Notes: generated by a model from the sequence alone, not told the origin. A stretch of DNA of 64,000 nucleotides from Isosphaeraceae bacterium EP7 (GCA_038400315.1 CP151667.1:3111174-3175173); one strand, 5' to 3'; counted from the first letter of the stretch, positions 1 to 64,000 are shown. Numbers and translations are program-made.

Positions 1-1
1 G

Positions 2-1741
2 AGTCGGCCTCTCACCAGCGAGGAAAAGCGAAATCCTTCAACCATACCTATCGACGCTCGTGTATATCGGCTTAGTGATTTAATGAGTCAGAGCATTGGG
101 AGAGATAAAGGAGAGGGCGCAGCGTGTTGGTTCTCCGTTAGGATTGGAGATAGGGAATTTCTTCCCAGCATACGAAATCGTTGGAAGACCAACGAGGCCG
201 GCATGGGTCGCCTGGTCGCGGCAAAACGAATTCAGGTTACTGGAAACACACTGGCTTACATTAGATTAATTAATGATTTTCCTGCTTACCCAATCACCAA
301 CAGCTGGAGCGATATTGGTGGGATACAGAGTAGATCTGACCCGAAAATTTACGTAGTACAAACTGCGACTACTGCCGTCGAACGCTGCATTCTCATGACC
401 ACCGACCCCGGCGACCTCATCCTAGACCCAACATGCGGCAGCGGCACAGCGGCCTACGTCGCCGAACAGTGGGGCCGGCGGTGGATCACGATCGATACGT
501 CCCGCGTCGCGCTGGCGCTGGCTCGCACCCGGCTCATGGCCGCTCGCTTCCCCTATTACCTGCTCGCCGATTCGCCCGAAGGCCGCAAGAAGCAGGCGGA
601 TCTGACGGCCACGCCGACCGACATCGACGCACCCTCCACGCGACGCGACATGCACAAGGGGTTCGTCTACCGCACCGTACCGCACGTCACCCTCAAGAGC
701 ATCGCCAACAACCCCGACATCAGCGAGGGGATGACCCGCGACCAGATTGACAAGGCGATCACCCGGCACGCCGAGTCGGAGACGCTGTATGACCAGCCCT
801 ACGAAGACAAGGGGATCGTGCGGCTGACCGGGCCGTTCACCGTGGAAAGCCTGTCGCCCCACCGCAGCCTGCCCACCGGGACTACCGACGAAACCCCCGC
901 GCCCACCACGCCCGCATCCGTGGCGTCGGCCGGCTTCGGCACGATGATCCTGGACAATCTGCGCAAGGCCGGCGTGAAGGGGACGGACAAGGCGCAGCGG
1001 ATCACGCTCGCCCGGCTCGACCCGTTCCCGGGCGAATTCATCCACGCCGAAGGCGAGACCGACACCGGCACCGCCGTGCGCGTCTGCGTCGGCCCCGAGT
1101 TCGGCACGATCGGCGACGCGGAGATCAAGAAGGCCGCGATCGAGGCGATCAGGGGGAGCCGGTGCGAGCTGCTGCTCGTCTGCGCCTTCGCGTTCGAGGC
1201 CAGCGTCCACGAGCAGACGGCCGAGCTGACCAAGGAGATCAAGTTCGGCAAGCTGGCCATCCTGCCGGTGCGGATGAACCCGGACCTGGCGATGGGCGAC
1301 GAGCTGCTGAAGAAGACCGGGGCCGGCAACCTATTCACCGTGTTCGGCGAGCCCGACCTGAAGCTGACCCAGGTCAACGGTCAGGTCACCGTCGAGATCC
1401 GCGGCGTCGACGTCTTCGACCCCAGCACAGGCGCCGTCCGCACCGGAGACACCGACGACATCGCCTGCTGGTTCATCGACACCGACTACGACGGCCAGAG
1501 CTTCTTCGTCCGCCACGCCTACTTCCTCTACGGCGGCAAGAACACGACCGAAGGCCCCTACGACAAGCTGAAGAAGGCCCTCCGCGCCGAGATCGACGAA
1601 GGCGAGTGGTCCAAGCTCTACAGCGCCACGAGCCAGCCGTTCGACCTCCCGACGACTGGCAAGATCGCCGTGAAGGTCATCAACCACTTCGGCGACGAGG
1701 TGCTGAAGGTCTACCCGGTGAATACACCTAAATCAAGTTGA
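2..1741 (+). CDS. Mod-type site-specific DNA methyltransferase, 3' part (5' end outside window)
   Basis: C-terminal part of a large adenine-specific DNA methyltransferase of the type III Mod-like kind. The reading frame is open from base 2 through the ATG at 83, and the residues before that ATG (ending VYRLSDL) fit the family, so the gene starts left of the window. The SAM-binding motif I is plain: LDPTCGSGT, followed by AEQWGRRWITID and SRVALALARTRLM. Having motif I near the C-terminal side fits beta-class enzymes; the catalytic motif IV (D/S-PP-Y/F) should lie upstream, out of view. The C-terminal half (GNLFTVFGEPD, IACWFIDTDYDGQSFFVRHA, VKVINHFGDEVLKVY) is the conserved tail of this family and appears full length. 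A helicase/nuclease partner would be expected nearby but none is in the window. An IS3 remnant begins directly at the stop codon. Confidence 0.88.
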   Translation, partial: SRPLTSEEKRNPSTIPIDARVYRLSDLMSQSIGRDKGEGAACWFSVRIGDREFLPSIRNRWKTNEAGMGRLVAAKRIQVTGNTLAYIRLINDFPAYPITNSWSDIGGIQSRSDPKIYVVQTATTAVERCILMTTDPGDLILDPTCGSGTAAYVAEQWGRRWITIDTSRVALALARTRLMAARFPYYLLADSPEGRKKQADLTATPTDIDAPSTRRDMHKGFVYRTVPHVTLKSIANNPDISEGMTRDQIDKAITRHAESETLYDQPYEDKGIVRLTGPFTVESLSPHRSLPTGTTDETPAPTTPASVASAGFGTMILDNLRKAGVKGTDKAQRITLARLDPFPGEFIHAEGETDTGTAVRVCVGPEFGTIGDAEIKKAAIEAIRGSRCELLLVCAFAFEASVHEQTAELTKEIKFGKLAILPVRMNPDLAMGDELLKKTGAGNLFTVFGEPDLKLTQVNGQVTVEIRGVDVFDPSTGAVRTGDTDDIACWFIDTDYDGQSFFVRHAYFLYGGKNTTEGPYDKLKKALRAEIDEGEWSKLYSATSQPFDLPTTGKIAVKVINHFGDEVLKVYPVNTPKSS

Positions 1742-1913
1742 TCTGACCAATTTGCGGCACACTTGAACGACCGGCGTATCGGCCTTGGCCTGCCTCAGTG
1801 CGAAGACGATCGGCTCCTCGGTGAACTTGCTCTTCTTCATCGCTCGGGCCTCCGATCCGAGGCCGATTCTCCCATGACGGTTCTCAAATGCGATGGACTC
1901 GATTCCGGGGTCA
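1742..1913 (-). pseudogene. IS3-family orfA remnant with its outer terminal repeat
   Basis: Reading leftwards from an ATG at 1838-1840 gives MKKSKFTEEPIVFALRQAKA and then a short stretch ending VCRKL, closely matching the first ~30 residues of the OrfA at 9382-9648. Homology stops at about 1748 where the methyltransferase tail begins, so the rest of the element has been lost. The outer part, 1881-1913 (TCTCAAATGCGATGG and then GGGGTCA), also resembles the right end of the intact element (9692-9729), so this is a true IS end and not a chance match. Confidence 0.75.
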
Positions 1914-1985
1914 AGCGCAGCTCAGGAAATTGAAGAGGCTGCGTCCGCGTGATACCGCGGGCCTGACGCCGCCGAACCCGGCGGC

Positions 1986-2718
1986 TCAGCGGCTCGCATC
2001 GGGGCCACCACCCCAGGCGGCCAGGGCGTCCTCTGTGCCGCGGCGCGGGATGCCGTTCTCCTCCAATAGCCCCGCAGTTGCGGCCTCCATCTCGCGCCGC
2101 GAGAAGACGAGGGTCTCGGACAGCTCCCCGAAGAAGCGGATGGTCAGATGTTCGCCGGTCACGTCGCGCAGCAGCCCGATCAGGTGGGCGAGATTCCTGA
2201 CCGGGATCCCGTCGACGTCCTTGACCACCTGGCCGAACGGGTCCTGGTAGCCGCGAGCCATCGCGTGCGGGAGGATCGGTGAGGCGACCACGACGAGTTC
2301 CTCCCCCGGGAACGCGACCCGGTCGCCCGCGCAGGTCACCAGCGGGCTGCCCGGCATCGCGGGCGGGTTTCCCTCGGCATACGCCGGGATCGCATCGGCG
2401 GCCGCCGGCGAGAAGACCAGCGGGCCGTGCACGAAGTAGGCCGGATATCGGCCCGAGTATGGCCTGATCAGCCGATCGTCCTCCCGGGTCACCTCCATGC
2501 CGGCCTCCACCGGCCTGCCGCCGCGTTTCAGGGTGATGGGCACGGCGCCGCCCGTCGCGAGGGCGGGGACGAGGCTCGAGAACGGCAGCCGCAGGCCCCC
2601 CCGGGCGTCGACCATGCCCTCGTTGTCGACGATTGAGGGACCGACGTGAGTGAGGACGTCCCCCTTGCGAAGCGAGGTCAGGAGCATCCGCCGATGCGAG
2701 TACGCCGAGCCAGGAGGT
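1986..2718 (-). pseudogene. C-terminal fragment of a DegP/S1C-type PDZ serine protease
   Basis: The readable frame covers a PDZ-like module (LRKGDVLTHVG ... AVPITLKRGG) followed by the region seen after the first PDZ in DegP/Deg-type proteases (YFVHGPLVFSP, GEELVVVAS, DPFGQVVKDVDGIPVRNL, FSRREMEAA). No trypsin-like catalytic domain (His-Asp-Ser) precedes it. The frame is closed by a TAA about 33 bases before the nominal ATG at 2687, within 20 bases of the stop of the upstream DUF1559 gene. I infer a decapitated gene left by a deletion or insertion. If translated from 2687 it would give 233 residues without protease activity. Confidence 0.6.
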
Positions 2719-2736
2719 TAATTCTTGGGAAGCGTA

Positions 2737-3753
2737 TCAGTCCTCGGCGCCGATCACCTCGCCGCCGCTCCTCGTCGAGAGGGCCTGGAAGACACCCCGA
2801 GTGGTTCCCTTGGCGACCCGATACGGGCCGGCCGGGTCGAACGTCAGGCCGACGGGCAATCCGGTCCGCGGGTCGTAGGCCCAGGCATTGATCGACTCCT
2901 TGAAGAAGCGGACTGAGCCGTCGGCGAAGGCGAAGTTGCAGCCGCCAGGGTGGAAGCTGGAGGTACCGCTGATGTAGGCCGCCATCCTGGGGTCGCTGGA
3001 GTCGCCGAAGAGCTCGTCGACCCGCCGGTGGGAGTTCATCGGCCAGAGTGTGCAGAACAGCGTATCACCATAATTGGCCGTAGCCCACCAGTGCCACCAG
3101 GTCGCCGAGGACTTGTTGAGCAGGCCGTGGGCGCGCTCGCCGAGCAGGAACGTGTTCGACGTCCCGTCGGTGATGTCAGCCATTCTGGTGCTGCTGGAGA
3201 GGTGAAAGAGCCCGTTCATATGGGCCTGCGGGATAGGATCCTGCTGGAACCAGAGCTGCCAGGTGCCGGAGTTTCCCGCGTAGCTGGTGTAATGCATCGA
3301 CGCATCGCCGGGGTCCAGGATCTGGACGACCCTCCGCTCGGCGACCCCAGGGTCGCTGGGGCACTGGAGGAAATTCAAGCCGACGCCGAAAATCGTCGTG
3401 TTGGCCGAGTTGTGCACGTTGCCGTCGAAGTTGATCGTATTGAACAGCGCCTGCTGATCCATCTGGGGGAGGACGGAGACGAAGACGCTGTGATTGCTAT
3501 ACATCCGATTGACATTCGTGAACATCCTCTGGAAAGGGAAGCCCATCGGCATCGTTCCGACTATCTCCGTGTAGTGGACCGTGGCGAGGGCCAGCTGTTT
3601 GAGGTTGTTGTTGCACTGCATCCGTCGGGCGGCTTCTCGCGCCGACTGGACGGCCGGCAGGAGCAACCCGATCAGGACGGCGATGATGGCGATCACCACG
3701 AGTATCTCGATCAACGTGAAGCCTCGTCGCCGCCGGGGGAGAATCTTGGCCAT
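2737..3753 (-). CDS. DUF1559 family prepilin-like protein
   Basis: 338-residue member of the planctomycete DUF1559 (SBP_bac_10) family. It opens with a type IV prepilin-like leader, RRRRGFTLIEILVVIAIIAV, with the G/F cleavage context and Glu at +5, followed by the family signature LLPAVQSAREAARRMQCNNN. Near the C-terminus is the usual HPGGCNFAFADGSVRFF. These proteins are thought to be processed like pseudopilins and displayed at the cell surface; the precise job is unknown. It lies 61 bases downstream of the small lipoprotein gene on the same strand, at the end of the sigma factor/kinase set, and may be co-transcribed with it. Confidence 0.92.
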   Translation of the reverse strand: MAKILPRRRRGFTLIEILVVIAIIAVLIGLLLPAVQSAREAARRMQCNNNLKQLALATVHYTEIVGTMPMGFPFQRMFTNVNRMYSNHSVFVSVLPQMDQQALFNTINFDGNVHNSANTTIFGVGLNFLQCPSDPGVAERRVVQILDPGDASMHYTSYAGNSGTWQLWFQQDPIPQAHMNGLFHLSSSTRMADITDGTSNTFLLGERAHGLLNKSSATWWHWWATANYGDTLFCTLWPMNSHRRVDELFGDSSDPRMAAYISGTSSFHPGGCNFAFADGSVRFFKESINAWAYDPRTGLPVGLTFDPAGPYRVAKGTTRGVFQALSTRSGGEVIGAED

Positions 3754-3814
3754 AGCACTCTCTCCTCACTTTCCAGAGGAACGGGGCGGGGGGTAGCCGG
3801 TTAACTCGGACAGA

Positions 3815-4024
3815 TCAGCGTCGGGGCGAATTCGGGCGTGGTCGTCGAACAGTGGTCTTCGATACGGGAGGCCCCGACGCGTCGCGGCCGGGGAGGACCA
3901 TCACCTTGCTGGTGGGCCGGTCCCGGGGCGCGTCGACCGATCCGAGGCCCTGGGGGCCGCAACCAGGCGCGGCGGGCATCATCGCCATGACGACGGCAAT
4001 CGTGATCCACCACCGGAATCTCAT
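3815..4024 (-). CDS. small lipoprotein
   Basis: 69 residues. The start MRFRWWITIAVVMAMM is a hydrophobic signal ending in a lipobox-like AAPGC, with Cys22 as the expected lipidated residue; the remainder is short, polar and Pro/Arg rich. The ATG overlaps the stop codon of the preceding kinase gene (ATGA at 4021-4024), which argues for translational coupling. Short lipoproteins of this shape are common beside DUF1559 genes in planctomycetes. Function unknown. Confidence 0.72.
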   Translation of the reverse strand: MRFRWWITIAVVMAMMPAAPGCGPQGLGSVDAPRDRPTSKVMVLPGRDASGPPVSKTTVRRPRPNSPRR

Positions 4025-7000
4025 CGCGTGCCTCCCGTCCATGGCGACCCGTCCCATAACTTCAAGAACCCGTCTTGGTCCGCCGAGGCGATTGTCCGTC
4101 CGTCCGGGCTGAACGCCACGCCCCAGACGTAGTTCGGATGACCTCGCAGAGCGATTAGCTCCTGGCCGGCATCGACGTCCCAGATCCGGACGGTGTGATC
4201 GGCGCTGGCCGAGGCAAGCCGCCGCCCGTCGGGGCTGAAGGTGACGCCGGTGACCCACATCTTGTGCCCTTTGAGTGGCCGGCCCTGGGGGCGACTGTTC
4301 TTGGCATCCCAGATGCGGAGAGTCCCGTCGGAGCTGGCCGATGCGAGCTTCCTGCCATCCGGGCTGTAGGAGATCCCTTTGATCAACTGCTCGTGGCCTT
4401 CGAGCGCCGCGAGGGGGCGCCTCGACTCCGCGTCCCAGACCCGGAGGACCTTCCCGACGGCCGCCGCGATTTGCCGCCCGTCGGGGCTGAAGGTCACATG
4501 GGGCACCCCGGCTTCGAGTCCTCCGATCGTTCCCAGCATGCTCCCCGTGGCTACGTCCCAGACGACCACGTCACCACCGGGACTGCGGTATTCCCCGCCG
4601 GCGGAGGCGAGCCGCTGCCCGTCGGGGCTGAAGGCCACGCTCCAGGCGACCCCCCTGTGGGCCCGCAGGGTATGGATCGCCAGGCCGGTCGCCGCATCCC
4701 AGATCATCACCTCGCCCGGGCGATCGGACTGCTTCCAGTCCCCCGCGGCCGAGGCGATCCTCCGGCCGTCCGTGCTGAACGCCACGCCATAGACCGGGGC
4801 CGAGTGGCCGGACAGGGTCGTTAGCAGCCGGCCCGATCGCACCTCCCAGATCCTCAAGGCCTGATCCATGCCGGCCGAGACCAGGAGCCGGCCGTCGCGG
4901 CTGAAGGCCACAGCCGACGCCCTCGAGGAGTGTCCGGCCAGGGTCCGGGCCTCCGGGGTGGCCTCCGCATCCCAGACCTTGACCGTGCCGTCCTCACCGC
5001 CGGTGACCAGGCGACGGCCGTCGGCGCTGAACGCCAGCCCGAAGAACGGCCCGCGGTGGCCTCGCAAGGTGATCAAGACACGACCGTTCTCGGCGTCCCA
5101 GATCTGGGCGGAGCCATCGTCGCTGGTCGAGGCGATCCGTCGGCCGTCGGGGCTGAAGGCGACCCGGTTCACGCAGCTCCCGTGGCCCCGATACGCCAGC
5201 ACCTTCCGATAATCGCCGGCATCCCAGACGTGGACCATGGCATCGTACCCCCCGGCCGCGATCCGAGTCCCGTCCGGGCTGGATGTCACGGACATCGCGC
5301 CCCCCTCGACCGGCAGTTGACTCAAGACCTTGCCCGTCGCCGCGTCCCAGACCCAGACCTGGCCGGGCTTCCGATCGGGGTCGGCGAGGTTAGACTTTCC
5401 CACGAACCCCACCAGTCGCGAGCCGTCCGGGCTGAACGACGCCGAATAGCTGGGCTCGTCCGGCACCGGGATCATGAGCCGTTCCCGGCCCGTCTCCGCG
5501 TCCCGGACCTGGACCCAGCCATCCGGCACGGGATCGCCACTCGAGATCACGATCTCCCGGCCGTCTCGGCGGTAGGCCACATAGCCGTCGGCGTTCATCG
5601 GCCCCAGGCCCATATCGATGATCGCGCGACCGGTCGCTACCTCGTGGACCAGGAGCTTGGAGGGCTGATGAATCGAGCCGCAGACCGAGGCCAGCCTCGT
5701 CCCGTCGGGGCTGAAGGCCACCGCGCAACGCCCCGCCCCATGTCCTCGCAGGGCCCTGATCTCACGCCCGGTCGCCGAATCCCAGATCCGGACGACGCGA
5801 TCCAATCCTCCCGTGGCGATGAGCCGGCCGTCGGGGCTGATCGCCACCGAGTAGACGAGGCCCTCGTGGGCCGGGAAGGACATCAGCTCGGTGTGAGTCT
5901 GGCGCTTCAGGTAGTGACGTTCCCAACCCCAGTTGTCCTCGGGGCACTCCTCCAGCAATTCCTCCGTCCGGGCCGGGTTGTTCTCCCGGAGTTCGCGATC
6001 GGCGGAGAGGATCCGGTTGAAGTAGCGGACCTGGCGCTCGGCCTTCAACGCGAGGTCCTTCTCGGCATAGGCGATCGTTAGCCGAGAGTGGTAGGTCAGG
6101 GCGACCGCCAGCCCGACCAGGGTCAGGGCCGCCACCCCGCTCATGCCCACCAGCGACGCCGCCGCCGGGTGACGCCGAACCCACTTCGCCGCCCGCTCCG
6201 CCGCGCCCGTCCGCCGCGCCAGGATCGGCTTGCCCTCCAGCCACCGCTCCAGGTCGTCGGCCAGGGTCGCCGCCGAGTCGTACCGCCTGGCCGGCCCCTT
6301 CTCCAGGCACTTTAGGCAGATCGTCTCCAGGTCCCGGTCGACCTTGGCGTTGATCGCCGATGGCCGCTCGGGCGCCCGCTCCCGGACCTGCTCCAGCGTC
6401 TCCAGGAGCGAGCTGCCGCGGAACGGCGCCCGGCCGGTCAGGCAGGCGTAGAGCACCGTCCCCAGCCCGTGGACATCGGACGAGGTCGTCACTGCCCCCC
6501 GACGCCCGCTCGCCTGCTCGGGGCTCATGTACGGGACGGTCCCGGCGATCTGGCCCGACTCGGTCGTCAACTCGACGCCGATCCGCATGGCCAGGCCGAA
6601 GTCGGTGACGTGGGGGCGGCCCTCGGCGTCGATGAGGATGTTGGCGGGCTTTAGGTCGCGGTGCAGGATGCCCCTCTGGTGCGCGTGGTGGACGGCCCTG
6701 GCAACCGTGACGACCAGCCTGGCCGCGGTCCGGGGATCGTCGCCGTAGCGGGCGAGCTGGCGGTCGAGGCTTCCCCCCTCGACCAGCTTCATGCTGAAGT
6801 AATGCTGGCCCTTGTGCTTGCCCACCTCGTAGATCGGCACGATGTGGTCGTGGTCCAGCTCGGCGACGGCGCGGGCCTCGGCGTGGAGCCGCTTGATCTC
6901 CTCGTCGTCGGCCAGCCGTCCGGCCAGGAGCATCTTCAGGGCCACGACCCGGCCCAGGCTGACCTGGCGGGCCCGATAGACCCGGCCCATGCCGCCGCGG

Positions 7001-7443
7001 CCGATCGGCTCGATCAGCTCGAAGTCGCCGAAGTACTGGACGCGAGTCCCCGGCGGGAAGGCGTCGGCTCCATTGACGCCCGGCGGCGGGGACGGGGAAC
7101 GGCCCGGCCCCTCGGCTAGCGACGCGGTCGCGCGACCGGAGGCGACAGTCGAGGCCGAGGCCTGGCCAACGGTCTCTGCGCGGGCGTCGGACGTCCCGAC
7201 CATCGCGGCGTCCGGGGTGTCCTTATCGGCTCCGGCTCGGATCGAGTCAGGCGGGACCAACCGGGCCATCTCGCCCTGGTCGGAGAGGAACTGGAGGAGG
7301 TCCGGCTCCAGGTCCGGGTGCTCGGCGAGCCAGACGTCGAGGGTGGGGGCGCGGCCGGCGTCGAACGACTCCAGGTATTCCCCGATGACCCGCTCCAGCC
7401 GCTCCCGCCTCTCATCGCTGTCAAACTGTTCGGTCGGCTCCAT
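4021..7443 (-). CDS. Ser/Thr protein kinase with 14 WD40 repeats
   Basis: 1140-residue receptor-like kinase. After a low-complexity N-terminus, a Hanks-type kinase domain starts near residue 141 (FELIEPIGRGGMGRVY), with VALKML, the catalytic loop HRDLKPANIL (Asp263) and DFGLAM. A transmembrane segment lies at about 428-452 (VAALTLVGLAVALTYH). From about 520 to the end I count 14 WD40 units (typically GH...VAFSPDGRRLAS...D..VRIWDA), enough for two seven-bladed propellers, presumably on the far side of the membrane as a sensor or binding platform. The ATG at 7441-7443 overlaps the stop of the sigma-factor gene (TGATG), so that ATG is preferred over the GTG one codon upstream. Substrates cannot be deduced. 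Confidence 0.95.
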   Translation of the reverse strand: MEPTEQFDSDERRERLERVIGEYLESFDAGRAPTLDVWLAEHPDLEPDLLQFLSDQGEMARLVPPDSIRAGADKDTPDAAMVGTSDARAETVGQASASTVASGRATASLAEGPGRSPSPPPGVNGADAFPPGTRVQYFGDFELIEPIGRGGMGRVYRARQVSLGRVVALKMLLAGRLADDEEIKRLHAEARAVAELDHDHIVPIYEVGKHKGQHYFSMKLVEGGSLDRQLARYGDDPRTAARLVVTVARAVHHAHQRGILHRDLKPANILIDAEGRPHVTDFGLAMRIGVELTTESGQIAGTVPYMSPEQASGRRGAVTTSSDVHGLGTVLYACLTGRAPFRGSSLLETLEQVRERAPERPSAINAKVDRDLETICLKCLEKGPARRYDSAATLADDLERWLEGKPILARRTGAAERAAKWVRRHPAAASLVGMSGVAALTLVGLAVALTYHSRLTIAYAEKDLALKAERQVRYFNRILSADRELRENNPARTEELLEECPEDNWGWERHYLKRQTHTELMSFPAHEGLVYSVAISPDGRLIATGGLDRVVRIWDSATGREIRALRGHGAGRCAVAFSPDGTRLASVCGSIHQPSKLLVHEVATGRAIIDMGLGPMNADGYVAYRRDGREIVISSGDPVPDGWVQVRDAETGRERLMIPVPDEPSYSASFSPDGSRLVGFVGKSNLADPDRKPGQVWVWDAATGKVLSQLPVEGGAMSVTSSPDGTRIAAGGYDAMVHVWDAGDYRKVLAYRGHGSCVNRVAFSPDGRRIASTSDDGSAQIWDAENGRVLITLRGHRGPFFGLAFSADGRRLVTGGEDGTVKVWDAEATPEARTLAGHSSRASAVAFSRDGRLLVSAGMDQALRIWEVRSGRLLTTLSGHSAPVYGVAFSTDGRRIASAAGDWKQSDRPGEVMIWDAATGLAIHTLRAHRGVAWSVAFSPDGQRLASAGGEYRSPGGDVVVWDVATGSMLGTIGGLEAGVPHVTFSPDGRQIAAAVGKVLRVWDAESRRPLAALEGHEQLIKGISYSPDGRKLASASSDGTLRIWDAKNSRPQGRPLKGHKMWVTGVTFSPDGRRLASASADHTVRIWDVDAGQELIALRGHPNYVWGVAFSPDGRTIASADQDGFLKLWDGSPWTGGTR

Positions 7444-8009
7444 CACGCCTCCCCTCTGGACTCTCCAAGCATCTGCCTCAGCGCCCGCAGCCCCCGCTGG
7501 AGCAGGCCCCCCACCGCCGCCGTGCTCCGACCGACCTCCTGGCCAATCTCGGCCATCGACATGCCCCTCAAGTACCGCAGCTCCACGGCCCGTCGCTGGT
7601 CGACGGGCAGGCGGGCCAGGGCATCGGCCAGGCGGAACAGCCCCTCATCTCGCTCCATCCGGCTCAAGGGAAGCGATTGACCGGCCGCCAGCCAGGCCTC
7701 CAGCCGCCGCGAGGATCGCCCCAGCGCCTCGTCCAGCGAGCGTTCCCGTCCGGCCGCCCCGTCGCCGTACTTCCGGGCCGCGTCGACCACGGCCCTCGCC
7801 AAGATCATCCTGAGCCAGGCCGCCTGCTCGCCATGGGTCTTCCCCCGGAACTGGTCCCGCTTCTCGTGGGCCTTGAGCAACGTCTGCTGGACCACATCGG
7901 AGGGGTCGAGCTGGCCCCGGAGCCGGCCGTCGATCTGGAGCCGGGCGAGCAGGAGGAGATAGTCGCGATAATCTTCGAGCGGCGGCACCCGGTCGGCGTC
8001 GAGTGTCAT
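7443..8009 (-). CDS. ECF-type RNA polymerase sigma factor
   Basis: 188 residues, the normal size of a two-domain ECF sigma factor. Region 2 includes LDPSDVVQQTLLKAHEKRDQF and AWLRMILARAVVDAARK; region 4 includes LPVDQRRAVELRYLRGMSMA followed by IGQEVGRSTAAVGGLLQRGL, the helix-turn-helix that reads the -35 element. Planctomycetes encode groups of ECF factors linked to Ser/Thr kinases, and here the stop codon overlaps the kinase start (TGATG). I infer that the kinase controls this sigma factor directly or indirectly; no anti-sigma gene is seen next to it. Confidence 0.93.
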   Translation of the reverse strand: MTLDADRVPPLEDYRDYLLLLARLQIDGRLRGQLDPSDVVQQTLLKAHEKRDQFRGKTHGEQAAWLRMILARAVVDAARKYGDGAAGRERSLDEALGRSSRRLEAWLAAGQSLPLSRMERDEGLFRLADALARLPVDQRRAVELRYLRGMSMAEIGQEVGRSTAAVGGLLQRGLRALRQMLGESRGEA

Positions 8010-8388
8010 CGCTCCCCCTACAGATAGAGACGGAGCCGGCTTGTAAATTCAGCGCGTCTCAATAATAAAATATCCGAATCGCACGGCTTCAGACGGTGGA
8101 ATGGGGTTCGCCGGAATTTGGTCGGCGGGAGTATGAGAGGGGTTATGAAGCTGAGGACACGTCGATCCGGGTACCTGGGCCGGGTGGCTTCGGCAAAGCA
8201 TATGGATATCATCGACTTCGCCATAGGCGAGAAGTAAAGACGTCAAAGCGTAAACCTACAAGGCCCATCAGTTCAATAGGCTACGTGCGAATCCCGATAA
8301 TTTGGGACGCGTCCTGCCGTCCGGCCCTGGGCCGGGTAGAGGCCCACGCCATCGGGACGACCGCGGTGACCGCCAGGGTCACCGCGAC
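8010..8388. other. intergenic region upstream of the ECF sigma gene
   Basis: About 380 bases with no convincing gene. The part next to the sigma gene (8040-8080) is AT-richer than its surroundings (for example CAATAATAAAATATCC) and is where its promoter should lie, but I cannot assign -35/-10 boxes. The far end holds the 8362-8386 hairpin and abuts the IS3 terminal repeats. Short frames here have no family features. Confidence 0.5.
8362..8386. repeat. perfect 9-bp inverted repeat next to the IS3 end
   Basis: CGCGGTGAC, a 7-base loop, then GTCACCGCG. It ends two bases before the outermost copy of the IS3 left terminus at 8389. It could be the hairpin of a terminator (no T-run follows) or the structure chosen as an insertion target. 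Confidence 0.6.
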
Positions 8389-8549
8389 TGACCTGCCCCG
8401 GAAAGTTGGACCAGCTAAACGAGAGCTTTTCGGTCGGATTGACCCGCTGACCCGACCCGGAAAGTTGGACCAGCTAAACGAGAGTTTTCCGGTCGGACTG
8501 ACCCGCCCCGGAAAGTTGGACCAGCTAAACGAGAGTTTTCCGGTCGGAC
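8389..8549. repeat. three copies of the IS3 left terminus in tandem
   Basis: Copies begin at 8389, 8448 and 8499 with TGACCTGCCCCGGAAAGT, TGACCCGACCCGGAAAGT and TGACCCGCCCCGGAAAGT. All continue TTGGACCAGCTAAACGAGAG and then a near-identical CTTTTCGGTCGG or TTTTCCGGTCGG. The innermost copy carries the orfB stop codon (8525-8527) and is the functional left end; the outer two are partial duplicates, also containing the last codons of orfB. Confidence 0.85.
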
Positions 8550-9394
8550 GAGGCGTTCAGATCACTGGCCTTCAATACGGCGAAATCCCTCGGGGCCAGG
8601 TTCCCCAGGGCGCCGTGCGGGCGGACTTCATTGTAGTCGACCCGCCACGATTCCACCCGCTCCCGGGCGTCTTCGAGGCTGGTGAAGTAGGTCTGATTGA
8701 GGCACTCCTCGCGGACGCGGCCATTGAAGGACTCGATGAAGGCGTTGTCCGTCGGCTTGCCGGGGCGGCTGAAATCCAGCGTCACGCCGTTCAGGTGCGC
8801 CCACAGGTCGAGCATCTTGCCCGTGAACTCCGGGCCGTTGTCCACCCGCAGTGCACGCGGCGCCCCTCGGGTCGAGGAGACCTCCGCCATCACCTCGGCG
8901 ACCTGCCCGGAGGTGAACCGCGGGGCCACTCGCATGGCCACCGCCTCGCGGGTGAACAGGTCGAGCACCGTCAGGACGCGGAGCTTGCCGCCATCCGAGA
9001 GTGCGTCACTCATGAAGTCCATCGCCCAGGCCTGGTTGGCCGCCTCGATGGCCGGCCGGTCGTCGCGATGGCGAGAGCTCACCCGTCGCCTCGGGGCCTT
9101 CCGCCGCAACGTCAATCGCTCCAGGCCGTAGAGGCGATCGACCCGCTTGACGTTGATGGCCCAGCCCTCGCGTTCGAGCAGGATGTGCAGCCGGCGGTAG
9201 CCGTATCGGACGCGGCTGGTGGCCAGCTCGCGCAGCCGCAGCCGGAGGGGCTCCTGGGCGTCGCGGGTCCTCCGGTAGTGATACGTCGACCGCGGGTAAC
9301 CGACGACCTGGCAGGCCCGCCGCACGCTGACGCCGAAGCGGACGGTCAGGTCCGCTACGACCGCCCGTCGCTGCGGCGGGCTCAGGATTTTTTT
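8525..9394 (-). CDS. IS3-family transposase OrfB (DDE catalytic part)
   Basis: Catalytic part of the transposase, made by a -1 ribosomal frameshift from orfA. The family-specific sequence begins KKILSPPQRRAVVADL. A HTH_21-like segment contains RVRYGYRRLHILLEREG. The rve integrase core shows the DDE residues in context: WAMDFMSDAL (first Asp), LRVDNGPEFTG (second Asp) and NAFIESFNGRVREECLN (Glu). The C-terminus YNEVRPHGALGNLAPRDF is standard for the family. The open frame extends upstream to 9529, but that part only repeats orfA in another frame. It appears intact. Confidence 0.92.
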   Translation of the reverse strand, partial: KKILSPPQRRAVVADLTVRFGVSVRRACQVVGYPRSTYHYRRTRDAQEPLRLRLRELATSRVRYGYRRLHILLEREGWAINVKRVDRLYGLERLTLRRKAPRRRVSSRHRDDRPAIEAANQAWAMDFMSDALSDGGKLRVLTVLDLFTREAVAMRVAPRFTSGQVAEVMAEVSSTRGAPRALRVDNGPEFTGKMLDLWAHLNGVTLDFSRPGKPTDNAFIESFNGRVREECLNQTYFTSLEDARERVESWRVDYNEVRPHGALGNLAPRDFAVLKASDLNASSDRKTLV

Positions 9395-9648
9395 GCCAGG
9401 ACGTCCTGGAGCATCTTCTTGTCGAGGCTGAGGTCGGCGACCAGCTGCTTGAGCTTCTGGTTCTCCTCCTCGAGCAGGCGGAGCCGCCGCACCTCGGGGG
9501 TGCCCAACTCGCCGTACTTGACCTTCCAACGGAAAAACGTGGCCTGGCTGACGCCCAGTTTGCGGCAGGTCTCCTCGACCCCCAGTCCGGACTCGGCCTG
9601 CCTCAGGGCGAAGGTGATCTGCTCGACGGTGAACTTCGACTTCTTCAT
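9382..9648 (-). CDS. IS3-family transposase OrfA (DNA-binding part)
   Basis: 88 residues: a helix-turn-helix (ITFALRQAESGLGVEETCRK ... GVSQATFFRWKVKYG) followed by a leucine-rich coiled coil (RLRLLEEENQKLKQLVADLS) that mediates multimerisation. Near its 3' end lies a run of seven A on the coding strand (9388-9394, GGCAAAAAAATCC), a slippery A AAA AAA stretch where ribosomes can shift -1 to make the OrfAB fusion. The ATG at 9646-9648 gives the same MKKSKFT start as the remnant at 1840. Confidence 0.92.
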   Translation of the reverse strand: MKKSKFTVEQITFALRQAESGLGVEETCRKLGVSQATFFRWKVKYGELGTPEVRRLRLLEEENQKLKQLVADLSLDKKMLQDVLAKKS

Positions 9649-9711
9649 GGGCCTGAGCTCCTGAAAACCCGAGGCCTCATCGTATCCGAACTCTCAAGTG
9701 CGATGGCCCAG

Positions 9712-9747
9712 GAAATCGGGGGCACGTCAGAAATCGGGGGCACGTCA
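9712..9747. repeat. tandem duplicate of the IS3 right terminus
   Basis: GAAATCGGGGGCACGTCA occurs twice with no gap (9712-9729 and 9730-9747). Its complement, TGACGTGCCCCCGATTTC, pairs with the left terminus, so both ends of this element are duplicated outward. Confidence 0.85.
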
Positions 9748-10137
9748 TTTCAGGCGGATGGCGACCGATGGCGGGCCCGCTTCATATCAGCCTAGATTAG
9801 AGATGCCGTTCGTTCGATCCGATAAAATTCGCTCCGGGCATTCCGGCGGGATTCCCATCCCACAGTCAGTCCAGGGTCCTCAAGGCCCCGGTCGCCTCGG
9901 CCGGATGCCCGGTGCAGCCAACATCCCATGGACGATTTCGGATCATGAGACTGATCGACCTGAGCACCGACGAGCTGAACCGGGCCCTGGCCTCGGTCGA
10001 TCGTGGTCGAGTTCCCGGGACCGACATCGCGGGGGATGGCCGGCTCGGATGATGGAATCCTGCTCGGCTCGACGTCGATCACCGGCCGGCCGCCCGGACG
10101 TCTGATCCGACGCGAAACCTCCCGCGTGTTTCTCGCC
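9748..10137. other. non-coding or decayed region right of the IS
   Basis: About 390 bases without a recognisable gene. An ATG at 9946 opens a 34-codon frame (MRLIDLSTDELNRALASVDR and on) that ends at 10050; its composition looks gene-like but it matches nothing I know, and it may be the remains of an interrupted gene. Several longer frames on both strands here look like shadows. Confidence 0.35.
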
Positions 10138-10485
10138 AAAGTTCGCGGCTGCTCGCCGTCGAGGACAACACGGACACGGCCAAAGGCCCGACGAGATTGC
10201 TCCAACTGTGCGGGCACGACGTTCGGATGGCCCCTGACGGCGATCAGGTCGCCCGGCAGCTCCGTGCCGAGAATTGCCGCAAGGACGCAATCATCACTGC
10301 AGTGTCGGGGTGCTGCCAACCCGAGGACCTCCGCCACTCGAAGGAAGTGGGCTTCGATCGGGACCTGACCTGGCGGAGCCCCTGGATGACGAAAGGAAGT
10401 GGGCTTCGATCGGGACCTGACCTGGCGGAGCCCCTGGATGACAAGGTGCCGACGACGCGGCTCACGTCGACCGGCGGTTAGCCCG
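10138..10485 (+). pseudogene. relic of a response-regulator receiver domain
   Basis: One frame reads RLLAVEDNTDTAKGPTRLLQ, then LCGHDVRMAPDGDQVARQLR, then ITAVSGCCQPEDLRHSKEVG. These are the N-terminal acidic-pocket part and the C-terminal part of a CheY-like receiver domain. The central section that should carry the phosphoacceptor Asp and the following LPGMDG-type loop is missing, so the domain cannot work. No proper start is seen, and the 3' end is scrambled by a 50-base tandem duplication (10341-10442). This is a dead gene, perhaps once the tail of a hybrid histidine kinase. Confidence 0.6.
10341..10442. repeat. 50-bp perfect direct repeat, two copies
   Basis: AAGGAAGTGGGCTTCGATCG and the following 30 bases (through CCCCTGGATGAC) occur at 10341-10390 and 10393-10442, two bases apart. 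The duplication lies inside the receiver-domain relic and looks recent because the copies are identical. Confidence 0.9.
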
Positions 10486-10863
10486 CGTCAGGCGTGGAAG
10501 GGCCGTCCATTCGCAACCCAGGGGGGGAAATCTGAGTTGCGTTCGACGTCGGCATTGTCCCTGTATTCCCGGGATCTCCGTCGTCCACGGAAACAGGGGA
10601 GTTGCCAGATGAAACACCCGGCATATCATGACCAAATTCTCTGACGCTAATTTTGGCTGCTCTTGTGTGGTTGGGATGTCCGGGACAAGATTGATCTGGA
10701 AGACGCGAGACGTCCCCGGTGTGGCCGCTCGCCGGGTACGGGTCTCTGAAATGGGGACTTGATTGGGACCGATCCAAGCCGGCGATTGCCGGCATCGAAT
10801 GCCATCGTTCAGGTTTCCGGCGGGCGTAACCAAGAGACGGGACATCGGCGAGGAATCTCTGCA
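10486..10863. other. intergenic region upstream of the spherulin-4-like gene
   Basis: About 380 bases with no supported gene. It holds a small palindromic hairpin, GCCGGC-GATT-GCCGGC (10778-10793), and a few AT-richer stretches around 10600-10670 where a promoter for the downstream gene could be. The frame continuing upstream of 10864 starts only at a TTG and has no signal-peptide sense. Confidence 0.4.
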
Positions 10864-11859
10864 ATGTCGAGGCGATGGAACATCTTGGTTTTGGCCGTTG
10901 TGGCGATCGGCGGCCTGGCCATCGGTGCCGCAATCTCGAGCCCCGAGGCGTGGGAGCGATGGCGGGAAAGGTCGGCGGGGAAGGCCCCCCAGGCGATTCC
11001 GGCTCGCCCTCGGGACGGGTCGAACAATTCGATTCCGGACGCCCGATCTCGGCCCACCTCCGACCTGGCCGAGGCCGCCTTGGACGGTCATCGCCCCGCC
11101 CTCGAGCATTCGAGACCGGGCGAATTGGGGCATGCTGACGTGAGGATGAAGCTGTTAGTTCCCGCCTATTTCTACCCGGCGGGAAAGTCGCTGGACGATT
11201 GGGAACGAATCTTCAAGGGAGCTCTGCGGACCCCGCTGACCATCATCGCCAATCCGAATTCGGGCCCGGGCGAGACGGAGGATGCGAACTACCTCGCGGT
11301 CATCCACAGGGCCGCGTCATCCCAGATTGCAATCGCGGGATACGTCGATACCGGGTACGCAAAACGGCCCACGGCCGAGGTCCGGGCCGACATCGAGAAG
11401 TGGATCCGCTTCTATCCGGAAATCGGGGGCATCTTCCTCGATTCGCAGTCCCCGCGGGCGGAGCATGTCGATTACTACGCCGCATTGCGGACGTTCGTCG
11501 CCGAGAAGATCTCCCGCGGGTTCGTGATCACGAATCCGGGCACGACCTGCGCCGAGGAGTACTTCTCGCGGCCAGCGACGGACGTCGCATGCGTCTTCGC
11601 CTCGCACGAGCCATTCGACAACTTCCGGCTCCCTGCGACCTGGAGTGGGCGTTACCCGAGCAAGAACTTCGCGGCGATCCCGTACGGGATCGAGGGCGAG
11701 GCGGCCATGAGAGGGTCGATCAGGCAGGCGGCCAGTGGACACCTGGGGTATATTTACGTCAGCGATGCGAAGTCGCCCAATCCCTGGGACCATCTCCCGC
11801 GGTACTGGGAGGCCGAAGTCGACGCCGTACGCCGCGTGAACCAGAGGCAAGCGCCGTAG
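10864..11859 (+). CDS. secreted spherulation-specific family 4 (spherulin-4-like) protein
   Basis: 331 residues. MSRRWNILVLAVVAIGGLAI is an N-terminal signal anchor, which decides this ATG over an upstream TTG. A linker of about 80 residues follows. The rest matches the spherulin-4 family: KLLVPAYFYPAGKSLDDW, TIIANPNSGPGE, IAGYVDTGYAKRP, RFYPEIGGIFLDSQSP, VITNPGTT and GYIYVSD. These proteins have a TIM-barrel-like fold related to glycoside hydrolases, with acidic residues at the barrel mouth (here the FLD motif). The substrate is unknown; a role on extracellular polysaccharide is plausible. It stands alone, 185 bases before the kinase-FGE gene on the same strand. Confidence 0.8.
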   Translation: MSRRWNILVLAVVAIGGLAIGAAISSPEAWERWRERSAGKAPQAIPARPRDGSNNSIPDARSRPTSDLAEAALDGHRPALEHSRPGELGHADVRMKLLVPAYFYPAGKSLDDWERIFKGALRTPLTIIANPNSGPGETEDANYLAVIHRAASSQIAIAGYVDTGYAKRPTAEVRADIEKWIRFYPEIGGIFLDSQSPRAEHVDYYAALRTFVAEKISRGFVITNPGTTCAEEYFSRPATDVACVFASHEPFDNFRLPATWSGRYPSKNFAAIPYGIEGEAAMRGSIRQAASGHLGYIYVSDAKSPNPWDHLPRYWEAEVDAVRRVNQRQAP

Positions 11860-12044
11860 GTCTCGGGGCCCGACCGGAGGTTCGTGGTACGTCTTGGCGA
11901 GACGGGGAGGGGCCGAACTCGATCCGAGACCGAGCCCATCCAGCCCCGACGATCTCTTCAACTCTTGCCGGGCCCCGGCCTTTGTTCGGTGCAAACGGGT
12001 CGCCTCAACCTTCTGACCTCGTAATCTCTGCGAGTCGGTGAACG

Positions 12045-13781
<1,737 letters not shown>

Positions 13782-13821
13782 AGCATTCCCGCCGTGGCCT
13801 CCGAGGGGAGCTCGACCGTCC

Positions 13822-15726
13822 ATGGATGCACCTCACCATCAAGAGGTTTTGCGTTGCCTCTTCCGGGAATCGAACGACGCGTTCTTCCTCTTCGACCCCG
13901 AGAGCCTCGTCGTCCTGGACCTGAACCCGGCGGCCCTGCGGCTGACCGGCCTCGATCGCAAGACGGCCCTCCGCTCCCGCGTCACCGAGCTCTTCAGCTC
14001 GGACGATCCGGTAGGCGTCGAATCCCTGATCGACGCCTACCGCAACACGGGCGTCTTCCATTCGAGGGAGGGCTATTATTTCAAGCGGCCCGGCTCAACC
14101 CCGCTCGCGATCAACGTCAGCGCCAGCCGGATCCACACGACCCCGAAGTCAATCGGCCTGGTCGTGGTCCGCGACATCAGCGAGCGTCGCAAGGCCCAGG
14201 AGGTGCTGGAGCGATTCTTCCAGTTCTCGCCCGCCCTCTTCGCCATCCTCGACGACGACGGCCGGTTCCTCAAGGTGAACGCCGCCTGGCCTGAGACCAT
14301 GGGATATTCGGAGGAAGAGCTCCGATCGGTCGAGGCCATGGCGCTCGTGCCCCCCGAGGATCGAGAGGCCGCGCGGCTGGATCACGTCGAGCCGGGTCCG
14401 CAGGGGCCGACCACGCGCGAGATCCGGTTCCGCCACAAAGACGGCGGCGACCGATGGCTCGCCTGGAGCTCAGCCAGGGGCGATGGGTTCAACTATGCCG
14501 TGGCATTCGACGTCACGGGCATGAAGGAGGCCGAGGCGCTGCGGCGCGCGAAAGAGTCGGCAGAGGCCGCGAGCCGGGTCAAGGGCCAATTCCTCTCGAG
14601 CATGAGCCACGAACTCCGGACTCCCCTCACGGCGATCCTCGCCCTGGTGGACGTGCTCATCGCCGACCCCTCTTTCCGGCGGATCTCCGAGGATCGCGCC
14701 ATGGATCTCCTGACGATCCGCAGGAACGGCGATTATCTCCTCCAGCTGATCAACAACGTCCTCGACCTGGCGAAAATCGAGGGCGGCACGTTGACGGCGG
14801 CCCGGAGCCCCTGCGACGTCGCGGAGATCATCGCCGGAGTTGCCGAGTTGCTGAAAGTCAGGGCGGACGCCAAAGGTCTCACCCTGACGGTGGTCCCCCC
14901 CGCCACTCCGCCGCCCACGATCATGACCGACCCGACCCGACTGCGGCAGATCCTCATCAACCTCGTCGGCAACGCGATCAAATTCACCGAGAATGGGGGA
15001 ATTCGGATCGAGGTCGGTGCCGGGGCCAATTCGTCGCTTTATCTCGACGTGACCGATACGGGGGCGGGCCTCTCGGACGAGGAAATCGCCGGCCTGTTCC
15101 AGCCATTCCGACAGGTTCGAGACTCGCAGGGGAAGAGCCCCGCGGGGACCGGCCTCGGGCTTGCAATCAGCCGGCGACTGGCCGAAACCCTGTCCGGCAC
15201 CATCTCCGTCGTCCGCAGCAAGCGGGGGATCGGCAGCACTTTCCGGTTATCCATCCCGGTGCAGGATCCTGACCGAGAGGCCTGGGCGGTGGGGGCGGCC
15301 GTGGCGACTCGCACCCCGCCCATCCCGCCGGCGGCGGCAGAGACCAGGCGAACTCGAATGCGGCGGATCCTGCTGGCGGAAGACAATCCGGACAATCGGC
15401 GGGCCGTGAAGCTCAGGCTCGAGATGGGCGGGCTGGAGGTCTCCACCGCGCAGAACGGCCAAGAGGCCTATGAGATCGCCCTGAGGTCGAACGCCGACGG
15501 GCTCGCCTTCGACGTGATCTTGATGGACATGCAGATGCCGATCCTCGACGGGTTCGAAGCGACCCGACAGCTCCGGATGAAGGGTTACGAAGGCCCGATC
15601 GTGGCCCTGACGGCGTTCGCGTTCGAGGAAGATCGCGAGGAATGCATCCGCTACGGGTGCAACGATCACGTCGGCAAGCCGATCGACTGGGACCATCTGT
15701 TCAGCCTGATCGATCGCCTGAGTTGA
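13822..15726 (+). CDS. hybrid sensor histidine kinase (PAS-PAS-HisKA-HATPase-REC)
   Basis: 634 residues starting at MDAPHHQEVL. The upstream frame overlaps the previous gene and lacks sense, which decides the start. PAS 1 is near residues 5-125 (FRESNDAFFLFDPESLVVLD) and PAS 2 near 130-250 (FSPALFAILDDDGRFLKVNA). HisKA carries FLSSMSHELRTPLTAIL with His263. The ATPase domain has N (NLVGNAIKFTENGG), G1 (DTGAGLSDEE) and G2 (GTGLGLAISRRL) boxes. The C-terminal receiver has the DN acidic pair (LLAEDNPDNR), phosphoacceptor Asp569 (VILMDMQMPILDG) and Lys in VGKPID. No transmembrane segment is visible, so it is probably cytoplasmic. An output protein is not seen next to it. Confidence 0.95.
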   Translation: MDAPHHQEVLRCLFRESNDAFFLFDPESLVVLDLNPAALRLTGLDRKTALRSRVTELFSSDDPVGVESLIDAYRNTGVFHSREGYYFKRPGSTPLAINVSASRIHTTPKSIGLVVVRDISERRKAQEVLERFFQFSPALFAILDDDGRFLKVNAAWPETMGYSEEELRSVEAMALVPPEDREAARLDHVEPGPQGPTTREIRFRHKDGGDRWLAWSSARGDGFNYAVAFDVTGMKEAEALRRAKESAEAASRVKGQFLSSMSHELRTPLTAILALVDVLIADPSFRRISEDRAMDLLTIRRNGDYLLQLINNVLDLAKIEGGTLTAARSPCDVAEIIAGVAELLKVRADAKGLTLTVVPPATPPPTIMTDPTRLRQILINLVGNAIKFTENGGIRIEVGAGANSSLYLDVTDTGAGLSDEEIAGLFQPFRQVRDSQGKSPAGTGLGLAISRRLAETLSGTISVVRSKRGIGSTFRLSIPVQDPDREAWAVGAAVATRTPPIPPAAAETRRTRMRRILLAEDNPDNRRAVKLRLEMGGLEVSTAQNGQEAYEIALRSNADGLAFDVILMDMQMPILDGFEATRQLRMKGYEGPIVALTAFAFEEDREECIRYGCNDHVGKPIDWDHLFSLIDRLS

Positions 15727-15989
15727 TCGAACGGTCGAAACCCGGCGGAAGGTGGCTCGGAACCTCGGGGTGGATGCGTCGCGCCCGTGTCCCTGTCCGC
15801 TGGCGGTGAGGGAGCACTGCCTTTGCTCACCTCCGGTCTGATACAACGTGGGCGGGCCGGTGGCGCCATCGGTCCAAGGCAGATGGGCGAACGCCCTTCC
15901 GGCCTGGCACCGCGAGGCAGGCGAGGCGATTGGCACCGGGCTCAGGCTCGATACCTATGAGATCTTTCGACCCGGAACGGGAGCGTTCG

Positions 15990-16946
15990 ATGATGATCCA
16001 GGTAGCGGCTCGTGCCCCTTCGGGGCTGGCGGCAGGGGTGGTGCTCTCGGCCTGGCTCCTGGCCTCGACGGCGGCCTCGGCCCAGGAGCGCCCGGCGGGG
16101 ATCGCCGCCCCGAAGGGCGACCTGGTCGCGATGACCGGGTCGTGGAAGGGGGAACGACTTGCGGACGGTCGACCCAAGGTTTCCGACGACATCCTGACGC
16201 GGATGAAGGCCGTCTCGATCGAGGAAGCCTGGGACGTGCTGCGCCTGCGCGGCTATGAAAACCAGTTCGTCACCGGCTGGGAGATGATCCACCCCGACAC
16301 GCCGTTCGTCGGGCGGGCGCTGACGGCCGCCTACCTCCCGGGCAGGCCCGACCTGGTCGAGCAGATCATGAAGACCGGCAAGGAAGAAGGGCGGGTCGGG
16401 CCGTCGAACTCATGGCCGATCGACATGCTCAAGCCGGGCGACGTCTACATCGCCGACGGCTGCGGGAAGGTGTCCGAGGGGACGCTCATCGGCGACAACT
16501 TGGGCAACGCCATCTACGCAAAGTCGGGGACCGGGGTAGTGTTCGACGCGGGGGCCCGCGACCTCGATGGGCTGCGGAAGATCGAGGGGTTCAACGCATT
16601 CGTCCGCGGCTGGGATCCTTCGTTCCTGAAGGATATGGTCCTGTCGTCGATCAATCGGCCGATCCGGATCGGCATGGCCACCGTCCTGCCGGGCGACGTC
16701 ATCCTGGCCAGGCGCGAGGGTGTCATCATCATCCCGGCACAACTGGCGGAAGCCGTGGTCGTCACCGCGGAGGTCGTCGCCCTCAAGGATGAGTTCGGCC
16801 ATATCCGGCTCCGTGCCGGCGTCTACGCCCCCGGGCAGATCGACATCCCCTGGACCGCCCCGATCAAGGCCGACTTCTTCAAGTGGCTCGACGCACGCCC
16901 CGAGAAGACGCCGATCCCCGCAGCCGAGATCGAGAAGCATCTGTGA
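15990..16946 (+). CDS. exported RraA-family protein (HMG/CHMG aldolase-like)
   Basis: 318 residues. A signal peptide precedes an ASAQ cleavage site (SGLAAGVVLSAWLLASTAAS). The body is the RraA fold, which includes 4-hydroxy-4-methyl-2-oxoglutarate aldolases and the RNase E inhibitor RraA: KPGDVYIADGCGK, GTLIGDNLGNAIYAKSGTG, VVFDAGARDLDGLRK and GDVILARREGVIIIPAQLAE. The GD...R-D metal and substrate residues are kept. Export and extra length make RNase regulation unlikely; a lyase or decarboxylase role in the neighbouring catabolic cluster is more plausible. It converges on the SelA-like gene across a strong hairpin. Confidence 0.85.
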   Translation: MMIQVAARAPSGLAAGVVLSAWLLASTAASAQERPAGIAAPKGDLVAMTGSWKGERLADGRPKVSDDILTRMKAVSIEEAWDVLRLRGYENQFVTGWEMIHPDTPFVGRALTAAYLPGRPDLVEQIMKTGKEEGRVGPSNSWPIDMLKPGDVYIADGCGKVSEGTLIGDNLGNAIYAKSGTGVVFDAGARDLDGLRKIEGFNAFVRGWDPSFLKDMVLSSINRPIRIGMATVLPGDVILARREGVIIIPAQLAEAVVVTAEVVALKDEFGHIRLRAGVYAPGQIDIPWTAPIKADFFKWLDARPEKTPIPAAEIEKHL

Positions 16947-16953
16947 CGTGAAC

Positions 16954-16991
16954 ATCGCCCCGGGGCCGGTCGAGGCCGGTCCCGGGGCGAT
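16954..16991. terminator. putative bidirectional terminator hairpin
   Basis: ATCGCCCCGGG, a 16-base loop, then CCCGGGGCGAT: an 11-bp perfect stem exactly between the convergent RraA-like and SelA-like genes. No T-tract, which is common in high-GC genomes. Confidence 0.7.
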
Positions 16992-16994
16992 CGG

Positions 16995-18212
16995 TCATGT
17001 CGCGGCGAGGATCGAGCGCATGCGCTCGGCGACGATCGCGTCCTCGCCGGGCTCCAGCATCCAGACCCCGATCTGAACCTGCTGCTTCGAGCCGGGGCCG
17101 ACCTCGATGCTGGGGTCGCCTTCGCGGAGCTTCTTCACCATGTCGGCCACCGTCAGCCCTCGCTTCTGGTAGTCCCAGGTGATGCGCAGGTGGGGAACGG
17201 CGTTGGCGATCTTCGGGACGTAGACCTCGGTGACGACGTCGGGGAAGGCCTTCAGGGCTCCGATGATCAGGTTGCAGCGCCCTTCCCAGTCCTTCCAGAC
17301 CGCCGTGTGGTCCTCGTTGAGGAAGTTTTCGAGGGCCACCAGCATGCCGATGACTTCCTCCTTGTTCACCTTGTTGGTCCGGCAGAGGGTGTCGCCGTTG
17401 GGGCTGTTGTTGAGCCTGGCCGCCTCGATCAGGTCCTTGCGGCCGAGCAGGAGGCCCGCGGACTGGGGACCTCGGAGGCCCTTGCCGCCCGAGAATGCGA
17501 CCAGGTCGAAGCCGAGCTTCGTGTACTTGTAGAGATTCTCGACCGGCGGGACGTCGGCGGCGGCGTCGATCAAGGTTGGCACTCCGGCCTTCTTGGCGAT
17601 CGCGACGAACTCCTCGTGATGGACCTTGCCCAGGGGGTCGGCAAAGTTCAGGAAGAACATCATCGCGGTCCGGTCGCTGATCGCCGACTGCATCTCCTCG
17701 CGGGTCTCGACCTCGATGAGGCGGACGCCTGCGTTGCGGATCGCGTGGTCGTAATTGACCCTGTGCGTCTTCTGGACGATGACCTCGTTCTTCATCCCCG
17801 TGGTGTCGGGAAGCTGGCTGATGCGGGCGCGGTCCTTGCCGGCGACGCACGCGGCCGTCGACAGCGCCATCGCCGAGGCGCAACCCGAGGTCACCAGGGC
17901 CGACTCGCAATGGAGCAGCTCGGCGATCCGCTTGCCCACGGCGTTGTGAAGGTCTTCGAGCGTCACGAATTTGCGCGAGGCGACCTGCATGGCCGCCACG
18001 ACCTCGGGCCGCATCAGGGATCCCGTCAGCGCCGTGAACGTGCCCGCGGCGTTGATGAACGACCGGATGCCCAGCTCCTGGATCATGTCGCGGGCGGGCG
18101 CCGCCACGACCCCGGCCGCAACGGCCTGCCCCGGGGACACCAGGAATCGCAAGCCCGGGACCCCGGCGAGGGCACACAGGAGGGTGCGGCGGCTGGCCTG
18201 TAATCGTCCCAT
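16995..18212 (-). CDS. Tat-exported SelA-like PLP-dependent enzyme (ammonia-lyase type)
   Basis: 405 residues, fold-type I PLP enzyme of the SelA/DgaE-like family (L-seryl-tRNA selenium transferase relatives, including D-glucosaminate-6-phosphate ammonia-lyase). The leader MGRLQASRRTLLCALAGVPG has a twin-arginine pattern, fitting export of a folded cofactor enzyme. Family sequence: INAAGTFTALTGSLMRPEV, ALVTSGCASAMALSTAACVA, DAAADVPPVENL and the PLP lysine in AFSGGKGLRGPQ (Lys244). Orthologous enzymes are often encoded beside an amidohydrolase of the type found next, as here (149-base gap, same strand). Expected chemistry is beta-elimination from an amino sugar acid or amino acid, releasing an enamine. 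The substrate is unknown. Confidence 0.85.
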   Translation of the reverse strand: MGRLQASRRTLLCALAGVPGLRFLVSPGQAVAAGVVAAPARDMIQELGIRSFINAAGTFTALTGSLMRPEVVAAMQVASRKFVTLEDLHNAVGKRIAELLHCESALVTSGCASAMALSTAACVAGKDRARISQLPDTTGMKNEVIVQKTHRVNYDHAIRNAGVRLIEVETREEMQSAISDRTAMMFFLNFADPLGKVHHEEFVAIAKKAGVPTLIDAAADVPPVENLYKYTKLGFDLVAFSGGKGLRGPQSAGLLLGRKDLIEAARLNNSPNGDTLCRTNKVNKEEVIGMLVALENFLNEDHTAVWKDWEGRCNLIIGALKAFPDVVTEVYVPKIANAVPHLRITWDYQKRGLTVADMVKKLREGDPSIEVGPGSKQQVQIGVWMLEPGEDAIVAERMRSILAAT

Positions 18213-18360
18213 TCTCGGTCTCCGGCGAGAGAAGTGTGTCGTCGCGGATCGGGCCGGTGAATCGGACGGGCGAGGGGGCCCGGCCAACCCGGGGAGAGGG
18301 CCCCCCATTCTGGCGGTGGCCGCCGCGTAAGTCCACGGCTCAACAATCGCGGCCAATCGG

Positions 18361-19698
18361 TCATTCGGGCACCCGGGCGGGGGTCGCCTCGCTCGGCAAG
18401 GGGTCGTGTTCGGTGAGGGGCGGGGGCCGCAGGCCATCCCAGCGGCGGTCGCCCGTGTGCCGATAGTTCTTGGGGAGGGTCGTCCAGTCGGGGCGCGATA
18501 GCCCGTTCAGCTCGTAGACGATCTTGCCGTCGCGGATGGTCATCTCGCAGGTCAGCTTCTGCGTCCCCATCAGGCGGCCGCCAAAGGAGTCGATGAAGCC
18601 GAATCGGCCCCGATCGAGGCTCAGCACGGCGATGTCGGCGGGGGCCCCGACCGAGAGGTTGCCGATCTGCTCCTGCCTGATTTCGCGGGCGGGGTTCCAG
18701 GTCGAGCGCAGGATGACATCGTCGAGCGGCAGGCCCAGTGCGAGAAACTTGCTCATCACGTTGAGCATGTCCTTCATCCCGGCATTCACGCTGCTGCTGT
18801 GCAGGTCGGTCGAGAGTGAGTCGGGCAGGAAGCCCTCCTCGACGATCGGGACGGCCACGCGCCAGGTGAAGCTGCCGCCGCCGTGGCCGACGTCGAAGTA
18901 GACGCCCCGTTTGCGGCCCTCGATGAGCGCGGGGTTTGTGTGGCCCGTCGCGTCGAGCTCGCCGCGGAGCCCGGAATAGACGTGGGTGTAGATGTCGCCC
19001 GCCCTGAGCTTGCTGGTCATCAGCTCGGCGAGTGTCTTCTGCGGGTAGGCGCGGCCGAAGTCGATCATCACCGGGAGCCCGGCGATCGTGCCCGCCTCGA
19101 TGGCGCGGTCCACCGCGACGAACTCGGGGCCCTGAAAGTGCGCCGTCTTGATCCCGACGATCAGGCCCTTGTGACGCAGGGCCATGTCGGCGGTCTGCCG
19201 GGCGTCCATATCGCTGACGACCCGCTCGAAGCGGAGCCCGCGCATCCCGTGGCCGACGATGTTGATGAAGGCGAGGACGCGGGTCCTGGAGCGGTCGATG
19301 ACACGCTCCTTGAAGTCGTCGAAGTTGCGCCAGCCGGCGCATCCCGCGTCGGCCAGGGTGGTCACGCCGCTGCGGAAGGTCACTCCGTCGGGGTAGACGC
19401 TGTGGTCGCCCGCGTAGGAGTTTCGCTCACCGGTCCCCGCGTAGACGTGAGCATGGATGTCGATCAGGCCGGGCGTCACGTACAGACCCGACACGTCGAT
19501 GGACTTCAGCGCCTTGGATGGATCGATGGCGGGGGCCACCTCGGCGACCTTGCGATCGCGGATCGCCACATCGAGCACGGTGCTGACGCGGTTCTTGGGG
19601 TCGATGACGTGGCCGCCGCGGAGCAGCAGATCGTAGGGCTCCTGGGAGTGGGCAACACAGGCGAGCGTCAGCACGAGGAAGGCTGGCAGCGCTTTCAT
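18361..19698 (-). CDS. exported amidohydrolase/deacetylase-family metallohydrolase
   Basis: 445 residues. The signal peptide is MKALPAFLVLTLACVAHSQ. The amidohydrolase superfamily metal sites are visible: the HxH pair in GLIDIHAHVYAG, a Lys in VGIKTAHF, further His in DIYTHVYSG and in TGHTNP, and the Asp in STDLHSSS. The C-terminal beta-sandwich part contains GNLSVGAPADIAVLSLDRG. It belongs with the dihydroorotase-like deacetylases that accompany SelA-like lyases (the EF_0837/EF_0838-type pairing). It probably removes an acyl group from the amino compound before the PLP enzyme acts. It is divergent from the RidA gene. Confidence 0.87.
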   Translation of the reverse strand: MKALPAFLVLTLACVAHSQEPYDLLLRGGHVIDPKNRVSTVLDVAIRDRKVAEVAPAIDPSKALKSIDVSGLYVTPGLIDIHAHVYAGTGERNSYAGDHSVYPDGVTFRSGVTTLADAGCAGWRNFDDFKERVIDRSRTRVLAFINIVGHGMRGLRFERVVSDMDARQTADMALRHKGLIVGIKTAHFQGPEFVAVDRAIEAGTIAGLPVMIDFGRAYPQKTLAELMTSKLRAGDIYTHVYSGLRGELDATGHTNPALIEGRKRGVYFDVGHGGGSFTWRVAVPIVEEGFLPDSLSTDLHSSSVNAGMKDMLNVMSKFLALGLPLDDVILRSTWNPAREIRQEQIGNLSVGAPADIAVLSLDRGRFGFIDSFGGRLMGTQKLTCEMTIRDGKIVYELNGLSRPDWTTLPKNYRHTGDRRWDGLRPPPLTEHDPLPSEATPARVPE

Positions 19699-19931
19699 GA
19701 GTCCCCTCGGATTGGCCTGGGTGCCGGGGGCGTCGGTCCGCCCCCGATATCTTGCGTGGTCGGACGGGCCGTGTCGAGCGGCAACCCCGCGCCCCGCGAT
19801 GGGGCCGCCGCCGACTCCAATGCGGCCGGGGGTTCTGCTAGACTCCGCCTTCCGTCGGGCCGCGGGGGATGCCGTCGAGGCCCCGCGTCGGCCGAGGTTC
19901 GCCGCCCATCACCCGCGGGGAGAACATCAAT

Positions 19932-21164
19932 ATGACCAGGACCATTCCCGTCATCCTGTCGTCGGCCGCCGTCGCGCTCGGTCTCGCCCTGCCTGCCTTT
20001 GGCCAGGCCCCGGCGCCGGCCCCCGAGAAGAAGTTCCTGACGAAGGACGGCTCGCGGCCCACCGGCCTGTTCGCGCCCGGTGTCGCCGTCGGCAAGACCG
20101 TGTACGTCGCGGGCAAGGGGGACTATCGCCCGGACGCCGACCTCTCCGAGAAGGTGAAGAACTGCCTCGGCGAGATCAGGAAGACACTCCAGGCCGGCGG
20201 GCTCGACCTGAAGCACGTCGTCAAGTCGTTCGTCTATCTCGAGGACAGCTCGCAGTACGCCGAGTTCAACAAGCACTACGGCGAGTTCTTCCCGGAGAAC
20301 CCCCCGGCGCGGACCACGCTGGGAGTCGCCGCAGTGCCCGGTGAATCTCGCCTGGAGATCACCTGCATTGCCTACAGCGACCTCGACGAGCGGAAGCAGA
20401 TCGGCACGCCCCCGGCCGGATTCCCCTACAGCCCCGGCATCCTGGCCGGCGACACGCTCTACGTCTCGGGCAAGGGGGATCAGCTCCCCGACAAGACCCA
20501 TCCGGCGACCTTCGAGGAGCAGTTCCGCCAGACCATGAAGAACGTCCAGACCACCCTGAATCAGGCAGGCCTGGACTTCAAGAACGTCGTTATGAGCCAC
20601 GTCTTCCTGGACGACTCGAAGAACCTCGAGGTGGCCAACAAGGTCTACAAGGAGTTCTTCGCCGAGGGCGACGAACCCGCCTGCGCCACCGTCTTCGTCG
20701 ACTGGATCCCGGGGGGCTCGCACTCCGAGGTCACCTGCATCGCCACCACGAAGCTGGAAGGCCGCAAGGTCGTCCGCCCCTCCGACGTCAAGCACGGGCT
20801 GGCCGAGGGGTCGGTGGCCGCGAGCCCAGGCGTCTGGGCGGGACCTACCCTTTATCTGTCGGCGCTCGCCGGATCCAAGACCCCGGGGGCCGATGCCAAG
20901 GCCGACCTCGACGCGCAGATCCACCAGGTCGCCAAGGACCAGGTCCGGGTGCTCGACGCAGCCGGCCTGAAGCTCGAGGACATCGTCTCGGGCTACGTCT
21001 ACCTCAGGGAGATGAAGGACTACGACGCCTTGAACGCGATCTATCGCCAGTACTTCTCCAAGGGCCCCGGAGTCAGGACCTGCCTGACGCCGAACTCGAA
21101 GGCCGAACAGGGCGACATCCGCGTCCGCGCCTCGTTCATCGCGGCGAAGACCCGGCAGCCCTGA
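19932..21164 (+). CDS. exported protein of three tandem RidA (YjgF/UK114) domains
   Basis: 410 residues with a signal peptide ending ALPAFGQ; the ATG at 19932 gives the best signal. Three RidA domains follow at roughly 30-150, 165-285 and 290-405. Each shows the family sequence, for example VYVAGKGDYRPDA, LKHVVKSFVYLED, LYVSGKGDQLP, FKNVVMSHVFLDD and LEDIVSGYVYLREM. The carboxylate-binding Arg is kept in domain 1 (PPARTTLG) and domain 3 (GVRTCLTP) but replaced by Cys in domain 2 (EPACATVF). RidA enzymes hydrolyse reactive enamines/imines to keto acids and ammonia, matching the product expected from the adjacent PLP lyase. Export of such a triple fusion is unusual. Confidence 0.9.
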   Translation: MTRTIPVILSSAAVALGLALPAFGQAPAPAPEKKFLTKDGSRPTGLFAPGVAVGKTVYVAGKGDYRPDADLSEKVKNCLGEIRKTLQAGGLDLKHVVKSFVYLEDSSQYAEFNKHYGEFFPENPPARTTLGVAAVPGESRLEITCIAYSDLDERKQIGTPPAGFPYSPGILAGDTLYVSGKGDQLPDKTHPATFEEQFRQTMKNVQTTLNQAGLDFKNVVMSHVFLDDSKNLEVANKVYKEFFAEGDEPACATVFVDWIPGGSHSEVTCIATTKLEGRKVVRPSDVKHGLAEGSVAASPGVWAGPTLYLSALAGSKTPGADAKADLDAQIHQVAKDQVRVLDAAGLKLEDIVSGYVYLREMKDYDALNAIYRQYFSKGPGVRTCLTPNSKAEQGDIRVRASFIAAKTRQP

Positions 21165-21191
21165 CCGAGCGGGCCGGGTCGTGCCCTCGCC

Positions 21192-22877
<1,686 letters not shown>

Positions 22878-23144
22878 GCTGGCCGGGCGAGGCGCCGCGA
22901 GTCCGCACGAAGACCCCGCGGCATGCCCGGTGGAAGGAACCTAACCGAACCGGCCGAGCGACTCCACCGACTGGCCAGCGGCTTCTTCCAATCAGGCGGA
23001 CGGAGCAGACGATCGATCCGACTTGTGCGAACCCCGACTAGCCCGATGGGACGCGTCCCACCCCCTCGCCTGGCTGAGTTTCAGACCTCCCACGTAAGGA
23101 CCGGCGTCAACTGCCCGAAGAATCGATCCCGGTCATTTTCCGAC

Positions 23145-23783
23145 TTAATGTGCGGCCACATCCCAGACCATCCGCGCGAAGACGACGTAGGCGTTTTCAA
23201 GCTCGCCGCCTCGGAAGAATCGCACGGGGAGGTTGGGCGCTCCGAGGAAAGGGCGGATGGTCCAGCCGAGCTGGATTCCGACGAAAGCGTAGATCAGGAG
23301 CCAGGCACGCAGCAGCCAGCGATGGCGGGGGTTGCGGACGATTAACGCTTGATAAGCTCGGCGAAGGTGCCACTGGGCTCCCAGGCTGGCGACGGTGAAC
23401 ATCAGGGCGTTGAACAGGATCGCGGGCTCGTAAGCGGCCGAGGAGGCGTACCAGACGCAGGTCAGCGGCGCCAGCGAGACCAGGATCAGGCCCAGGGCGG
23501 CCTGCGAGGCGACGATTGATCGGAAGGATTCGGCGAAGTCGGACCTCACGCCCAGCAGCGTGCTGATGACGAAGAAACTGGGCAGGCTCAGGCCCAGGGT
23601 CACCAGCAGCAGCAGCGGGACCTTAATCGCCGAGAAGACGACCTGCCACGGACGGTCCCCCTCGATCCCGCCGAAGGTGCCCATCACGGCTCCATAAGCG
23701 AGGCCGCAGGCGAGGACGAGGCCCCAGGGCCGGCCGGCCGGGCGGCCCCGCAGCACGTCGTCCGCCCGACGGAAGGGGCTCAT
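23145..23783 (-). CDS. polytopic membrane protein, paralogue of its upstream neighbour
   Basis: 212 residues with about six hydrophobic segments (VLACGLAYGAVMGTFGGIEG, VPLLLLVTLGLSLPSFFVIS and others) and a conserved end, GIQLGWTIRPFLGAPNLPVRFF. It is clearly related to the preceding protein, sharing YGA.MG, a KVPLL..TL motif and GWxxRPFLG. Start overlaps the upstream stop (ATGA, 23780-23783), so the two are translated together. Family not named with certainty; function unknown, possibly subunits of one membrane complex. Confidence 0.78.
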   Translation of the reverse strand: MSPFRRADDVLRGRPAGRPWGLVLACGLAYGAVMGTFGGIEGDRPWQVVFSAIKVPLLLLVTLGLSLPSFFVISTLLGVRSDFAESFRSIVASQAALGLILVSLAPLTCVWYASSAAYEPAILFNALMFTVASLGAQWHLRRAYQALIVRNPRHRWLLRAWLLIYAFVGIQLGWTIRPFLGAPNLPVRFFRGGELENAYVVFARMVWDVAAH

Positions 23784-24574
23784 GAGAGGACGCTCTGGAG
23801 CGAGAGCCAGACCGCCTCGAAGAAGCTCGACTCGCGGGCGCGGAACCAGGTGAAGGGGATCGCCGGATTGCCCAGGAAGGGGCGCAAGACCCAGCCCATC
23901 TGGGCGCCGACCAGCCCGAAGAGGATCACCCAGCAGCGGAAGACGGCCTTCACCCGACCGCTGGGCACCTGGTCCTCGATCGGATCAAGGGCCCCCGGGT
24001 GCGGCACTTCCAGCTCGCACGGCTTCTCGTCGCCGACCAGCTCATCGGCCTCGGTGGGGGCGGGCAGGGGCCTGACCAGGCTCAGGCGGTGCAGCGTCTG
24101 GAGCAGGAACGACAGCCCCAGGACCCCCGAGACGGCGAAGACCGCCACGTTCAGCAGGACCATGAACGGGTAGCTCGCCGTGCTGACGGAGAAGAAGGCC
24201 ACGATCGGGCCGAGCGAGGCCAGCACCGCCACGATCACCGCAAGCGACGTCAGCAGCAGCCGCGCGACCGACCTCGGCGTCAGCCTCGAGCCCATCAACG
24301 CATTGAACACATAGAGCGACGGGAACGTGACGGCGAGCGTCAGCGCGAAGAGCAGCGGCACCTTCACGATCGAGGCGAAGACCTGCATGTAAGACGGGCC
24401 CGCCCCCTTGAACAGGGCGAAGCAGCCCATGCAGGCGCCGTAGCTCATGGCGAGGATCGCCAGCACCACCGAGAGCCCGCCGACAGGGGTCTCAATCGTA
24501 CCCCGCCGCAGCCCCGGCAGACGCGTCGCCTCGCCCCTCAGGATCCTGTCCAGGTCGGCCCACCAGGCTTTCAT
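23780..24574 (-). CDS. polytopic membrane protein, paralogue of its downstream neighbour
   Basis: 264 residues starting MKAWWADLDRILRGEATRLP; the frame upstream of this ATG runs through the putative operator and is rejected. It has six or so transmembrane helices (VVLAILAMSYGACMGCFALF, KVPLLFALTLAVTFPSLYVF, LLLTSLAVIVAVLASLGPIV) and ends with GAQMGWVLRPFLGNPAIPFT, matching the paralogue. An acidic cytoplasmic insert lies near residues 180-205 (EADELVGDEKPCELE). No enzyme motif. The start codon sits within a sequence (CTTTCATGCAAAG) that resembles the two inverted repeats upstream, so the pair may be under tight repressor control. Confidence 0.78.
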   Translation of the reverse strand: MKAWWADLDRILRGEATRLPGLRRGTIETPVGGLSVVLAILAMSYGACMGCFALFKGAGPSYMQVFASIVKVPLLFALTLAVTFPSLYVFNALMGSRLTPRSVARLLLTSLAVIVAVLASLGPIVAFFSVSTASYPFMVLLNVAVFAVSGVLGLSFLLQTLHRLSLVRPLPAPTEADELVGDEKPCELEVPHPGALDPIEDQVPSGRVKAVFRCWVILFGLVGAQMGWVLRPFLGNPAIPFTWFRARESSFFEAVWLSLQSVLS

Positions 24575-24683
24575 GCAAAGTCCTCCCCCATCCGTTGCGG
24601 GCTCGCATCCAGGCGCGAGCCGATGGGGGCTTACTTTGCATGACAAAGAGCCAGAAGTCAACGACAAACTTTGCGTGGCAAAG
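24568..24683. promoter_or_regulatory. putative operator: repeated CTTTG-N5-CAAAG palindromes
   Basis: CTTTGCATGACAAAG at 24634-24648 and CTTTGCGTGGCAAAG at 24669-24683, centres 35 bases apart, lie between the membrane-protein pair and the molybdenum hydroxylase gene. A third, imperfect copy CTTTCATGCAAAG (24568-24580) overlaps the start codon of the membrane-protein gene. Paired spaced palindromes of this size are typical binding sites of dimeric repressors (MarR/PadR-like or others); the regulator is not in the window. Confidence 0.55.
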
Positions 24684-24707
24684 CGAGAGTCGGCCCGGTT
24701 CGCCTGC

Positions 24708-26944
24708 TCAGAGGAGCTTGTCGAGCGTGACGGGCAGGTCGCGAACACGGCGGCCGGTGGCGTGATGGATGGCGTTGACCACGGCCGCGGCGGTGCCGAC
24801 GAGGCCGATCTCGCCGATCCCCTTGACGCCCAAGGGGTTCACCACATCATCGCGTTCCTCGGCGAAGATGACGTCGATCTGGCCGATGTCGGCGTTGACC
24901 GGGACGTGGAACTCGGCCAGGCTGTGGTTCATGAACCGGCCGAGGGCGTGGTCCATGACGCTCTCTTCATGCAAGGCCATGCCGATGCCCATCACGACGG
25001 CGCCCATGACCTGGCTGCGGGCCGTCTTGGGGTTGAGGATCCGGCCTGCCGCGACCGCGTTGACGACTCGCGTGACCTTGACGGTGCCGAAATCGGGGTC
25101 GACCTCCACCTCGGCGAAGATGGCCGAATGCGAGTAGCGCGAGAAGGGGGCCTGCTTCGCGAGGTCGGGCTGGCTCTTGGCTTCTTCCTCGATCGGCTTG
25201 CCCCCGCCGGACCGCAGGGCCTCGACGATGGTGACGCCTCGATCTGGATCGGCGATCAGGCGGACCCGGCCGTCGGCGAACTCGACCTCATCGTGTGACG
25301 CGTGGGCGAGGGAAGAGCCTTCGGCCTTCTTCGCCAGCGCGAAGACGCGCTCCCGCACAGCGAGGCAGACCTTCTGAACCGCGGAGCCGATGGTCGAGGC
25401 GGTCCAGGAGCCCCCCTGGACCGGTGAGGTGGGCATCGAGGAGTCGCCCAACAGGAAGGTGACGTCCTCCAGCGGCAGGCCGAGGGCCTCGGCGGCGATC
25501 TGGGTCATGATCGTATAAGTGCCGGGGCCGATGTCGGCCGTGGCGCTGGAGACGGTCAGCTTGCCGTCCGCGTTGAGGATCGCCCTGGCTTTGGCCGCCC
25601 CTTGCATCGCGTCCCAGACGCCCGTGGCCATGCCCCAGCCGACGAGGGTGTCGCCGCGGCGCATCGATCGGGGCTCGGGGTCGCGGCGGGCCCAGCCAAA
25701 CCGCTCGGCGCCAAGCTGGTAGCAGGCCCGCAGCTCCTTGCTGGAGAACGGCTTGCCCTCGACCTGGTCTTCCTCGGCGTAGTTCTTCAGCCGCAGAGCC
25801 ACCGGGTCGACACCGAGCTTGACGGCCAACTCGTCCATGGCCACCTCGAGCGCGAAGATGCCCGTGGCGGCGCCAGGGGCCCGCATGTCGATGGGGGTCA
25901 TCAGGTCGAGCGGGACGATCCTGTAGTCGAGCCTGATGTTGTCGCACCTGTAGAGCATGCCCGTCCAGTTCACCACGTTCTCGACGTAATCCTCAAACTG
26001 CGACGTCTCGGCGACGGCCTCGTGGATGATGGCCCCGAGCGTCCCGTCGGGCGCGGAGCCGAGGGCGACTCGCTGGAGGGTGCCCGGCCGATAGCCGATC
26101 GTGAACATCTGCTGGCGCGTGAGCGAGACCCGCACGGACCGCTCAAGCTCCTTCGCGGCCATCACGGCGAGGACCACCTGATACTGCGGCCGCAGGCCCG
26201 AGCCGAACGCGCCGCCGACGAACGGCGAGACCACGCGAAGGTCGTCGTGCGAGTCGCCGAAGACCTTGCAAAGGTAGTCGCGGACGTTCTGGCACCCCTG
26301 TGTCTTGTCATAGACGGTGAGCTTTCCGCCCCCTTCCCAGACGGCCGTCGTCGCGAACGGCTCCATCGGGTTGTGGTGCTGGGAGGGGAGGCTGTAGCGC
26401 TCGTCGACGGAGACGGAGGCCGCGGGCGTGGTCAACGCCTTTTCGGCATCCCCTCGCGATTGGGGCGGACTGTAGCCAACTTTGCCCTTGGGGGGCTCCT
26501 GGGCCTCGGCCTGGTGGGCTTCCAGGCCGGTGGCGTGGTGCTTGGCCTTCACTTTGACGCGGACGAGCATCGCCGCGTGCCGGGCGGTCTCGAAGGTCTC
26601 GGCCACGACGAGCGCCACGGGCTGGCCGCTGAACTTGATCTCGGCGCCGCCGAGCGGGCGGAACGGCGAGCCCGTGGGTGCGATCTCGTCTCGATAGCTG
26701 CGGTCGAACCAGGCCAGGCTGGGCCGGTTCGCATGCGTCAGCACCTTCACGACGCCGGGGACGGCCTCGGCCTCGGCCGTATCGATCTCGGTGATCGTGC
26801 CCCGAGCGATTTCCGAGGAGACGACGACCCCATAGAGCAGGCCCGGCATGTTGTACTCGGCGGCATATTTGGCCGCTCCGCTGACCTTCTTGGGGCCGTC
26901 GACGCGGCTGATCGGCCGGCCGACGTAGGCGGTCTCGGGGACGC

Positions 26945-26948
<4 letters not shown>
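24708..26948 (-). CDS. molybdenum hydroxylase, molybdopterin-binding large subunit (xanthine dehydrogenase family)
   Basis: 746 residues, normal for the separate large subunit of YagR/XdhA-type enzymes. N-terminal aldehyde oxidase a/b hammerhead: SRVDGPKKVSGAAKYAAEYN. Molybdopterin-binding regions: VVSPFVGGAFGSGLRPQYQV, MRAPGAATGIFALE, and the catalytic Glu near the end in VKGIGEIGLVGTAAAVVNAI. It would hydroxylate an aldehyde or N-heterocycle using water, passing electrons to the FeS and FAD subunits. It overlaps the FAD subunit gene by four bases (ATGA). No Tat leader is seen, so it is likely cytoplasmic. Exact substrate unknown. Confidence 0.93.
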
Positions 26949-27936
<988 letters not shown>

Positions 27937-27940
<4 letters not shown>

Positions 27941-28464
27941 CGGGACGCAGCCCCTTCGTTCGCGTGCATCGCCTGCTCGATCGCGGCGACGATATTGGGG
28001 TAGGCACCGCAACGGCAGAGGTTGCCACTCATTAACTCGCGGATCTCGCCCGCGCTGGTCGCGTGCCCCTCGTTCATCAGGCCGACCCCCGAGCAGATCT
28101 GCCCTGGCGTGCAATATCCGCACTGGAAGGCGTCATGCTCGACGAAGGCAGCCTGGAGCGGGTGAAGCCCTTCGGGACCGGCCAGGCCCTCGACGGTCGT
28201 CACCTCGCAGCCGTCCTTCAACGCCGCCAGCGTGAGGCAGGAGTTGACCCTGACGCCATCGACCAGCACGGTGCAGGCCCCGCACTGGCCGTGGTCGCAG
28301 CCTTTCTTCGTGCCGGTCAGGTCGAGTTGCTCACGCAGCAGGTCGAGCAGGGTCGTCCAGGGGACGATCTCCAGGTGGCGGGCCACGCCGTTGACGGTCA
28401 GGTCAAGGGCGACCCGCGGGCCGACGTCCGGCCGGCCGGTCTCTGCGCCTTGGATCGATCCCAT
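27937..28464 (-). CDS. molybdenum hydroxylase, 2Fe-2S subunit
   Basis: 175 residues, first gene of the operon. The plant-type ferredoxin cluster is KKGCDHGQCGACTVLVDG with NSCL; the C-terminal helical domain carries the second cluster, CGYCTPGQ and GNLCRCGAY. It moves electrons between the molybdenum and flavin subunits encoded next, each linked by ATGA overlaps. No signal peptide; Tat-exported YagT relatives have one, so this complex looks cytoplasmic. Confidence 0.95.
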
Positions 28465-28938
28465 GCGGCTTACTCCTGCGGGCCGGGCGAGGGGGACGGT
28501 GAGGCCGGCGAGTGGAAACCGCTCGGAACCGAATTCCGGAGGCGGGCGCGATTCCTCGGCGGCGGTTTTCTCAATGCAAGAGTCATACCCGGGCGCCCGT
28601 TAACCCCACGATTCTCGCCTGCCCACATCCCTTCGGCGCCCGATCCGATGGATCCGACCGCCCCTGTGCCGCGCAGTTCCGCAGAGCACGCCCCGCGTCT
28701 GGGCTAGCGATCGGACCACGGTCTGGGGGTATCATGGAATCTCGTCAGAATTGGGATGGGTCCGCCCGCCCGTTTGTCGGTCGCCCGGTCGGTCCGTCGC
28801 CTGGCGTCGCATCAATCGTTGGATCGCGACGCGTGGCGACGCACGCCGGAGAAGCCCGTCCGCCCCGCCGGGGTATCCCGCCTTGCAGACCCGCGTTCCA
28901 TTGCCCAGCTCAACCCGCGAGGGGCGCCCGAGATCGTG
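28465..28938. other. intergenic region between divergent operons
   Basis: About 470 bases between the FeS-subunit gene (minus) and the EboD-like gene (plus). The frame of the latter stays open upstream to 28756 but the sequence there is Arg/Pro-rich and unlike the family. Promoters for both directions should be here; none can be assigned by eye and no strong inverted repeat stands out. Confidence 0.4.
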
Positions 28939-30129
28939 ATGACCATGACACCCAGGGAGGCCGCCGGCCGGGTCGACGCCACGTTCGACGCCGAGTTCCG
29001 GCATCGCCTGCGCTATACCTCGGACGTGCTGGGGCCCGATCGATCGGCGCTGACCGACCTTCTCGAACCCTCGGAAGGCAGGCCGGCCCGCGTCCAGTTC
29101 GTCGTCGACTCCCACGTCGCCTCGGCCCGGCCCGGCCTCGTCGGGACGCTGGAAGCGATCGAGGCGGGGGCCTCGGGGCGGTTCGCCCTGGCGGGCCCGA
29201 TAGAGATCGTCCCCGGCGGCGAGGTCGTCAAGAATGACCGGGCCTACCTGGAGCGGATCCTGACGGTCTTCAACGACGCCGACCTCGACCGACGCAGCTA
29301 CGTCGTCGTCATCGGCGGCGGCGCGGTGCTCGACGCCGTCGGCTTCGCGGCGGCCATCGCCCACCGGGGCCTGCGGCTCGTCCGGCTGCCGACGACCACG
29401 CTGGCGCAGGCCGACTCGGGCGTGGGCGTGAAGAACGCGGTGAACTACTTCGGCAAGAAGAACTGGCTGGGCACCTTCTCCGTCCCCTGGGGCGTCATCA
29501 ACGACTCGGCCCTGCTGGAGACGCTGCCCGACCGCGACTTCGCCTGCGGGTTCTCCGAGGCGGTGAAGGTCGCCCTGCTCAAGTCTCCCGAGGTCTTCGA
29601 CCGGCTCTGCCAGCTCGCGCCCGCCATCCGCCGCAGGGAACCGGCCGCCACCCAGCCGATGATCCGGGCCTCGGTGGAGATGCACCTGGACCACATCACC
29701 CGCGGCGGAGACCCGTTCGAAGCGCTCGAGGCCCGGCCGCTGGACTACGGCCACTGGTCGGCGCACAAGCTCGAGCCGCTCAGCGACTTCAAGCTGAGGC
29801 ACGGCGAGGCCGTCGCCATCGGCGTGGCGATCGACTCGGTCTACTCGTCGATCGTCCACGGCCTGCCCGGTCGCGACGCCGACCGCGTCCTCTCGTGCCT
29901 GGCGGCGCTGGGGTTCGCGCTCAACCACCCGCTGCTGGCCGATCCTGGCCCGATCTTCGACGGGCTGGAGGAATTCCGACAGCACCTCGGCGGGCGACTC
30001 ACCCTGACGATGCTCAGGGGCGTGGGCGACCCGATCGACGTGCACGAGGTCGACCGGGCCGCGATGCGCGAGGCGATCGCGCGAGTCGCCCGGTTCGGCG
30101 CATTGGATCCCGGTCGGTTCGGCGAGTGA
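28939..30129 (+). CDS. 3-dehydroquinate synthase-like sugar phosphate cyclase (EboD-like)
   Basis: 396 residues starting [16 protein letters not shown]-binding [14 protein letters not shown] and the metal/active-site stretch [16 protein letters not shown] (Glu-Ala-x-Lys), with His ligands in [12 protein letters not shown] and ELRHGEAVA-like [16 protein letters not shown]. The sequence [15 protein letters not shown] and the spacing fit the EboD branch, a dehydroquinate-synthase paralogue found in ebo clusters for translocation of secondary metabolite precursors, rather than housekeeping AroB. No other ebo gene is adjacent, so the assignment to that pathway is an inference. It converges on the glycoside-hydrolase-like gene. 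Confidence 0.85.
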
Positions 30130-30154
30130 GTCGGTCGCACGGGACCGCCCGAGG

Positions 30155-33139
30155 TCACTTACCGGCACGGCCCGCGCCGGGTCGGCCCGGCGGGCTCGCA
30201 CGGGGCGTGGGCGGCGAGTAGCCCCCCTCGGACGTGAGCGCGGCCCTGATGGCCAGCAGGTCCAGGAGGGCCCGATACTTCGGGCTCTCGATGGCGGGCT
30301 GGCCCTGGTACTCGATCAGGCTCCAGCTGCCGTAATTGCTCCAGCCGCCCACAGACGAGTAATGATTCGCCGCCTTGACTCCCCAGGTTTCCAGCAGGCG
30401 GTAGTAGGCGTCGTAGATGCTGCCCATCCTCGGGTCTCGATTGCACTCGACGAAGACGTCGCTCAGCGGCGGCGAGCCCTGGCCGGACGGCAACAGGTGC
30501 TGGCCCGACTCGTAGCAGGAGAGGGCGACGCCATCGGGGTCGCAGACGTCCTTGTGGAGCGCGGCCAGCCGGGCGGGCAGGACGGTCGCAAGCTGGTCTT
30601 CCATGGCGGCGAAGATCCCGTCCATCGCCGAGGCCCGATAGGCCCAGATCCGCTGATTGTCGGGCGCGGTGGCCGCGCCGGAATGGCCGCCGTCCACATA
30701 AAAGGAGAATCGGTCGGCGTCGATCTTGCGCACCCAGGCGAGCCGGTTGTACTCGGGCTGCCTCGCATTGCAGACCTTCACCTGGTCGCCGGTCTCGAAT
30801 CCGTGCCCCTTGCTGGAACCGAAGGCCACGCCGCCGGAAACCGAGAGCGAGGCCAGCTCGCGGAACCAGGGTGCCTCCTTGACGCACCGGATCGGTCCCG
30901 AGTTCCCCCCGAGAGGTTTGCCCGGGCCGCCCGGATCGCCCGAGATCGGATAGGTGAAGCGGTCGTCGTCGACGCGCGTCACGGGGAAGATGCCGCAATA
31001 TTCGGGCTGGGCGGCGTTGGAAATCTGGACCGAGTCGCCGGTGCGGTAGCCGTGGCCGGCGCAGGTAGCCGTGGCCAGGCCCCCGGCCGCATCTAGGATG
31101 CACACCTTCACCACACCGGTCAGGTCAACATCCCTGACGTTCACCACGCCGCCGGGATCCTTGTACAGGTAGGGGCCGATGGCGAGCTGGACACCCGGCG
31201 GCATCCGGCCTCCGGCGTCGATCTTGTACTGGTTCAGGGCCGACTTGTTGAAGATCGGCCCGGGAATCGCCCAGCCGCCGACGGTCCGCACGAGCCGATC
31301 GCCCAGGATGGCCGCCATGATCTCGTGCGCCTGGCGATGCCGCCGGCCGCTCCAGCGGGCCGCGCCGTCGTCGGCCTGGGGCACGCCGGCCGTCTGGACA
31401 CCCCTGCCACCGCCATTGGAGCCGACCAGGCGGGCCATCAACCCGAGCCCGGGGGCCGCCTTGATCTCGGTCTTGCCCGCCGAGAGCCCCGGCAGGGGCC
31501 GGAGCTGGCACGGGACCACGTACAGGGTCACCGAGTCGGCCGAAACCTTGTCGACGGCGTAGATCCCGTTGGCCAGCGGGTCGGCGCAGTTGCAAAGGGC
31601 CAGCAGGTCGCCGCCGGCAAGCTTGTAGCCCGGCAGGAACGACGGGTCGATGCCCAGCCTGATCGACGACTCGGTTGCGGTCGTCGTGAAGGTCAATGAC
31701 GACACCTTCGCGGCCAGCGCATCCGCCTTGAAGGCCAGGATCTGCTGATCGGCCAGGGGCGTCGCCGGCGAGGCCGGAGAGCCGGGCACCTCGAAACTGA
31801 ACGTGTCGGCGTCAGGCGTAGAAGCGACCTTGAATTCGCCGTTGTACTCCGGCTGGGCGGCCCCCGTGATCAGCACGGGGTCGCCCGGGCGCAGGCCGTG
31901 CGCGGCCCGTTTCGCCGTGGCCGTCGAGCCGTCGCGGACCAGCGAAGCCACCTTGAACAGCTCCTCGGCCCAACGGGCGAAGGCCCAGCGCTTCACGCCA
32001 TAGGACCAGTTCCAGACCTCGTTGCTCCACTCGGCATAAACCTTCAGGCCGGGGTCGAGGTGATCGCGGAGGTAGGTCGCCAGCTTCGCCAGGTAGTCGT
32101 CGGTGGCGCGATGCGGCAGCGTGAACCAGAGGTGCTGGTGCAGGATGTTTCCGAAGTCCACGAGGGGCTCGACGGCCAGGCCCGACGACTTGTCGAAGCC
32201 GGGCCCCTGCACAGCCTGGGGGCGGTCGGACCACTCGGCCACCGGCGACGGGTGGAGGCTGTCGTTGACGTTCAGCACGTCCGTCAGCCGGCAGACGGCG
32301 AACGGACGGTAGAAGTCCAGGTAGCTCGGGTGCCAGAGGAAATAGCCTGGGTCACCGGCGTTGGCCTCGTACAGCGACGCGAAGCTCGGGCCGCGATAGC
32401 CTTCGGGCTCCGCCGCGATGACCCTGAGGTCGTGCAGCGGGTCGGCCGGGTCCGACTCCATCACGGTGATGACCCAGTTGACGACGGCCGCCGACTGGTC
32501 GTGCACGAACGTCGGCGTGGATGTCCGGCCCTTCCGGAACCTGGCGGTCAGCGAGCGATTCTTGCCGACGGTGGCGTGCTCGATCCGCACGGCGCCGGTC
32601 CCCTTGGCCTGGACGGTCCAGGTCCCGCCGGGGTCATATCGCCCGCCGACGTGGACGACGCGGAAGCTCTGCTTGCCGGACAGCCCCGCCGGATAGCCCG
32701 TGTCACGCCCGTAGACGACGTGCGCCGGCGCCACGGGGGCCATCTCAGGGTTGTTCCAGTGCATCCCGAACCGGTCGATCTGGCTGCCCGCGTCGCAGGG
32801 CAGCTCGCGGCCCTTGATCTCCTTGACCACCAGCAGGTTCGACCCTTCGACGAGCCGGTAGCGGAACGAGAACATCCCGCGGCTGACGCCGCCGTTCGAC
32901 GCGCCCGAGTCGCGGACGTACGCCGTGTCCTCGGAGACACCGCCGGTGTAAGGGATCGTGCCCGAGAAGACGCCGGGGTCGGCCACCACGAAGGTCCCCG
33001 AGCCGACCTTGTGCGCCTCCGCCAACGTCGACGTGATCCGGTCGCGCTGGAACCGGCTGCACTGGGCGGCCAGGATGTCCGGCGAGATGATCGCCGAGAT
33101 ATACGAGTTGATCTGAGTTAAATGGCAGCCGATCTCCAT
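30155..33139 (-). CDS. large glycoside-hydrolase-like protein with inserted repeat modules
   Basis: 994 residues from the ATG at 33139; the frame is open to 33313 but that overlaps the upstream gene, so the true start is uncertain. An N-terminal beta-rich part (GGTWTVQAKGTGAVRI) precedes a TIM-barrel-like part: RPFAVCRLTDVLNVND, LWFTLPHRATDDYLAKLATY, VYAEWSNEVWNWSYG (Asn-Glu as in clan GH-A acid/base sites), RLVRTVGGWA, QLAIGPYLY and YRALLDLLAI. Three related small modules interrupt it near residues 413-470, 688-735 and 780-825, each with HG..(T/P)GD.V.I..A.QPEYNG. The family resembles large planctomycete proteins that carry cellulose-binding domains. Probably acts on polysaccharide; no clear signal peptide with this start. 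Confidence 0.68.
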   Translation of the reverse strand: MEIGCHLTQINSYISAIISPDILAAQCSRFQRDRITSTLAEAHKVGSGTFVVADPGVFSGTIPYTGGVSEDTAYVRDSGASNGGVSRGMFSFRYRLVEGSNLLVVKEIKGRELPCDAGSQIDRFGMHWNNPEMAPVAPAHVVYGRDTGYPAGLSGKQSFRVVHVGGRYDPGGTWTVQAKGTGAVRIEHATVGKNRSLTARFRKGRTSTPTFVHDQSAAVVNWVITVMESDPADPLHDLRVIAAEPEGYRGPSFASLYEANAGDPGYFLWHPSYLDFYRPFAVCRLTDVLNVNDSLHPSPVAEWSDRPQAVQGPGFDKSSGLAVEPLVDFGNILHQHLWFTLPHRATDDYLAKLATYLRDHLDPGLKVYAEWSNEVWNWSYGVKRWAFARWAEELFKVASLVRDGSTATAKRAAHGLRPGDPVLITGAAQPEYNGEFKVASTPDADTFSFEVPGSPASPATPLADQQILAFKADALAAKVSSLTFTTTATESSIRLGIDPSFLPGYKLAGGDLLALCNCADPLANGIYAVDKVSADSVTLYVVPCQLRPLPGLSAGKTEIKAAPGLGLMARLVGSNGGGRGVQTAGVPQADDGAARWSGRRHRQAHEIMAAILGDRLVRTVGGWAIPGPIFNKSALNQYKIDAGGRMPPGVQLAIGPYLYKDPGGVVNVRDVDLTGVVKVCILDAAGGLATATCAGHGYRTGDSVQISNAAQPEYCGIFPVTRVDDDRFTYPISGDPGGPGKPLGGNSGPIRCVKEAPWFRELASLSVSGGVAFGSSKGHGFETGDQVKVCNARQPEYNRLAWVRKIDADRFSFYVDGGHSGAATAPDNQRIWAYRASAMDGIFAAMEDQLATVLPARLAALHKDVCDPDGVALSCYESGQHLLPSGQGSPPLSDVFVECNRDPRMGSIYDAYYRLLETWGVKAANHYSSVGGWSNYGSWSLIEYQGQPAIESPKYRALLDLLAIRAALTSEGGYSPPTPRASPPGRPGAGRAGK

Positions 33140-33272
33140 GCCGATCCTCGCGCCTTCGGGGACTGTCGCGGCGGGCGACGCCACCGGCCAGGGATGCTCC
33201 CGGCGTAAATAAACGCGGGAGACGACCGCCTCCAGCCTAACCGTGGCCCATCCCCTGGGGGAACCCGGGCGT

Positions 33273-35099
33273 TCAGGCGTCCTCGGTCCCGATCGACCAG
33301 TAGGCTCGACCATCCGGGGCCTGCCGACGGCCGAGCTGCCTCGCCTCGGGGGCGAGTCCGTCGACGAGCAAGGCCTTCAGGTCGTCGAGCATCCGCCTCG
33401 CCGCGGCGAACTCGCCGTGTCCCAGCCAGCTCAGGTTCGCACACGTCACGTCGACGGTGTCGATCCCATCCAGGGTCATCAGCGGCGGGGAGAATCCGGC
33501 CCGTTCGCCGTCATTCATGATCGTCGAGGCCCGCAGCGCCTGGTCCTTCGACGAGGCGTAGAGCGTCGTCCGCCGCGCGGCCTCGGCATAGGCCCCCGCC
33601 AGGTCCCTGAACACCCGCGAGTCGATGTCGGGCGCCGCCAGCACGATATTCTCGAACGGCACCCGGCCGGCCCTCGACGACGCCTCGACGACCCTCGTGA
33701 GCGACCGGATCAGCCCTTGGTTGCCCATGCTGTGCGCGATGACGTGCACCGCGTCGACCCCGTCCAGGTTCGCCAGCGCGGAAAGGTACTCGACCAGGAA
33801 CGGCTCGCACGCCTGCACCGCCGTCGCGTCCTGCTGGTAGCCGAACCGGAGCATCCGCTCGTGCGACGGCCAGCTGTAGAAGGCCATGATCCCGGGCACG
33901 TCCAGGTCCACGCCCAGCTGCGCCGACCGCAGCGCCGCGTCCTGGAACGACACGTTGAACCCGTGGATCAGGACCACCGCCGACCGCCTGCCGGGCGCCA
34001 GCAGCTTCAGCGCATCGCCCAGCCCGGCCCAGTATTCCGCCTCGGCCTCCAGCACGATCCGGCCGAGCTTCAGGCGGTCGTCCGCCCCCTCCCAGAGCCG
34101 TTTCAGCAGCGATGAGCCCAGCTCCCCGATCTTGTGCGAAGGGGGCACCTCGACCCAGCAACGGCCCAGGTGCAGCCGTCGATCGTCCGCGGTGCCGAAC
34201 CCCCGAGACGGGTCCGACGCGTCGACCGGAGCACGGTTGGTCCCGAACCAGAGCGGGAACCGCCTGGGCAATTCGGGCACGGCTCGCGTCGTATTCTCCT
34301 CGCCCTTGACGCCACGATCTAGCTCCAGCGACCCCTCCTCGCGGCCCGATCCCGAGTGCGTCAGGCGCGGGACCAGCGAGGCCGGCAGCTCGACCAGCTC
34401 AGGCGCGCATCGGCCCAGGTCGAAGGCCCCGTCGATGTCGAGACCCCGGCCGATCCCGCCGTAGAACCCGCCCACGAAGGCCAGGGCCAGGGCCTCGCCG
34501 ATCGCCCGGTCGGTCGAGACGACCCGATCGCCGGCCAACGCCGCGGCCAGGCCCGGCGAGCCCGCGCCGCACGCGTTGAGCACCACGCATCGGGCGCGAG
34601 CGCCGATCGCACCCCCGGCAGGCTCGGGCAGGCACGCCTCGACCTCGCCGAGTCCGCTGACGTGGAGGAACTCGGGCCGATCGACGAGCAGCCGGTCGAA
34701 CAACGACTCGGGAGTCCCCGGACGGGCCGTCTCGACGACGAACGAGCCCCCGCCTTCGGCCAGGACGCGGCGGATCAGCTCAACCTCGTCCGCGTCCGGC
34801 TCGTGCCTCAGGTCGGCCGCGACCACCAGGACACGCCGAGGCCCCGATGCGAAGGCATGGGGCAGGGGGCTGGCCACCGCCGCCGGCCGATCCAGGAACG
34901 CATCCAGCGCCTCCAACCCGGGGGGCGTCCGGCCTGCAAGCTGGCCCAGGATCGCCCCCGCGATGGCCGCCGAACTCCCCCCGGCATTCTCGATCGCCAC
35001 CGGGTCCAGCTCGAACTCGGTCACCAAGGCTTCCAGGACGCCCGCGCCGTCCAGGGCCACGGCGAGCCGGGCCGATCGATTTTCGTCGGAGTTCATCAT
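33273..35099 (-). CDS. degenerate CHAT-like domain fused to DUF900 alpha/beta hydrolase
   Basis: 608 residues from ATG 35099; the frame is open to a TTG at 35174 and ATGs at 35147 and 35129 are alternatives. Residues ~5-75 are helical and could be a divergent effector-associated domain. Residues ~80-250 resemble a CHAT caspase-like protease: RRVLVVAADLRHEPDADEVE, FLHVSGLGE, VVLNACGAGSPGLAAAL and FVGGFYGGIGRGLDIDGAF. The Cys is kept (Cys177) but the His of FSGHG is Leu150, so proteolysis is doubtful. The C-terminal half is a DUF900 serine hydrolase: VLIHGFNVSFQDAALR, nucleophile AHSMGNQG (Ser457), AAPDID (Asp491) and LGHGEF (His561). I infer an effector-type protein; targets are unknown. Confidence 0.82.
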   Translation of the reverse strand: MMNSDENRSARLAVALDGAGVLEALVTEFELDPVAIENAGGSSAAIAGAILGQLAGRTPPGLEALDAFLDRPAAVASPLPHAFASGPRRVLVVAADLRHEPDADEVELIRRVLAEGGGSFVVETARPGTPESLFDRLLVDRPEFLHVSGLGEVEACLPEPAGGAIGARARCVVLNACGAGSPGLAAALAGDRVVSTDRAIGEALALAFVGGFYGGIGRGLDIDGAFDLGRCAPELVELPASLVPRLTHSGSGREEGSLELDRGVKGEENTTRAVPELPRRFPLWFGTNRAPVDASDPSRGFGTADDRRLHLGRCWVEVPPSHKIGELGSSLLKRLWEGADDRLKLGRIVLEAEAEYWAGLGDALKLLAPGRRSAVVLIHGFNVSFQDAALRSAQLGVDLDVPGIMAFYSWPSHERMLRFGYQQDATAVQACEPFLVEYLSALANLDGVDAVHVIAHSMGNQGLIRSLTRVVEASSRAGRVPFENIVLAAPDIDSRVFRDLAGAYAEAARRTTLYASSKDQALRASTIMNDGERAGFSPPLMTLDGIDTVDVTCANLSWLGHGEFAAARRMLDDLKALLVDGLAPEARQLGRRQAPDGRAYWSIGTEDA

Positions 35100-35181
35100 C
35101 GAAGCCCCAATTCCCGGTGCGTTCTCCATCTCCCGCCAACTACCCATATTAAGCGAGCGCTGACGTCCCCGCAATCGGCGA

Positions 35182-36489
35182 CTAGCGAGCCGGGCGGGGT
35201 TCGAGCAGATAGGCGATCAGGTCGCGCAACTTCTCATCGCCGATGGCGCCGGCCAACCCGACCGGCATGATCGAGGCGCCGCTGGGCCGCATCTCCTCGA
35301 CCTCAGATCGTGGGATCAGAGCGCTCTTGGCGTCGATGTCGGCCACCCTGATCGAGTCGGCCCCCTCGGCCCTGACGGTACCGACAACCACCCGACCCGC
35401 CTTCAGGGCGACGGTATAGGTCGCGTAGTCGGGATGGATCGATGCGCTCGGATCGGCAATCTGCCGGTGGATCCAGGGGGCCCCGCGCGTGCCGATCTCG
35501 TCCAGGGCCGGCCCGATCGCCGACCCCTTGCCGCCCACGGCATGGCAGTTGGAGCACTTGGCAATATCGCCATAGAAAACAGCCTCACCCCGGGCCCGGT
35601 CGCCCCCCGCGAGCGAGGGCGGGGGCGCCGCCTCAGGGGCCGTCGGCGGGTTCGGCGGCACCCACGAGGGGATCAAGGTCGATCCGTCGATGGGTTGGGC
35701 CGCACTCCCCTCCTTCGCGAACGTCACCCGGACGCCGGGCAGCGTGCCGGCCGTCTTGCCCGTGTGCAAGACGAGCCCGAGGTCCAGCGCATCGCCGGTC
35801 GCCTCGAGATCCAGGGCTGCCAGGTGCCTGTCGGCGGGCCCGGGCTCCGACTCGGCCTGGTCGGTGCCGTAGGTCAAGGTGAACGGGGCCGAGGCGTCGG
35901 CCGCGATCCTGGCCTTCCCCTCGGGCAGGGCCAGGGCCCCCCTCAGCGAAAGCCGGCCGGGCTTCGCCAGCAGGCCGAACATCCGCTCGTGCTCGGCCGA
36001 TCCGCGGGTCCGGCGTGCCGCCTCGGCGGGGTCGAGCACCGGCCACCAACTCGCAGGGCCGGCCCCTTCTTCCGGGTCGTTGTCCCCCTCGGACCACACG
36101 ACCTCGACCCCTTCCAGGACATACGCCAGGCGAATTGGCGTCGTGCCCGGCAGGATCAGCGAGTAGTCGGCCGGTCGGGGGTGCGGGTCGGTCACCAGGA
36201 CCAGGGTGCGGCCGTCGTCGTCGAGCCTCGCCGCGGCCACGCCCAGCGAGCCCTCGCGGCCCTCCTCGCCTCGCACGCGAAACGCGATCCTGGCCCCGAC
36301 CATCGCCGGAACCGCCCCGACATCCGCGGCCGACTCGAACGCGACGCGCACCTCCATCGGCCCGGACGCCCAGGCCAGGACGGGCCGGGGCCACGAGGCC
36401 AGTCGGGGGCCGGCCGCCGCGGCCGACAGCATCGCGATTCCCATCAAAGCGACCGTTCCCACGCATCTCTTCACGTCGCCAACCCTCAA
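35182..36489 (-). CDS. exported PVC-type haem-binding (cytochrome c-like) protein
   Basis: 435 residues. N-terminal hydrophobic signal (VGTVALMGIAMLSAAAAG), a beta-rich middle of unknown type, and a C-terminal domain with one c-type haem motif CSNCH in GEAVFYGDIAKCSNCHAVGG, followed by GPALDEIGTRG, the pattern of the planctomycete TIGR02603-type haem-binding domain (ADPSASIHPDYATYTVALKA). The Met ligand is probably in ASIMPVGLAGAIGDEKLRDL. Start overlaps the stop of the NDH-2 gene (ATGA), suggesting the two work together in electron transfer, although one is at the cytoplasmic face and the other outside. Confidence 0.85.
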   Translation of the reverse strand: MRVGDVKRCVGTVALMGIAMLSAAAAGPRLASWPRPVLAWASGPMEVRVAFESAADVGAVPAMVGARIAFRVRGEEGREGSLGVAAARLDDDGRTLVLVTDPHPRPADYSLILPGTTPIRLAYVLEGVEVVWSEGDNDPEEGAGPASWWPVLDPAEAARRTRGSAEHERMFGLLAKPGRLSLRGALALPEGKARIAADASAPFTLTYGTDQAESEPGPADRHLAALDLEATGDALDLGLVLHTGKTAGTLPGVRVTFAKEGSAAQPIDGSTLIPSWVPPNPPTAPEAAPPPSLAGGDRARGEAVFYGDIAKCSNCHAVGGKGSAIGPALDEIGTRGAPWIHRQIADPSASIHPDYATYTVALKAGRVVVGTVRAEGADSIRVADIDAKSALIPRSEVEEMRPSGASIMPVGLAGAIGDEKLRDLIAYLLEPRPAR

Positions 36490-37829
36490 AGAGAACGCCC
36501 CGCTTCGTCGCCGGCCCGCGCATGGACCCGGTCGTCGGGCAGGGGAAGCTTGACCGAGATGGCCGCGGTGCCAGTGATCAGGCGAGCCCCCCGCGCGGAG
36601 GTCAGCATCTGCCAGGCCCAGTTCCAGAGCACCGCCAGCTTGTTGCGGAAGTTGACCAGGAAGGCGACGTGAATCAGGGCCCAGAGCAGCCAGGCGATCA
36701 GGCCGCCGAGGTGAAACCGCCCGATTTCGGCCACCGCGCGCCCCTTGCCGATCGTCGCCATCGATCCCTTGTCCCAGTACGAGAACGGCTTGCGCGGGCG
36801 TTCGGTCCCGGCCTTCACCTCGGCGGCGATGATCTCGCCCGCATACCGGCCCATCTGGATCGCCCCCTGGGCAACCCCGGGCACCGGCTTGCCGTCGTTG
36901 GCCGAATTGACGGCGGCCAGGTCGCCCACGACGAAGACCCTGGGCGCGCCCGGGACGGTCAGGTCGGGGTTCACCAGGACCCGGCCCGATTGATCCAGGG
37001 GAACTCCCAGGGAACGGGCCAGCGGGTTGGCCTGCACCCCGGCCGCCCAGATCACGTTGCGCACGGGCAGGAACTCGTCCCCGACCGTCACCCCACGGGC
37101 GTTGATGTCGGTCACCCTGGCGTTCAACCTGACCTCGATGCCAATCTTCTCCAGGTCGCGTTTGGCGCGATCGCCCAGGTCGGCGGCGAAGCCGGGCAGC
37201 AGGCGGTCGGCCCCCTGGAACAGGACCACGCGGGTCGTCCCCGTGTCGATGTTGCGGAAGTCCGCCGGGATCGACTGCGCGGCGATCTCCTTGATCGCGC
37301 CGGCCAGCTCGACCCCCGTCGGGCCGCCGCCGACGATCGCGAACGTCAGGGCGGCGCGGCGTTCCTCCTCGCTCCCCTCATATTCGGCGCTCTCGAAGGC
37401 GAGCAGGATCCGCTTGCGGATCTCGGTGGCGTCTTCGAGCGTCTTCAGGCCGGGGGCGAACTCTTCCCACTGGCGATTGCCGAAGTAAGAATGCGTGGCC
37501 CCCGCGGCCAGGATCAGCCAGTCGTATTCGACCTCGGAACCGCCCGCGTCGACCACGCCCCGGGCGGTGTCCACCCCCTCGACGCGGGCCATCACGACTC
37601 GGCAGTTGCGCTGACCGCTCAGGATATGCCGGATCGGCGATGCGATGTCGGCCGGCGACAGCGCCGCGGTGGCCACCTGGTACAGCAGGGGCTGGAAGAG
37701 GTGGTAGTTGCGCTGATCGAGCAGCACCACGTCGACCGGCTGCCGCGCCAGCGCCTTGGCCGCCGCGATCCCACCGAATCCGCCGCCGACGATGATGACG
37801 CGAGGCAAGGGTCCGCTCGTTTTCGCCAT
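36486..37829 (-). CDS. type II NADH dehydrogenase (NDH-2)-like flavoprotein
   Basis: 447 residues starting MAKTSGPLPRVIIVGGGFGG; longer starts run into the divergent nth promoter. Two Rossmann sites: VIIVGGGFGGIAAAKAL for FAD and FAIVGGGPTGVELAGAI for NADH. NDH-2 signatures include NYHLFQPLLYQVATAALSPADIASPIR, VFVVGDLAAV and GVAQGAIQMGRYAGE (the quinone/FAD part). Hydrophobic C-terminal stretch LIAWLLWALIHVAFLVNFR anchors it to the membrane. It transfers electrons from NADH to quinone without pumping protons. The haem-binding gene follows with a four-base overlap. Confidence 0.92.
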   Translation of the reverse strand: MAKTSGPLPRVIIVGGGFGGIAAAKALARQPVDVVLLDQRNYHLFQPLLYQVATAALSPADIASPIRHILSGQRNCRVVMARVEGVDTARGVVDAGGSEVEYDWLILAAGATHSYFGNRQWEEFAPGLKTLEDATEIRKRILLAFESAEYEGSEEERRAALTFAIVGGGPTGVELAGAIKEIAAQSIPADFRNIDTGTTRVVLFQGADRLLPGFAADLGDRAKRDLEKIGIEVRLNARVTDINARGVTVGDEFLPVRNVIWAAGVQANPLARSLGVPLDQSGRVLVNPDLTVPGAPRVFVVGDLAAVNSANDGKPVPGVAQGAIQMGRYAGEIIAAEVKAGTERPRKPFSYWDKGSMATIGKGRAVAEIGRFHLGGLIAWLLWALIHVAFLVNFRNKLAVLWNWAWQMLTSARGARLITGTAAISVKLPLPDDRVHARAGDEAGRSL

Positions 37830-37933
37830 CGCCCGGCCGACTCCTCGTGTCACCGACAATTCAAGGCCGCCCATCGTGCCATCCCCGGTCCAGCGTTGCA
37901 AATCGGGCGCCCCGTTTGCTGCAAGGACCATGC

Positions 37934-38626
37934 ATGACGCCGACCACCCAGCCCGAGACCGAGCCCGACGAGCCGTTCGACATCGACGAGGTCTTCCGCC
38001 GCCTCCGCAAGGCCGTCGCCCCCTACGCCAAGGCGGCGATGTTCGACCTGCGCGACCGGGGCTACGGCACGCCGTTCGAGCAGCTCGTCGGTAGCCTGAT
38101 CTCGGCCAGGACCCGCGACGAGGTGACCCTGGCCATCTGCCTGAGGCTTTTCGAGGTGGCCAGAACTCCTCGGGCGATGGCCGCGATGGACCACGCCACC
38201 CTCGTCGGGCTCCTGACCGGCGCCGGCTTCCCCGAGCCCAAGGCCCGCGACCTGATCGAGTTCTCCCGCAGGATCGTCGAGGACCACGGCGGCGTCGTCC
38301 CGGACACCGCCGAGGGGCTGATGGCCTTCCGCGGCGTGGGCCCCAAGATCGCCGCCCTGACGCTCGCCGTCGGCTTCGGCCGGCCCGCCCTGGCCGTCGA
38401 CATCCACGTCCATCGGGTCACCAATCGCTGGGGCTACGTCGCCACGAAGACGCCCGAGCAGACCGCCGCGGCGCTGCTCGAAATCCTGCCCGAACGCTAC
38501 TGGATCGAGATCAACGAGCGCCTCGTCCCCTTCGGTAAGCACATCTGCACGGGGACGCTCCCCGCGTGCTCGTCCTGCGTGTTGCGGTCGATGTGCAGGC
38601 GGGTCGGCGTGACGCAGTCGCGCTGA
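37934..38626 (+). CDS. nth: endonuclease III
   Basis: 230 residues, standard size. It is a DNA N-glycosylase/AP lyase that removes oxidised pyrimidines. FEQLVGSLISARTRDEV is the N-terminal helix region; the helix-hairpin-helix FRGVGPKIAALTLAVGFG carries catalytic Lys138; the Asp is in ALAVDIHVHRVTNRWG (Asp156). The C-terminal iron-sulfur loop is complete: C-x6-C-x2-C-x5-C in ICTGTLPACSSCVLRSMC. ATG at 37934; another at 37930 is out of frame. Stands alone, divergent from the NDH-2 gene and tail-to-tail with the next gene seven bases away. Confidence 0.95.
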   Translation: MTPTTQPETEPDEPFDIDEVFRRLRKAVAPYAKAAMFDLRDRGYGTPFEQLVGSLISARTRDEVTLAICLRLFEVARTPRAMAAMDHATLVGLLTGAGFPEPKARDLIEFSRRIVEDHGGVVPDTAEGLMAFRGVGPKIAALTLAVGFGRPALAVDIHVHRVTNRWGYVATKTPEQTAAALLEILPERYWIEINERLVPFGKHICTGTLPACSSCVLRSMCRRVGVTQSR

Positions 38627-38632
38627 CGGGCC

Positions 38633-39496
38633 TCAGTCGCGGTTCCAGCGGCGCACGGGCTCGGCGTCGAACCGGCCGGCGGGGGGGGCGAACTTGATGC
38701 CCACCTGCGCCAGCATCTCGGGCTGATGCTTGGCCAGCAGGTACTTCATCACCACCTCGTCGGAGGGGGGCATCCCGGGGTCCTGGAATACGACGCACAG
38801 GCGGCTCTCGGCCCGATGCGTCTTGGCGTCCCAGACCTCGATCAGGCCGTGCGGCCGGCGCGGGATCCGGTAGTATTTGCCGTTGCTCAGCACCGTCACC
38901 CGGTCGAGCCGGCAGAATTCGTCGAACTCCTTGGCGGTCACCACGTCGCGCACCAGCTCGGCGGCGACCAGCTCGGGGACGCCGGCCTGGTAGGCGCCAG
39001 AGTCCAGCTTCATCGGCTCGTCCTCGTGAGTCGGCGCGGGGGTGCTCCTCCCCTCGATGACGCGGAAGATCTCCCACTCCACCAGCCGCGCGTAGCCGGC
39101 GCGCAGGGCCGCGCTGGCGATGACGAGCTGCGGGAAGCTGGCCGCGGCGTGGACGACCTCGTGGGCGAAGGCGTTGGCCTCGCGCTGGAGCTTGGTCATC
39201 CAGAAACGGGGGGTCTTGGCGCGATCGGCCTCGTCGTACCGGAAGGCACGCGGGCCGACATCGGGGACGACCACGTCGGTCTCGGCGCCGTCCTTGTGCA
39301 GGGTGCGCATCACCGAGTCATACGTCTCTTCGCCGCGGAGGAACTTCTCGGCCGCCTGCTGGTGCCCCTGGTTCTTCACCCGGACGATGCGGTAGCTGGG
39401 CCTGGCCCGGAAGGTGACCTCGCGCGCCTGGAGGTCGACGGCGCTGCGGGCGTCGACGACGTCGATCTCCCACCTCAGGTAGCCGGTCCGAATCAT
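38633..39496 (-). CDS. unknown protein paired with a Gly-Gly-tailed small protein
   Basis: 287 residues, no family recognised with confidence and no signal peptide or membrane helix. The N-terminal half looks alpha/beta with a helical stretch FAHEVVHAAASFPQLVIASA (a His-Glu-x-x-His-like HEVVHA, suggestive of but not proof of a metal site). The C-terminal part has a beta-rich segment VTVLSNGKYYRIPRRPHGLI and SRLCVVFQDPGMPPSDEVVM, containing one of its two Cys. It follows the small beta-grasp-like gene by 33 bases, on the same strand, so the two are likely one operon. Codon use is like the neighbours. Confidence 0.7.
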   Translation of the reverse strand: MIRTGYLRWEIDVVDARSAVDLQAREVTFRARPSYRIVRVKNQGHQQAAEKFLRGEETYDSVMRTLHKDGAETDVVVPDVGPRAFRYDEADRAKTPRFWMTKLQREANAFAHEVVHAAASFPQLVIASAALRAGYARLVEWEIFRVIEGRSTPAPTHEDEPMKLDSGAYQAGVPELVAAELVRDVVTAKEFDEFCRLDRVTVLSNGKYYRIPRRPHGLIEVWDAKTHRAESRLCVVFQDPGMPPSDEVVMKYLLAKHQPEMLAQVGIKFAPPAGRFDAEPVRRWNRD

Positions 39497-39529
39497 GGAA
39501 GTTGATCCGACATATGGGCGAGCAACGGC

Positions 39530-39757
39530 TCAGCCCCCCTGAATGGCCGGGACCAGCAAGATTTCCGGGGCGGTGGCGTCGAACGCCTTGATCGGCGAGG
39601 TCCGGCCCGGCCCGTCGAGCCGGAAGGCCAGGCGCCCGGGGGTGAAGTGCTCGGCGAACGCGCCGGCGGCCTCGGTGATGGTCTCGGGCCGGGCTGTGTC
39701 CCACTCGGCCAGGCAGAGGTCGCCGTGACCGGTCTTCAGCAATCGCAGCTTCGCCAT
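39530..39757 (-). CDS. small beta-grasp-like protein ending in Gly-Gly
   Basis: 75 residues starting MAKLRLLKTGHGDLCLAEWD, with a good ribosome site (GAGGGAG) upstream that favours this ATG over one eight codons earlier. Layout by eye: beta hairpin (KLRLLKTGHG-DLCLAEW), a helix (TITEAAGAFAEHF), then strands ending LLVPAIQGG at the very C-terminus. Strand order and the exposed Gly-Gly tail match ubiquitin-like proteins such as MoaD, ThiS and bacterial conjugated modifiers. It is not a normal MoaD or ThiS in the middle part. No E1-like activating enzyme is in the window. A sulfur carrier or protein modifier is possible; unproven. Confidence 0.72.
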   Translation of the reverse strand: MAKLRLLKTGHGDLCLAEWDTARPETITEAAGAFAEHFTPGRLAFRLDGPGRTSPIKAFDATAPEILLVPAIQGG

Positions 39758-39895
39758 GGTCGGTCGCTCCCTCGCCGGCAATCCGTGGGACGGCCCCGTG
39801 ACGCGAAGGTCTTGAGGGTCGCTACCCGGTCGTGCATCCGTACCGATTGTATCGGCCAGAGCAAGCGGCGACCAGACTCAACAGTAAGCCGACTT

Positions 39896-41569
39896 TCACT
39901 TGGCGGCGGGGGCCGCCGGCGGGTCGGGCGGGGCGACCCTGAGCTGGTTCAGCCAGAGGTCGGACGTCCGCGCATCCTCGTATCCGGCCAGGTCGACCGT
40001 GGCCGTCGTGAAGGCCCCCGACTTCGTCTTGCCGACCACCCGGATGGGCCCCGACCAGGTGTCCGCCCCCTCGCTCTTGAGCGTCAGGTCGACCGACTTG
40101 GCGGTCGGCCCCTTGGGGTCCGAGACGACCGCCGCACACGTCACCGTCGCCGGCAGCCCCTCGAAGGAGACCTCGACCGCCTCGCTGAACTCCGCCAGCC
40201 GCTGGACGGCGACGGTCACGACCTTCGGCTTGCCGGGGCCGATCGCGAGAGTGTCGTCCTTCAGGGTCAGGCGGACCTCGGGCCGGGGAGGGCCGACGGT
40301 CAGCAGGTAGGCGTGGCCCGGGCCGCCGTGGGCGTAGACGTCGCGCACCGCGATCCGGTAGGGGCCGTCGGCCGGCGCGGTGAAGTCGAGCCGGGGGTCG
40401 CGCGCGTCGGGGCTCGTCTCGCGCCGGCCCCCCACGTCGTCCGACTCGGCCAGCACGGTCCCCTTGCCGTCGGTCACGCGCAGGCCGCCATCCAGGGGCC
40501 TTCCCAGCGACCTCGACTCGACCCGGATGGCCAGCTTCTCCCCTTGCTTGAGCACAACTTCATATGTGTCAACATCGCGGGCCGGGTCGACGTGCCCGCC
40601 GACGACCGCCGGGGGCGTCAGCCGCTGCGGGTGCTTCAGGTCGTTGGGCTCGACCTCGAGGACCACGGCGAACCCTGCCGGCGGGATCCGCACCGAGGTC
40701 GTGTTGCCCAGCGCCGCGTGAAAGAGTTCGGTCAGATCGTCGGGTCCGTCGGCCGGGGCGGCCAGCCGCCTGGCCTCGTCGGGCAGGTTCCAGCCGATGA
40801 TGTCGACCTCGGCCGCCGATCCGCGTGCCACGGCCGACGGCGAGGCATGATCGACGTAGCCGGCGGTGGTCAGCGTCAGGCGATAGACGAACCCGGGTCC
40901 CCCTTCGAAGCCGATGCGCTGGCCGGGGATGGCAGGGAACGCGAACAGGCGGACGACGTAGCGGCCGTCGGCGGGGGCCTTGAAGACGATCTTCGGGTCG
41001 CGGTCGGGGGCGTCGTCCACCTGGGCCAGCACGAACCCGGCGGGCGAGACCACCTGCAAGACCCCGTCCATCGGCGAGCCCAGCCGGCCATTGGCCTCGA
41101 CCGCCGCGACCAGGGTCTGACCTCGCTTCAGGTCGACCGCGTAGCCGTCCACGTCGTCATTCTTGGACAGGCGTCCGTTGATGACCGCGGCCGGCCCGTC
41201 GACCGCCTGCCAGGCCTTCGGCCCGTCGTTGGGCTCGACCTCGCCCAGCTCCGGCAGCGTGCCGACCACGAACGGGCGGAGCGGGCCTGCCCCCTCCACG
41301 CCGATCAGCCGGACCCATCGGAGCCCGGGCGCGGCATCGTCGGCGATCTTGAATGAGAGTTCCCCCTTGCCCGCGCGAGGGACGATCTCGATCCCCTTGC
41401 CGCTGATCCAGGGCTTCAGGGGCCATGAGGCGAAGGTTCCCTCGGCCTTCACGGCCACGGTCGTGCCGCGCCGGCCGCCCGGCGGGAAGAGCCGGTCGTA
41501 GGCGGGCGGACCGGCCCAGGCGGGGGCGGCCAGCACGGTGATGAGGGCGATCGAGCGAATCCAGAGCAA
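39896..41569 (-). CDS. secreted protein with two PPC (pre-peptidase C-terminal) domains
   Basis: 557 residues with signal peptide MLWIRSIALITVLAAPAWAG. Ig-like N-terminal part starting DRLFPPGGRRGTTVAVK. PPC 1 at about 110-225 (ELGEVEPNDGPKAWQ ... DVDGYAVDLKRGQTLVAAVE) and PPC 2 at about 300-425 (VLEVEPNDLKHPQRL ... DVDTYEVVLKQGEKLAIRVE), plus a C-terminal beta domain. This architecture is common in planctomycetes, encoded with DUF1501 and DUF1549/1553 genes as here. No catalytic motif; role unknown. It is the last of three same-strand genes. Confidence 0.85.
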   Translation of the reverse strand: MLWIRSIALITVLAAPAWAGPPAYDRLFPPGGRRGTTVAVKAEGTFASWPLKPWISGKGIEIVPRAGKGELSFKIADDAAPGLRWVRLIGVEGAGPLRPFVVGTLPELGEVEPNDGPKAWQAVDGPAAVINGRLSKNDDVDGYAVDLKRGQTLVAAVEANGRLGSPMDGVLQVVSPAGFVLAQVDDAPDRDPKIVFKAPADGRYVVRLFAFPAIPGQRIGFEGGPGFVYRLTLTTAGYVDHASPSAVARGSAAEVDIIGWNLPDEARRLAAPADGPDDLTELFHAALGNTTSVRIPPAGFAVVLEVEPNDLKHPQRLTPPAVVGGHVDPARDVDTYEVVLKQGEKLAIRVESRSLGRPLDGGLRVTDGKGTVLAESDDVGGRRETSPDARDPRLDFTAPADGPYRIAVRDVYAHGGPGHAYLLTVGPPRPEVRLTLKDDTLAIGPGKPKVVTVAVQRLAEFSEAVEVSFEGLPATVTCAAVVSDPKGPTAKSVDLTLKSEGADTWSGPIRVVGKTKSGAFTTATVDLAGYEDARTSDLWLNQLRVAPPDPPAAPAAK

Positions 41570-41611
41570 CGGGGTGCATCCTCGGGGGAACGGGCATCGA
41601 GACGCCCGGGG

Positions 41612-42940
41612 TCAGCCCATCAGCTCCTTGATCGGCGTCGGGTCGCTGACCAGGTGGACCGGCCGGCCGTTGGGGGCGTGCAGGATCTTGCCGGGGTCGA
41701 TCCCCAGCTTGGTGTACACCGTCGAGGCGAAATTCTCGGGGGCCAGGATCCGGTCGACCGCCGCGTACCCGCGCACGTCGGTCGCCCCGATCACCTGGCC
41801 GCCGGGCGTGCCGCAGCCGGCGAAGACCACCGACATGGCGTTCGACCAGTGGTCGCGTCCGCCGTCCTTGTTGATCTTGGGGGTGCGGCCGAACTCGCCC
41901 AGCACGACGACCAGGGTCGAGTCGAGCTGGCCCCGGCGGTCGAGGTCCTCGATCAGGGCGGCCACGGCGTTGTCCACCGGCGGGAGCTTCTTGTCCAGGC
42001 CGTCGAAGATGTTGGTGTGATGGTCCCAGCCGCCGTCGTACAGGGTGACGAACGGGACGCCGGCCTCGACCAGCCGCCTGGCCAGCAGGCAGCGCTGGCC
42101 CAGGGGGTTGCGGCCGTAGGCGTCGCGCACCGAGGCGGGCTCGGCGTGGATGTCGAACGCGGCCTGGGCCTGCTTCGACGACATCAGGTCGTAGCCTTGC
42201 TCGTAGTAGTCATCCAGCGCCACGGCGGGGTCGCCCGCGGACCGGTCGGCGAACCGGCGGAAGCGGTCGACTCGCGACTTCAGGTCGCGCCTGCGGTCGA
42301 ACCGGTCGACGGCCAGCTCGCGCGGCGGGGCGACGTCGCGGACGCGGAAGTTCTCGCGGGCCGGGTTGTCGGGCACCACGAACGGGGCGTACTTGGCCCC
42401 CAGGAAGTTGGGCCCGCCTGATCGGGACATCTGCGGGATCGAGAAGTAAGGGGGCAGGCCGCCGACGGCCCCGCGCTCGCTGGCCACGACGCTCCCCAGG
42501 CTGGGGTGGAAGCTGACGAAGGCCCCGCAGCCGACCGGGATACGCGTGGGCGCGCCGGTCATCATGTAGTGGTTGCCCGCGCCGTGGTTCCCCTGGTCGT
42601 GGCGGATCGACCGGACCACCGCGAGCTTGTCGGCGATGGCGGCCATCTTCGTCATGTTCTTCGAGAAGAACATCCCCGGCACCTTGGTGGCGATCGGGTC
42701 GAAGCTGCCGCGGATCTCCGAGGGGGCCCCCGGCTTGGGGTCGAACGTCTCGTAGTGGCTCGGCCCGCCATCGAGCCAGATCAGGATACAGCTCGTCGGT
42801 TTCGCGGCGGCCGATCCGGCCATCGCCGCCTGCCCGCGCAGGCGCAGGGCGTCGATGAAGCCGCCGCCGAGCATGGTGCCCAGCCCCAGGCGGAGTCCGT
42901 CTCGGCGCGTCATCGACTCGCAGTTGGTGTGCAGGGCCAT
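41612..42940 (-). CDS. DUF1501 family exported protein
   Basis: 442 residues. Starts MALHTNCESMTRRDGLRLGL with a Tat-like TRRDGLRLG pattern. Alkaline-phosphatase/sulfatase-like fold features: CILIWLDGGPSHYETFDPKP (metal-binding Asp), YDGGWDHHTNIF (His pair) and VVLGEFGRTPKINKDGGRDH. The ATG at 42940 lies 35 bases after the DUF1549/1553 gene; the frame is open farther upstream but antisense-like there. DUF1501 and DUF1549/1553 proteins almost always travel together in planctomycetes; likely roles in exported sulfated-polysaccharide degradation or electron transfer are debated. Confidence 0.93.
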   Translation of the reverse strand: MALHTNCESMTRRDGLRLGLGTMLGGGFIDALRLRGQAAMAGSAAAKPTSCILIWLDGGPSHYETFDPKPGAPSEIRGSFDPIATKVPGMFFSKNMTKMAAIADKLAVVRSIRHDQGNHGAGNHYMMTGAPTRIPVGCGAFVSFHPSLGSVVASERGAVGGLPPYFSIPQMSRSGGPNFLGAKYAPFVVPDNPARENFRVRDVAPPRELAVDRFDRRRDLKSRVDRFRRFADRSAGDPAVALDDYYEQGYDLMSSKQAQAAFDIHAEPASVRDAYGRNPLGQRCLLARRLVEAGVPFVTLYDGGWDHHTNIFDGLDKKLPPVDNAVAALIEDLDRRGQLDSTLVVVLGEFGRTPKINKDGGRDHWSNAMSVVFAGCGTPGGQVIGATDVRGYAAVDRILAPENFASTVYTKLGIDPGKILHAPNGRPVHLVSDPTPIKELMG

Positions 42941-42975
42941 GTCGGTCGCTCCCTTCGAGCGTTGGCGTCGAAGCG

Positions 42976-45192
42976 TCAGTCCTTGAAGACGAATTCGGCC
43001 GAGTTGAACAGGGCCCAGAGCAAGTCTTCGGTCGCCAGCCGCCGCGTCGCCGAGCCGTCGAAGGCGGAGCGGCTCTCGCTCACCTCCTCGGGCGTGGGCT
43101 TGCGGCTGAGCGTCAGCAGATAGAGTTCTTCGATGATCGCTTCCGGCGTCTTGTCGGTGGCGGCCAGCGCGGCGGCGCGGCCCGCGTCGTCCGAGATCTT
43201 GGCGTTCAGGGCCGGCGAGTTCATCAGGTGCAGGGCCTGCACCACCGACGTGTCGGGCGTGCGCTCGCAGGGGGGGTCCTGGTTGGGGTCGGGCCGGCCG
43301 AAGGTGTCGAGGAACAGCGAGGGGCTCCGATGCGTCCAGATCGCCGCGGCGCTGGTGCCGGCGGGGGCCGCGTCGAACGACTCGGGGACCTGCGTCACGT
43401 CCACGATGGCATCGAGCAGGCTCTCGGCCCGCAACCGCTGGCGGTAGTGCCGCGAGTAGTTCCTGATGTCGCCGATGTTCCGGTCGTTGGGCTCCGACGA
43501 CAGCCCGTAGACGGCCGAGTTCATGATGGTCCGGATCGTGTGCTTGAGGTCGCACCCGTGCTCGCGGAAGTCCTCGGCCAAGGCGTCCAGCAGCGGCCCG
43601 TTGCTCGGCGGGTTGGTGGCACGCAGGTCGTCCACCGGGTCAACAATCCCACGGCCCATCAGGTCGGCCCAGATCCGGTTGACGATCACGCGGCCGAAGT
43701 AGGGGTTGTCGCGGGCCGTGACCCAGGCGGCCAGGGCCTCGCGCGGGTCGGCGTCGCCGCCGTCTTCGCTCGCCGACTCGGGAGACTTGCCGAAGAGGGG
43801 CTTGGCCTCCAGCGGCTTGCCGGTCAGCGGGTGCTTCACGTCGCCCGTCTTGCCGGCGACGACGATTTCCTCGCCCCCCGAGATCGGCGGCGAGAGGCCG
43901 ACGCCCTTGCGGCCGACCTTGGCGAAGAAGGCGGCGAACTCGTAGAACTGCTCCTGGCCCCACGACTCGAACGGGTGGTGGTGGCACTTGGCGCATTCCA
44001 TCCGGATGCCCAGGAAGAGCTGGGTGACCGTGGTGGTCAGCTCCTCGGGCTCGCGACGGTCGCGGAAGACCACCGCCGCGCCGTTGGTGAACGTGCTCCC
44101 CTTGGCCGCGACGATCTCGCGGACGAACCGGTCATAAGGCCAGTTGTCGCGGAAGGCCTCGCGGACGAACCCGTCCAGGCTCATGACCGCCTTCATGCCG
44201 ACCCGGTAGGGGTTGGGCCGCAGCAGGTCGACCCACTTGTTCGCCCAGTGGTCGGCATACTCGGGGCGGTCGAGCAGGGCGTCGACCAGCGTCGCGCGGC
44301 GGTCGGGGTCGGTGCTGGCCAGGAACGCTCGGGTCTCGTCGGGCGTCGGCAGCCGGCCGATCACGTCGAGATAGGCCCGCCGCTGGAAGGTGGCGTCGCC
44401 GGCCCTGGCCGAGGGGGTCAGTCCGAGCTTCTGCAGCTTCGCCCAGACCAGGCCGTCGATGAAGTTCCGCCTCGGCAATGACTCATACGTCGACGCGGGG
44501 ACGTCGCCGGGCAGCGGGATCGAGACGTCGCAGGTGGCGAACGACCCGAGATAACGCGCCGTGATGGCGGCCTCGCCGGGCAGGGTGCCGGCCTTGATGG
44601 TCCCGCTGTCGTCGACGGCGACGACGGCCGCCTCGTTCGACTGGTAGGCGGCCATCGCGGTGACGTCGGCCGTGGTGCCGTCGGAGTAGTGGGCGGTCAC
44701 GGCCAGCGGGACGGTGGCGCCGGCTTCCAGGCTCTTCTCGGCGGGGCTGACGGTGATCTTCGCGAGCTTGGGGGCGTCGGCCGGTGCCCTGGGCGTGCCG
44801 TCGGCGATCCAGGCCCGCAGCATCTCGAACGGCGGGCTGCCCGGATCGATCTTCCGGCCGCCGCCATGAGGCACGAGCGCGGCGGCCTTCAGCAGCAGCA
44901 GGCTCTGGCCGGGCTCGGCGGGGAAGACCCGCCGGCCGCGCCCTTCGCGGGTGATGGCGGCATGGTCCGAGTCGGTGTCAAACCCCAGCAGGGAAAGCGC
45001 GAACCCGTTCTGCCCCCGGGCTTTACCGTGGCAGGCCCCCGCGTTGCAGCCGAACCGGGTGAGCACCGGCAGGACGTCCTGCTCGTACGTCACCTTCGGC
45101 ACGCGGGCCGGGGCGGCGGCGTGTGCCGGGGCGACTGCCACCAGGGCGAGGATACCCCAGGAGATCGCGGTGCAACCGTTGGAAAGCCGCAT
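42976..45192 (-). CDS. DUF1549/DUF1553 exported protein with cytochrome c-like N-terminus
   Basis: 738 residues starting MRLSNGCTAISWGILALVAV (signal peptide). The N-terminal PSCyt-like domain has a haem site CNAGACHGKARGQ (CxxxxCH, an unusual five-spacing). A bacterial Ig-like (BIG2) domain lies near 160-245 (VPLAVTAHYSDGTTADVTAM). DUF1549 begins NFIDGLVWAKLQKLGLTPS and contains MECAKCHHHPFESWGQEQFY with a second CxxCH. DUF1553 follows (NPYFGRVIVNRIWADLMGRG, LHLMNSPALNAKI). First gene of a three-gene set with DUF1501 and PPC. Confidence 0.93.
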   Translation of the reverse strand: MRLSNGCTAISWGILALVAVAPAHAAAPARVPKVTYEQDVLPVLTRFGCNAGACHGKARGQNGFALSLLGFDTDSDHAAITREGRGRRVFPAEPGQSLLLLKAAALVPHGGGRKIDPGSPPFEMLRAWIADGTPRAPADAPKLAKITVSPAEKSLEAGATVPLAVTAHYSDGTTADVTAMAAYQSNEAAVVAVDDSGTIKAGTLPGEAAITARYLGSFATCDVSIPLPGDVPASTYESLPRRNFIDGLVWAKLQKLGLTPSARAGDATFQRRAYLDVIGRLPTPDETRAFLASTDPDRRATLVDALLDRPEYADHWANKWVDLLRPNPYRVGMKAVMSLDGFVREAFRDNWPYDRFVREIVAAKGSTFTNGAAVVFRDRREPEELTTTVTQLFLGIRMECAKCHHHPFESWGQEQFYEFAAFFAKVGRKGVGLSPPISGGEEIVVAGKTGDVKHPLTGKPLEAKPLFGKSPESASEDGGDADPREALAAWVTARDNPYFGRVIVNRIWADLMGRGIVDPVDDLRATNPPSNGPLLDALAEDFREHGCDLKHTIRTIMNSAVYGLSSEPNDRNIGDIRNYSRHYRQRLRAESLLDAIVDVTQVPESFDAAPAGTSAAAIWTHRSPSLFLDTFGRPDPNQDPPCERTPDTSVVQALHLMNSPALNAKISDDAGRAAALAATDKTPEAIIEELYLLTLSRKPTPEEVSESRSAFDGSATRRLATEDLLWALFNSAEFVFKD

Positions 45193-45320
45193 GGGCGGGG
45201 CCTCGACGGAGCGGGGAAGGCGAGGGTGCGGGCGGGCAGGCGGGGGCGGGACAAACCTGATCCTAGTCAATCTTCGGATTGCTTTCAACAAAAGTAGAAG
45301 ATTCTCCACGAATTCGTTCG

Positions 45321-48300
45321 CTAGGGCTTGGGGGCACCCTGGGCTGCGGGGGCCTCTGGGGCGGGGGTTTTGACGAGGCCCTTGGCGGCGGCGATGATGT
45401 CCTCGACGTCGACCCGCCAGGCGACCTCGGGCTCGTTCAGGGGGATCTGCTCCACGAAGGCGTGGCAGGATTGGCCGCGCTCGAGCGGGCGGTTGGTGAC
45501 GCTCTCGACCCGGTAGCTGCCGAACCAGGCGGTGACGTTGACGGGCCCGACCACCTTGTCGCCGGCCAGGTGGGTGATGTTCAGCAGCAGCGAGCGGGTC
45601 GACTCGTCGTAGAGCTGGCTGACGGAGAGATATTCCTGGATCCGTTCGACCCGGAACGGATACTGGCGCCGGGTGATGGTCTCGCCGCCTGGGGCCTTGG
45701 TGATCTCCAGGTGGAGGATGGCCGCCTTGTCGAAGCCCCCCTCCAGGGGGAAGGCCGAGCTCTCAACCCGCCCCGAGGACCCGGCCATGGCGCCGACGAA
45801 CTTGCGGCCTGCGACCGGGATCTCCTTGCCTCGCGTCAGCTTGAGCACCTGGTCGGTGGCGGCCGAGCTCTCGGGCACCTCCTTGCCGTCCATGGCCAGC
45901 CAGGTCCGCACGCGGACGCTCATGTCGAACTCGGCCGTGAGCACAATCTTATATTGCAGATTATTGGTCGGGTGCATGTACCCCTGGCCGGGGTGCTCGC
46001 GGAACTGGTCGGCGGAGGCGATCATGCCGCGGAGTGCGACGGCGATCGGCTCCTTGACCGGCTCGAGCGTGGCCCCGACGGTGCCCGTGCCGAAGAACCG
46101 GCCGCGGTAGAAGGCCCGCGGCGAGAGGTTGACAATCTCGGCCACGGCGCCGGCCTCGGTGCGAGTGACGGTGTACTCGATCCGGCCCGCCTGCGCGGGG
46201 TCGACGGCCGCGGGGACGGCGGCGCGGGCCGATCGGCCGTCGGCCTCGGCCAGGCTCAGCGGCTTCGACGGGTCGAACCGGACGAGCACGGCGGCCTCGC
46301 CGCGCGGCACCCGGCCCTCGGCCACCAGGGCGACTTGCAGGGGCTTCGCCGCCCACGAGTCGAGCCGGATGCCGCCGCCCGGCGTGGCGGCCAGCGAGAG
46401 CCTGGCCTCCAGCATCGCCTCGGCCTCGCGCCTAACCTCGGCCAGCTCGGCCGGCTCGATGGTCGCGGCCTCCTCGGCGGCCCGCAGCAGCCTTCGGGCG
46501 TGCTCGGGGGCGAAGTCGGCCAGAAGGCGCCGGGCGTGCCAGATCGCCTGGGCCTGCCGGAGGGCCTGCCCGAGCGCCTGGGCCGGCCGGTCCCCCAGCG
46601 AGGTCGAGTCGGCCGACGGCAACGACCGGGCCGCCCTGTCTTGCGCGGCCAGGGCGTCGAGGGACGACGAGCCGGCCTTGCGCAACGCCTCCAGGCGGGC
46701 CCGTCGGAGGCCTCGGAGCAACTCCGAAAGGGCCTCGAAGGCGGGGGTCGGGTCGGAGGCCACCGAGGCGCCCGCGGCATTCCAGCGGGCCTCGACCTCG
46801 GCCAGCTCCTGGGCGTCCGCCCCGCCGATCTCCAGCAGGCCCCACTCGACACGCGCCAGGGCCAACGCATACGTCCAGAACGAGGGGTCGACCGGCAGGG
46901 CCCCGCCGGACCCGCCGATGCGCTCGGCGATCACCCCGGTGTCCTCACGCTTGCCCCGGGCGGCCAGCTTTTCTCGGATCGACTCGCCGACATAAGTCCC
47001 CACGTCGGTCGCCGTCGACGAGGCCGCCGCCGAGGCCACGGCCGCCTCATCGGCCAGCACGCCGGCGATGGGCCTCGACCGGACACGCTTGAGCAGCAGC
47101 GACCGCGACTCGGCCGGGACCAGGGGGGTCGCGAGCAGGGAGTCCAGCTCGCGGAAGCCCCCGCCGAGGCCCGACTCGACGGCGCGGGCGAAGTCGTTCT
47201 TCAGGGCGTCGAAGGCCCCCTTGACCCGTCCCGAGAGCCGGTCGATCTCGGCCAGCTTGCCTTCGAGGGCCGCCAGGGGAGCGTCGCCGTCGCGGTTCGA
47301 GGACGCTGCGGGGACCGGCCCCGCCAGGGCGCGGGCGAGCTCGGCCGCCTGGGCCATCAAGGTGACGAGGTCGCCGTCGAGCGGCCTGCCACGCAGCGAG
47401 GCCTGCCTGGCACGCCAGCGGCCGTAATAAGGGAGGGTCGCCTGGAGTTCGTCGAGCAGGTCGACCGCGCGGGCGCACCTGCGAGCCGCGCCCAGGGCAC
47501 GGCCGCCGCCCAGCCGGGGATTGGCCGCCTCGTCGAGCGCCTGGCCGTAGCGGGCCTGCGCCAGGTCGAGGCGGCTGGCCAGGCGTTCGGAGTCGGGCTC
47601 GGATTCGGCGAAGAGGGCGTCCTGAACCCGCCTCCGCAAGGCATCGCCTTCATCGACATAGGGGGCGATCCAGCGGGCAATCCTGATGTCGGCCGAGGCG
47701 GCCTCCTCGGCAAGCCGCCTCAGGCGCTGGAGCCTGGACAGGAGCTCGAACCGGCCGCCGCGGAAGGGGTCGGGCACGCCCGACTGCCGGGCGAAGACTC
47801 CGGCCCAGAGCAGGGCCTGCCCCTCGACATAGTCGGGCCTGTCGACCCCCACCGAGTCGGCCGCCAGGGCCCCCGCCATGGCCGAGGCCAGGTCGTTCGT
47901 GCCGGCCTCGGGCTTGGCGTCCTGCGCCGGGGGCGGTGTCGGTGCGGGTGCCGGGGCGACCTTCTCGGCGGCGACTTCGGCCTTGGCGGGGGCGTCTTCC
48001 TTGCCGGCGGCGGGCTTGGGGGACGGCTTGGCGGCGGGTGCGTCGGCCTTCGAAGGCTCGCGGGGCTTGGCTTTGGGCTCGGCGGGAGCTTTGGTCGCAA
48101 AGTCCTCGGCGGGGGCTCCCGCGGGGGCGGGGGGAAGCTCGGCCTCGGCGGGGGTCATGTCCAGGCGCTGGTCGCCGGCCAGGGCTTTCATCAGGTCATC
48201 CAGGCGCGTCAGTCCGTTGACGAACTCGCGGCGGCCGTCGGCGATGGAACTCTGGAGCAGCTCGCGGCGGAGCAGGGCCAGCGACCAGGGGTCCTTGACG

Positions 48301-49562
48301 GGCGGGCCGTTCAGGCCTTGTTCCAGGCGGCGGCGCTGGGCCTCGGGCTCGGTGGTCAGCAGCGCCAGGGCGTCGTCGTGCCGGCCGGCGCGGTCGAGGC
48401 GCTCGATGTGCATCAGCGTCTCTTCATATTGCCGCCAGAGCGAAGGCGACCAGCGATAGGGCCGGCGCAGGGCCAGGCGGTCGTGGGCGGCCCAGGCCGC
48501 GGCATGCTGCGAGGCGAAGCGGGCGCGCGGGTCTTCTTCGCCTTCCTTGGGCGCCTCGGCGACCGGCTGGGGCGATGCCGACGCCGGCCTGCGCGTGGCA
48601 CGCAGGGGGAAGTTCAGGTCGGCCCTGGCCACGACGAGGGTGGGGGTCTGGACGGCCCGGCGGTTGGTCTCGACCCAGGCCTCGACGTTGGCCCTGACGT
48701 AGCTGGCCAGGCCTCGCACCGTCAGCCGGCGGGGGTTGTCCGGGTCCCAGGCCCCTTGGGCCTCGCCGGCAAGGCCCCTGGCGACGAAGTGGGCGAAGAC
48801 CGAGGCCCCGCCGGCCTCGGTCGACCAGCTCGACTGGCCCGGCCCGGATGAGCAGAGCACCGCCAGCCTGGGCAGCTCGCGGCGGGCGACGGCCTGCTTC
48901 AGGCGGGCGGCGAAGGTGTTGCCGTAGACCCCCAGGTCGCGGTCGCTGTCGACCTGCCCGGCGTCCAGGATGAGCAGGGCGTCCCTGCCAGGATGGGCGG
49001 CGAAGACGTCGATGAGGCGCTCGGCGGTGACCCTCGTCGCGGTCGAGGGCGCCGTGGCGTCCAGGCCCGGGGCATCCGGCGGCAGCAGGATCGCCTTGCC
49101 CTCGACCCCCGCCCCTGCGGCCGAGAGATAGACCACCACAGGGCCGCTTCCCTTGGTGTCGAGCAGGGCCGCGATGGGCGCGAGCACGTCGCCGTCGGTG
49201 CGCTCGGAGCGGTCGACGGTCGCGGGCCGCAGCCCCTTGACCAGCCGGAGGTCGGCCGCCTGGAACCCGACGATCGGCCCGCCGACGGACCTCTGGGCGA
49301 CGTACCAGCCGGCGATGCCCCCGCGCGGCCTGGAGGCGGCCAGCCAGAGCAAGATCCAGGCCAGGAGCACCGCGGCGGTCACCAGGGCGGTGGCCACCAG
49401 GATGAGGGCCGAGAGCTGAGGCCTGGACATCCGCCCCAGGCCCAGGGCACCGGCCAGCGCCGGCGGCCTACGCCGCGCGGGCCTCGAAATCGTCTCCGGC
49501 ATGGCCTGGCTCGCGGGGTTGGCGGGAGGGGCAGGGGAGGCCGACATGGCCTGATCCGGCAT
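45321..49562 (-). CDS. giant membrane-anchored pseudo-caspase
   Basis: 1413 residues from ATG 49562 (an ATG five codons later is possible). Pro/Ala-rich N-terminus, one transmembrane helix near 50-76 (LSALILVATALVTAAVLLAW), then a caspase-like domain at about 95-310: GPVVVYLSAAGAGVEGKAIL, DALLILDAGQVDSDRDLG, AVLCSSGPGQSSW and GASVFAHFVARGL. The usual His (SGHG) and Cys (LDC) positions are Ala-Gly and Ala here, so it is probably not a protease. An Ala/Pro/Lys-rich linker follows (~475-550), then a long helical region and a beta-rich C-terminus (~1090-1400). It is divergent from tssK with a 180-base shared upstream region, and I infer a scaffold or regulator of that system. Confidence 0.82.
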   Translation of the reverse strand: MPDQAMSASPAPPANPASQAMPETISRPARRRPPALAGALGLGRMSRPQLSALILVATALVTAAVLLAWILLWLAASRPRGGIAGWYVAQRSVGGPIVGFQAADLRLVKGLRPATVDRSERTDGDVLAPIAALLDTKGSGPVVVYLSAAGAGVEGKAILLPPDAPGLDATAPSTATRVTAERLIDVFAAHPGRDALLILDAGQVDSDRDLGVYGNTFAARLKQAVARRELPRLAVLCSSGPGQSSWSTEAGGASVFAHFVARGLAGEAQGAWDPDNPRRLTVRGLASYVRANVEAWVETNRRAVQTPTLVVARADLNFPLRATRRPASASPQPVAEAPKEGEEDPRARFASQHAAAWAAHDRLALRRPYRWSPSLWRQYEETLMHIERLDRAGRHDDALALLTTEPEAQRRRLEQGLNGPPVKDPWSLALLRRELLQSSIADGRREFVNGLTRLDDLMKALAGDQRLDMTPAEAELPPAPAGAPAEDFATKAPAEPKAKPREPSKADAPAAKPSPKPAAGKEDAPAKAEVAAEKVAPAPAPTPPPAQDAKPEAGTNDLASAMAGALAADSVGVDRPDYVEGQALLWAGVFARQSGVPDPFRGGRFELLSRLQRLRRLAEEAASADIRIARWIAPYVDEGDALRRRVQDALFAESEPDSERLASRLDLAQARYGQALDEAANPRLGGGRALGAARRCARAVDLLDELQATLPYYGRWRARQASLRGRPLDGDLVTLMAQAAELARALAGPVPAASSNRDGDAPLAALEGKLAEIDRLSGRVKGAFDALKNDFARAVESGLGGGFRELDSLLATPLVPAESRSLLLKRVRSRPIAGVLADEAAVASAAASSTATDVGTYVGESIREKLAARGKREDTGVIAERIGGSGGALPVDPSFWTYALALARVEWGLLEIGGADAQELAEVEARWNAAGASVASDPTPAFEALSELLRGLRRARLEALRKAGSSSLDALAAQDRAARSLPSADSTSLGDRPAQALGQALRQAQAIWHARRLLADFAPEHARRLLRAAEEAATIEPAELAEVRREAEAMLEARLSLAATPGGGIRLDSWAAKPLQVALVAEGRVPRGEAAVLVRFDPSKPLSLAEADGRSARAAVPAAVDPAQAGRIEYTVTRTEAGAVAEIVNLSPRAFYRGRFFGTGTVGATLEPVKEPIAVALRGMIASADQFREHPGQGYMHPTNNLQYKIVLTAEFDMSVRVRTWLAMDGKEVPESSAATDQVLKLTRGKEIPVAGRKFVGAMAGSSGRVESSAFPLEGGFDKAAILHLEITKAPGGETITRRQYPFRVERIQEYLSVSQLYDESTRSLLLNITHLAGDKVVGPVNVTAWFGSYRVESVTNRPLERGQSCHAFVEQIPLNEPEVAWRVDVEDIIAAAKGLVKTPAPEAPAAQGAPKP

Positions 49563-49742
49563 ATTACCACGAAGGAGATACGCCCGCGGCGTCAAATGCG
49601 GACACTCGCGGCCGGCGTCGGGCCGGTCAAAATGGGCCAGATCGGGACATGCCCCTTCAGGTCGGGCGGCCGATGATCTATGCTCGCTGCGCCGAGGGGT
49701 CGCGACCCGGGGCTGGGTCGCGCGGGGGCAGGGCGGGCTGCG

Positions 49743-51149
49743 ATGGCACACCGGGCGGTCTACTGGCACGAGGGAATGTTCCTCCAGCCCCACCACATGC
49801 AGGCGGCCGACCGCCATGCGCACGAGGCGCTGGTCACCTCGGAAGAGTGGTCCGGGCCGTTCGCCTGGGGCGTCCGCCGGTTCGAGCTCGACCGCGAGGC
49901 CGTGGGCAACTCCACCGCGCTGCTGCGCGGCTGCGAGGCCCGACTCAAGGACGGCACCAAGGTCTCGATCCCCGAGGACTGCGACGTCGCGCCCGTCGAG
50001 CTGAGGTCGGCGCTGGCCGCCTCGGGCTCGGTCACGCTCTACCTGGCCGTCCCCGCCTTCAGGCCGGGCCGGGCCAATGCCCAGCCCGCCCCCACCGCCG
50101 ACGGGCCTCGGTATTGGGTCGAGGAGCTGGACGTCGCCGACGAGAATTCGGGCGGGGCCGAGCAGCCCATCCAGGTGCGTCGCGTCCGCGCCCGCTTGCT
50201 CCTGTCGGGCCAGGACCAGACCGGCTACGAGGTGCTGCCGCTGGCCCGGATCACCCGGTCGGCGCAGGTCGAGGCGCCCCCGGAGGTCGACCCGTCGTAT
50301 GCACCCCCCTTGCTGCGTCTGGACGCCTGGCCGCCCCTCTGGAACGCGGTGCAGTCGCTCTATCATCAGGTGGGGGCGAAGGTCGACCAGCTCGCCTCGC
50401 AGGTCGTCGACCGCGGGATCTCGCTGGACAGCCAGGTGCCGGGCGACGCCGAGCGGGTGCTGAAGCTCTCGGCCCTGAACGCGGCCCTGACGGCACTGGA
50501 GGCGATCGCCTTCCTGCGCGGGCTGCCGCCGCTGACGGTCTTCCGCGAGCTCTGCCGGACGGTCGGCCAGCTCGCCATCTTCACCGAGGCCCGGCGGCCC
50601 CCGGCGCTCCCCAAGTACGATCATGAAGACCTCGGCGGTTGTTTCTATGGTGTCATCAAGCTGATTCAATTGGGACTCGACTCGATCGCCCCGGCCGCCT
50701 TCGAGAAGCGCTACTTCGAGCGTGCCGGCGAGCGGCTCCAGGTGGCGCTCGAGCCCGCTTGGCTGGCGGGCTCGCGGACGCTCTACCTCGGCGTGGAGAC
50801 CGAACTGGGCGACCAGGAGTGCGAGGGGCTGCTGCGGTCGATGGACATGAAGCTGGGCAGCTCGGCACGCGTCGAGCAGATCTTCAAGCAGGCGCTGCGG
50901 GGCCTGAAGCTGGTGCCGGTCGCCCGGCCGCCCAGGCAGCTCCCGGCGGGGTCGGGCATCGTGTATTACCAGGTGGAGCGCGACGCGGTCTTCTGGAAGG
51001 ACGTGGTCGACACGGCCTCGATGGCCCTGCGGATGAACATGGCCAGGGCCGCGTTCCAGGGGGACCGGATGCTCGCGGTCGCGACCCCCGGCGGGGGCAA
51101 GGCGGCCAACCTCCAGTTCGCCCTGTTCGTGATCAATCAATCGTCATGA
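49743..51149 (+). CDS. tssK: type VI secretion baseplate protein TssK
   Basis: 468 residues. MAHRAVYWHEGMFLQPHHMQ is the TssK signature. The body includes GVRRFELDREAV, LPLARITRSAQ, RLDAWPPLWNAVQSLYHQVG and the C-terminal neck/head with KAANLQFALFVIN. TssK trimers link the baseplate to the TssLM membrane complex in T6SS machines. Start chosen at the signature Met; the frame upstream has no sense. Stop overlaps the tssL start (ATGA at 51146-51149). First gene of tssK-tssL-tssM-like. Confidence 0.92.
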   Translation: MAHRAVYWHEGMFLQPHHMQAADRHAHEALVTSEEWSGPFAWGVRRFELDREAVGNSTALLRGCEARLKDGTKVSIPEDCDVAPVELRSALAASGSVTLYLAVPAFRPGRANAQPAPTADGPRYWVEELDVADENSGGAEQPIQVRRVRARLLLSGQDQTGYEVLPLARITRSAQVEAPPEVDPSYAPPLLRLDAWPPLWNAVQSLYHQVGAKVDQLASQVVDRGISLDSQVPGDAERVLKLSALNAALTALEAIAFLRGLPPLTVFRELCRTVGQLAIFTEARRPPALPKYDHEDLGGCFYGVIKLIQLGLDSIAPAAFEKRYFERAGERLQVALEPAWLAGSRTLYLGVETELGDQECEGLLRSMDMKLGSSARVEQIFKQALRGLKLVPVARPPRQLPAGSGIVYYQVERDAVFWKDVVDTASMALRMNMARAAFQGDRMLAVATPGGGKAANLQFALFVINQSS

Positions 51150-51781
51150 CAGAACCTTTCGCAAGTGTCGTCGGCCCCCTCTTCCAGCACGTCGTGGACC
51201 TGCTCGGCCGCATCGACCGGGGCGAGGCCGGCTCGCTCGACGACGAGCGCCGGGGGATCGTCGCCGCCGTCGAGGAGGCCGACCGACGGGCCGCGGGGCT
51301 GGCGCAAGTCGCACAAGGTTATCAATTTTCCAGACATGCCATCATCTACTGGATTGACGAGGTCCTGACCGACTCGCGCTGGGCCCACGCCGGCGAGTGG
51401 CGTCAGCGCATCCTGGAGTGGGACTTCTACCGCGACCGGATCAGGGCCGACGCCTTCTATGAGCGGCTGGACCGCGCCGAGCGGCTCGACTCGGTCGACC
51501 CCCTGGAAGTCTTCCTGCTCTGCCTGACGCTGGGCTTCCGCGGCAGGCTGGCCGACGACCCCGACGAGCTGCGTCGGGTGGTGGGCCGGGTCTACGGGCG
51601 GGTCGCCGCGGGGTCGACGCAGGCCGATCGGTTCCTCGCCGACGAGGCCCCCCGGGGCAAGCCGATCCGGCCCCTGCCGGGCAAGTCGACGCTGCTGGCC
51701 GCGTGCATCCTGGTCTCGCTGTCGGTGCTGTTCACCCTGGCCTGCTTCGTGCTGGCCGTGCCTCCCCCGCTCTGGGACTGA
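51146..51781 (+). CDS. tssL: type VI secretion membrane protein TssL (DotU family)
   Basis: 211 residues. Cytoplasmic helical domain with QFSRHAIIYWIDEVLTDSRW, LEWDFYRDRIRADAFYERLD, VDPLEVFLLCLTLGFRGRLA (the DotU motif) and a single C-terminal transmembrane anchor LLAACILVSLSVLFTLACFV, as in tail-anchored TssL. No peptidoglycan-binding OmpA domain. Overlaps the end of tssK by four bases; the tssM-like gene begins 36 bases later. Together they form the inner-membrane part of the machine. Confidence 0.9.
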   Translation: MTEPFASVVGPLFQHVVDLLGRIDRGEAGSLDDERRGIVAAVEEADRRAAGLAQVAQGYQFSRHAIIYWIDEVLTDSRWAHAGEWRQRILEWDFYRDRIRADAFYERLDRAERLDSVDPLEVFLLCLTLGFRGRLADDPDELRRVVGRVYGRVAAGSTQADRFLADEAPRGKPIRPLPGKSTLLAACILVSLSVLFTLACFVLAVPPPLWD

Positions 51782-51817
51782 CCCGAGGAGAGGCATCCTT
51801 CCGCCTCGACGTAATCC

Positions 51818-53269
51818 ATGAATCTCTTCCAGACCTATCTGACCAGCACGGCGCTCGGCATCATCACGGCGCTGGGGCTCGGCACGGCGTTGGCGTTCGC
51901 CTGGTTCCGCGGCCGGCTCACCTGGCGCCTGGTCGTAGGCCTGGTGGCGGTCTCGCTGGCCATCCTCTTCCTGGTCGTCCTGCCCCGCGTCTTCCCGGAC
52001 GCCACGGCGTCGCTGGGTGACCTGCCCGAGCTGTTCCGGGGCTGGTTCTGGGCCTGGCTGCTGGCATTCGCGCTCGGGGTCCTGTTCTCGGTCACGTTCC
52101 TCGTCCGCGTGATCCTCGCCTCCAGGCCGTCCGGCGTCGCCGAGCCCGACGAGTCGCGGGTTGACGGCCGTTACCCCGAGATCGACGCCGCCTGGGACGA
52201 GATCCTGCTGCGGCTGGCCCAGGCCCGGATCGAGCTCGCGGATCAGCATGTCTACCTCGTCCTGTCGCCCGACGAGGACGCGATGTCGTCGCTCGTGGAA
52301 TCGGCCGGCCTCCAGGTCTTCGCCAGGGCCCCGGAAGGCCCCGCACCGCTCCACGCCTATGCGGTGGCCGATGGGGTGCTGATCAGCGTCTCGGGGGCGT
52401 CCGCCTTCGGGATGCGGGATTCGGCGGGGGCCCAGCGGCTGGAAGATGTCTGCCACAAGCTGCGGGCGCTCGACCCGGATCGGCCGGCGTTGCTCGGGGT
52501 GGTGGTGCTGGTGCCGCTGGGCTGGGCCGGGCAGCCCGACTCGGTGAAGTGGGCGGCGTCGGTGCGCGACGACCTGCGCGCCATCGAGCGCTCCACGCTC
52601 GTCTCGTGCCCGGTCTTCGCCCTGTTCGGCGAGATGGAGAGCGCCCCCGGCTTCGCCGAGTTTTTGGCCCGGATGTCGCCCGCGTCGCGCCAGGGGCGAT
52701 GCGGCTTCGCGGTCCCCCCGTCGCGCGAGTTCGACGGCGACCTGGCCCGCGACGGCCTGGCCTGGATGGCCGGCTGGTTCGACGGCTGGGCCCTCAGCCT
52801 GATGGCCGACGACCCGATGAACTCCCTGGGCAACGGCGAGCTGCTGACCCTGGGCAATGAGTTCCGCCGCTACCGCAAGCGGCTGCGTTCGATCCTGGAG
52901 TCGGCCTTCTCGACGATGAGGCCCGTCGACCCGGTCCAGTTCCGCGGCTGCTACTTCGCCGCCACCGGCCACAACCCCAGCAGCCAGGCGTTCGCCGCCG
53001 GCCTCTTCAGGGGCCCGACGGCCAGGGTGATCCGCGAGCACGTCGCGGCCCGCTGGACCACGCAGGCCGTCGAGGACGACCGCCGCTACCGCCGCCTGGC
53101 CCTGGTCGTGGCCGGCGTCGGCCTGGCCCTGCTCATCCCCGCCTGGTTCTACATCCTGGCCGAGGCCGAGTGGCTCAGGCCCCTCTGGTACGCCGCGCTG
53201 GCCGCCCTGGTGGTCGCCTGGATCTACGCAGGATACCGGATCTTCGCGGGAAGACACACTCACGCCTAG
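51818..53269 (+). CDS. short TssM/IcmF-like membrane protein with degenerate P-loop
   Basis: 483 residues, much shorter than classical TssM (over 1000). Two N-terminal helices (LGIITALGLGTALAFAWF, LVVGLVAVSLAILFLVV), a third near 75-95, a cytoplasmic domain like the TssM N-terminal GTPase-like domain (PALLGVVVLVPLGWAG, SCPVFALFGEMESAPGFAEF) and two C-terminal helices (LALVVAGVGLALLIPAWFYI). Where TssM has GxxGxGKT this protein reads LVLSPDEDAMSS, so nucleotide binding is doubtful. The large periplasmic part of TssM is absent, so either the complex is simplified or another protein supplies it. Confidence 0.8.
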   Translation: MNLFQTYLTSTALGIITALGLGTALAFAWFRGRLTWRLVVGLVAVSLAILFLVVLPRVFPDATASLGDLPELFRGWFWAWLLAFALGVLFSVTFLVRVILASRPSGVAEPDESRVDGRYPEIDAAWDEILLRLAQARIELADQHVYLVLSPDEDAMSSLVESAGLQVFARAPEGPAPLHAYAVADGVLISVSGASAFGMRDSAGAQRLEDVCHKLRALDPDRPALLGVVVLVPLGWAGQPDSVKWAASVRDDLRAIERSTLVSCPVFALFGEMESAPGFAEFLARMSPASRQGRCGFAVPPSREFDGDLARDGLAWMAGWFDGWALSLMADDPMNSLGNGELLTLGNEFRRYRKRLRSILESAFSTMRPVDPVQFRGCYFAATGHNPSSQAFAAGLFRGPTARVIREHVAARWTTQAVEDDRRYRRLALVVAGVGLALLIPAWFYILAEAEWLRPLWYAALAALVVAWIYAGYRIFAGRHTHA

Positions 53270-53333
53270 ATCCGTCGGCCCGGTTCGCATGGCGTCTGCA
53301 TTCCGGCATCTGTGGTCGCTTGGCGGAACGATC

Positions 53334-53654
53334 ATGCTCAATTTCTCCCCGCCTCCCAGACAACTCGACGGTGCGGATGTGATTGATTGGGCAGTAAGCC
53401 GTCGGGGGCTCTTCCACACCATCCCCCATGGGGCGGACCCCGGTGCGTCGGGCGTGATTTGCGTCGCTGCGATGGCGATCTGCCGCTATTCCGAGGGGGC
53501 TGTGTTCTACCTGTTCAAATGCGACCGGGACTGGGAAGTGGTCTTCGACTGGGACGCCGAAAGCGTGGAAGAAGCTAAGGAGATTGCTTCGATGCATGCG
53601 AAAGCGGAAACGGTCGAGTGGCAACCAATCGACAAACTTCCTCCGTCAAAATGA
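53334..53654 (+). CDS. small hypothetical protein downstream of the T6SS-like genes
   Basis: 106 residues starting MLNFSPPPRQLDGADVIDWA, alpha/beta in appearance, with an aromatic/acidic stretch DRDWEVVFDWDAESVEEAKE. No signal peptide, helix or known motif. It begins 65 bases after the TssM-like stop. Size, acidity and place would fit an immunity-like protein, but this is inference and there is no toxin gene visible beside it. Confidence 0.55.
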   Translation: MLNFSPPPRQLDGADVIDWAVSRRGLFHTIPHGADPGASGVICVAAMAICRYSEGAVFYLFKCDRDWEVVFDWDAESVEEAKEIASMHAKAETVEWQPIDKLPPSK

Positions 53655-53814
53655 GCGTGGCGGACCATGAGATCCGTTGGCCCGGTTCACGGGCTGGACG
53701 ACGCCGAGGCCGGAATGCCCCCACCCCGCCCCTGGTTGGGCCGAGGTCTTTTGCCCCGAATTGTCAAAGAACCGGCCAATTTTCGGGCGTCGCGACCGAT
53801 GGGGCATCCAACGA

Positions 53815-55011
53815 TCAGCAGGCGATGAGTTGCGCGTGGGCGGCGTGGCGGCGGCTGCGGGCGCGGCGTGAATGGGCATCGCGGCGCGGGGCCGGGCTTG
53901 CTCCGAGGGGCGGGATGGCGGCTTCGGGCGTGGCGAAGGTGACCTCGGCGGGCATCGCACCCATCAAAAGCTTGGCGAAGTGGCCGTGCACCGGCTGGGC
54001 GGCGGGCCCGGGATGGGTTCGTTCTGCGCCGACGGGTTGGGGTCGTTCTGCGAATTCGGGGGGCATCATGTCGGCGTAGGAGAGGCGGCTGCGGCGGGCG
54101 TTCTCGCAGTGCCTGATTTGCTCCTCGGTGGCGGGCGACGCGGGGCCGTACGAGGCCGGGCCGTCGTGGTCCCATCGGGAGGATCGCGCGGGATCGGCCG
54201 GCCGGGATCGGCCCCGTTGCATCAGGTCGAGCGCCCATTTCATGCGCCTGAAGCTGGCCGTCTCGTACCGACGCAGCAGGACCAGGGTGCGATCGTCGCC
54301 CGTCGTCAGGCCCATGATCGCCGCCTCGCGCCCGTCTTCCTCGAGGTCGTCCAGGCTCGACTCCTTGCGCCCGAGCAGCCGTTCAAGCTGGTCGTCGACG
54401 AGTTCCTGGCGATGGTCGAGCGGGGTCATCCCCTCGGGCGCATCCAGCGGCGTGTGCAGGTCGCGCAAGGTGCCTTCGACGCCGAGCAGGTCGAGCGCCA
54501 GCGCCTCCTGCTCGTCGGTCCATGCTCCCGACTTGTCCAGCGCATGGCCCAGGGCGCGCCAGCGGTCGATCATCCAGTCGCAGCCCGGGGCGGTGATGCT
54601 CAGGCGGGCGGCGATCTCCTCGGGCCGGCGAGGCAGCGTGCGGGCGACCCTGGCGATCTCGGCCTTGCGCTCGTCGGCCCAGCAATTGGTGGCGCGTCGG
54701 GCCCGGGCGTCGCGGGCGAGACGTTCCTCGAGGCGGCAGCGCTCGATGCGCAGCGATTCGACGGCGATGGTCTCGACCAGTCCGATCTCGAACGCGTTCA
54801 TGGGCCGCAGCGACGAGTTCCACTGCTCGGCGCGCTCGCGAACGGCCTGGGCCTGGTCCTGCGGCACGACGACGCCGGCGCCCGAGAGCCCGTGAATCAG
54901 GCTGTTACGGCGGGATTTTTCCTTCCCTTCAACCGTCTTCGGCCCGGTGCTGCGCATGGCGTTGCGGCGGTTGGCGTCGATTCGTTTCTGGCTGACTTCG
55001 ATGGGTCCCAT
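53815..55011 (-). CDS. planctomycete-specific hypothetical protein
   Basis: 398 residues. The start has the motif EVSQKRIDANRRNAMRSTGP followed by KTVEGKEKSRRNSLIHGLSG, seen at the start of many planctomycete proteins of unknown function. The centre is helical and Arg/Glu rich; residues ~270-398 are low complexity (Pro, Arg, Ala) and may be disordered. No signal peptide. The N-terminal motif resembles a nucleic-acid-binding segment, but its role is not known. Tail-to-tail with the small hypothetical gene. Confidence 0.72.
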   Translation of the reverse strand: MGPIEVSQKRIDANRRNAMRSTGPKTVEGKEKSRRNSLIHGLSGAGVVVPQDQAQAVRERAEQWNSSLRPMNAFEIGLVETIAVESLRIERCRLEERLARDARARRATNCWADERKAEIARVARTLPRRPEEIAARLSITAPGCDWMIDRWRALGHALDKSGAWTDEQEALALDLLGVEGTLRDLHTPLDAPEGMTPLDHRQELVDDQLERLLGRKESSLDDLEEDGREAAIMGLTTGDDRTLVLLRRYETASFRRMKWALDLMQRGRSRPADPARSSRWDHDGPASYGPASPATEEQIRHCENARRSRLSYADMMPPEFAERPQPVGAERTHPGPAAQPVHGHFAKLLMGAMPAEVTFATPEAAIPPLGASPAPRRDAHSRRARSRRHAAHAQLIAC

Positions 55012-55396
55012 GGGGCTGCGTCGCTTCCCTTGGTGCGTGGTCAGTGGATGCCGCCGGCGTCGGCGAGGGGGGTTACCTGCCGCGCGACGTCGCGCGGAAG
55101 GGGTCCCTATTGGAAATAGTCAGAAAAATGGCCCGTCTCCTCCCTACTTTCTTGGAAATTCGAAGGATTATTTCTCCGGGGCCGGGTCAGGGCGATGTCC
55201 CATCAGCGAATGACGTGGACACTCACTGTCCGCAGGGGGGCGTGAATTTGTCCCATTCGGGTCGCGGCAAGCGGGATCGATTGGCCGATTTCGGGGCCTG
55301 GATCGGGGAAATGGCGGTGCAGGGGACCGGGCGCCGAAAGTGCTCAGAGGCCGGGATGAGCGATTCTGCATCTTCGACATCCCCGCTTGGTGACGC
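55012..55396. other. intergenic region upstream of the second DUF1559 gene
   Basis: About 385 bases between divergent genes with no supported gene. A relatively AT-rich patch at 55140-55180 (CTTTCTTGGAAATTCGAAGG) could carry a promoter; no clear boxes or repeats. Confidence 0.4.
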
Positions 55397-56428
55397 ATGA
55401 CGAACCCCCGGCGACGACGCCCCTCACGGATGGCCTTCACGCTGATCGAGCTGCTGGTGGTGATCTCGATCATCGCCGTATTAATCGCCCTGCTGCTGCC
55501 GGCCGTGCAGGCGGCGCGCGAGGCGGCCAGGCGCATCCAGTGCACCAACAACCTGAAGCAGCTCGGGCTCGCGTTGCACAACTACGAGAGCGGCGTGGGG
55601 GCGCTCCCCCCCTCGTTCATCATCTCGGTGCTGGTCGACGGCACGAAGAAGCTGAGCGCCTGGAGCGTGCACGGGCGGATCTTGCCGTACATGGAGCAGT
55701 CGGCGATGTCCAACGCCATCAACTTCAACTACAACTATGAAGACCCGGGCAACACGACGGTCTCCAACACCAACGTCGCGGCCTTCCTCTGCCCCAGCGA
55801 GCTTCACCCCGAGCCCAAGGCCAGCGCCTACGGCCCGCAGGGGGTTTCCAGCTACGGGTTCGCCATGGGCGACTGGTTCGTCTGGGGCGGCCTGGCGGGC
55901 CCCTACAATCGGTCGGCCTTCGGCCCCAACCGCAGCGTCACATTCGCCAACATCACCGACGGCCTGAGCCAGACCCTGATGGCGGGCGAGGTGAAGACGT
56001 ACACCATGCGCATGAACAACTGCGCACTCTCGCTCATCAACAATCCGGCGAACGTGCCGATGCCCGACGCCTCGCCCGAGGCCGTGGCGCCCGAGTACGT
56101 CGGCCCCTGCGCCATCAAGAACGATGCCCACACCGTCTGGGCCGACGGCGGCGTGCTGGAGTCGGGCGTCACCACCGCATGGACCCCCAACCGCCCGACG
56201 ATGGGGGGCCCCGCGCGGCTGGTCGACATCGACATCGTGGGCTCCAGCGAGAAGACCCTGAAGCCGGTCTTCGCCGCCGTCAACTCGCGCAGCTACCACC
56301 CGGGTGGCGTCAACGCCCTGATCGCCGACGGCAGCGTCCGTTTCCTCAAGAGCACGATCAACGGCGCCACCTGGCGCGGCCTGGGGACGATCGCCGGAGG
56401 CGAGATCCTGTCGGCCGACTCGTACTGA
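55397..56428 (+). CDS. DUF1559 family prepilin-like protein
   Basis: 343 residues. Prepilin-type leader RMAFTLIELLVVISIIAVLI followed by LLPAVQAAREAARRIQCTNN. Ends with the family HPGGVNALIADGSVRFLKST. Same family as the protein at 2737-3753 but not a close copy. The WD40 gene starts 30 bases later on the same strand, so the two may be co-transcribed. Confidence 0.93.
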   Translation: MTNPRRRRPSRMAFTLIELLVVISIIAVLIALLLPAVQAAREAARRIQCTNNLKQLGLALHNYESGVGALPPSFIISVLVDGTKKLSAWSVHGRILPYMEQSAMSNAINFNYNYEDPGNTTVSNTNVAAFLCPSELHPEPKASAYGPQGVSSYGFAMGDWFVWGGLAGPYNRSAFGPNRSVTFANITDGLSQTLMAGEVKTYTMRMNNCALSLINNPANVPMPDASPEAVAPEYVGPCAIKNDAHTVWADGGVLESGVTTAWTPNRPTMGGPARLVDIDIVGSSEKTLKPVFAAVNSRSYHPGGVNALIADGSVRFLKSTINGATWRGLGTIAGGEILSADSY

Positions 56429-56458
56429 CCCCCTCGAATTGGACAAGGAAATGCAACC

Positions 56459-57385
56459 ATGATGATTCTCGCATTCCTGGCGCTGGCCGCCGCCGATCCC
56501 GCCGGGTTCGAGCTGGCCGGCCACAAGGCGTCGGTGACGGCCGTCGCGGTCTCGCCCGACGGCCGGTCGGTCGTCTCGGGCGACGAGGATGGCGCCCTGC
56601 GGGGCTGGGACGTGGCGGGGCGGAGCGAAACCTGGAAGGCCGACGGCCACGCCACCCGCGTCTACGCCGTCGCCTTCAGCCCCGACGGATCGAAGTTCGC
56701 CACCGCAGGCGGCGACAAGCTGGTGCGGCTCTGGAGCCCCGCGGGCAAGCCGATCGGCACCCTGAGCGGCCACGACCAGAGGGTCTACTCGCTGGCGTTC
56801 TCCGGCGACGGCAAGACGATCGTCTCGGGCAGCAAGGACGCGACCATCCGGCTCTGGGACGTCGACTCGATGTCCCCTCGCGCCACGCTCTCGGACCACA
56901 AGGAGGGCATCAGCGGCCTGGCGCTCTCGGCGGACGGCAAGGTCCTCGCGTCGTCCGACCGGGTTGGCCTGGTCAAGCTCTGGAGCCTGCCCGAGGGCCG
57001 CGTGACCGCCACCCTCGACTCCGCCTCGGGCAAGGCCTATGCACTGGCCCTTACCCCCGACGGCCGGACCCTGGCCATCGTGGGCAAGGATGGCTCGGCC
57101 TCGCTCTGGGACGCCGCCAAAGGATCAAAGCGTCTCGATTTACCGGGCCACGTCGACCGGGTCATCACCGTCCGCTTCTCCGGTGACGGCAAGACCCTGG
57201 CCACCGCCGGCGACGACAAGCTCGTCCGCCTCTGGGACACCGCCACCGGTCGCCCCCTCGCCGCGCTCCCCGCCGGCACCGACCGAATTCCCGGCGTCGC
57301 CTTCGCCGCCAACGCCCCCATCCTGGCCGCCGCCTGCGGCGACAGGTTCGTCCGCGTCTGGACGCTCGACGCCTCGCCGCGCTGA
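56459..57385 (+). CDS. exported seven-bladed WD40 protein
   Basis: 308 residues. Short hydrophobic N-terminus MMILAFLALAAADP (possible signal peptide), then seven WD40 units of about 41 residues each (for example GHDQRVYSLAFSGDGKTIVS ... DATIRLWDVD), just enough for one beta-propeller and no other domain. Probably a protein-interaction platform; partner unknown. Immediately follows the DUF1559 gene. Confidence 0.87.
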   Translation: MMILAFLALAAADPAGFELAGHKASVTAVAVSPDGRSVVSGDEDGALRGWDVAGRSETWKADGHATRVYAVAFSPDGSKFATAGGDKLVRLWSPAGKPIGTLSGHDQRVYSLAFSGDGKTIVSGSKDATIRLWDVDSMSPRATLSDHKEGISGLALSADGKVLASSDRVGLVKLWSLPEGRVTATLDSASGKAYALALTPDGRTLAIVGKDGSASLWDAAKGSKRLDLPGHVDRVITVRFSGDGKTLATAGDDKLVRLWDTATGRPLAALPAGTDRIPGVAFAANAPILAAACGDRFVRVWTLDASPR

Positions 57386-57484
57386 CGGGGGACCTTGCCC
57401 TGCGGGTTTTGCCATTGGCGAAAACGGCATAACTGGTAGAGTACCCCGCGCGACCATCCTGCACGGATCCAGGAGCTGCCAGGC

Positions 57485-58459
57485 ATGACGCCGATGAATA
57501 CTCGCCTGAGAATCTGGCCAATCGCGATCTTCCCGGCTGCCGCCCTGATCGTCATGGTCGCCCGCGCCTCGGGGACCATGGGCGGCGAGTCGGACGTCGG
57601 GCCCGCGGAGGAGGCGTCGGCCAGATTCCTGCCCGGTCAACGCCCGCCGAGCCTGAGGCAGCCGGTCGCCGTGCCCCCCGAGAGCCTGGGCGACGTCGAT
57701 CATCTGGTCGAGTATCGGGTCCGGTTCATCAAGCTCGGGCAGGGGCCCGTACCTGCGTTCATGGACGGGCGGAGCGCGACGGCGCGGAGCCTTGATGGGG
57801 AGTTGTACCAGGTCTCCCCGGAGAGCGACGTGAATGAGCCGAAGGTGACTCCGGGGCCGGCTCGCAGGACGATTCACGCCTGGGTTGTCGGGCCACAAGA
57901 TGCCGACGAGGCGTTGCAGATCGGTCGAAGCGGGGCGGGCCACCTGATCGAGCTGCCGCTGGTGAGGACGACGCAGGAGGCGCGGACCGCGTACCTCCAG
58001 AACGGGCGCGGGACGGCACGGTCGTGGCCCGTGGAGGGCCCGAAGACACGCCCGGCCGCGCACCCGGGCGAGAACGTGGCCTTCTACGGAATGCCGGGGA
58101 CGCGTCTCGAGCTGGCCACGCGCTGGACGGAGGCCGGGACGAGGGTCACCTTCTGGCTCAACGACTTGACCTCGAAGCCCGCGCGAGTCAGCGTCTTCAA
58201 CCGTCTCACTTCCGACACGCCGGACCGCAACGGCGAGTTCGAGATCCTCGACCAGGCGGCGGGCAAGGCCGCGTGCGACCTGGCCGAAGGGTCGAGCCTG
58301 GTGCTGGGCTACGGAACCGGCAGCCCCGAGAGCCCCCGGAGGCTGATCGTGGTGACCCCGACACGGGCGCAACGCGACCCATCGGAGCCCGCGCCGGTGC
58401 TGATGCATTATCCCAGGCCGGCGCTGACGATGCGGCCCGGGATGGTGGTGCCGGATTGA
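57485..58459 (+). CDS. exported hypothetical protein
   Basis: 324 residues with an N-terminal hydrophobic segment (LRIWPIAIFPAAALIVMVAR) and otherwise soluble, proline-rich sequence. No known domain recognised. Segments such as TRVTFWLNDLTSKPARVSVF suggest a beta-sandwich. Stands 99 bases after the WD40 gene on the same strand. Confidence 0.6.
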   Translation: MTPMNTRLRIWPIAIFPAAALIVMVARASGTMGGESDVGPAEEASARFLPGQRPPSLRQPVAVPPESLGDVDHLVEYRVRFIKLGQGPVPAFMDGRSATARSLDGELYQVSPESDVNEPKVTPGPARRTIHAWVVGPQDADEALQIGRSGAGHLIELPLVRTTQEARTAYLQNGRGTARSWPVEGPKTRPAAHPGENVAFYGMPGTRLELATRWTEAGTRVTFWLNDLTSKPARVSVFNRLTSDTPDRNGEFEILDQAAGKAACDLAEGSSLVLGYGTGSPESPRRLIVVTPTRAQRDPSEPAPVLMHYPRPALTMRPGMVVPD

Positions 58460-58489
58460 GGGACGCGGGGCTTTTGCGAGGCCCCGGCA

Positions 58490-58804
58490 TCAGCCGAGGA
58501 TCCGGTCGATCTGCCTGTGGCCGTGCATGACGCGGACGATTTCGAGGCGATCCTCGGTCGGGCGATAGAACACGAGGTGCTTCGGGAAACCGTCGATTTT
58601 CCAGACCCGGAGCCCGGCCAGGTCTTCGGCTCTTGAGGGGTAGCGTTCCCCGATGTTGGGGTTTTTCGCCAGGAAGTCGAACGTCTTGCGTGCCGCCTCC
58701 GCGAACGTGATGACGAGATCGATCCCTCCACGCTCACCCAGGTATCGTTCCTGGTCTTCCAGATCGGCGGCCGCCTCCGGCAGGATCGTCGGGCGATCGA
58801 TCAC
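58490..58804 (-). CDS. ParE/RelE-family toxin
   Basis: 104 residues with the RelE/ParE fold: ILPEAAADLEDQERYLGERG at the start, AARKTFDFLAKNPNIGERYP in the middle, then VWKIDGFPKHLVFYRP and a terminal VRVMHGHRQID. ParE toxins poison gyrase and RelE toxins cut mRNA; the sequence favours ParE (R-D/H-RQID tail). The ATG overlaps the antitoxin stop (ATGA at 58801-58804), the standard antitoxin-first order. Confidence 0.9.
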   Translation of the reverse strand: MIDRPTILPEAAADLEDQERYLGERGGIDLVITFAEAARKTFDFLAKNPNIGERYPSRAEDLAGLRVWKIDGFPKHLVFYRPTEDRLEIVRVMHGHRQIDRILG

Positions 58805-59061
58805 TTCGGGACCACCTTCGAATACGTCTCGATGATCTTCCGACGCTTCTCCTCCCAGAATCGGTCGTCGAGCGGGATTGGCTCTCCCGAGTTGAGGCCT
58901 TTTCGGAGTTCATCGTCGAGACGATCGATCGCGTGACGATCCTGATCGGCGAGGATCAGGGAGAGGAAATATTCATCCATATCTTGATACTCGCCGGCCG
59001 CGATGCGTGACTGGACGTAGGACTTGACCTCTTCGGGCAGGTTGACGTAGATCGCGTCCAT
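58801..59061 (-). CDS. ParD-like ribbon-helix-helix antitoxin
   Basis: 86 residues. YVNLPEEVKSYVQSRIAAGE and DMDEYFLSLILADQ form the ribbon-helix-helix DNA-binding part; the acidic C-terminal half wraps the toxin. It should repress its own operon. First gene of the pair. Confidence 0.88.
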   Translation of the reverse strand: MDAIYVNLPEEVKSYVQSRIAAGEYQDMDEYFLSLILADQDRHAIDRLDDELRKGLNSGEPIPLDDRFWEEKRRKIIETYSKVVPK

Positions 59062-59137
59062 TGGTTTGATCTCCTGCTGAATCTCGGCGAATCGTCCCCG
59101 AACGGTCGCCCATCCCGGGAGGGAGGTCTCCAGGCTT

Positions 59138-60649
59138 CTAGTATACCCGGCCGGGTCCGTCGTCGACGCGGCCGGGGTCGTGGATGCGGAAGAGGACGCG
59201 GCCGGCTTGCAGGACGTCTCCGGGGCGGACGGGGCGGGAGCCGAGGACGTGGAGGAAGGTTCCGTTGCGACTGCCCAGGTCTTCCAGGACGAAGGTCTTG
59301 CCGGAGCGGCGGACCTGGGCGTGGATGCCGCTGACCATGGTGTCGTTGGCCAGCACCAGGTTCACGCCGATGCGGTGGCCTTCCAGCTTGCCCGACGATT
59401 CTCGGCCGATGATGGTGCGGTCGGGGCTGGTGATGGGAAAGCGGAGGCCGACCCGGTTGTTGGGGCGGATCAGGTCGAGGGCGCCGAAGGGCTCGGGGTC
59501 CCTGGAGCAGAACTCCTCGCCGTCGTCGGAGACGGCCGGGGCCATGGGCTCGAAGGGGTCCGGGGCGCGGAACTCGATGACCTGGACGCCGACGCGGAAG
59601 CGCATGCCGTCGACCAACTCGACTGGAGCGGTGACGCGGAGGTAGACGCCGTTGAGTGAGCCCAGGTCCTCGACGACGAGCTTGCCGTCGTCGTAGGCCA
59701 GGCGCATGTGGCGGGAGGCCATGGTGCCCAGGCCGGGGTGGTCGCTGGACTGCTTCGACCGGCCGACGTTCAGGCCGGTGGCGTGGATGGGGGCGTAGTC
59801 GATCCACTCGCCCGAGACGTCGAAGATTTGCAGCAGCAAGGTCGGCTGCTTGGGCCGCAGGTTCTTGAAGTTGAAGCCCGCGGCGAACTGGGTCCGGCCG
59901 TCGTCATCCGCCTGGGGCGGGGCCTGACGCGGCACCGGCGGGTGCTGGGGCACCGGCGCGTGGCCGGGTGGGCCCGGCTGGGCCGGCACCACGGGCGGCG
60001 GCGCGTAGGGCTGCGCCGGGGCGGGGGGCGGCGGCGCGTACGGCTGGGGGGCATAACCCGGTTGCGGCTGAGGCTGCGGGCCGTGGCCGCCGGGCCCGTA
60101 GTAGCCGGGCGGCAAGGGGGCCTGCGCCGGGTGCGGGGCATGGCCTTGCTCGCCGCCGATCAGGCCTCGGAGTCGACCCAGCAGGCCGGGCGCCTCGCGG
60201 GGTGGCGGCGGTGCGGGCTGGGGCATCGCGGGGGCCGGATAAGGATAGGGCTGGGCATATTCGCCCTGCGGGCCGGGCGGCGGATACCAGTAGCCCGGCG
60301 GCGGGGACTGCGGCCAGCCGGGCGGCGGCTGGGCGGGGCCCGGCGCGGCGGCGGGCTCGGGACGGGCCTCGCGGGGCGCGGGGGATTGCGGCCGGGGACG
60401 AGGCTTGGCGGGGCGTTCGCGGTCCCGATCTCGATCGCGTTCCCGATCGGCCGGCGGCGGGGCGGCGGGCCGGGCGGGGGGGATCAGGCCGGAGTCGGGC
60501 GCGGCCGCCCCGGCGCCGAAGGCGGGTCGCTTGGGGGGGAGGATCGTGTCGAACTCCCCCGGCTGGGCCTGGCCCTGAGGCCGCCCGCAGCGTGGGCAAC
60601 TCCGGGCGCCGGGGCCGAGCGTCGACTGGCAATTGGTGCAGACCCCCAT
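59138..60649 (-). CDS. zinc-ribbon protein with two FHA domains
   Basis: 503 residues. The N-terminal zinc ribbon is CTNCQSTLGPGARSCPRCG (C-x2-C-x10-C-x2-C), which selects the start MGVCTNC at 60649 over an ATG nine codons upstream. A long Pro/Gln/Gly-rich disordered stretch runs from about 25 to 265. FHA 1 near 278-360 (GLNVGRSKQSSDHPG ... SRHMRL ... EDLGSLNGVYL) and FHA 2 near 405-495 (TIIGRESSGK ... SGIHAQVRRSGKTFVLEDLG) both keep the phospho-threonine-binding G-R, S-x-x-H and N-G residues. It probably docks phosphorylated targets of the Hanks kinases; FHA proteins also control T6SS assembly elsewhere, but a link to the tss genes 6 kb away is inference. Confidence 0.9.
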   Translation of the reverse strand: MGVCTNCQSTLGPGARSCPRCGRPQGQAQPGEFDTILPPKRPAFGAGAAAPDSGLIPPARPAAPPPADRERDRDRDRERPAKPRPRPQSPAPREARPEPAAAPGPAQPPPGWPQSPPPGYWYPPPGPQGEYAQPYPYPAPAMPQPAPPPPREAPGLLGRLRGLIGGEQGHAPHPAQAPLPPGYYGPGGHGPQPQPQPGYAPQPYAPPPPAPAQPYAPPPVVPAQPGPPGHAPVPQHPPVPRQAPPQADDDGRTQFAAGFNFKNLRPKQPTLLLQIFDVSGEWIDYAPIHATGLNVGRSKQSSDHPGLGTMASRHMRLAYDDGKLVVEDLGSLNGVYLRVTAPVELVDGMRFRVGVQVIEFRAPDPFEPMAPAVSDDGEEFCSRDPEPFGALDLIRPNNRVGLRFPITSPDRTIIGRESSGKLEGHRIGVNLVLANDTMVSGIHAQVRRSGKTFVLEDLGSRNGTFLHVLGSRPVRPGDVLQAGRVLFRIHDPGRVDDGPGRVY

Positions 60650-61690
60650 CGGCTCGCCCCCCCGATTCTCGCGCAAAATCCGGGCCGCACGCCATCGTGC
60701 CGGCCGGACGCCATCTTTCGCCCACTGATGCCTTCCAGGATAGGCCCCAAGCCCGTCCCCGCAAAGGCCCTAGTACGACAGTTGCCCTTCGATGATCGAC
60801 CCGACGACCTTCCGCGCAATCCTTGACGCGACTGCCCCGCACAGGACATCGGGCGCCCAACGACAGGCCGATCTGACGCGCGGTCGAAAACCCGCCGGGG
60901 CCAAGGGGAACGAGGGAGCTGAATCCCGCCAGACGCCGAGCCGCAACTTATTGCCGGAGATCGATTTACGCAATTTTTTCGATAGCAATTGAATCGCCAA
61001 CACATCTTAATGACGTTGGGCATTATTTTCGTAAGAATTTTTGGATATCTCCGGGCGGGGCGCGTTAACTTGACGCGCAAGGGATCGACACGATGTCGCG
61101 TCCCGCCGCGTACGCGCCTTCTCGTCGTGAACCCACCGAGTCCCAGGGGAGGGTTGACCATGACACGCAAGGCGTCGTCGTCGGAGGCGTGCCACCGGCG
61201 TCGGGCCCGCCCGCCACGTGCGGTCAGGCGGCGTACACCTACGCGAGTCCCGCGAGCAATGACTCCACGGCTGACGGGAGCGACGATCCCGGCGGCCGTG
61301 AGGGCAGTGTGGCCGGTGGGCACCTCAGGGGGCCATGGGCGCACCGGCCCGGACCTACAAGGGCATTCGGGGCGGTGTCGGCGGCGGTCGGATGACAGGA
61401 GGCTTGGCCGGGGGCTGGTCAGGAGATTCGCACGTCGACCGATGCGGCCGGGAGCTCCCTCGGTGGCGACCCGGCCTTTCGATCGGGTCGAAGGAACATA
61501 TCGGCCCGACCCGGGAGAATCCGTCGGACCATCTTGATTTACGCCGCCCGCGGAGGACCACGTCTGGACGTGTCGATTGTCGCTCGAGACCGATGACTCG
61601 GAAGCCCCGGAGGACGACTCTCAGGTGAGCTTGGTGCCGTACCAGACTCGACAGCCCCCGGGGGAAATCTGCGACACAGGAGAACTCACG
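60650..61690. other. long region without a supported gene
   Basis: About 1040 bases. An AT-rich part (60970-61050, with TTTTTTCGATAGCAATTG) precedes an inverted repeat GCGCGT-N7-ACGCGC (61060-61078). A ribosome-site-like GGGGAGGGTTGACC precedes an ATG at 61160, but the frame is Arg-rich and unlike a protein. Around 61350-61420 one frame gives a glycine-zipper-like KGIRGGVGGGRMTGGLAGG that resembles the start of the gene at 61691, so I suspect a decayed paralogue. A direct repeat copy ends at 61492. Confidence 0.4.
61421..61492. repeat. direct repeat, copy 1 (with 62663-62735)
   Basis: AGGAGATTCGCACGTCGACC and the following ~50 bases (through CGGTGGCGACCCGGCCTTTC) recur at 62663-62735 with about 10 mismatches. 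The two copies flank the glycine-zipper gene at the same orientation. Confidence 0.75.
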
Positions 61691-62503
61691 ATGTCAAAGT
61701 TCCAGGTTCTGGGAGTGGCAGCGCTGGCCTTCCTGACGATGACCCCCAACACCATGGCTCAGCGTGGGGGTGGGGCAGTCCGTACTGGCGTGCGCGGGGC
61801 GGTGGTCGGCGGAGTCGTGGGCGGTGAGGCCGGAGCGGCGACCGGCGCCAAGGTTGGTGCCGTGACCGGCGCTGTCCGATCCGTCAGTACAGAGGTCCAG
61901 GCTCGCAACCAATACCAAGCCACCGCGGCATACCAGAGCGCTCCGCGGTCGGATTTCAATCAAGCACCGCCGCAGGTGCTGGACCCCGCCCCGCCGGCGG
62001 TGGTAACCACCCCACCCGCGGGGACGCCCACCCGACCGACGGCGACCGCACCCGGCGCAGAGACTGTCCTGAGAATGGGTGACAAGCCCGTCGTTGGGAT
62101 CACCTTTCCTTCCGATTGGAAGCAGGTCACCGGAGACCGCTATATCTCCGCCGTCAGTGCAGACGGGCAAGCTTATGCGATGATCGGCCCCCTGGAAGGG
62201 AAAGCGGACAAACAAGAGGGGGTCAAGCGTGTCCAGAAAGGGCTCCCGAATTACCTCAAGGACATCGAATATGACGAGTTGACCGTGACCAAACGCGGCA
62301 CCGCCGTGTTGACCGGCACGGCAAAGGGGAAGAAGACCGGCGTCGACGTCGTATTCGCGGCTGGGGTCTTTGATGCGGGCGCTGGGCAACTCGTCGCGGC
62401 CGCATTCGTCGTCGATTCTCGGATTGAGGACTATTACAAGGAAACGATCCGCCAGATCTCCCAGACGATTCGAGTCGGGGACGATCTCGCGGCGAAGAAA
62501 TAG
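61691..62503 (+). CDS. exported glycine-zipper protein with C-terminal unknown domain
   Basis: 270 residues starting MSKFQVLGVAALAFLTMTPN (signal peptide) with a GGAG ribosome site. A glycine-zipper stretch follows (GAVVGGVVGGEAGAATGAKV), typical of proteins that insert in or touch the outer membrane. A Pro/Thr linker at about 95-125 leads to a beta-rich domain (ITFPSDWKQVTGDRYISAVS, YDELTVTKRGTAVLTGTAKG) of unknown type. Codon use is like the rest of the window. Confidence 0.72.
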   Translation: MSKFQVLGVAALAFLTMTPNTMAQRGGGAVRTGVRGAVVGGVVGGEAGAATGAKVGAVTGAVRSVSTEVQARNQYQATAAYQSAPRSDFNQAPPQVLDPAPPAVVTTPPAGTPTRPTATAPGAETVLRMGDKPVVGITFPSDWKQVTGDRYISAVSADGQAYAMIGPLEGKADKQEGVKRVQKGLPNYLKDIEYDELTVTKRGTAVLTGTAKGKKTGVDVVFAAGVFDAGAGQLVAAAFVVDSRIEDYYKETIRQISQTIRVGDDLAAKK

Positions 62504-62565
62504 AGGGATGTCCTCCCCGATGGCGGACGCCGAACTAGCCCACGCTCGACCTCAGGAGTCCCCCG

Positions 62566-62649
62566 ATGCCCGATCCACGTGCTCGGCGTCTTGATCTGGC
62601 GAGAGTTCCCGAGTCGGGCCGGACGATCATCGGCCTGCTCGACGGCTGA
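62566..62649 (+). CDS. possible 27-residue small ORF
   Basis: ATG at 62566 preceded by CAGGAGTCCCCCG, a good ribosome site. It reads MPDPRARRLDLARVPESGRT and seven more residues, then TGA. No known family. It may be a real small gene or the start of a deleted gene, as the area is degraded. Confidence 0.25.
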   Translation: MPDPRARRLDLARVPESGRTIIGLLDG

Positions 62650-62662
62650 TGGGGGTCAGGTG

Positions 62663-62735
62663 AGGAGATTCGCGCGTCGACCGATACGGCCGGGAGTCAC
62701 CTCGGTGGCGACCCGGCCATTCAATCGGGTCGGAA
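62663..62735. repeat. direct repeat, copy 2 (with 61421-61492)
   Basis: Second copy of the ~72-base repeat described at 61421. It ends 12 bases before the start of the cyclic-nucleotide-binding pseudogene, so it may be, or contain, an upstream control region that was duplicated. Confidence 0.75.
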
Positions 62736-62746
62736 GGACGGTTGCC

Positions 62747-63234
62747 ATGAATGCAGGTGACATCGCGTTGCTCAAGGTCAATGAGTCTTTCCGCGGCGTA
62801 TCCGACGAGGCCGTGGACGATGTCGCGCGACACGCTCGGGCCACGCATCATGCCGCGGGGAGCGTCGTTCACGAGGCGAACGAGGTGCTGGCGACCGTCA
62901 GCTTCGTCCTCAATGGGCGGCTCAAGGCGGTACGGGTCGATCACCGCGGCGTCGAGTCGCTGTTCCGGATGATCGATCGCGGCGATCGGTACGGAAAGAT
63001 GGTTGGCGTGCTCGCCGAACCGGTGCCGATCCGCGTCATTGCGCTGGAGCCGACCACGGTTCTGAGCCTCGACGACGAGCGGGCGATGGAACTGACGCTC
63101 CGCCCCCGGACCTGCGCCGTCTGTGGCTCACGACCTACGCCGGGCTCTTGAAGCGGCACTTCCAATCTACCGGTGCTTTCCGTCCCGATTTGCCGGAACG
63201 GCCAGGCGCCGATCGACGGCGGAATCGTCACTAA
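62747..63234 (+). pseudogene. frameshifted and truncated cyclic-nucleotide-binding protein gene
   Basis: MNAGDIALLKVNESFRGVSD opens a CAP_ED/cNMP-binding domain (AGSVVHEANEVLATVSFVLN, MIDRGDRYGKMVGVLAEPVP, LEPTTVLSLD) as found at the N-terminus of patatin-type or MinD-like multidomain proteins. At about 63103-63107 a run of C is one base short: the current frame goes to a false end at 63151, while the +1 frame continues the expected PDLRRLWLTTYAGLLKRHFQ until a stop at 63232-63234. The rest of the multidomain protein is absent. A sequencing error could explain the frameshift but not the loss of the C-terminal domains. Confidence 0.7.
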
Positions 63235-63729
63235 CATCCCCGCGAACGAATTGGTGCCGATGGGGTGCAACTTCGTGATCGCCGTCAGCGTGACGGCCAA
63301 ATAGGCTCGCCCGTTCTGAGGAACGTCAACGGTCAATAACAACCGCCCGAGCAGGCCTTTGAGCCAAATCGGGCCGATTTGACGCGAGGTCAACCTGTCG
63401 CCGGAGGGACGCGGTGTCATGGCCGATATCGAGACGCAACACACTAATTCAATACCACTTGCGCCATTCTTAAAAGTAAAGCCGTAGTCATTCTTCCCGG
63501 AAGTGCAACGGTCGCATCAGACCCGCCGCGCGGCGATGGTGGGCAAGGCCGGAGCAGGGCGGTCGGCCGGGCCCAGTGGGCCTCCAAGTCCGACGAGATT
63601 CGGCGTCAAGACTCACGACTGCCTTGAGATTGAAACTGAGTCTCAGTATCATGACCCGCAGTCAACGGTCCGTGCCGAGTCCATTCGGGCCCAGTGGCGG
63701 GGCCGTTGGGGTCATTGAGGAATTGCCCG
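63235..63729. other. region without a supported gene
   Basis: About 495 bases. An AT-rich patch at 63440-63490 (CACACTAATTCAATACC and TTCTTAAAAGTAAAGCCG) stands out in otherwise GC-rich DNA. Probably decayed sequence plus the promoter of the next gene; nothing more can be said. Confidence 0.4.
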
Positions 63730-64000
63730 ATGTTGATGAAGACGCGGTGCCCGATCTGGGCGGTCGGGGCCATGCTGGCGGGTCTCGTCGGGGTGGCGGC
63801 GGCCGAGGATACTCCGAAGGGGGCCGAGGCGATCCAGCTCGACGTGCGGGTCCTGGGATACGACGCCAACAAGGACGGGTTCCTTGATGGGCCCGAGCTG
63901 CTGACGTTCGCCCGGACGGTTCCGCTCGACGATGCGCTCCAGACGTACATCGGCTTCCTCGTCGCCCTGGGCGGGGCCAGCGACGCGACGATCGACCGGG
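63730..64000 (+). CDS. exported EF-hand protein, 5' part (runs off the window)
   Basis: Frame open from ATG 63730 to the right edge (90 codons). Ribosome site GAGG 9 bases upstream. Signal peptide MLMKTRCPIWAVGAMLAGLV. An EF-hand calcium loop follows: DANKDGFLDGPE in the context LGYDANKDGFLDGPELL, with Asp, Asn, Asp at 1, 3, 5 and Glu at 12. Calcium-binding EF-hand proteins are common in planctomycete exported proteomes. The rest is outside the window. Confidence 0.75.
   Translation, partial: MLMKTRCPIWAVGAMLAGLVGVAAAEDTPKGAEAIQLDVRVLGYDANKDGFLDGPELLTFARTVPLDDALQTYIGFLVALGGASDATIDR

What the first reader, a model, noticed from the sequence alone, without database searches (positions are those of the whole stretch)
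45321..53269. Type VI secretion-like core divergent from a giant pseudo-caspase
tssK-tssL-tssM-like genes are tightly packed (ATGA overlap, 36-base gap). TssM is shortened to about 480 residues with a broken P-loop (LVLSPDEDAMSS). Across a 180-base shared upstream region lies a 1413-residue membrane-anchored protein whose caspase-like domain has lost both the catalytic His and Cys. No TssB/C sheath, Hcp, VgrG or ClpV gene is in view. This may be a reduced or unusual planctomycete machine in which the pseudo-caspase replaces the periplasmic part of TssM or regulates assembly.
Basis: partly seen in the sequence, partly recalled or inferred. Interest (0 to 1): 0.75.

Follow-up and report, generated by a model that had tools for sequence, protein, structure and literature searches.

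The report
Planctomycete T6SS with rebuilt membrane anchor
These genes are the membrane-anchor half of a complete bacterial harpoon-like weapon (type VI secretion system) whose other half lies 14 kb away, just past the window edge; across this class of planctomycetes the anchor protein TssM has lost its outer half, and the weapon is nearly always accompanied by a giant, catalytically dead caspase-like membrane protein that may have taken its place.

Summary
A complete ImpE-TssA-TssB-TssC-Hcp-TssE-F-G-VgrG-PAAR-ClpV operon starts 14 kb downstream of tssM, 3.3 kb past the window end. The window's tssKLM is the membrane and docking half of a complete, split T6SS.

In 179 genomes of this class (Planctomycetia), about 80 have a T6SS. 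None has TssJ. The 46 TssMs read are 472-762 aa: they align to the N-terminal half of a normal TssM, stop around its last membrane helix, and lack Walker A. The only full-length TssM is on a likely contaminant contig. T6SS-bearing planctomycetes outside the class keep long TssM with Walker A, and most keep TssJ.

The pseudo-caspase belongs to a 1250-1900-aa, single-TM family. Strong full-profile matches occur in 69 genomes, all T6SS-positive, and in none of 98 T6SS-negative genomes. It usually lies within 60 kb of T6SS genes, often as a tandem pair. No sequence homology to the TssM periplasmic domain was found.

Best reading: a lineage-specific T6SS membrane complex in which giant pseudo-caspase proteins supply the periplasmic part. 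The co-inheritance is shown; the scaffold function is inferred.

The parts
45321..49562 (-). Giant single-TM protein, 1413 aa, with a degenerate caspase-like domain ('PCASP'); member of a T6SS-restricted planctomycete family
   Evidence: Translation; family by iterated HMM; strong matches confined to T6SS+ genomes
49350..49406 (-). Only predicted TM helix of PCASP (residues 53-71); the Arg-rich N-tail predicts N-in, so residues ~75-1413 would be periplasmic
   Evidence: Hydropathy scan
48588..49235 (-). Caspase-like domain of PCASP (approx. residues 110-325); expected catalytic His is Ala149 (49116-49118) and expected Cys is Gly202 (48957-48959)
   Evidence: Family alignment; 6 of 25 relatives match PF00656; an intact-looking relative matches at residues 147-325. 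The window protein itself has no Pfam match
49563..49742 (.). 180-base region between the divergent PCASP and tssK starts; the divergent order recurs in two Singulisphaera genomes and G100
   Evidence: gene layouts
49743..51149 (+). tssK, baseplate subunit that docks to the membrane complex
   Evidence: PF05936 E=1.3e-81, TIGR03353 E=5e-86
51146..51781 (+). tssL (DotU family, short form)
   Evidence: PF09850 E=1.7e-29
51818..53269 (+). Truncated tssM, 483 aa: N-terminal TM helices, cytoplasmic domain, C-terminal TM helices, no periplasmic domain
   Evidence: PF14331 E=1e-14; five TM helices; hhalign of the short family to residues 9-457 of long TssM, E=1e-27
52256..52291 (+). Former Walker A position of TssM, LVLSPDEDAMSS, degenerate
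   Evidence: Aligned column by column with GxxxSGK[ST] of long TssMs

Best explanation
The locus is the membrane-complex and docking half (TssK, TssL, truncated TssM) of a complete T6SS whose tail operon lies 14 kb downstream. In Planctomycetia the T6SS membrane complex has been rebuilt. TssM is cut back to its inner-membrane and cytoplasmic half and has lost its ATP-binding loop, and TssJ is absent. Giant single-TM proteins (PCASP family: degenerate caspase fold, long helical region, beta-rich or vWA/Ig-like C-terminus) are inherited with the T6SS. Proposed mechanism: TssL and short TssM form an inner-membrane ring that TssK docks to from the cytoplasm; PCASP oligomers, anchored by one TM helix next to that ring, form the periplasmic vestibule that TssM's periplasmic domain and TssJ form elsewhere. 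The pseudo-caspase domain would be a binding/oligomerisation module, not a protease. Shown: completeness of the T6SS, class-wide truncation, loss of Walker A, absence of detectable TssJ, strict co-inheritance and linkage of PCASP. Inferred: physical contact, the scaffold role and the periplasmic location.
For: Complete tail operon in the same genome. TssK in 80 and TssC in 76 of 179 class genomes, both in 75. TssJ (PF12790) in 0/179; the only full TssM is on a 9.9-kb contig 74% identical to Paraburkholderia phymatum in a genome without TssK. 46 class TssMs read: median 525 aa, range 472-762; none of those aligned keeps Walker A at its normal position. Phylum controls: 16 long TssMs outside the class, 1140-1560 aa, nearly all with Walker A, TssJ in 28 genomes of that sample, and no full PCASP there, only caspase-domain-sized hits. 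PCASP E<=1e-35 in 69 genomes, 69/69 T6SS+, 0/98 T6SS- (Fisher 2e-37); it holds inside genera too (g4: G012, G017, G036, G064 have both; G032, G056 neither). 22 of 26 genomes checked carry the best PCASP within 60 kb of tssK or tssC. Pairs 3-10 kb apart in 42 of 69. A known precedent exists for a replaced membrane complex: Bacteroidota TssNQOPR, with a five-TM inner-membrane hub (TssN), PKD domains (TssP) and a vWA domain (TssR) (PMC10781749).
Against: No profile homology between PCASP and the TssM periplasmic domain (hhalign prob <2%). AlphaFold models of both PCASP halves were poor (pLDDT 43-45), so no fold evidence. 12 of 81 T6SS+ genomes lack a strong hit: four are fragmented assemblies and several have weak matches in 1300-1900-aa frames, but G177 has none. 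In four of the 26 genomes PCASP lies over 400 kb from the T6SS hits compared. The Isosphaeraceae copy is often single and lacks the vWA/Ig C-terminus seen elsewhere, so 'PCASP' may not have one uniform role. Co-inheritance fits a regulator as well as a scaffold. Fisher's test ignores phylogenetic relatedness.
Confidence: 0.62

Rival explanations
1. PCASP is a T6SS-dedicated envelope sensor or regulator (in the manner of PpkA/TagQRS) that licenses assembly or firing, while short TssM plus an unidentified small protein makes the channel.
For: Strict T6SS co-inheritance fits a dedicated regulator too; vWA and degenerate peptidase domains are common ligand-binding modules; the gene is transcribed apart from tssKLM in this genome. 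From memory, PpkA has a periplasmic vWA domain.
Against: Only ~50 residues lie on the cytoplasmic side and no kinase or other signalling domain was found; the protein is very large, often paired, and present just where TssM lost its periplasmic half and TssJ is missing.
Confidence: 0.22
2. PCASP is a T6SS effector or surface adhesin encoded in the cluster, delivered by or helping the T6SS to contact prey.
For: Ig/CarboxypepD_reg/SdrD_B-like and vWA C-termini in relatives are surface-adhesion domains; large multi-domain proteins.
Against: N-terminal TM anchor in almost all complete members, no PAAR/VgrG/Hcp fusion seen, and a near core-like distribution (one or two per T6SS across the class), whereas effectors turn over rapidly.
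Confidence: 0.1
3. The locus is a decaying or partial T6SS with tssM truncated by mutation.
For: Short TssM and lost P-loop in the window; gene set split over two sites.
Against: Complete intact operon 14 kb away; the same truncation in 46 TssMs of the class that were read; all frames open.
Confidence: 0.02
4. PCASP is a maturation factor (for example a peptidoglycan-opening or chaperone-like accessory) rather than part of the channel.
For: A caspase-type ancestry suggests a processing origin; a few relatives keep the His or the Cys (L068:4290-9233 keeps both).
Against: The catalytic pair is lost in the window protein and most relatives; no glycanase domain detected.
Confidence: 0.04

Closest known systems
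Canonical T6SS(i) with the TssJLM membrane complex (E. coli, Paraburkholderia)
   Same: TssA, B, C, Hcp, E, F, G, K, L, VgrG, PAAR, ClpV all present; short TssM is homologous to the N-terminal half of TssM
   Different: No TssM periplasmic domain, no Walker A, no TssJ; giant PCASP added
Bacteroidota T6SS(iii) TssNQOPR membrane complex (PMC10781749)
   Same: A T6SS that replaced TssJLM periplasmic parts; short multi-TM inner-membrane hub (TssN has five TM helices, as does the window TssM); Ig-like (PKD) and vWA domains among the periplasmic components, as in long PCASPs
   Different: Here TssL and a TssM remnant are kept; no homology to TssNQOPR is claimed and none was tested
Peptidase C14 (caspase/metacaspase) domain proteins
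   Same: 6 of 25 PCASPs match PF00656; secondary-structure pattern is alpha/beta
   Different: Catalytic His and Cys lost in the window protein and most relatives; fused to >1000 residues of other sequence; weak caspase-domain hits also occur in T6SS-free planctomycetes
Planctomycete T6SSs with long TssM outside the class (e.g. loci L115-L128, L130-L132)
   Same: Same phylum; TssK-L-M order
   Different: TssM 1140-1560 aa, nearly all with Walker A, many with TssJ, no full PCASP

Membership tests
Type VI secretion system | TssB/TssC sheath and Hcp tube | tested here: met
   TssC PF05943 E=4e-143; TssB PF05591 E=1.6e-61; Hcp PF05638 E=1.9e-34
Type VI secretion system | VgrG/PAAR spike | tested here: met
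   PF05954/PF04717 and PF05488
Type VI secretion system | Baseplate TssE, F, G, K | tested here: met
   TssE PF04965, TssG PF06996; TssK PF05936; TssF assigned from its place and size in the operon and conservation in relatives' T6SS clusters, not scanned against Pfam
Type VI secretion system | ClpV-type AAA+ ATPase in the cluster | tested here: met
   L035:16055-18694, ClpB-type two-AAA protein
T6SS(i) TssJLM membrane complex | TssL/DotU | tested here: met
   PF09850 E=1.7e-29
T6SS(i) TssJLM membrane complex | TssM with large periplasmic domain | tested here: not met
   483 aa, TIGR03348 positions 199-367 only, no other TssM in the genome
T6SS(i) TssJLM membrane complex | TssM Walker A motif (present in most canonical members) | tested here: not met
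   LVLSPDEDAMSS at the motif columns
T6SS(i) TssJLM membrane complex | TssJ outer-membrane lipoprotein | tested here: not met
   PF12790 0/179 class genomes, 28/216 in the phylum sample; a highly diverged TssJ cannot be excluded
T6SS(iii) TssNQOPR membrane complex | TssN, Q, O, P, R homologues | not tested
   No profile was run; only domain-type parallels were noted from PMC10781749
Caspase (Peptidase C14) | Caspase-like fold | tested here: inconclusive
   6/25 relatives match PF00656; window protein itself none; AlphaFold model poor and fold search empty
Caspase (Peptidase C14) | His-Cys catalytic dyad | tested here: not met
   Ala149 and Gly202 at these positions
Functional secretion system | Hcp secretion, sheath dynamics | not testable with these tools
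   Needs experiments

The most novel reading that the evidence does not exclude
Planctomycetia have a third kind of T6SS trans-envelope complex, besides TssJLM and TssNQOPR, in which one or two giant pseudo-caspase proteins (often a vWA-type and an Ig/CarboxypepD-type partner) build the periplasmic channel on a truncated, ATP-loop-free TssM.
Probability: 0.45. Interest if true: 0.85.

Novelty: new variant of a known kind. Interest (0 to 1): 0.66.

Why it matters
The T6SS membrane complex is known in two forms. A class-wide third form in planctomycetes, where TssM lost its periplasmic half and ATP-binding loop and TssJ vanished, would show which parts of TssM are dispensable and which functions must be replaced. 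It would also give a function to a large family of catalytically dead caspase-like proteins. It is directly testable in cultured species (Singulisphaera acidiphila DSM 18658 carries the same arrangement). No paper describing it was found in the open-access library, although subscription journals and preprints could not be searched.

Tried and rejected
(1) Reduced, sheath-less machine: rejected, full operon 14 kb away. (2) Second, full tssM elsewhere: none. (3) PCASP as a relocated TssM periplasmic domain: no profile homology. In one search the lC and sC comparisons failed on a missing file and printed stale lines; they were redone. (4) AlphaFold of the PCASP halves with three sequences: pLDDT 45 and 43, fold searches uninformative. 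(6) PDB sequence search with the PCASP profile: only coiled-coil-like chance matches. (8) The single full-length TssM of the class (G103) was set aside as probable contamination or transfer.

Full report
WHAT IS IN THE WINDOW. Pfam and NCBIfam confirm TssK (E=1e-81 and 5e-86), TssL (E=2e-29) and an IcmF-N match for the TssM-like protein (E=1e-14). The giant protein has no Pfam or NCBIfam match of its own.

THE SYSTEM IS COMPLETE. The window is G000:C1:3111174-3175173. TssC of the same genome lies at 3182159-3183061, 7 kb past the window's right edge. The region fetched there (L035) holds, in order and on one strand, ImpE, TssA, TssB, TssC, Hcp, TssE, TssF, TssG, VgrG, a DUF6931 protein, PAAR and a ClpV-type ATPase, 3178426-3193693. 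The distance from the end of tssM to impE is about 14 kb. So the T6SS is split into two clusters. The family is Isosphaeraceae, class Planctomycetia.

THE MEMBRANE COMPLEX IS UNUSUAL ACROSS THE CLASS. Of 179 class genomes, 80 have TssK, 76 TssC, 75 both. No genome has TssJ. TIGR03348 (full TssM, 1168 positions) matches only positions ~160-390 in those T6SS-positive genomes where it matches at all, in frames of 480-580 aa. The one full-length match, G103, is on a 9.9-kb contig, 74% identical to Paraburkholderia phymatum, in a genome without TssK; it is probably contamination or recent transfer. Forty-six class TssMs read directly are 472-762 aa, median 525. They have N-terminal TM helices, a cytoplasmic domain and one or two TM helices at the very C-terminus. 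Profile alignment places the short family on residues 9-457 of the long TssM family, E=1e-27, i.e. up to the helix after which the periplasmic domain begins. The Walker A columns are degenerate in every short TssM aligned and intact in nearly all long ones.

A CONTROL INSIDE THE PHYLUM. In a 216-genome phylum sample, T6SS-positive genomes outside the class have TssM of 1140-1560 aa with a TM helix at ~430-470 followed by the periplasmic part, nearly all with Walker A; 28 also have TssJ. Their matches to the PCASP profile cover little more than the caspase domain (model positions ~60-330), never the full model. Thus loss of the TssM periplasmic domain, loss of TssJ and presence of PCASP go together.

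THE PSEUDO-CASPASE FAMILY. Iterated searches of the fetched loci showed relatives of the giant protein beside tssKLM in many T6SS clusters. A genome-wide profile search (A1, N-terminal ~800 aa) gave E<=1e-35 in 69 genomes. All 69 are T6SS-positive; none of the 98 T6SS-negative genomes reaches that level, and their hits are caspase-domain-sized. The profile was built from T6SS neighbours but searched over whole genomes, so T6SS-negative genomes had the same chance to match. Relatedness inflates the Fisher value (2e-37), but the concordance also holds within genera g4, g5 and g14. In 22 of 26 genomes checked the best copy lies within 60 kb of tssK or tssC. Forty-two of the 69 have two copies starting 3-10 kb apart. 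Most complete members have one TM helix near the N-terminus, usually preceded by a basic tail, predicting a periplasmic body. The caspase core is recognisable in six of 25 by PF00656, but the His and Cys are lost in the window protein (Ala149, Gly202) and in most relatives. Members of ~1600 aa end either in a vWA domain or in CarboxypepD_reg/Ig-like domains. The Isosphaeraceae single copies (1244-1413 aa) lack these, and their C-terminal halves are partly related to those of the long forms.

HOW IT MOST LIKELY WORKS. Shown: a complete T6SS; a truncated, P-loop-free TssM; no detectable TssJ; strict co-inheritance and linkage of PCASP. Inferred: TssL and short TssM keep the inner-membrane ring and TssK docking, and PCASP supplies the periplasmic vestibule. 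The Bacteroidota T6SS(iii) is a precedent for replacing the periplasmic part: a five-TM hub (TssN) plus periplasmic proteins with PKD (TssP) and vWA (TssR) domains (PMC10781749). The parallel in domain types is suggestive, not evidence of homology. A sensor/regulator role is the main rival.

LIMITS. PCASP shows no profile homology to the TssM periplasmic domain, so a replacement would be analogous. AlphaFold models were unusable. Twelve T6SS-positive genomes lack a strong PCASP; some are fragmented, several have weak matches in very long frames. Literature searches found only the 2009 note that Rhodopirellula baltica has a T6SS (PMC2660368) and nothing on this membrane complex; the library is open-access only.

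VERDICT. Observation right; 'reduced machine' wrong; 'pseudo-caspase in place of periplasmic TssM' plausible, now supported by class-wide genomics, and testable. A new variant of the T6SS.

Noticed in passing
G103:C97 (L109:997-5070 -): Only full-length TssM in the class sample; 74% identical to Paraburkholderia phymatum and in a genome without TssK: probable contaminant contig or recent transfer.
   Followed up: partly
L051:4790-8028, L061, L097, L098, L115, L120; second hits: Many planctomycete T6SS clusters carry two tandem TssC genes (~495 and ~500-540 aa), and several genomes have a third, very divergent TssC-like match (E about 1e-45 to 1e-62): possible mixed or alternative sheaths.
   Followed up: no
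L115-L127 (planctomycetes outside the class): TssMs of 1270-1560 aa whose periplasmic part barely matches TIGR03348, mostly without a TssJ match: possibly another membrane-complex variant or an intermediate.
   Followed up: partly
L035:14932-15681 (just beyond the window's right end): DUF6931 protein between VgrG and PAAR; homologues sit next to VgrG in relatives, so it is likely a spike adaptor or accessory.
   Followed up: no
L059 (2733 aa), L069 (2845 aa), L112 (2889 aa): Unassigned giant proteins (2700-2900 aa) beside T6SS genes in three Isosphaeraceae genomes.
   Followed up: no
window 41612-45192 and 55397-56428: Ordinary planctomycete genes flank the locus: a DUF1501-like and a DUF1549/DUF1553 protein, and a DUF1559 protein.
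   Followed up: partly
L068:4290-9233 -: A PCASP relative that keeps both SAHG and LDVCH motifs, so a few family members may still be active peptidases.
   Followed up: no
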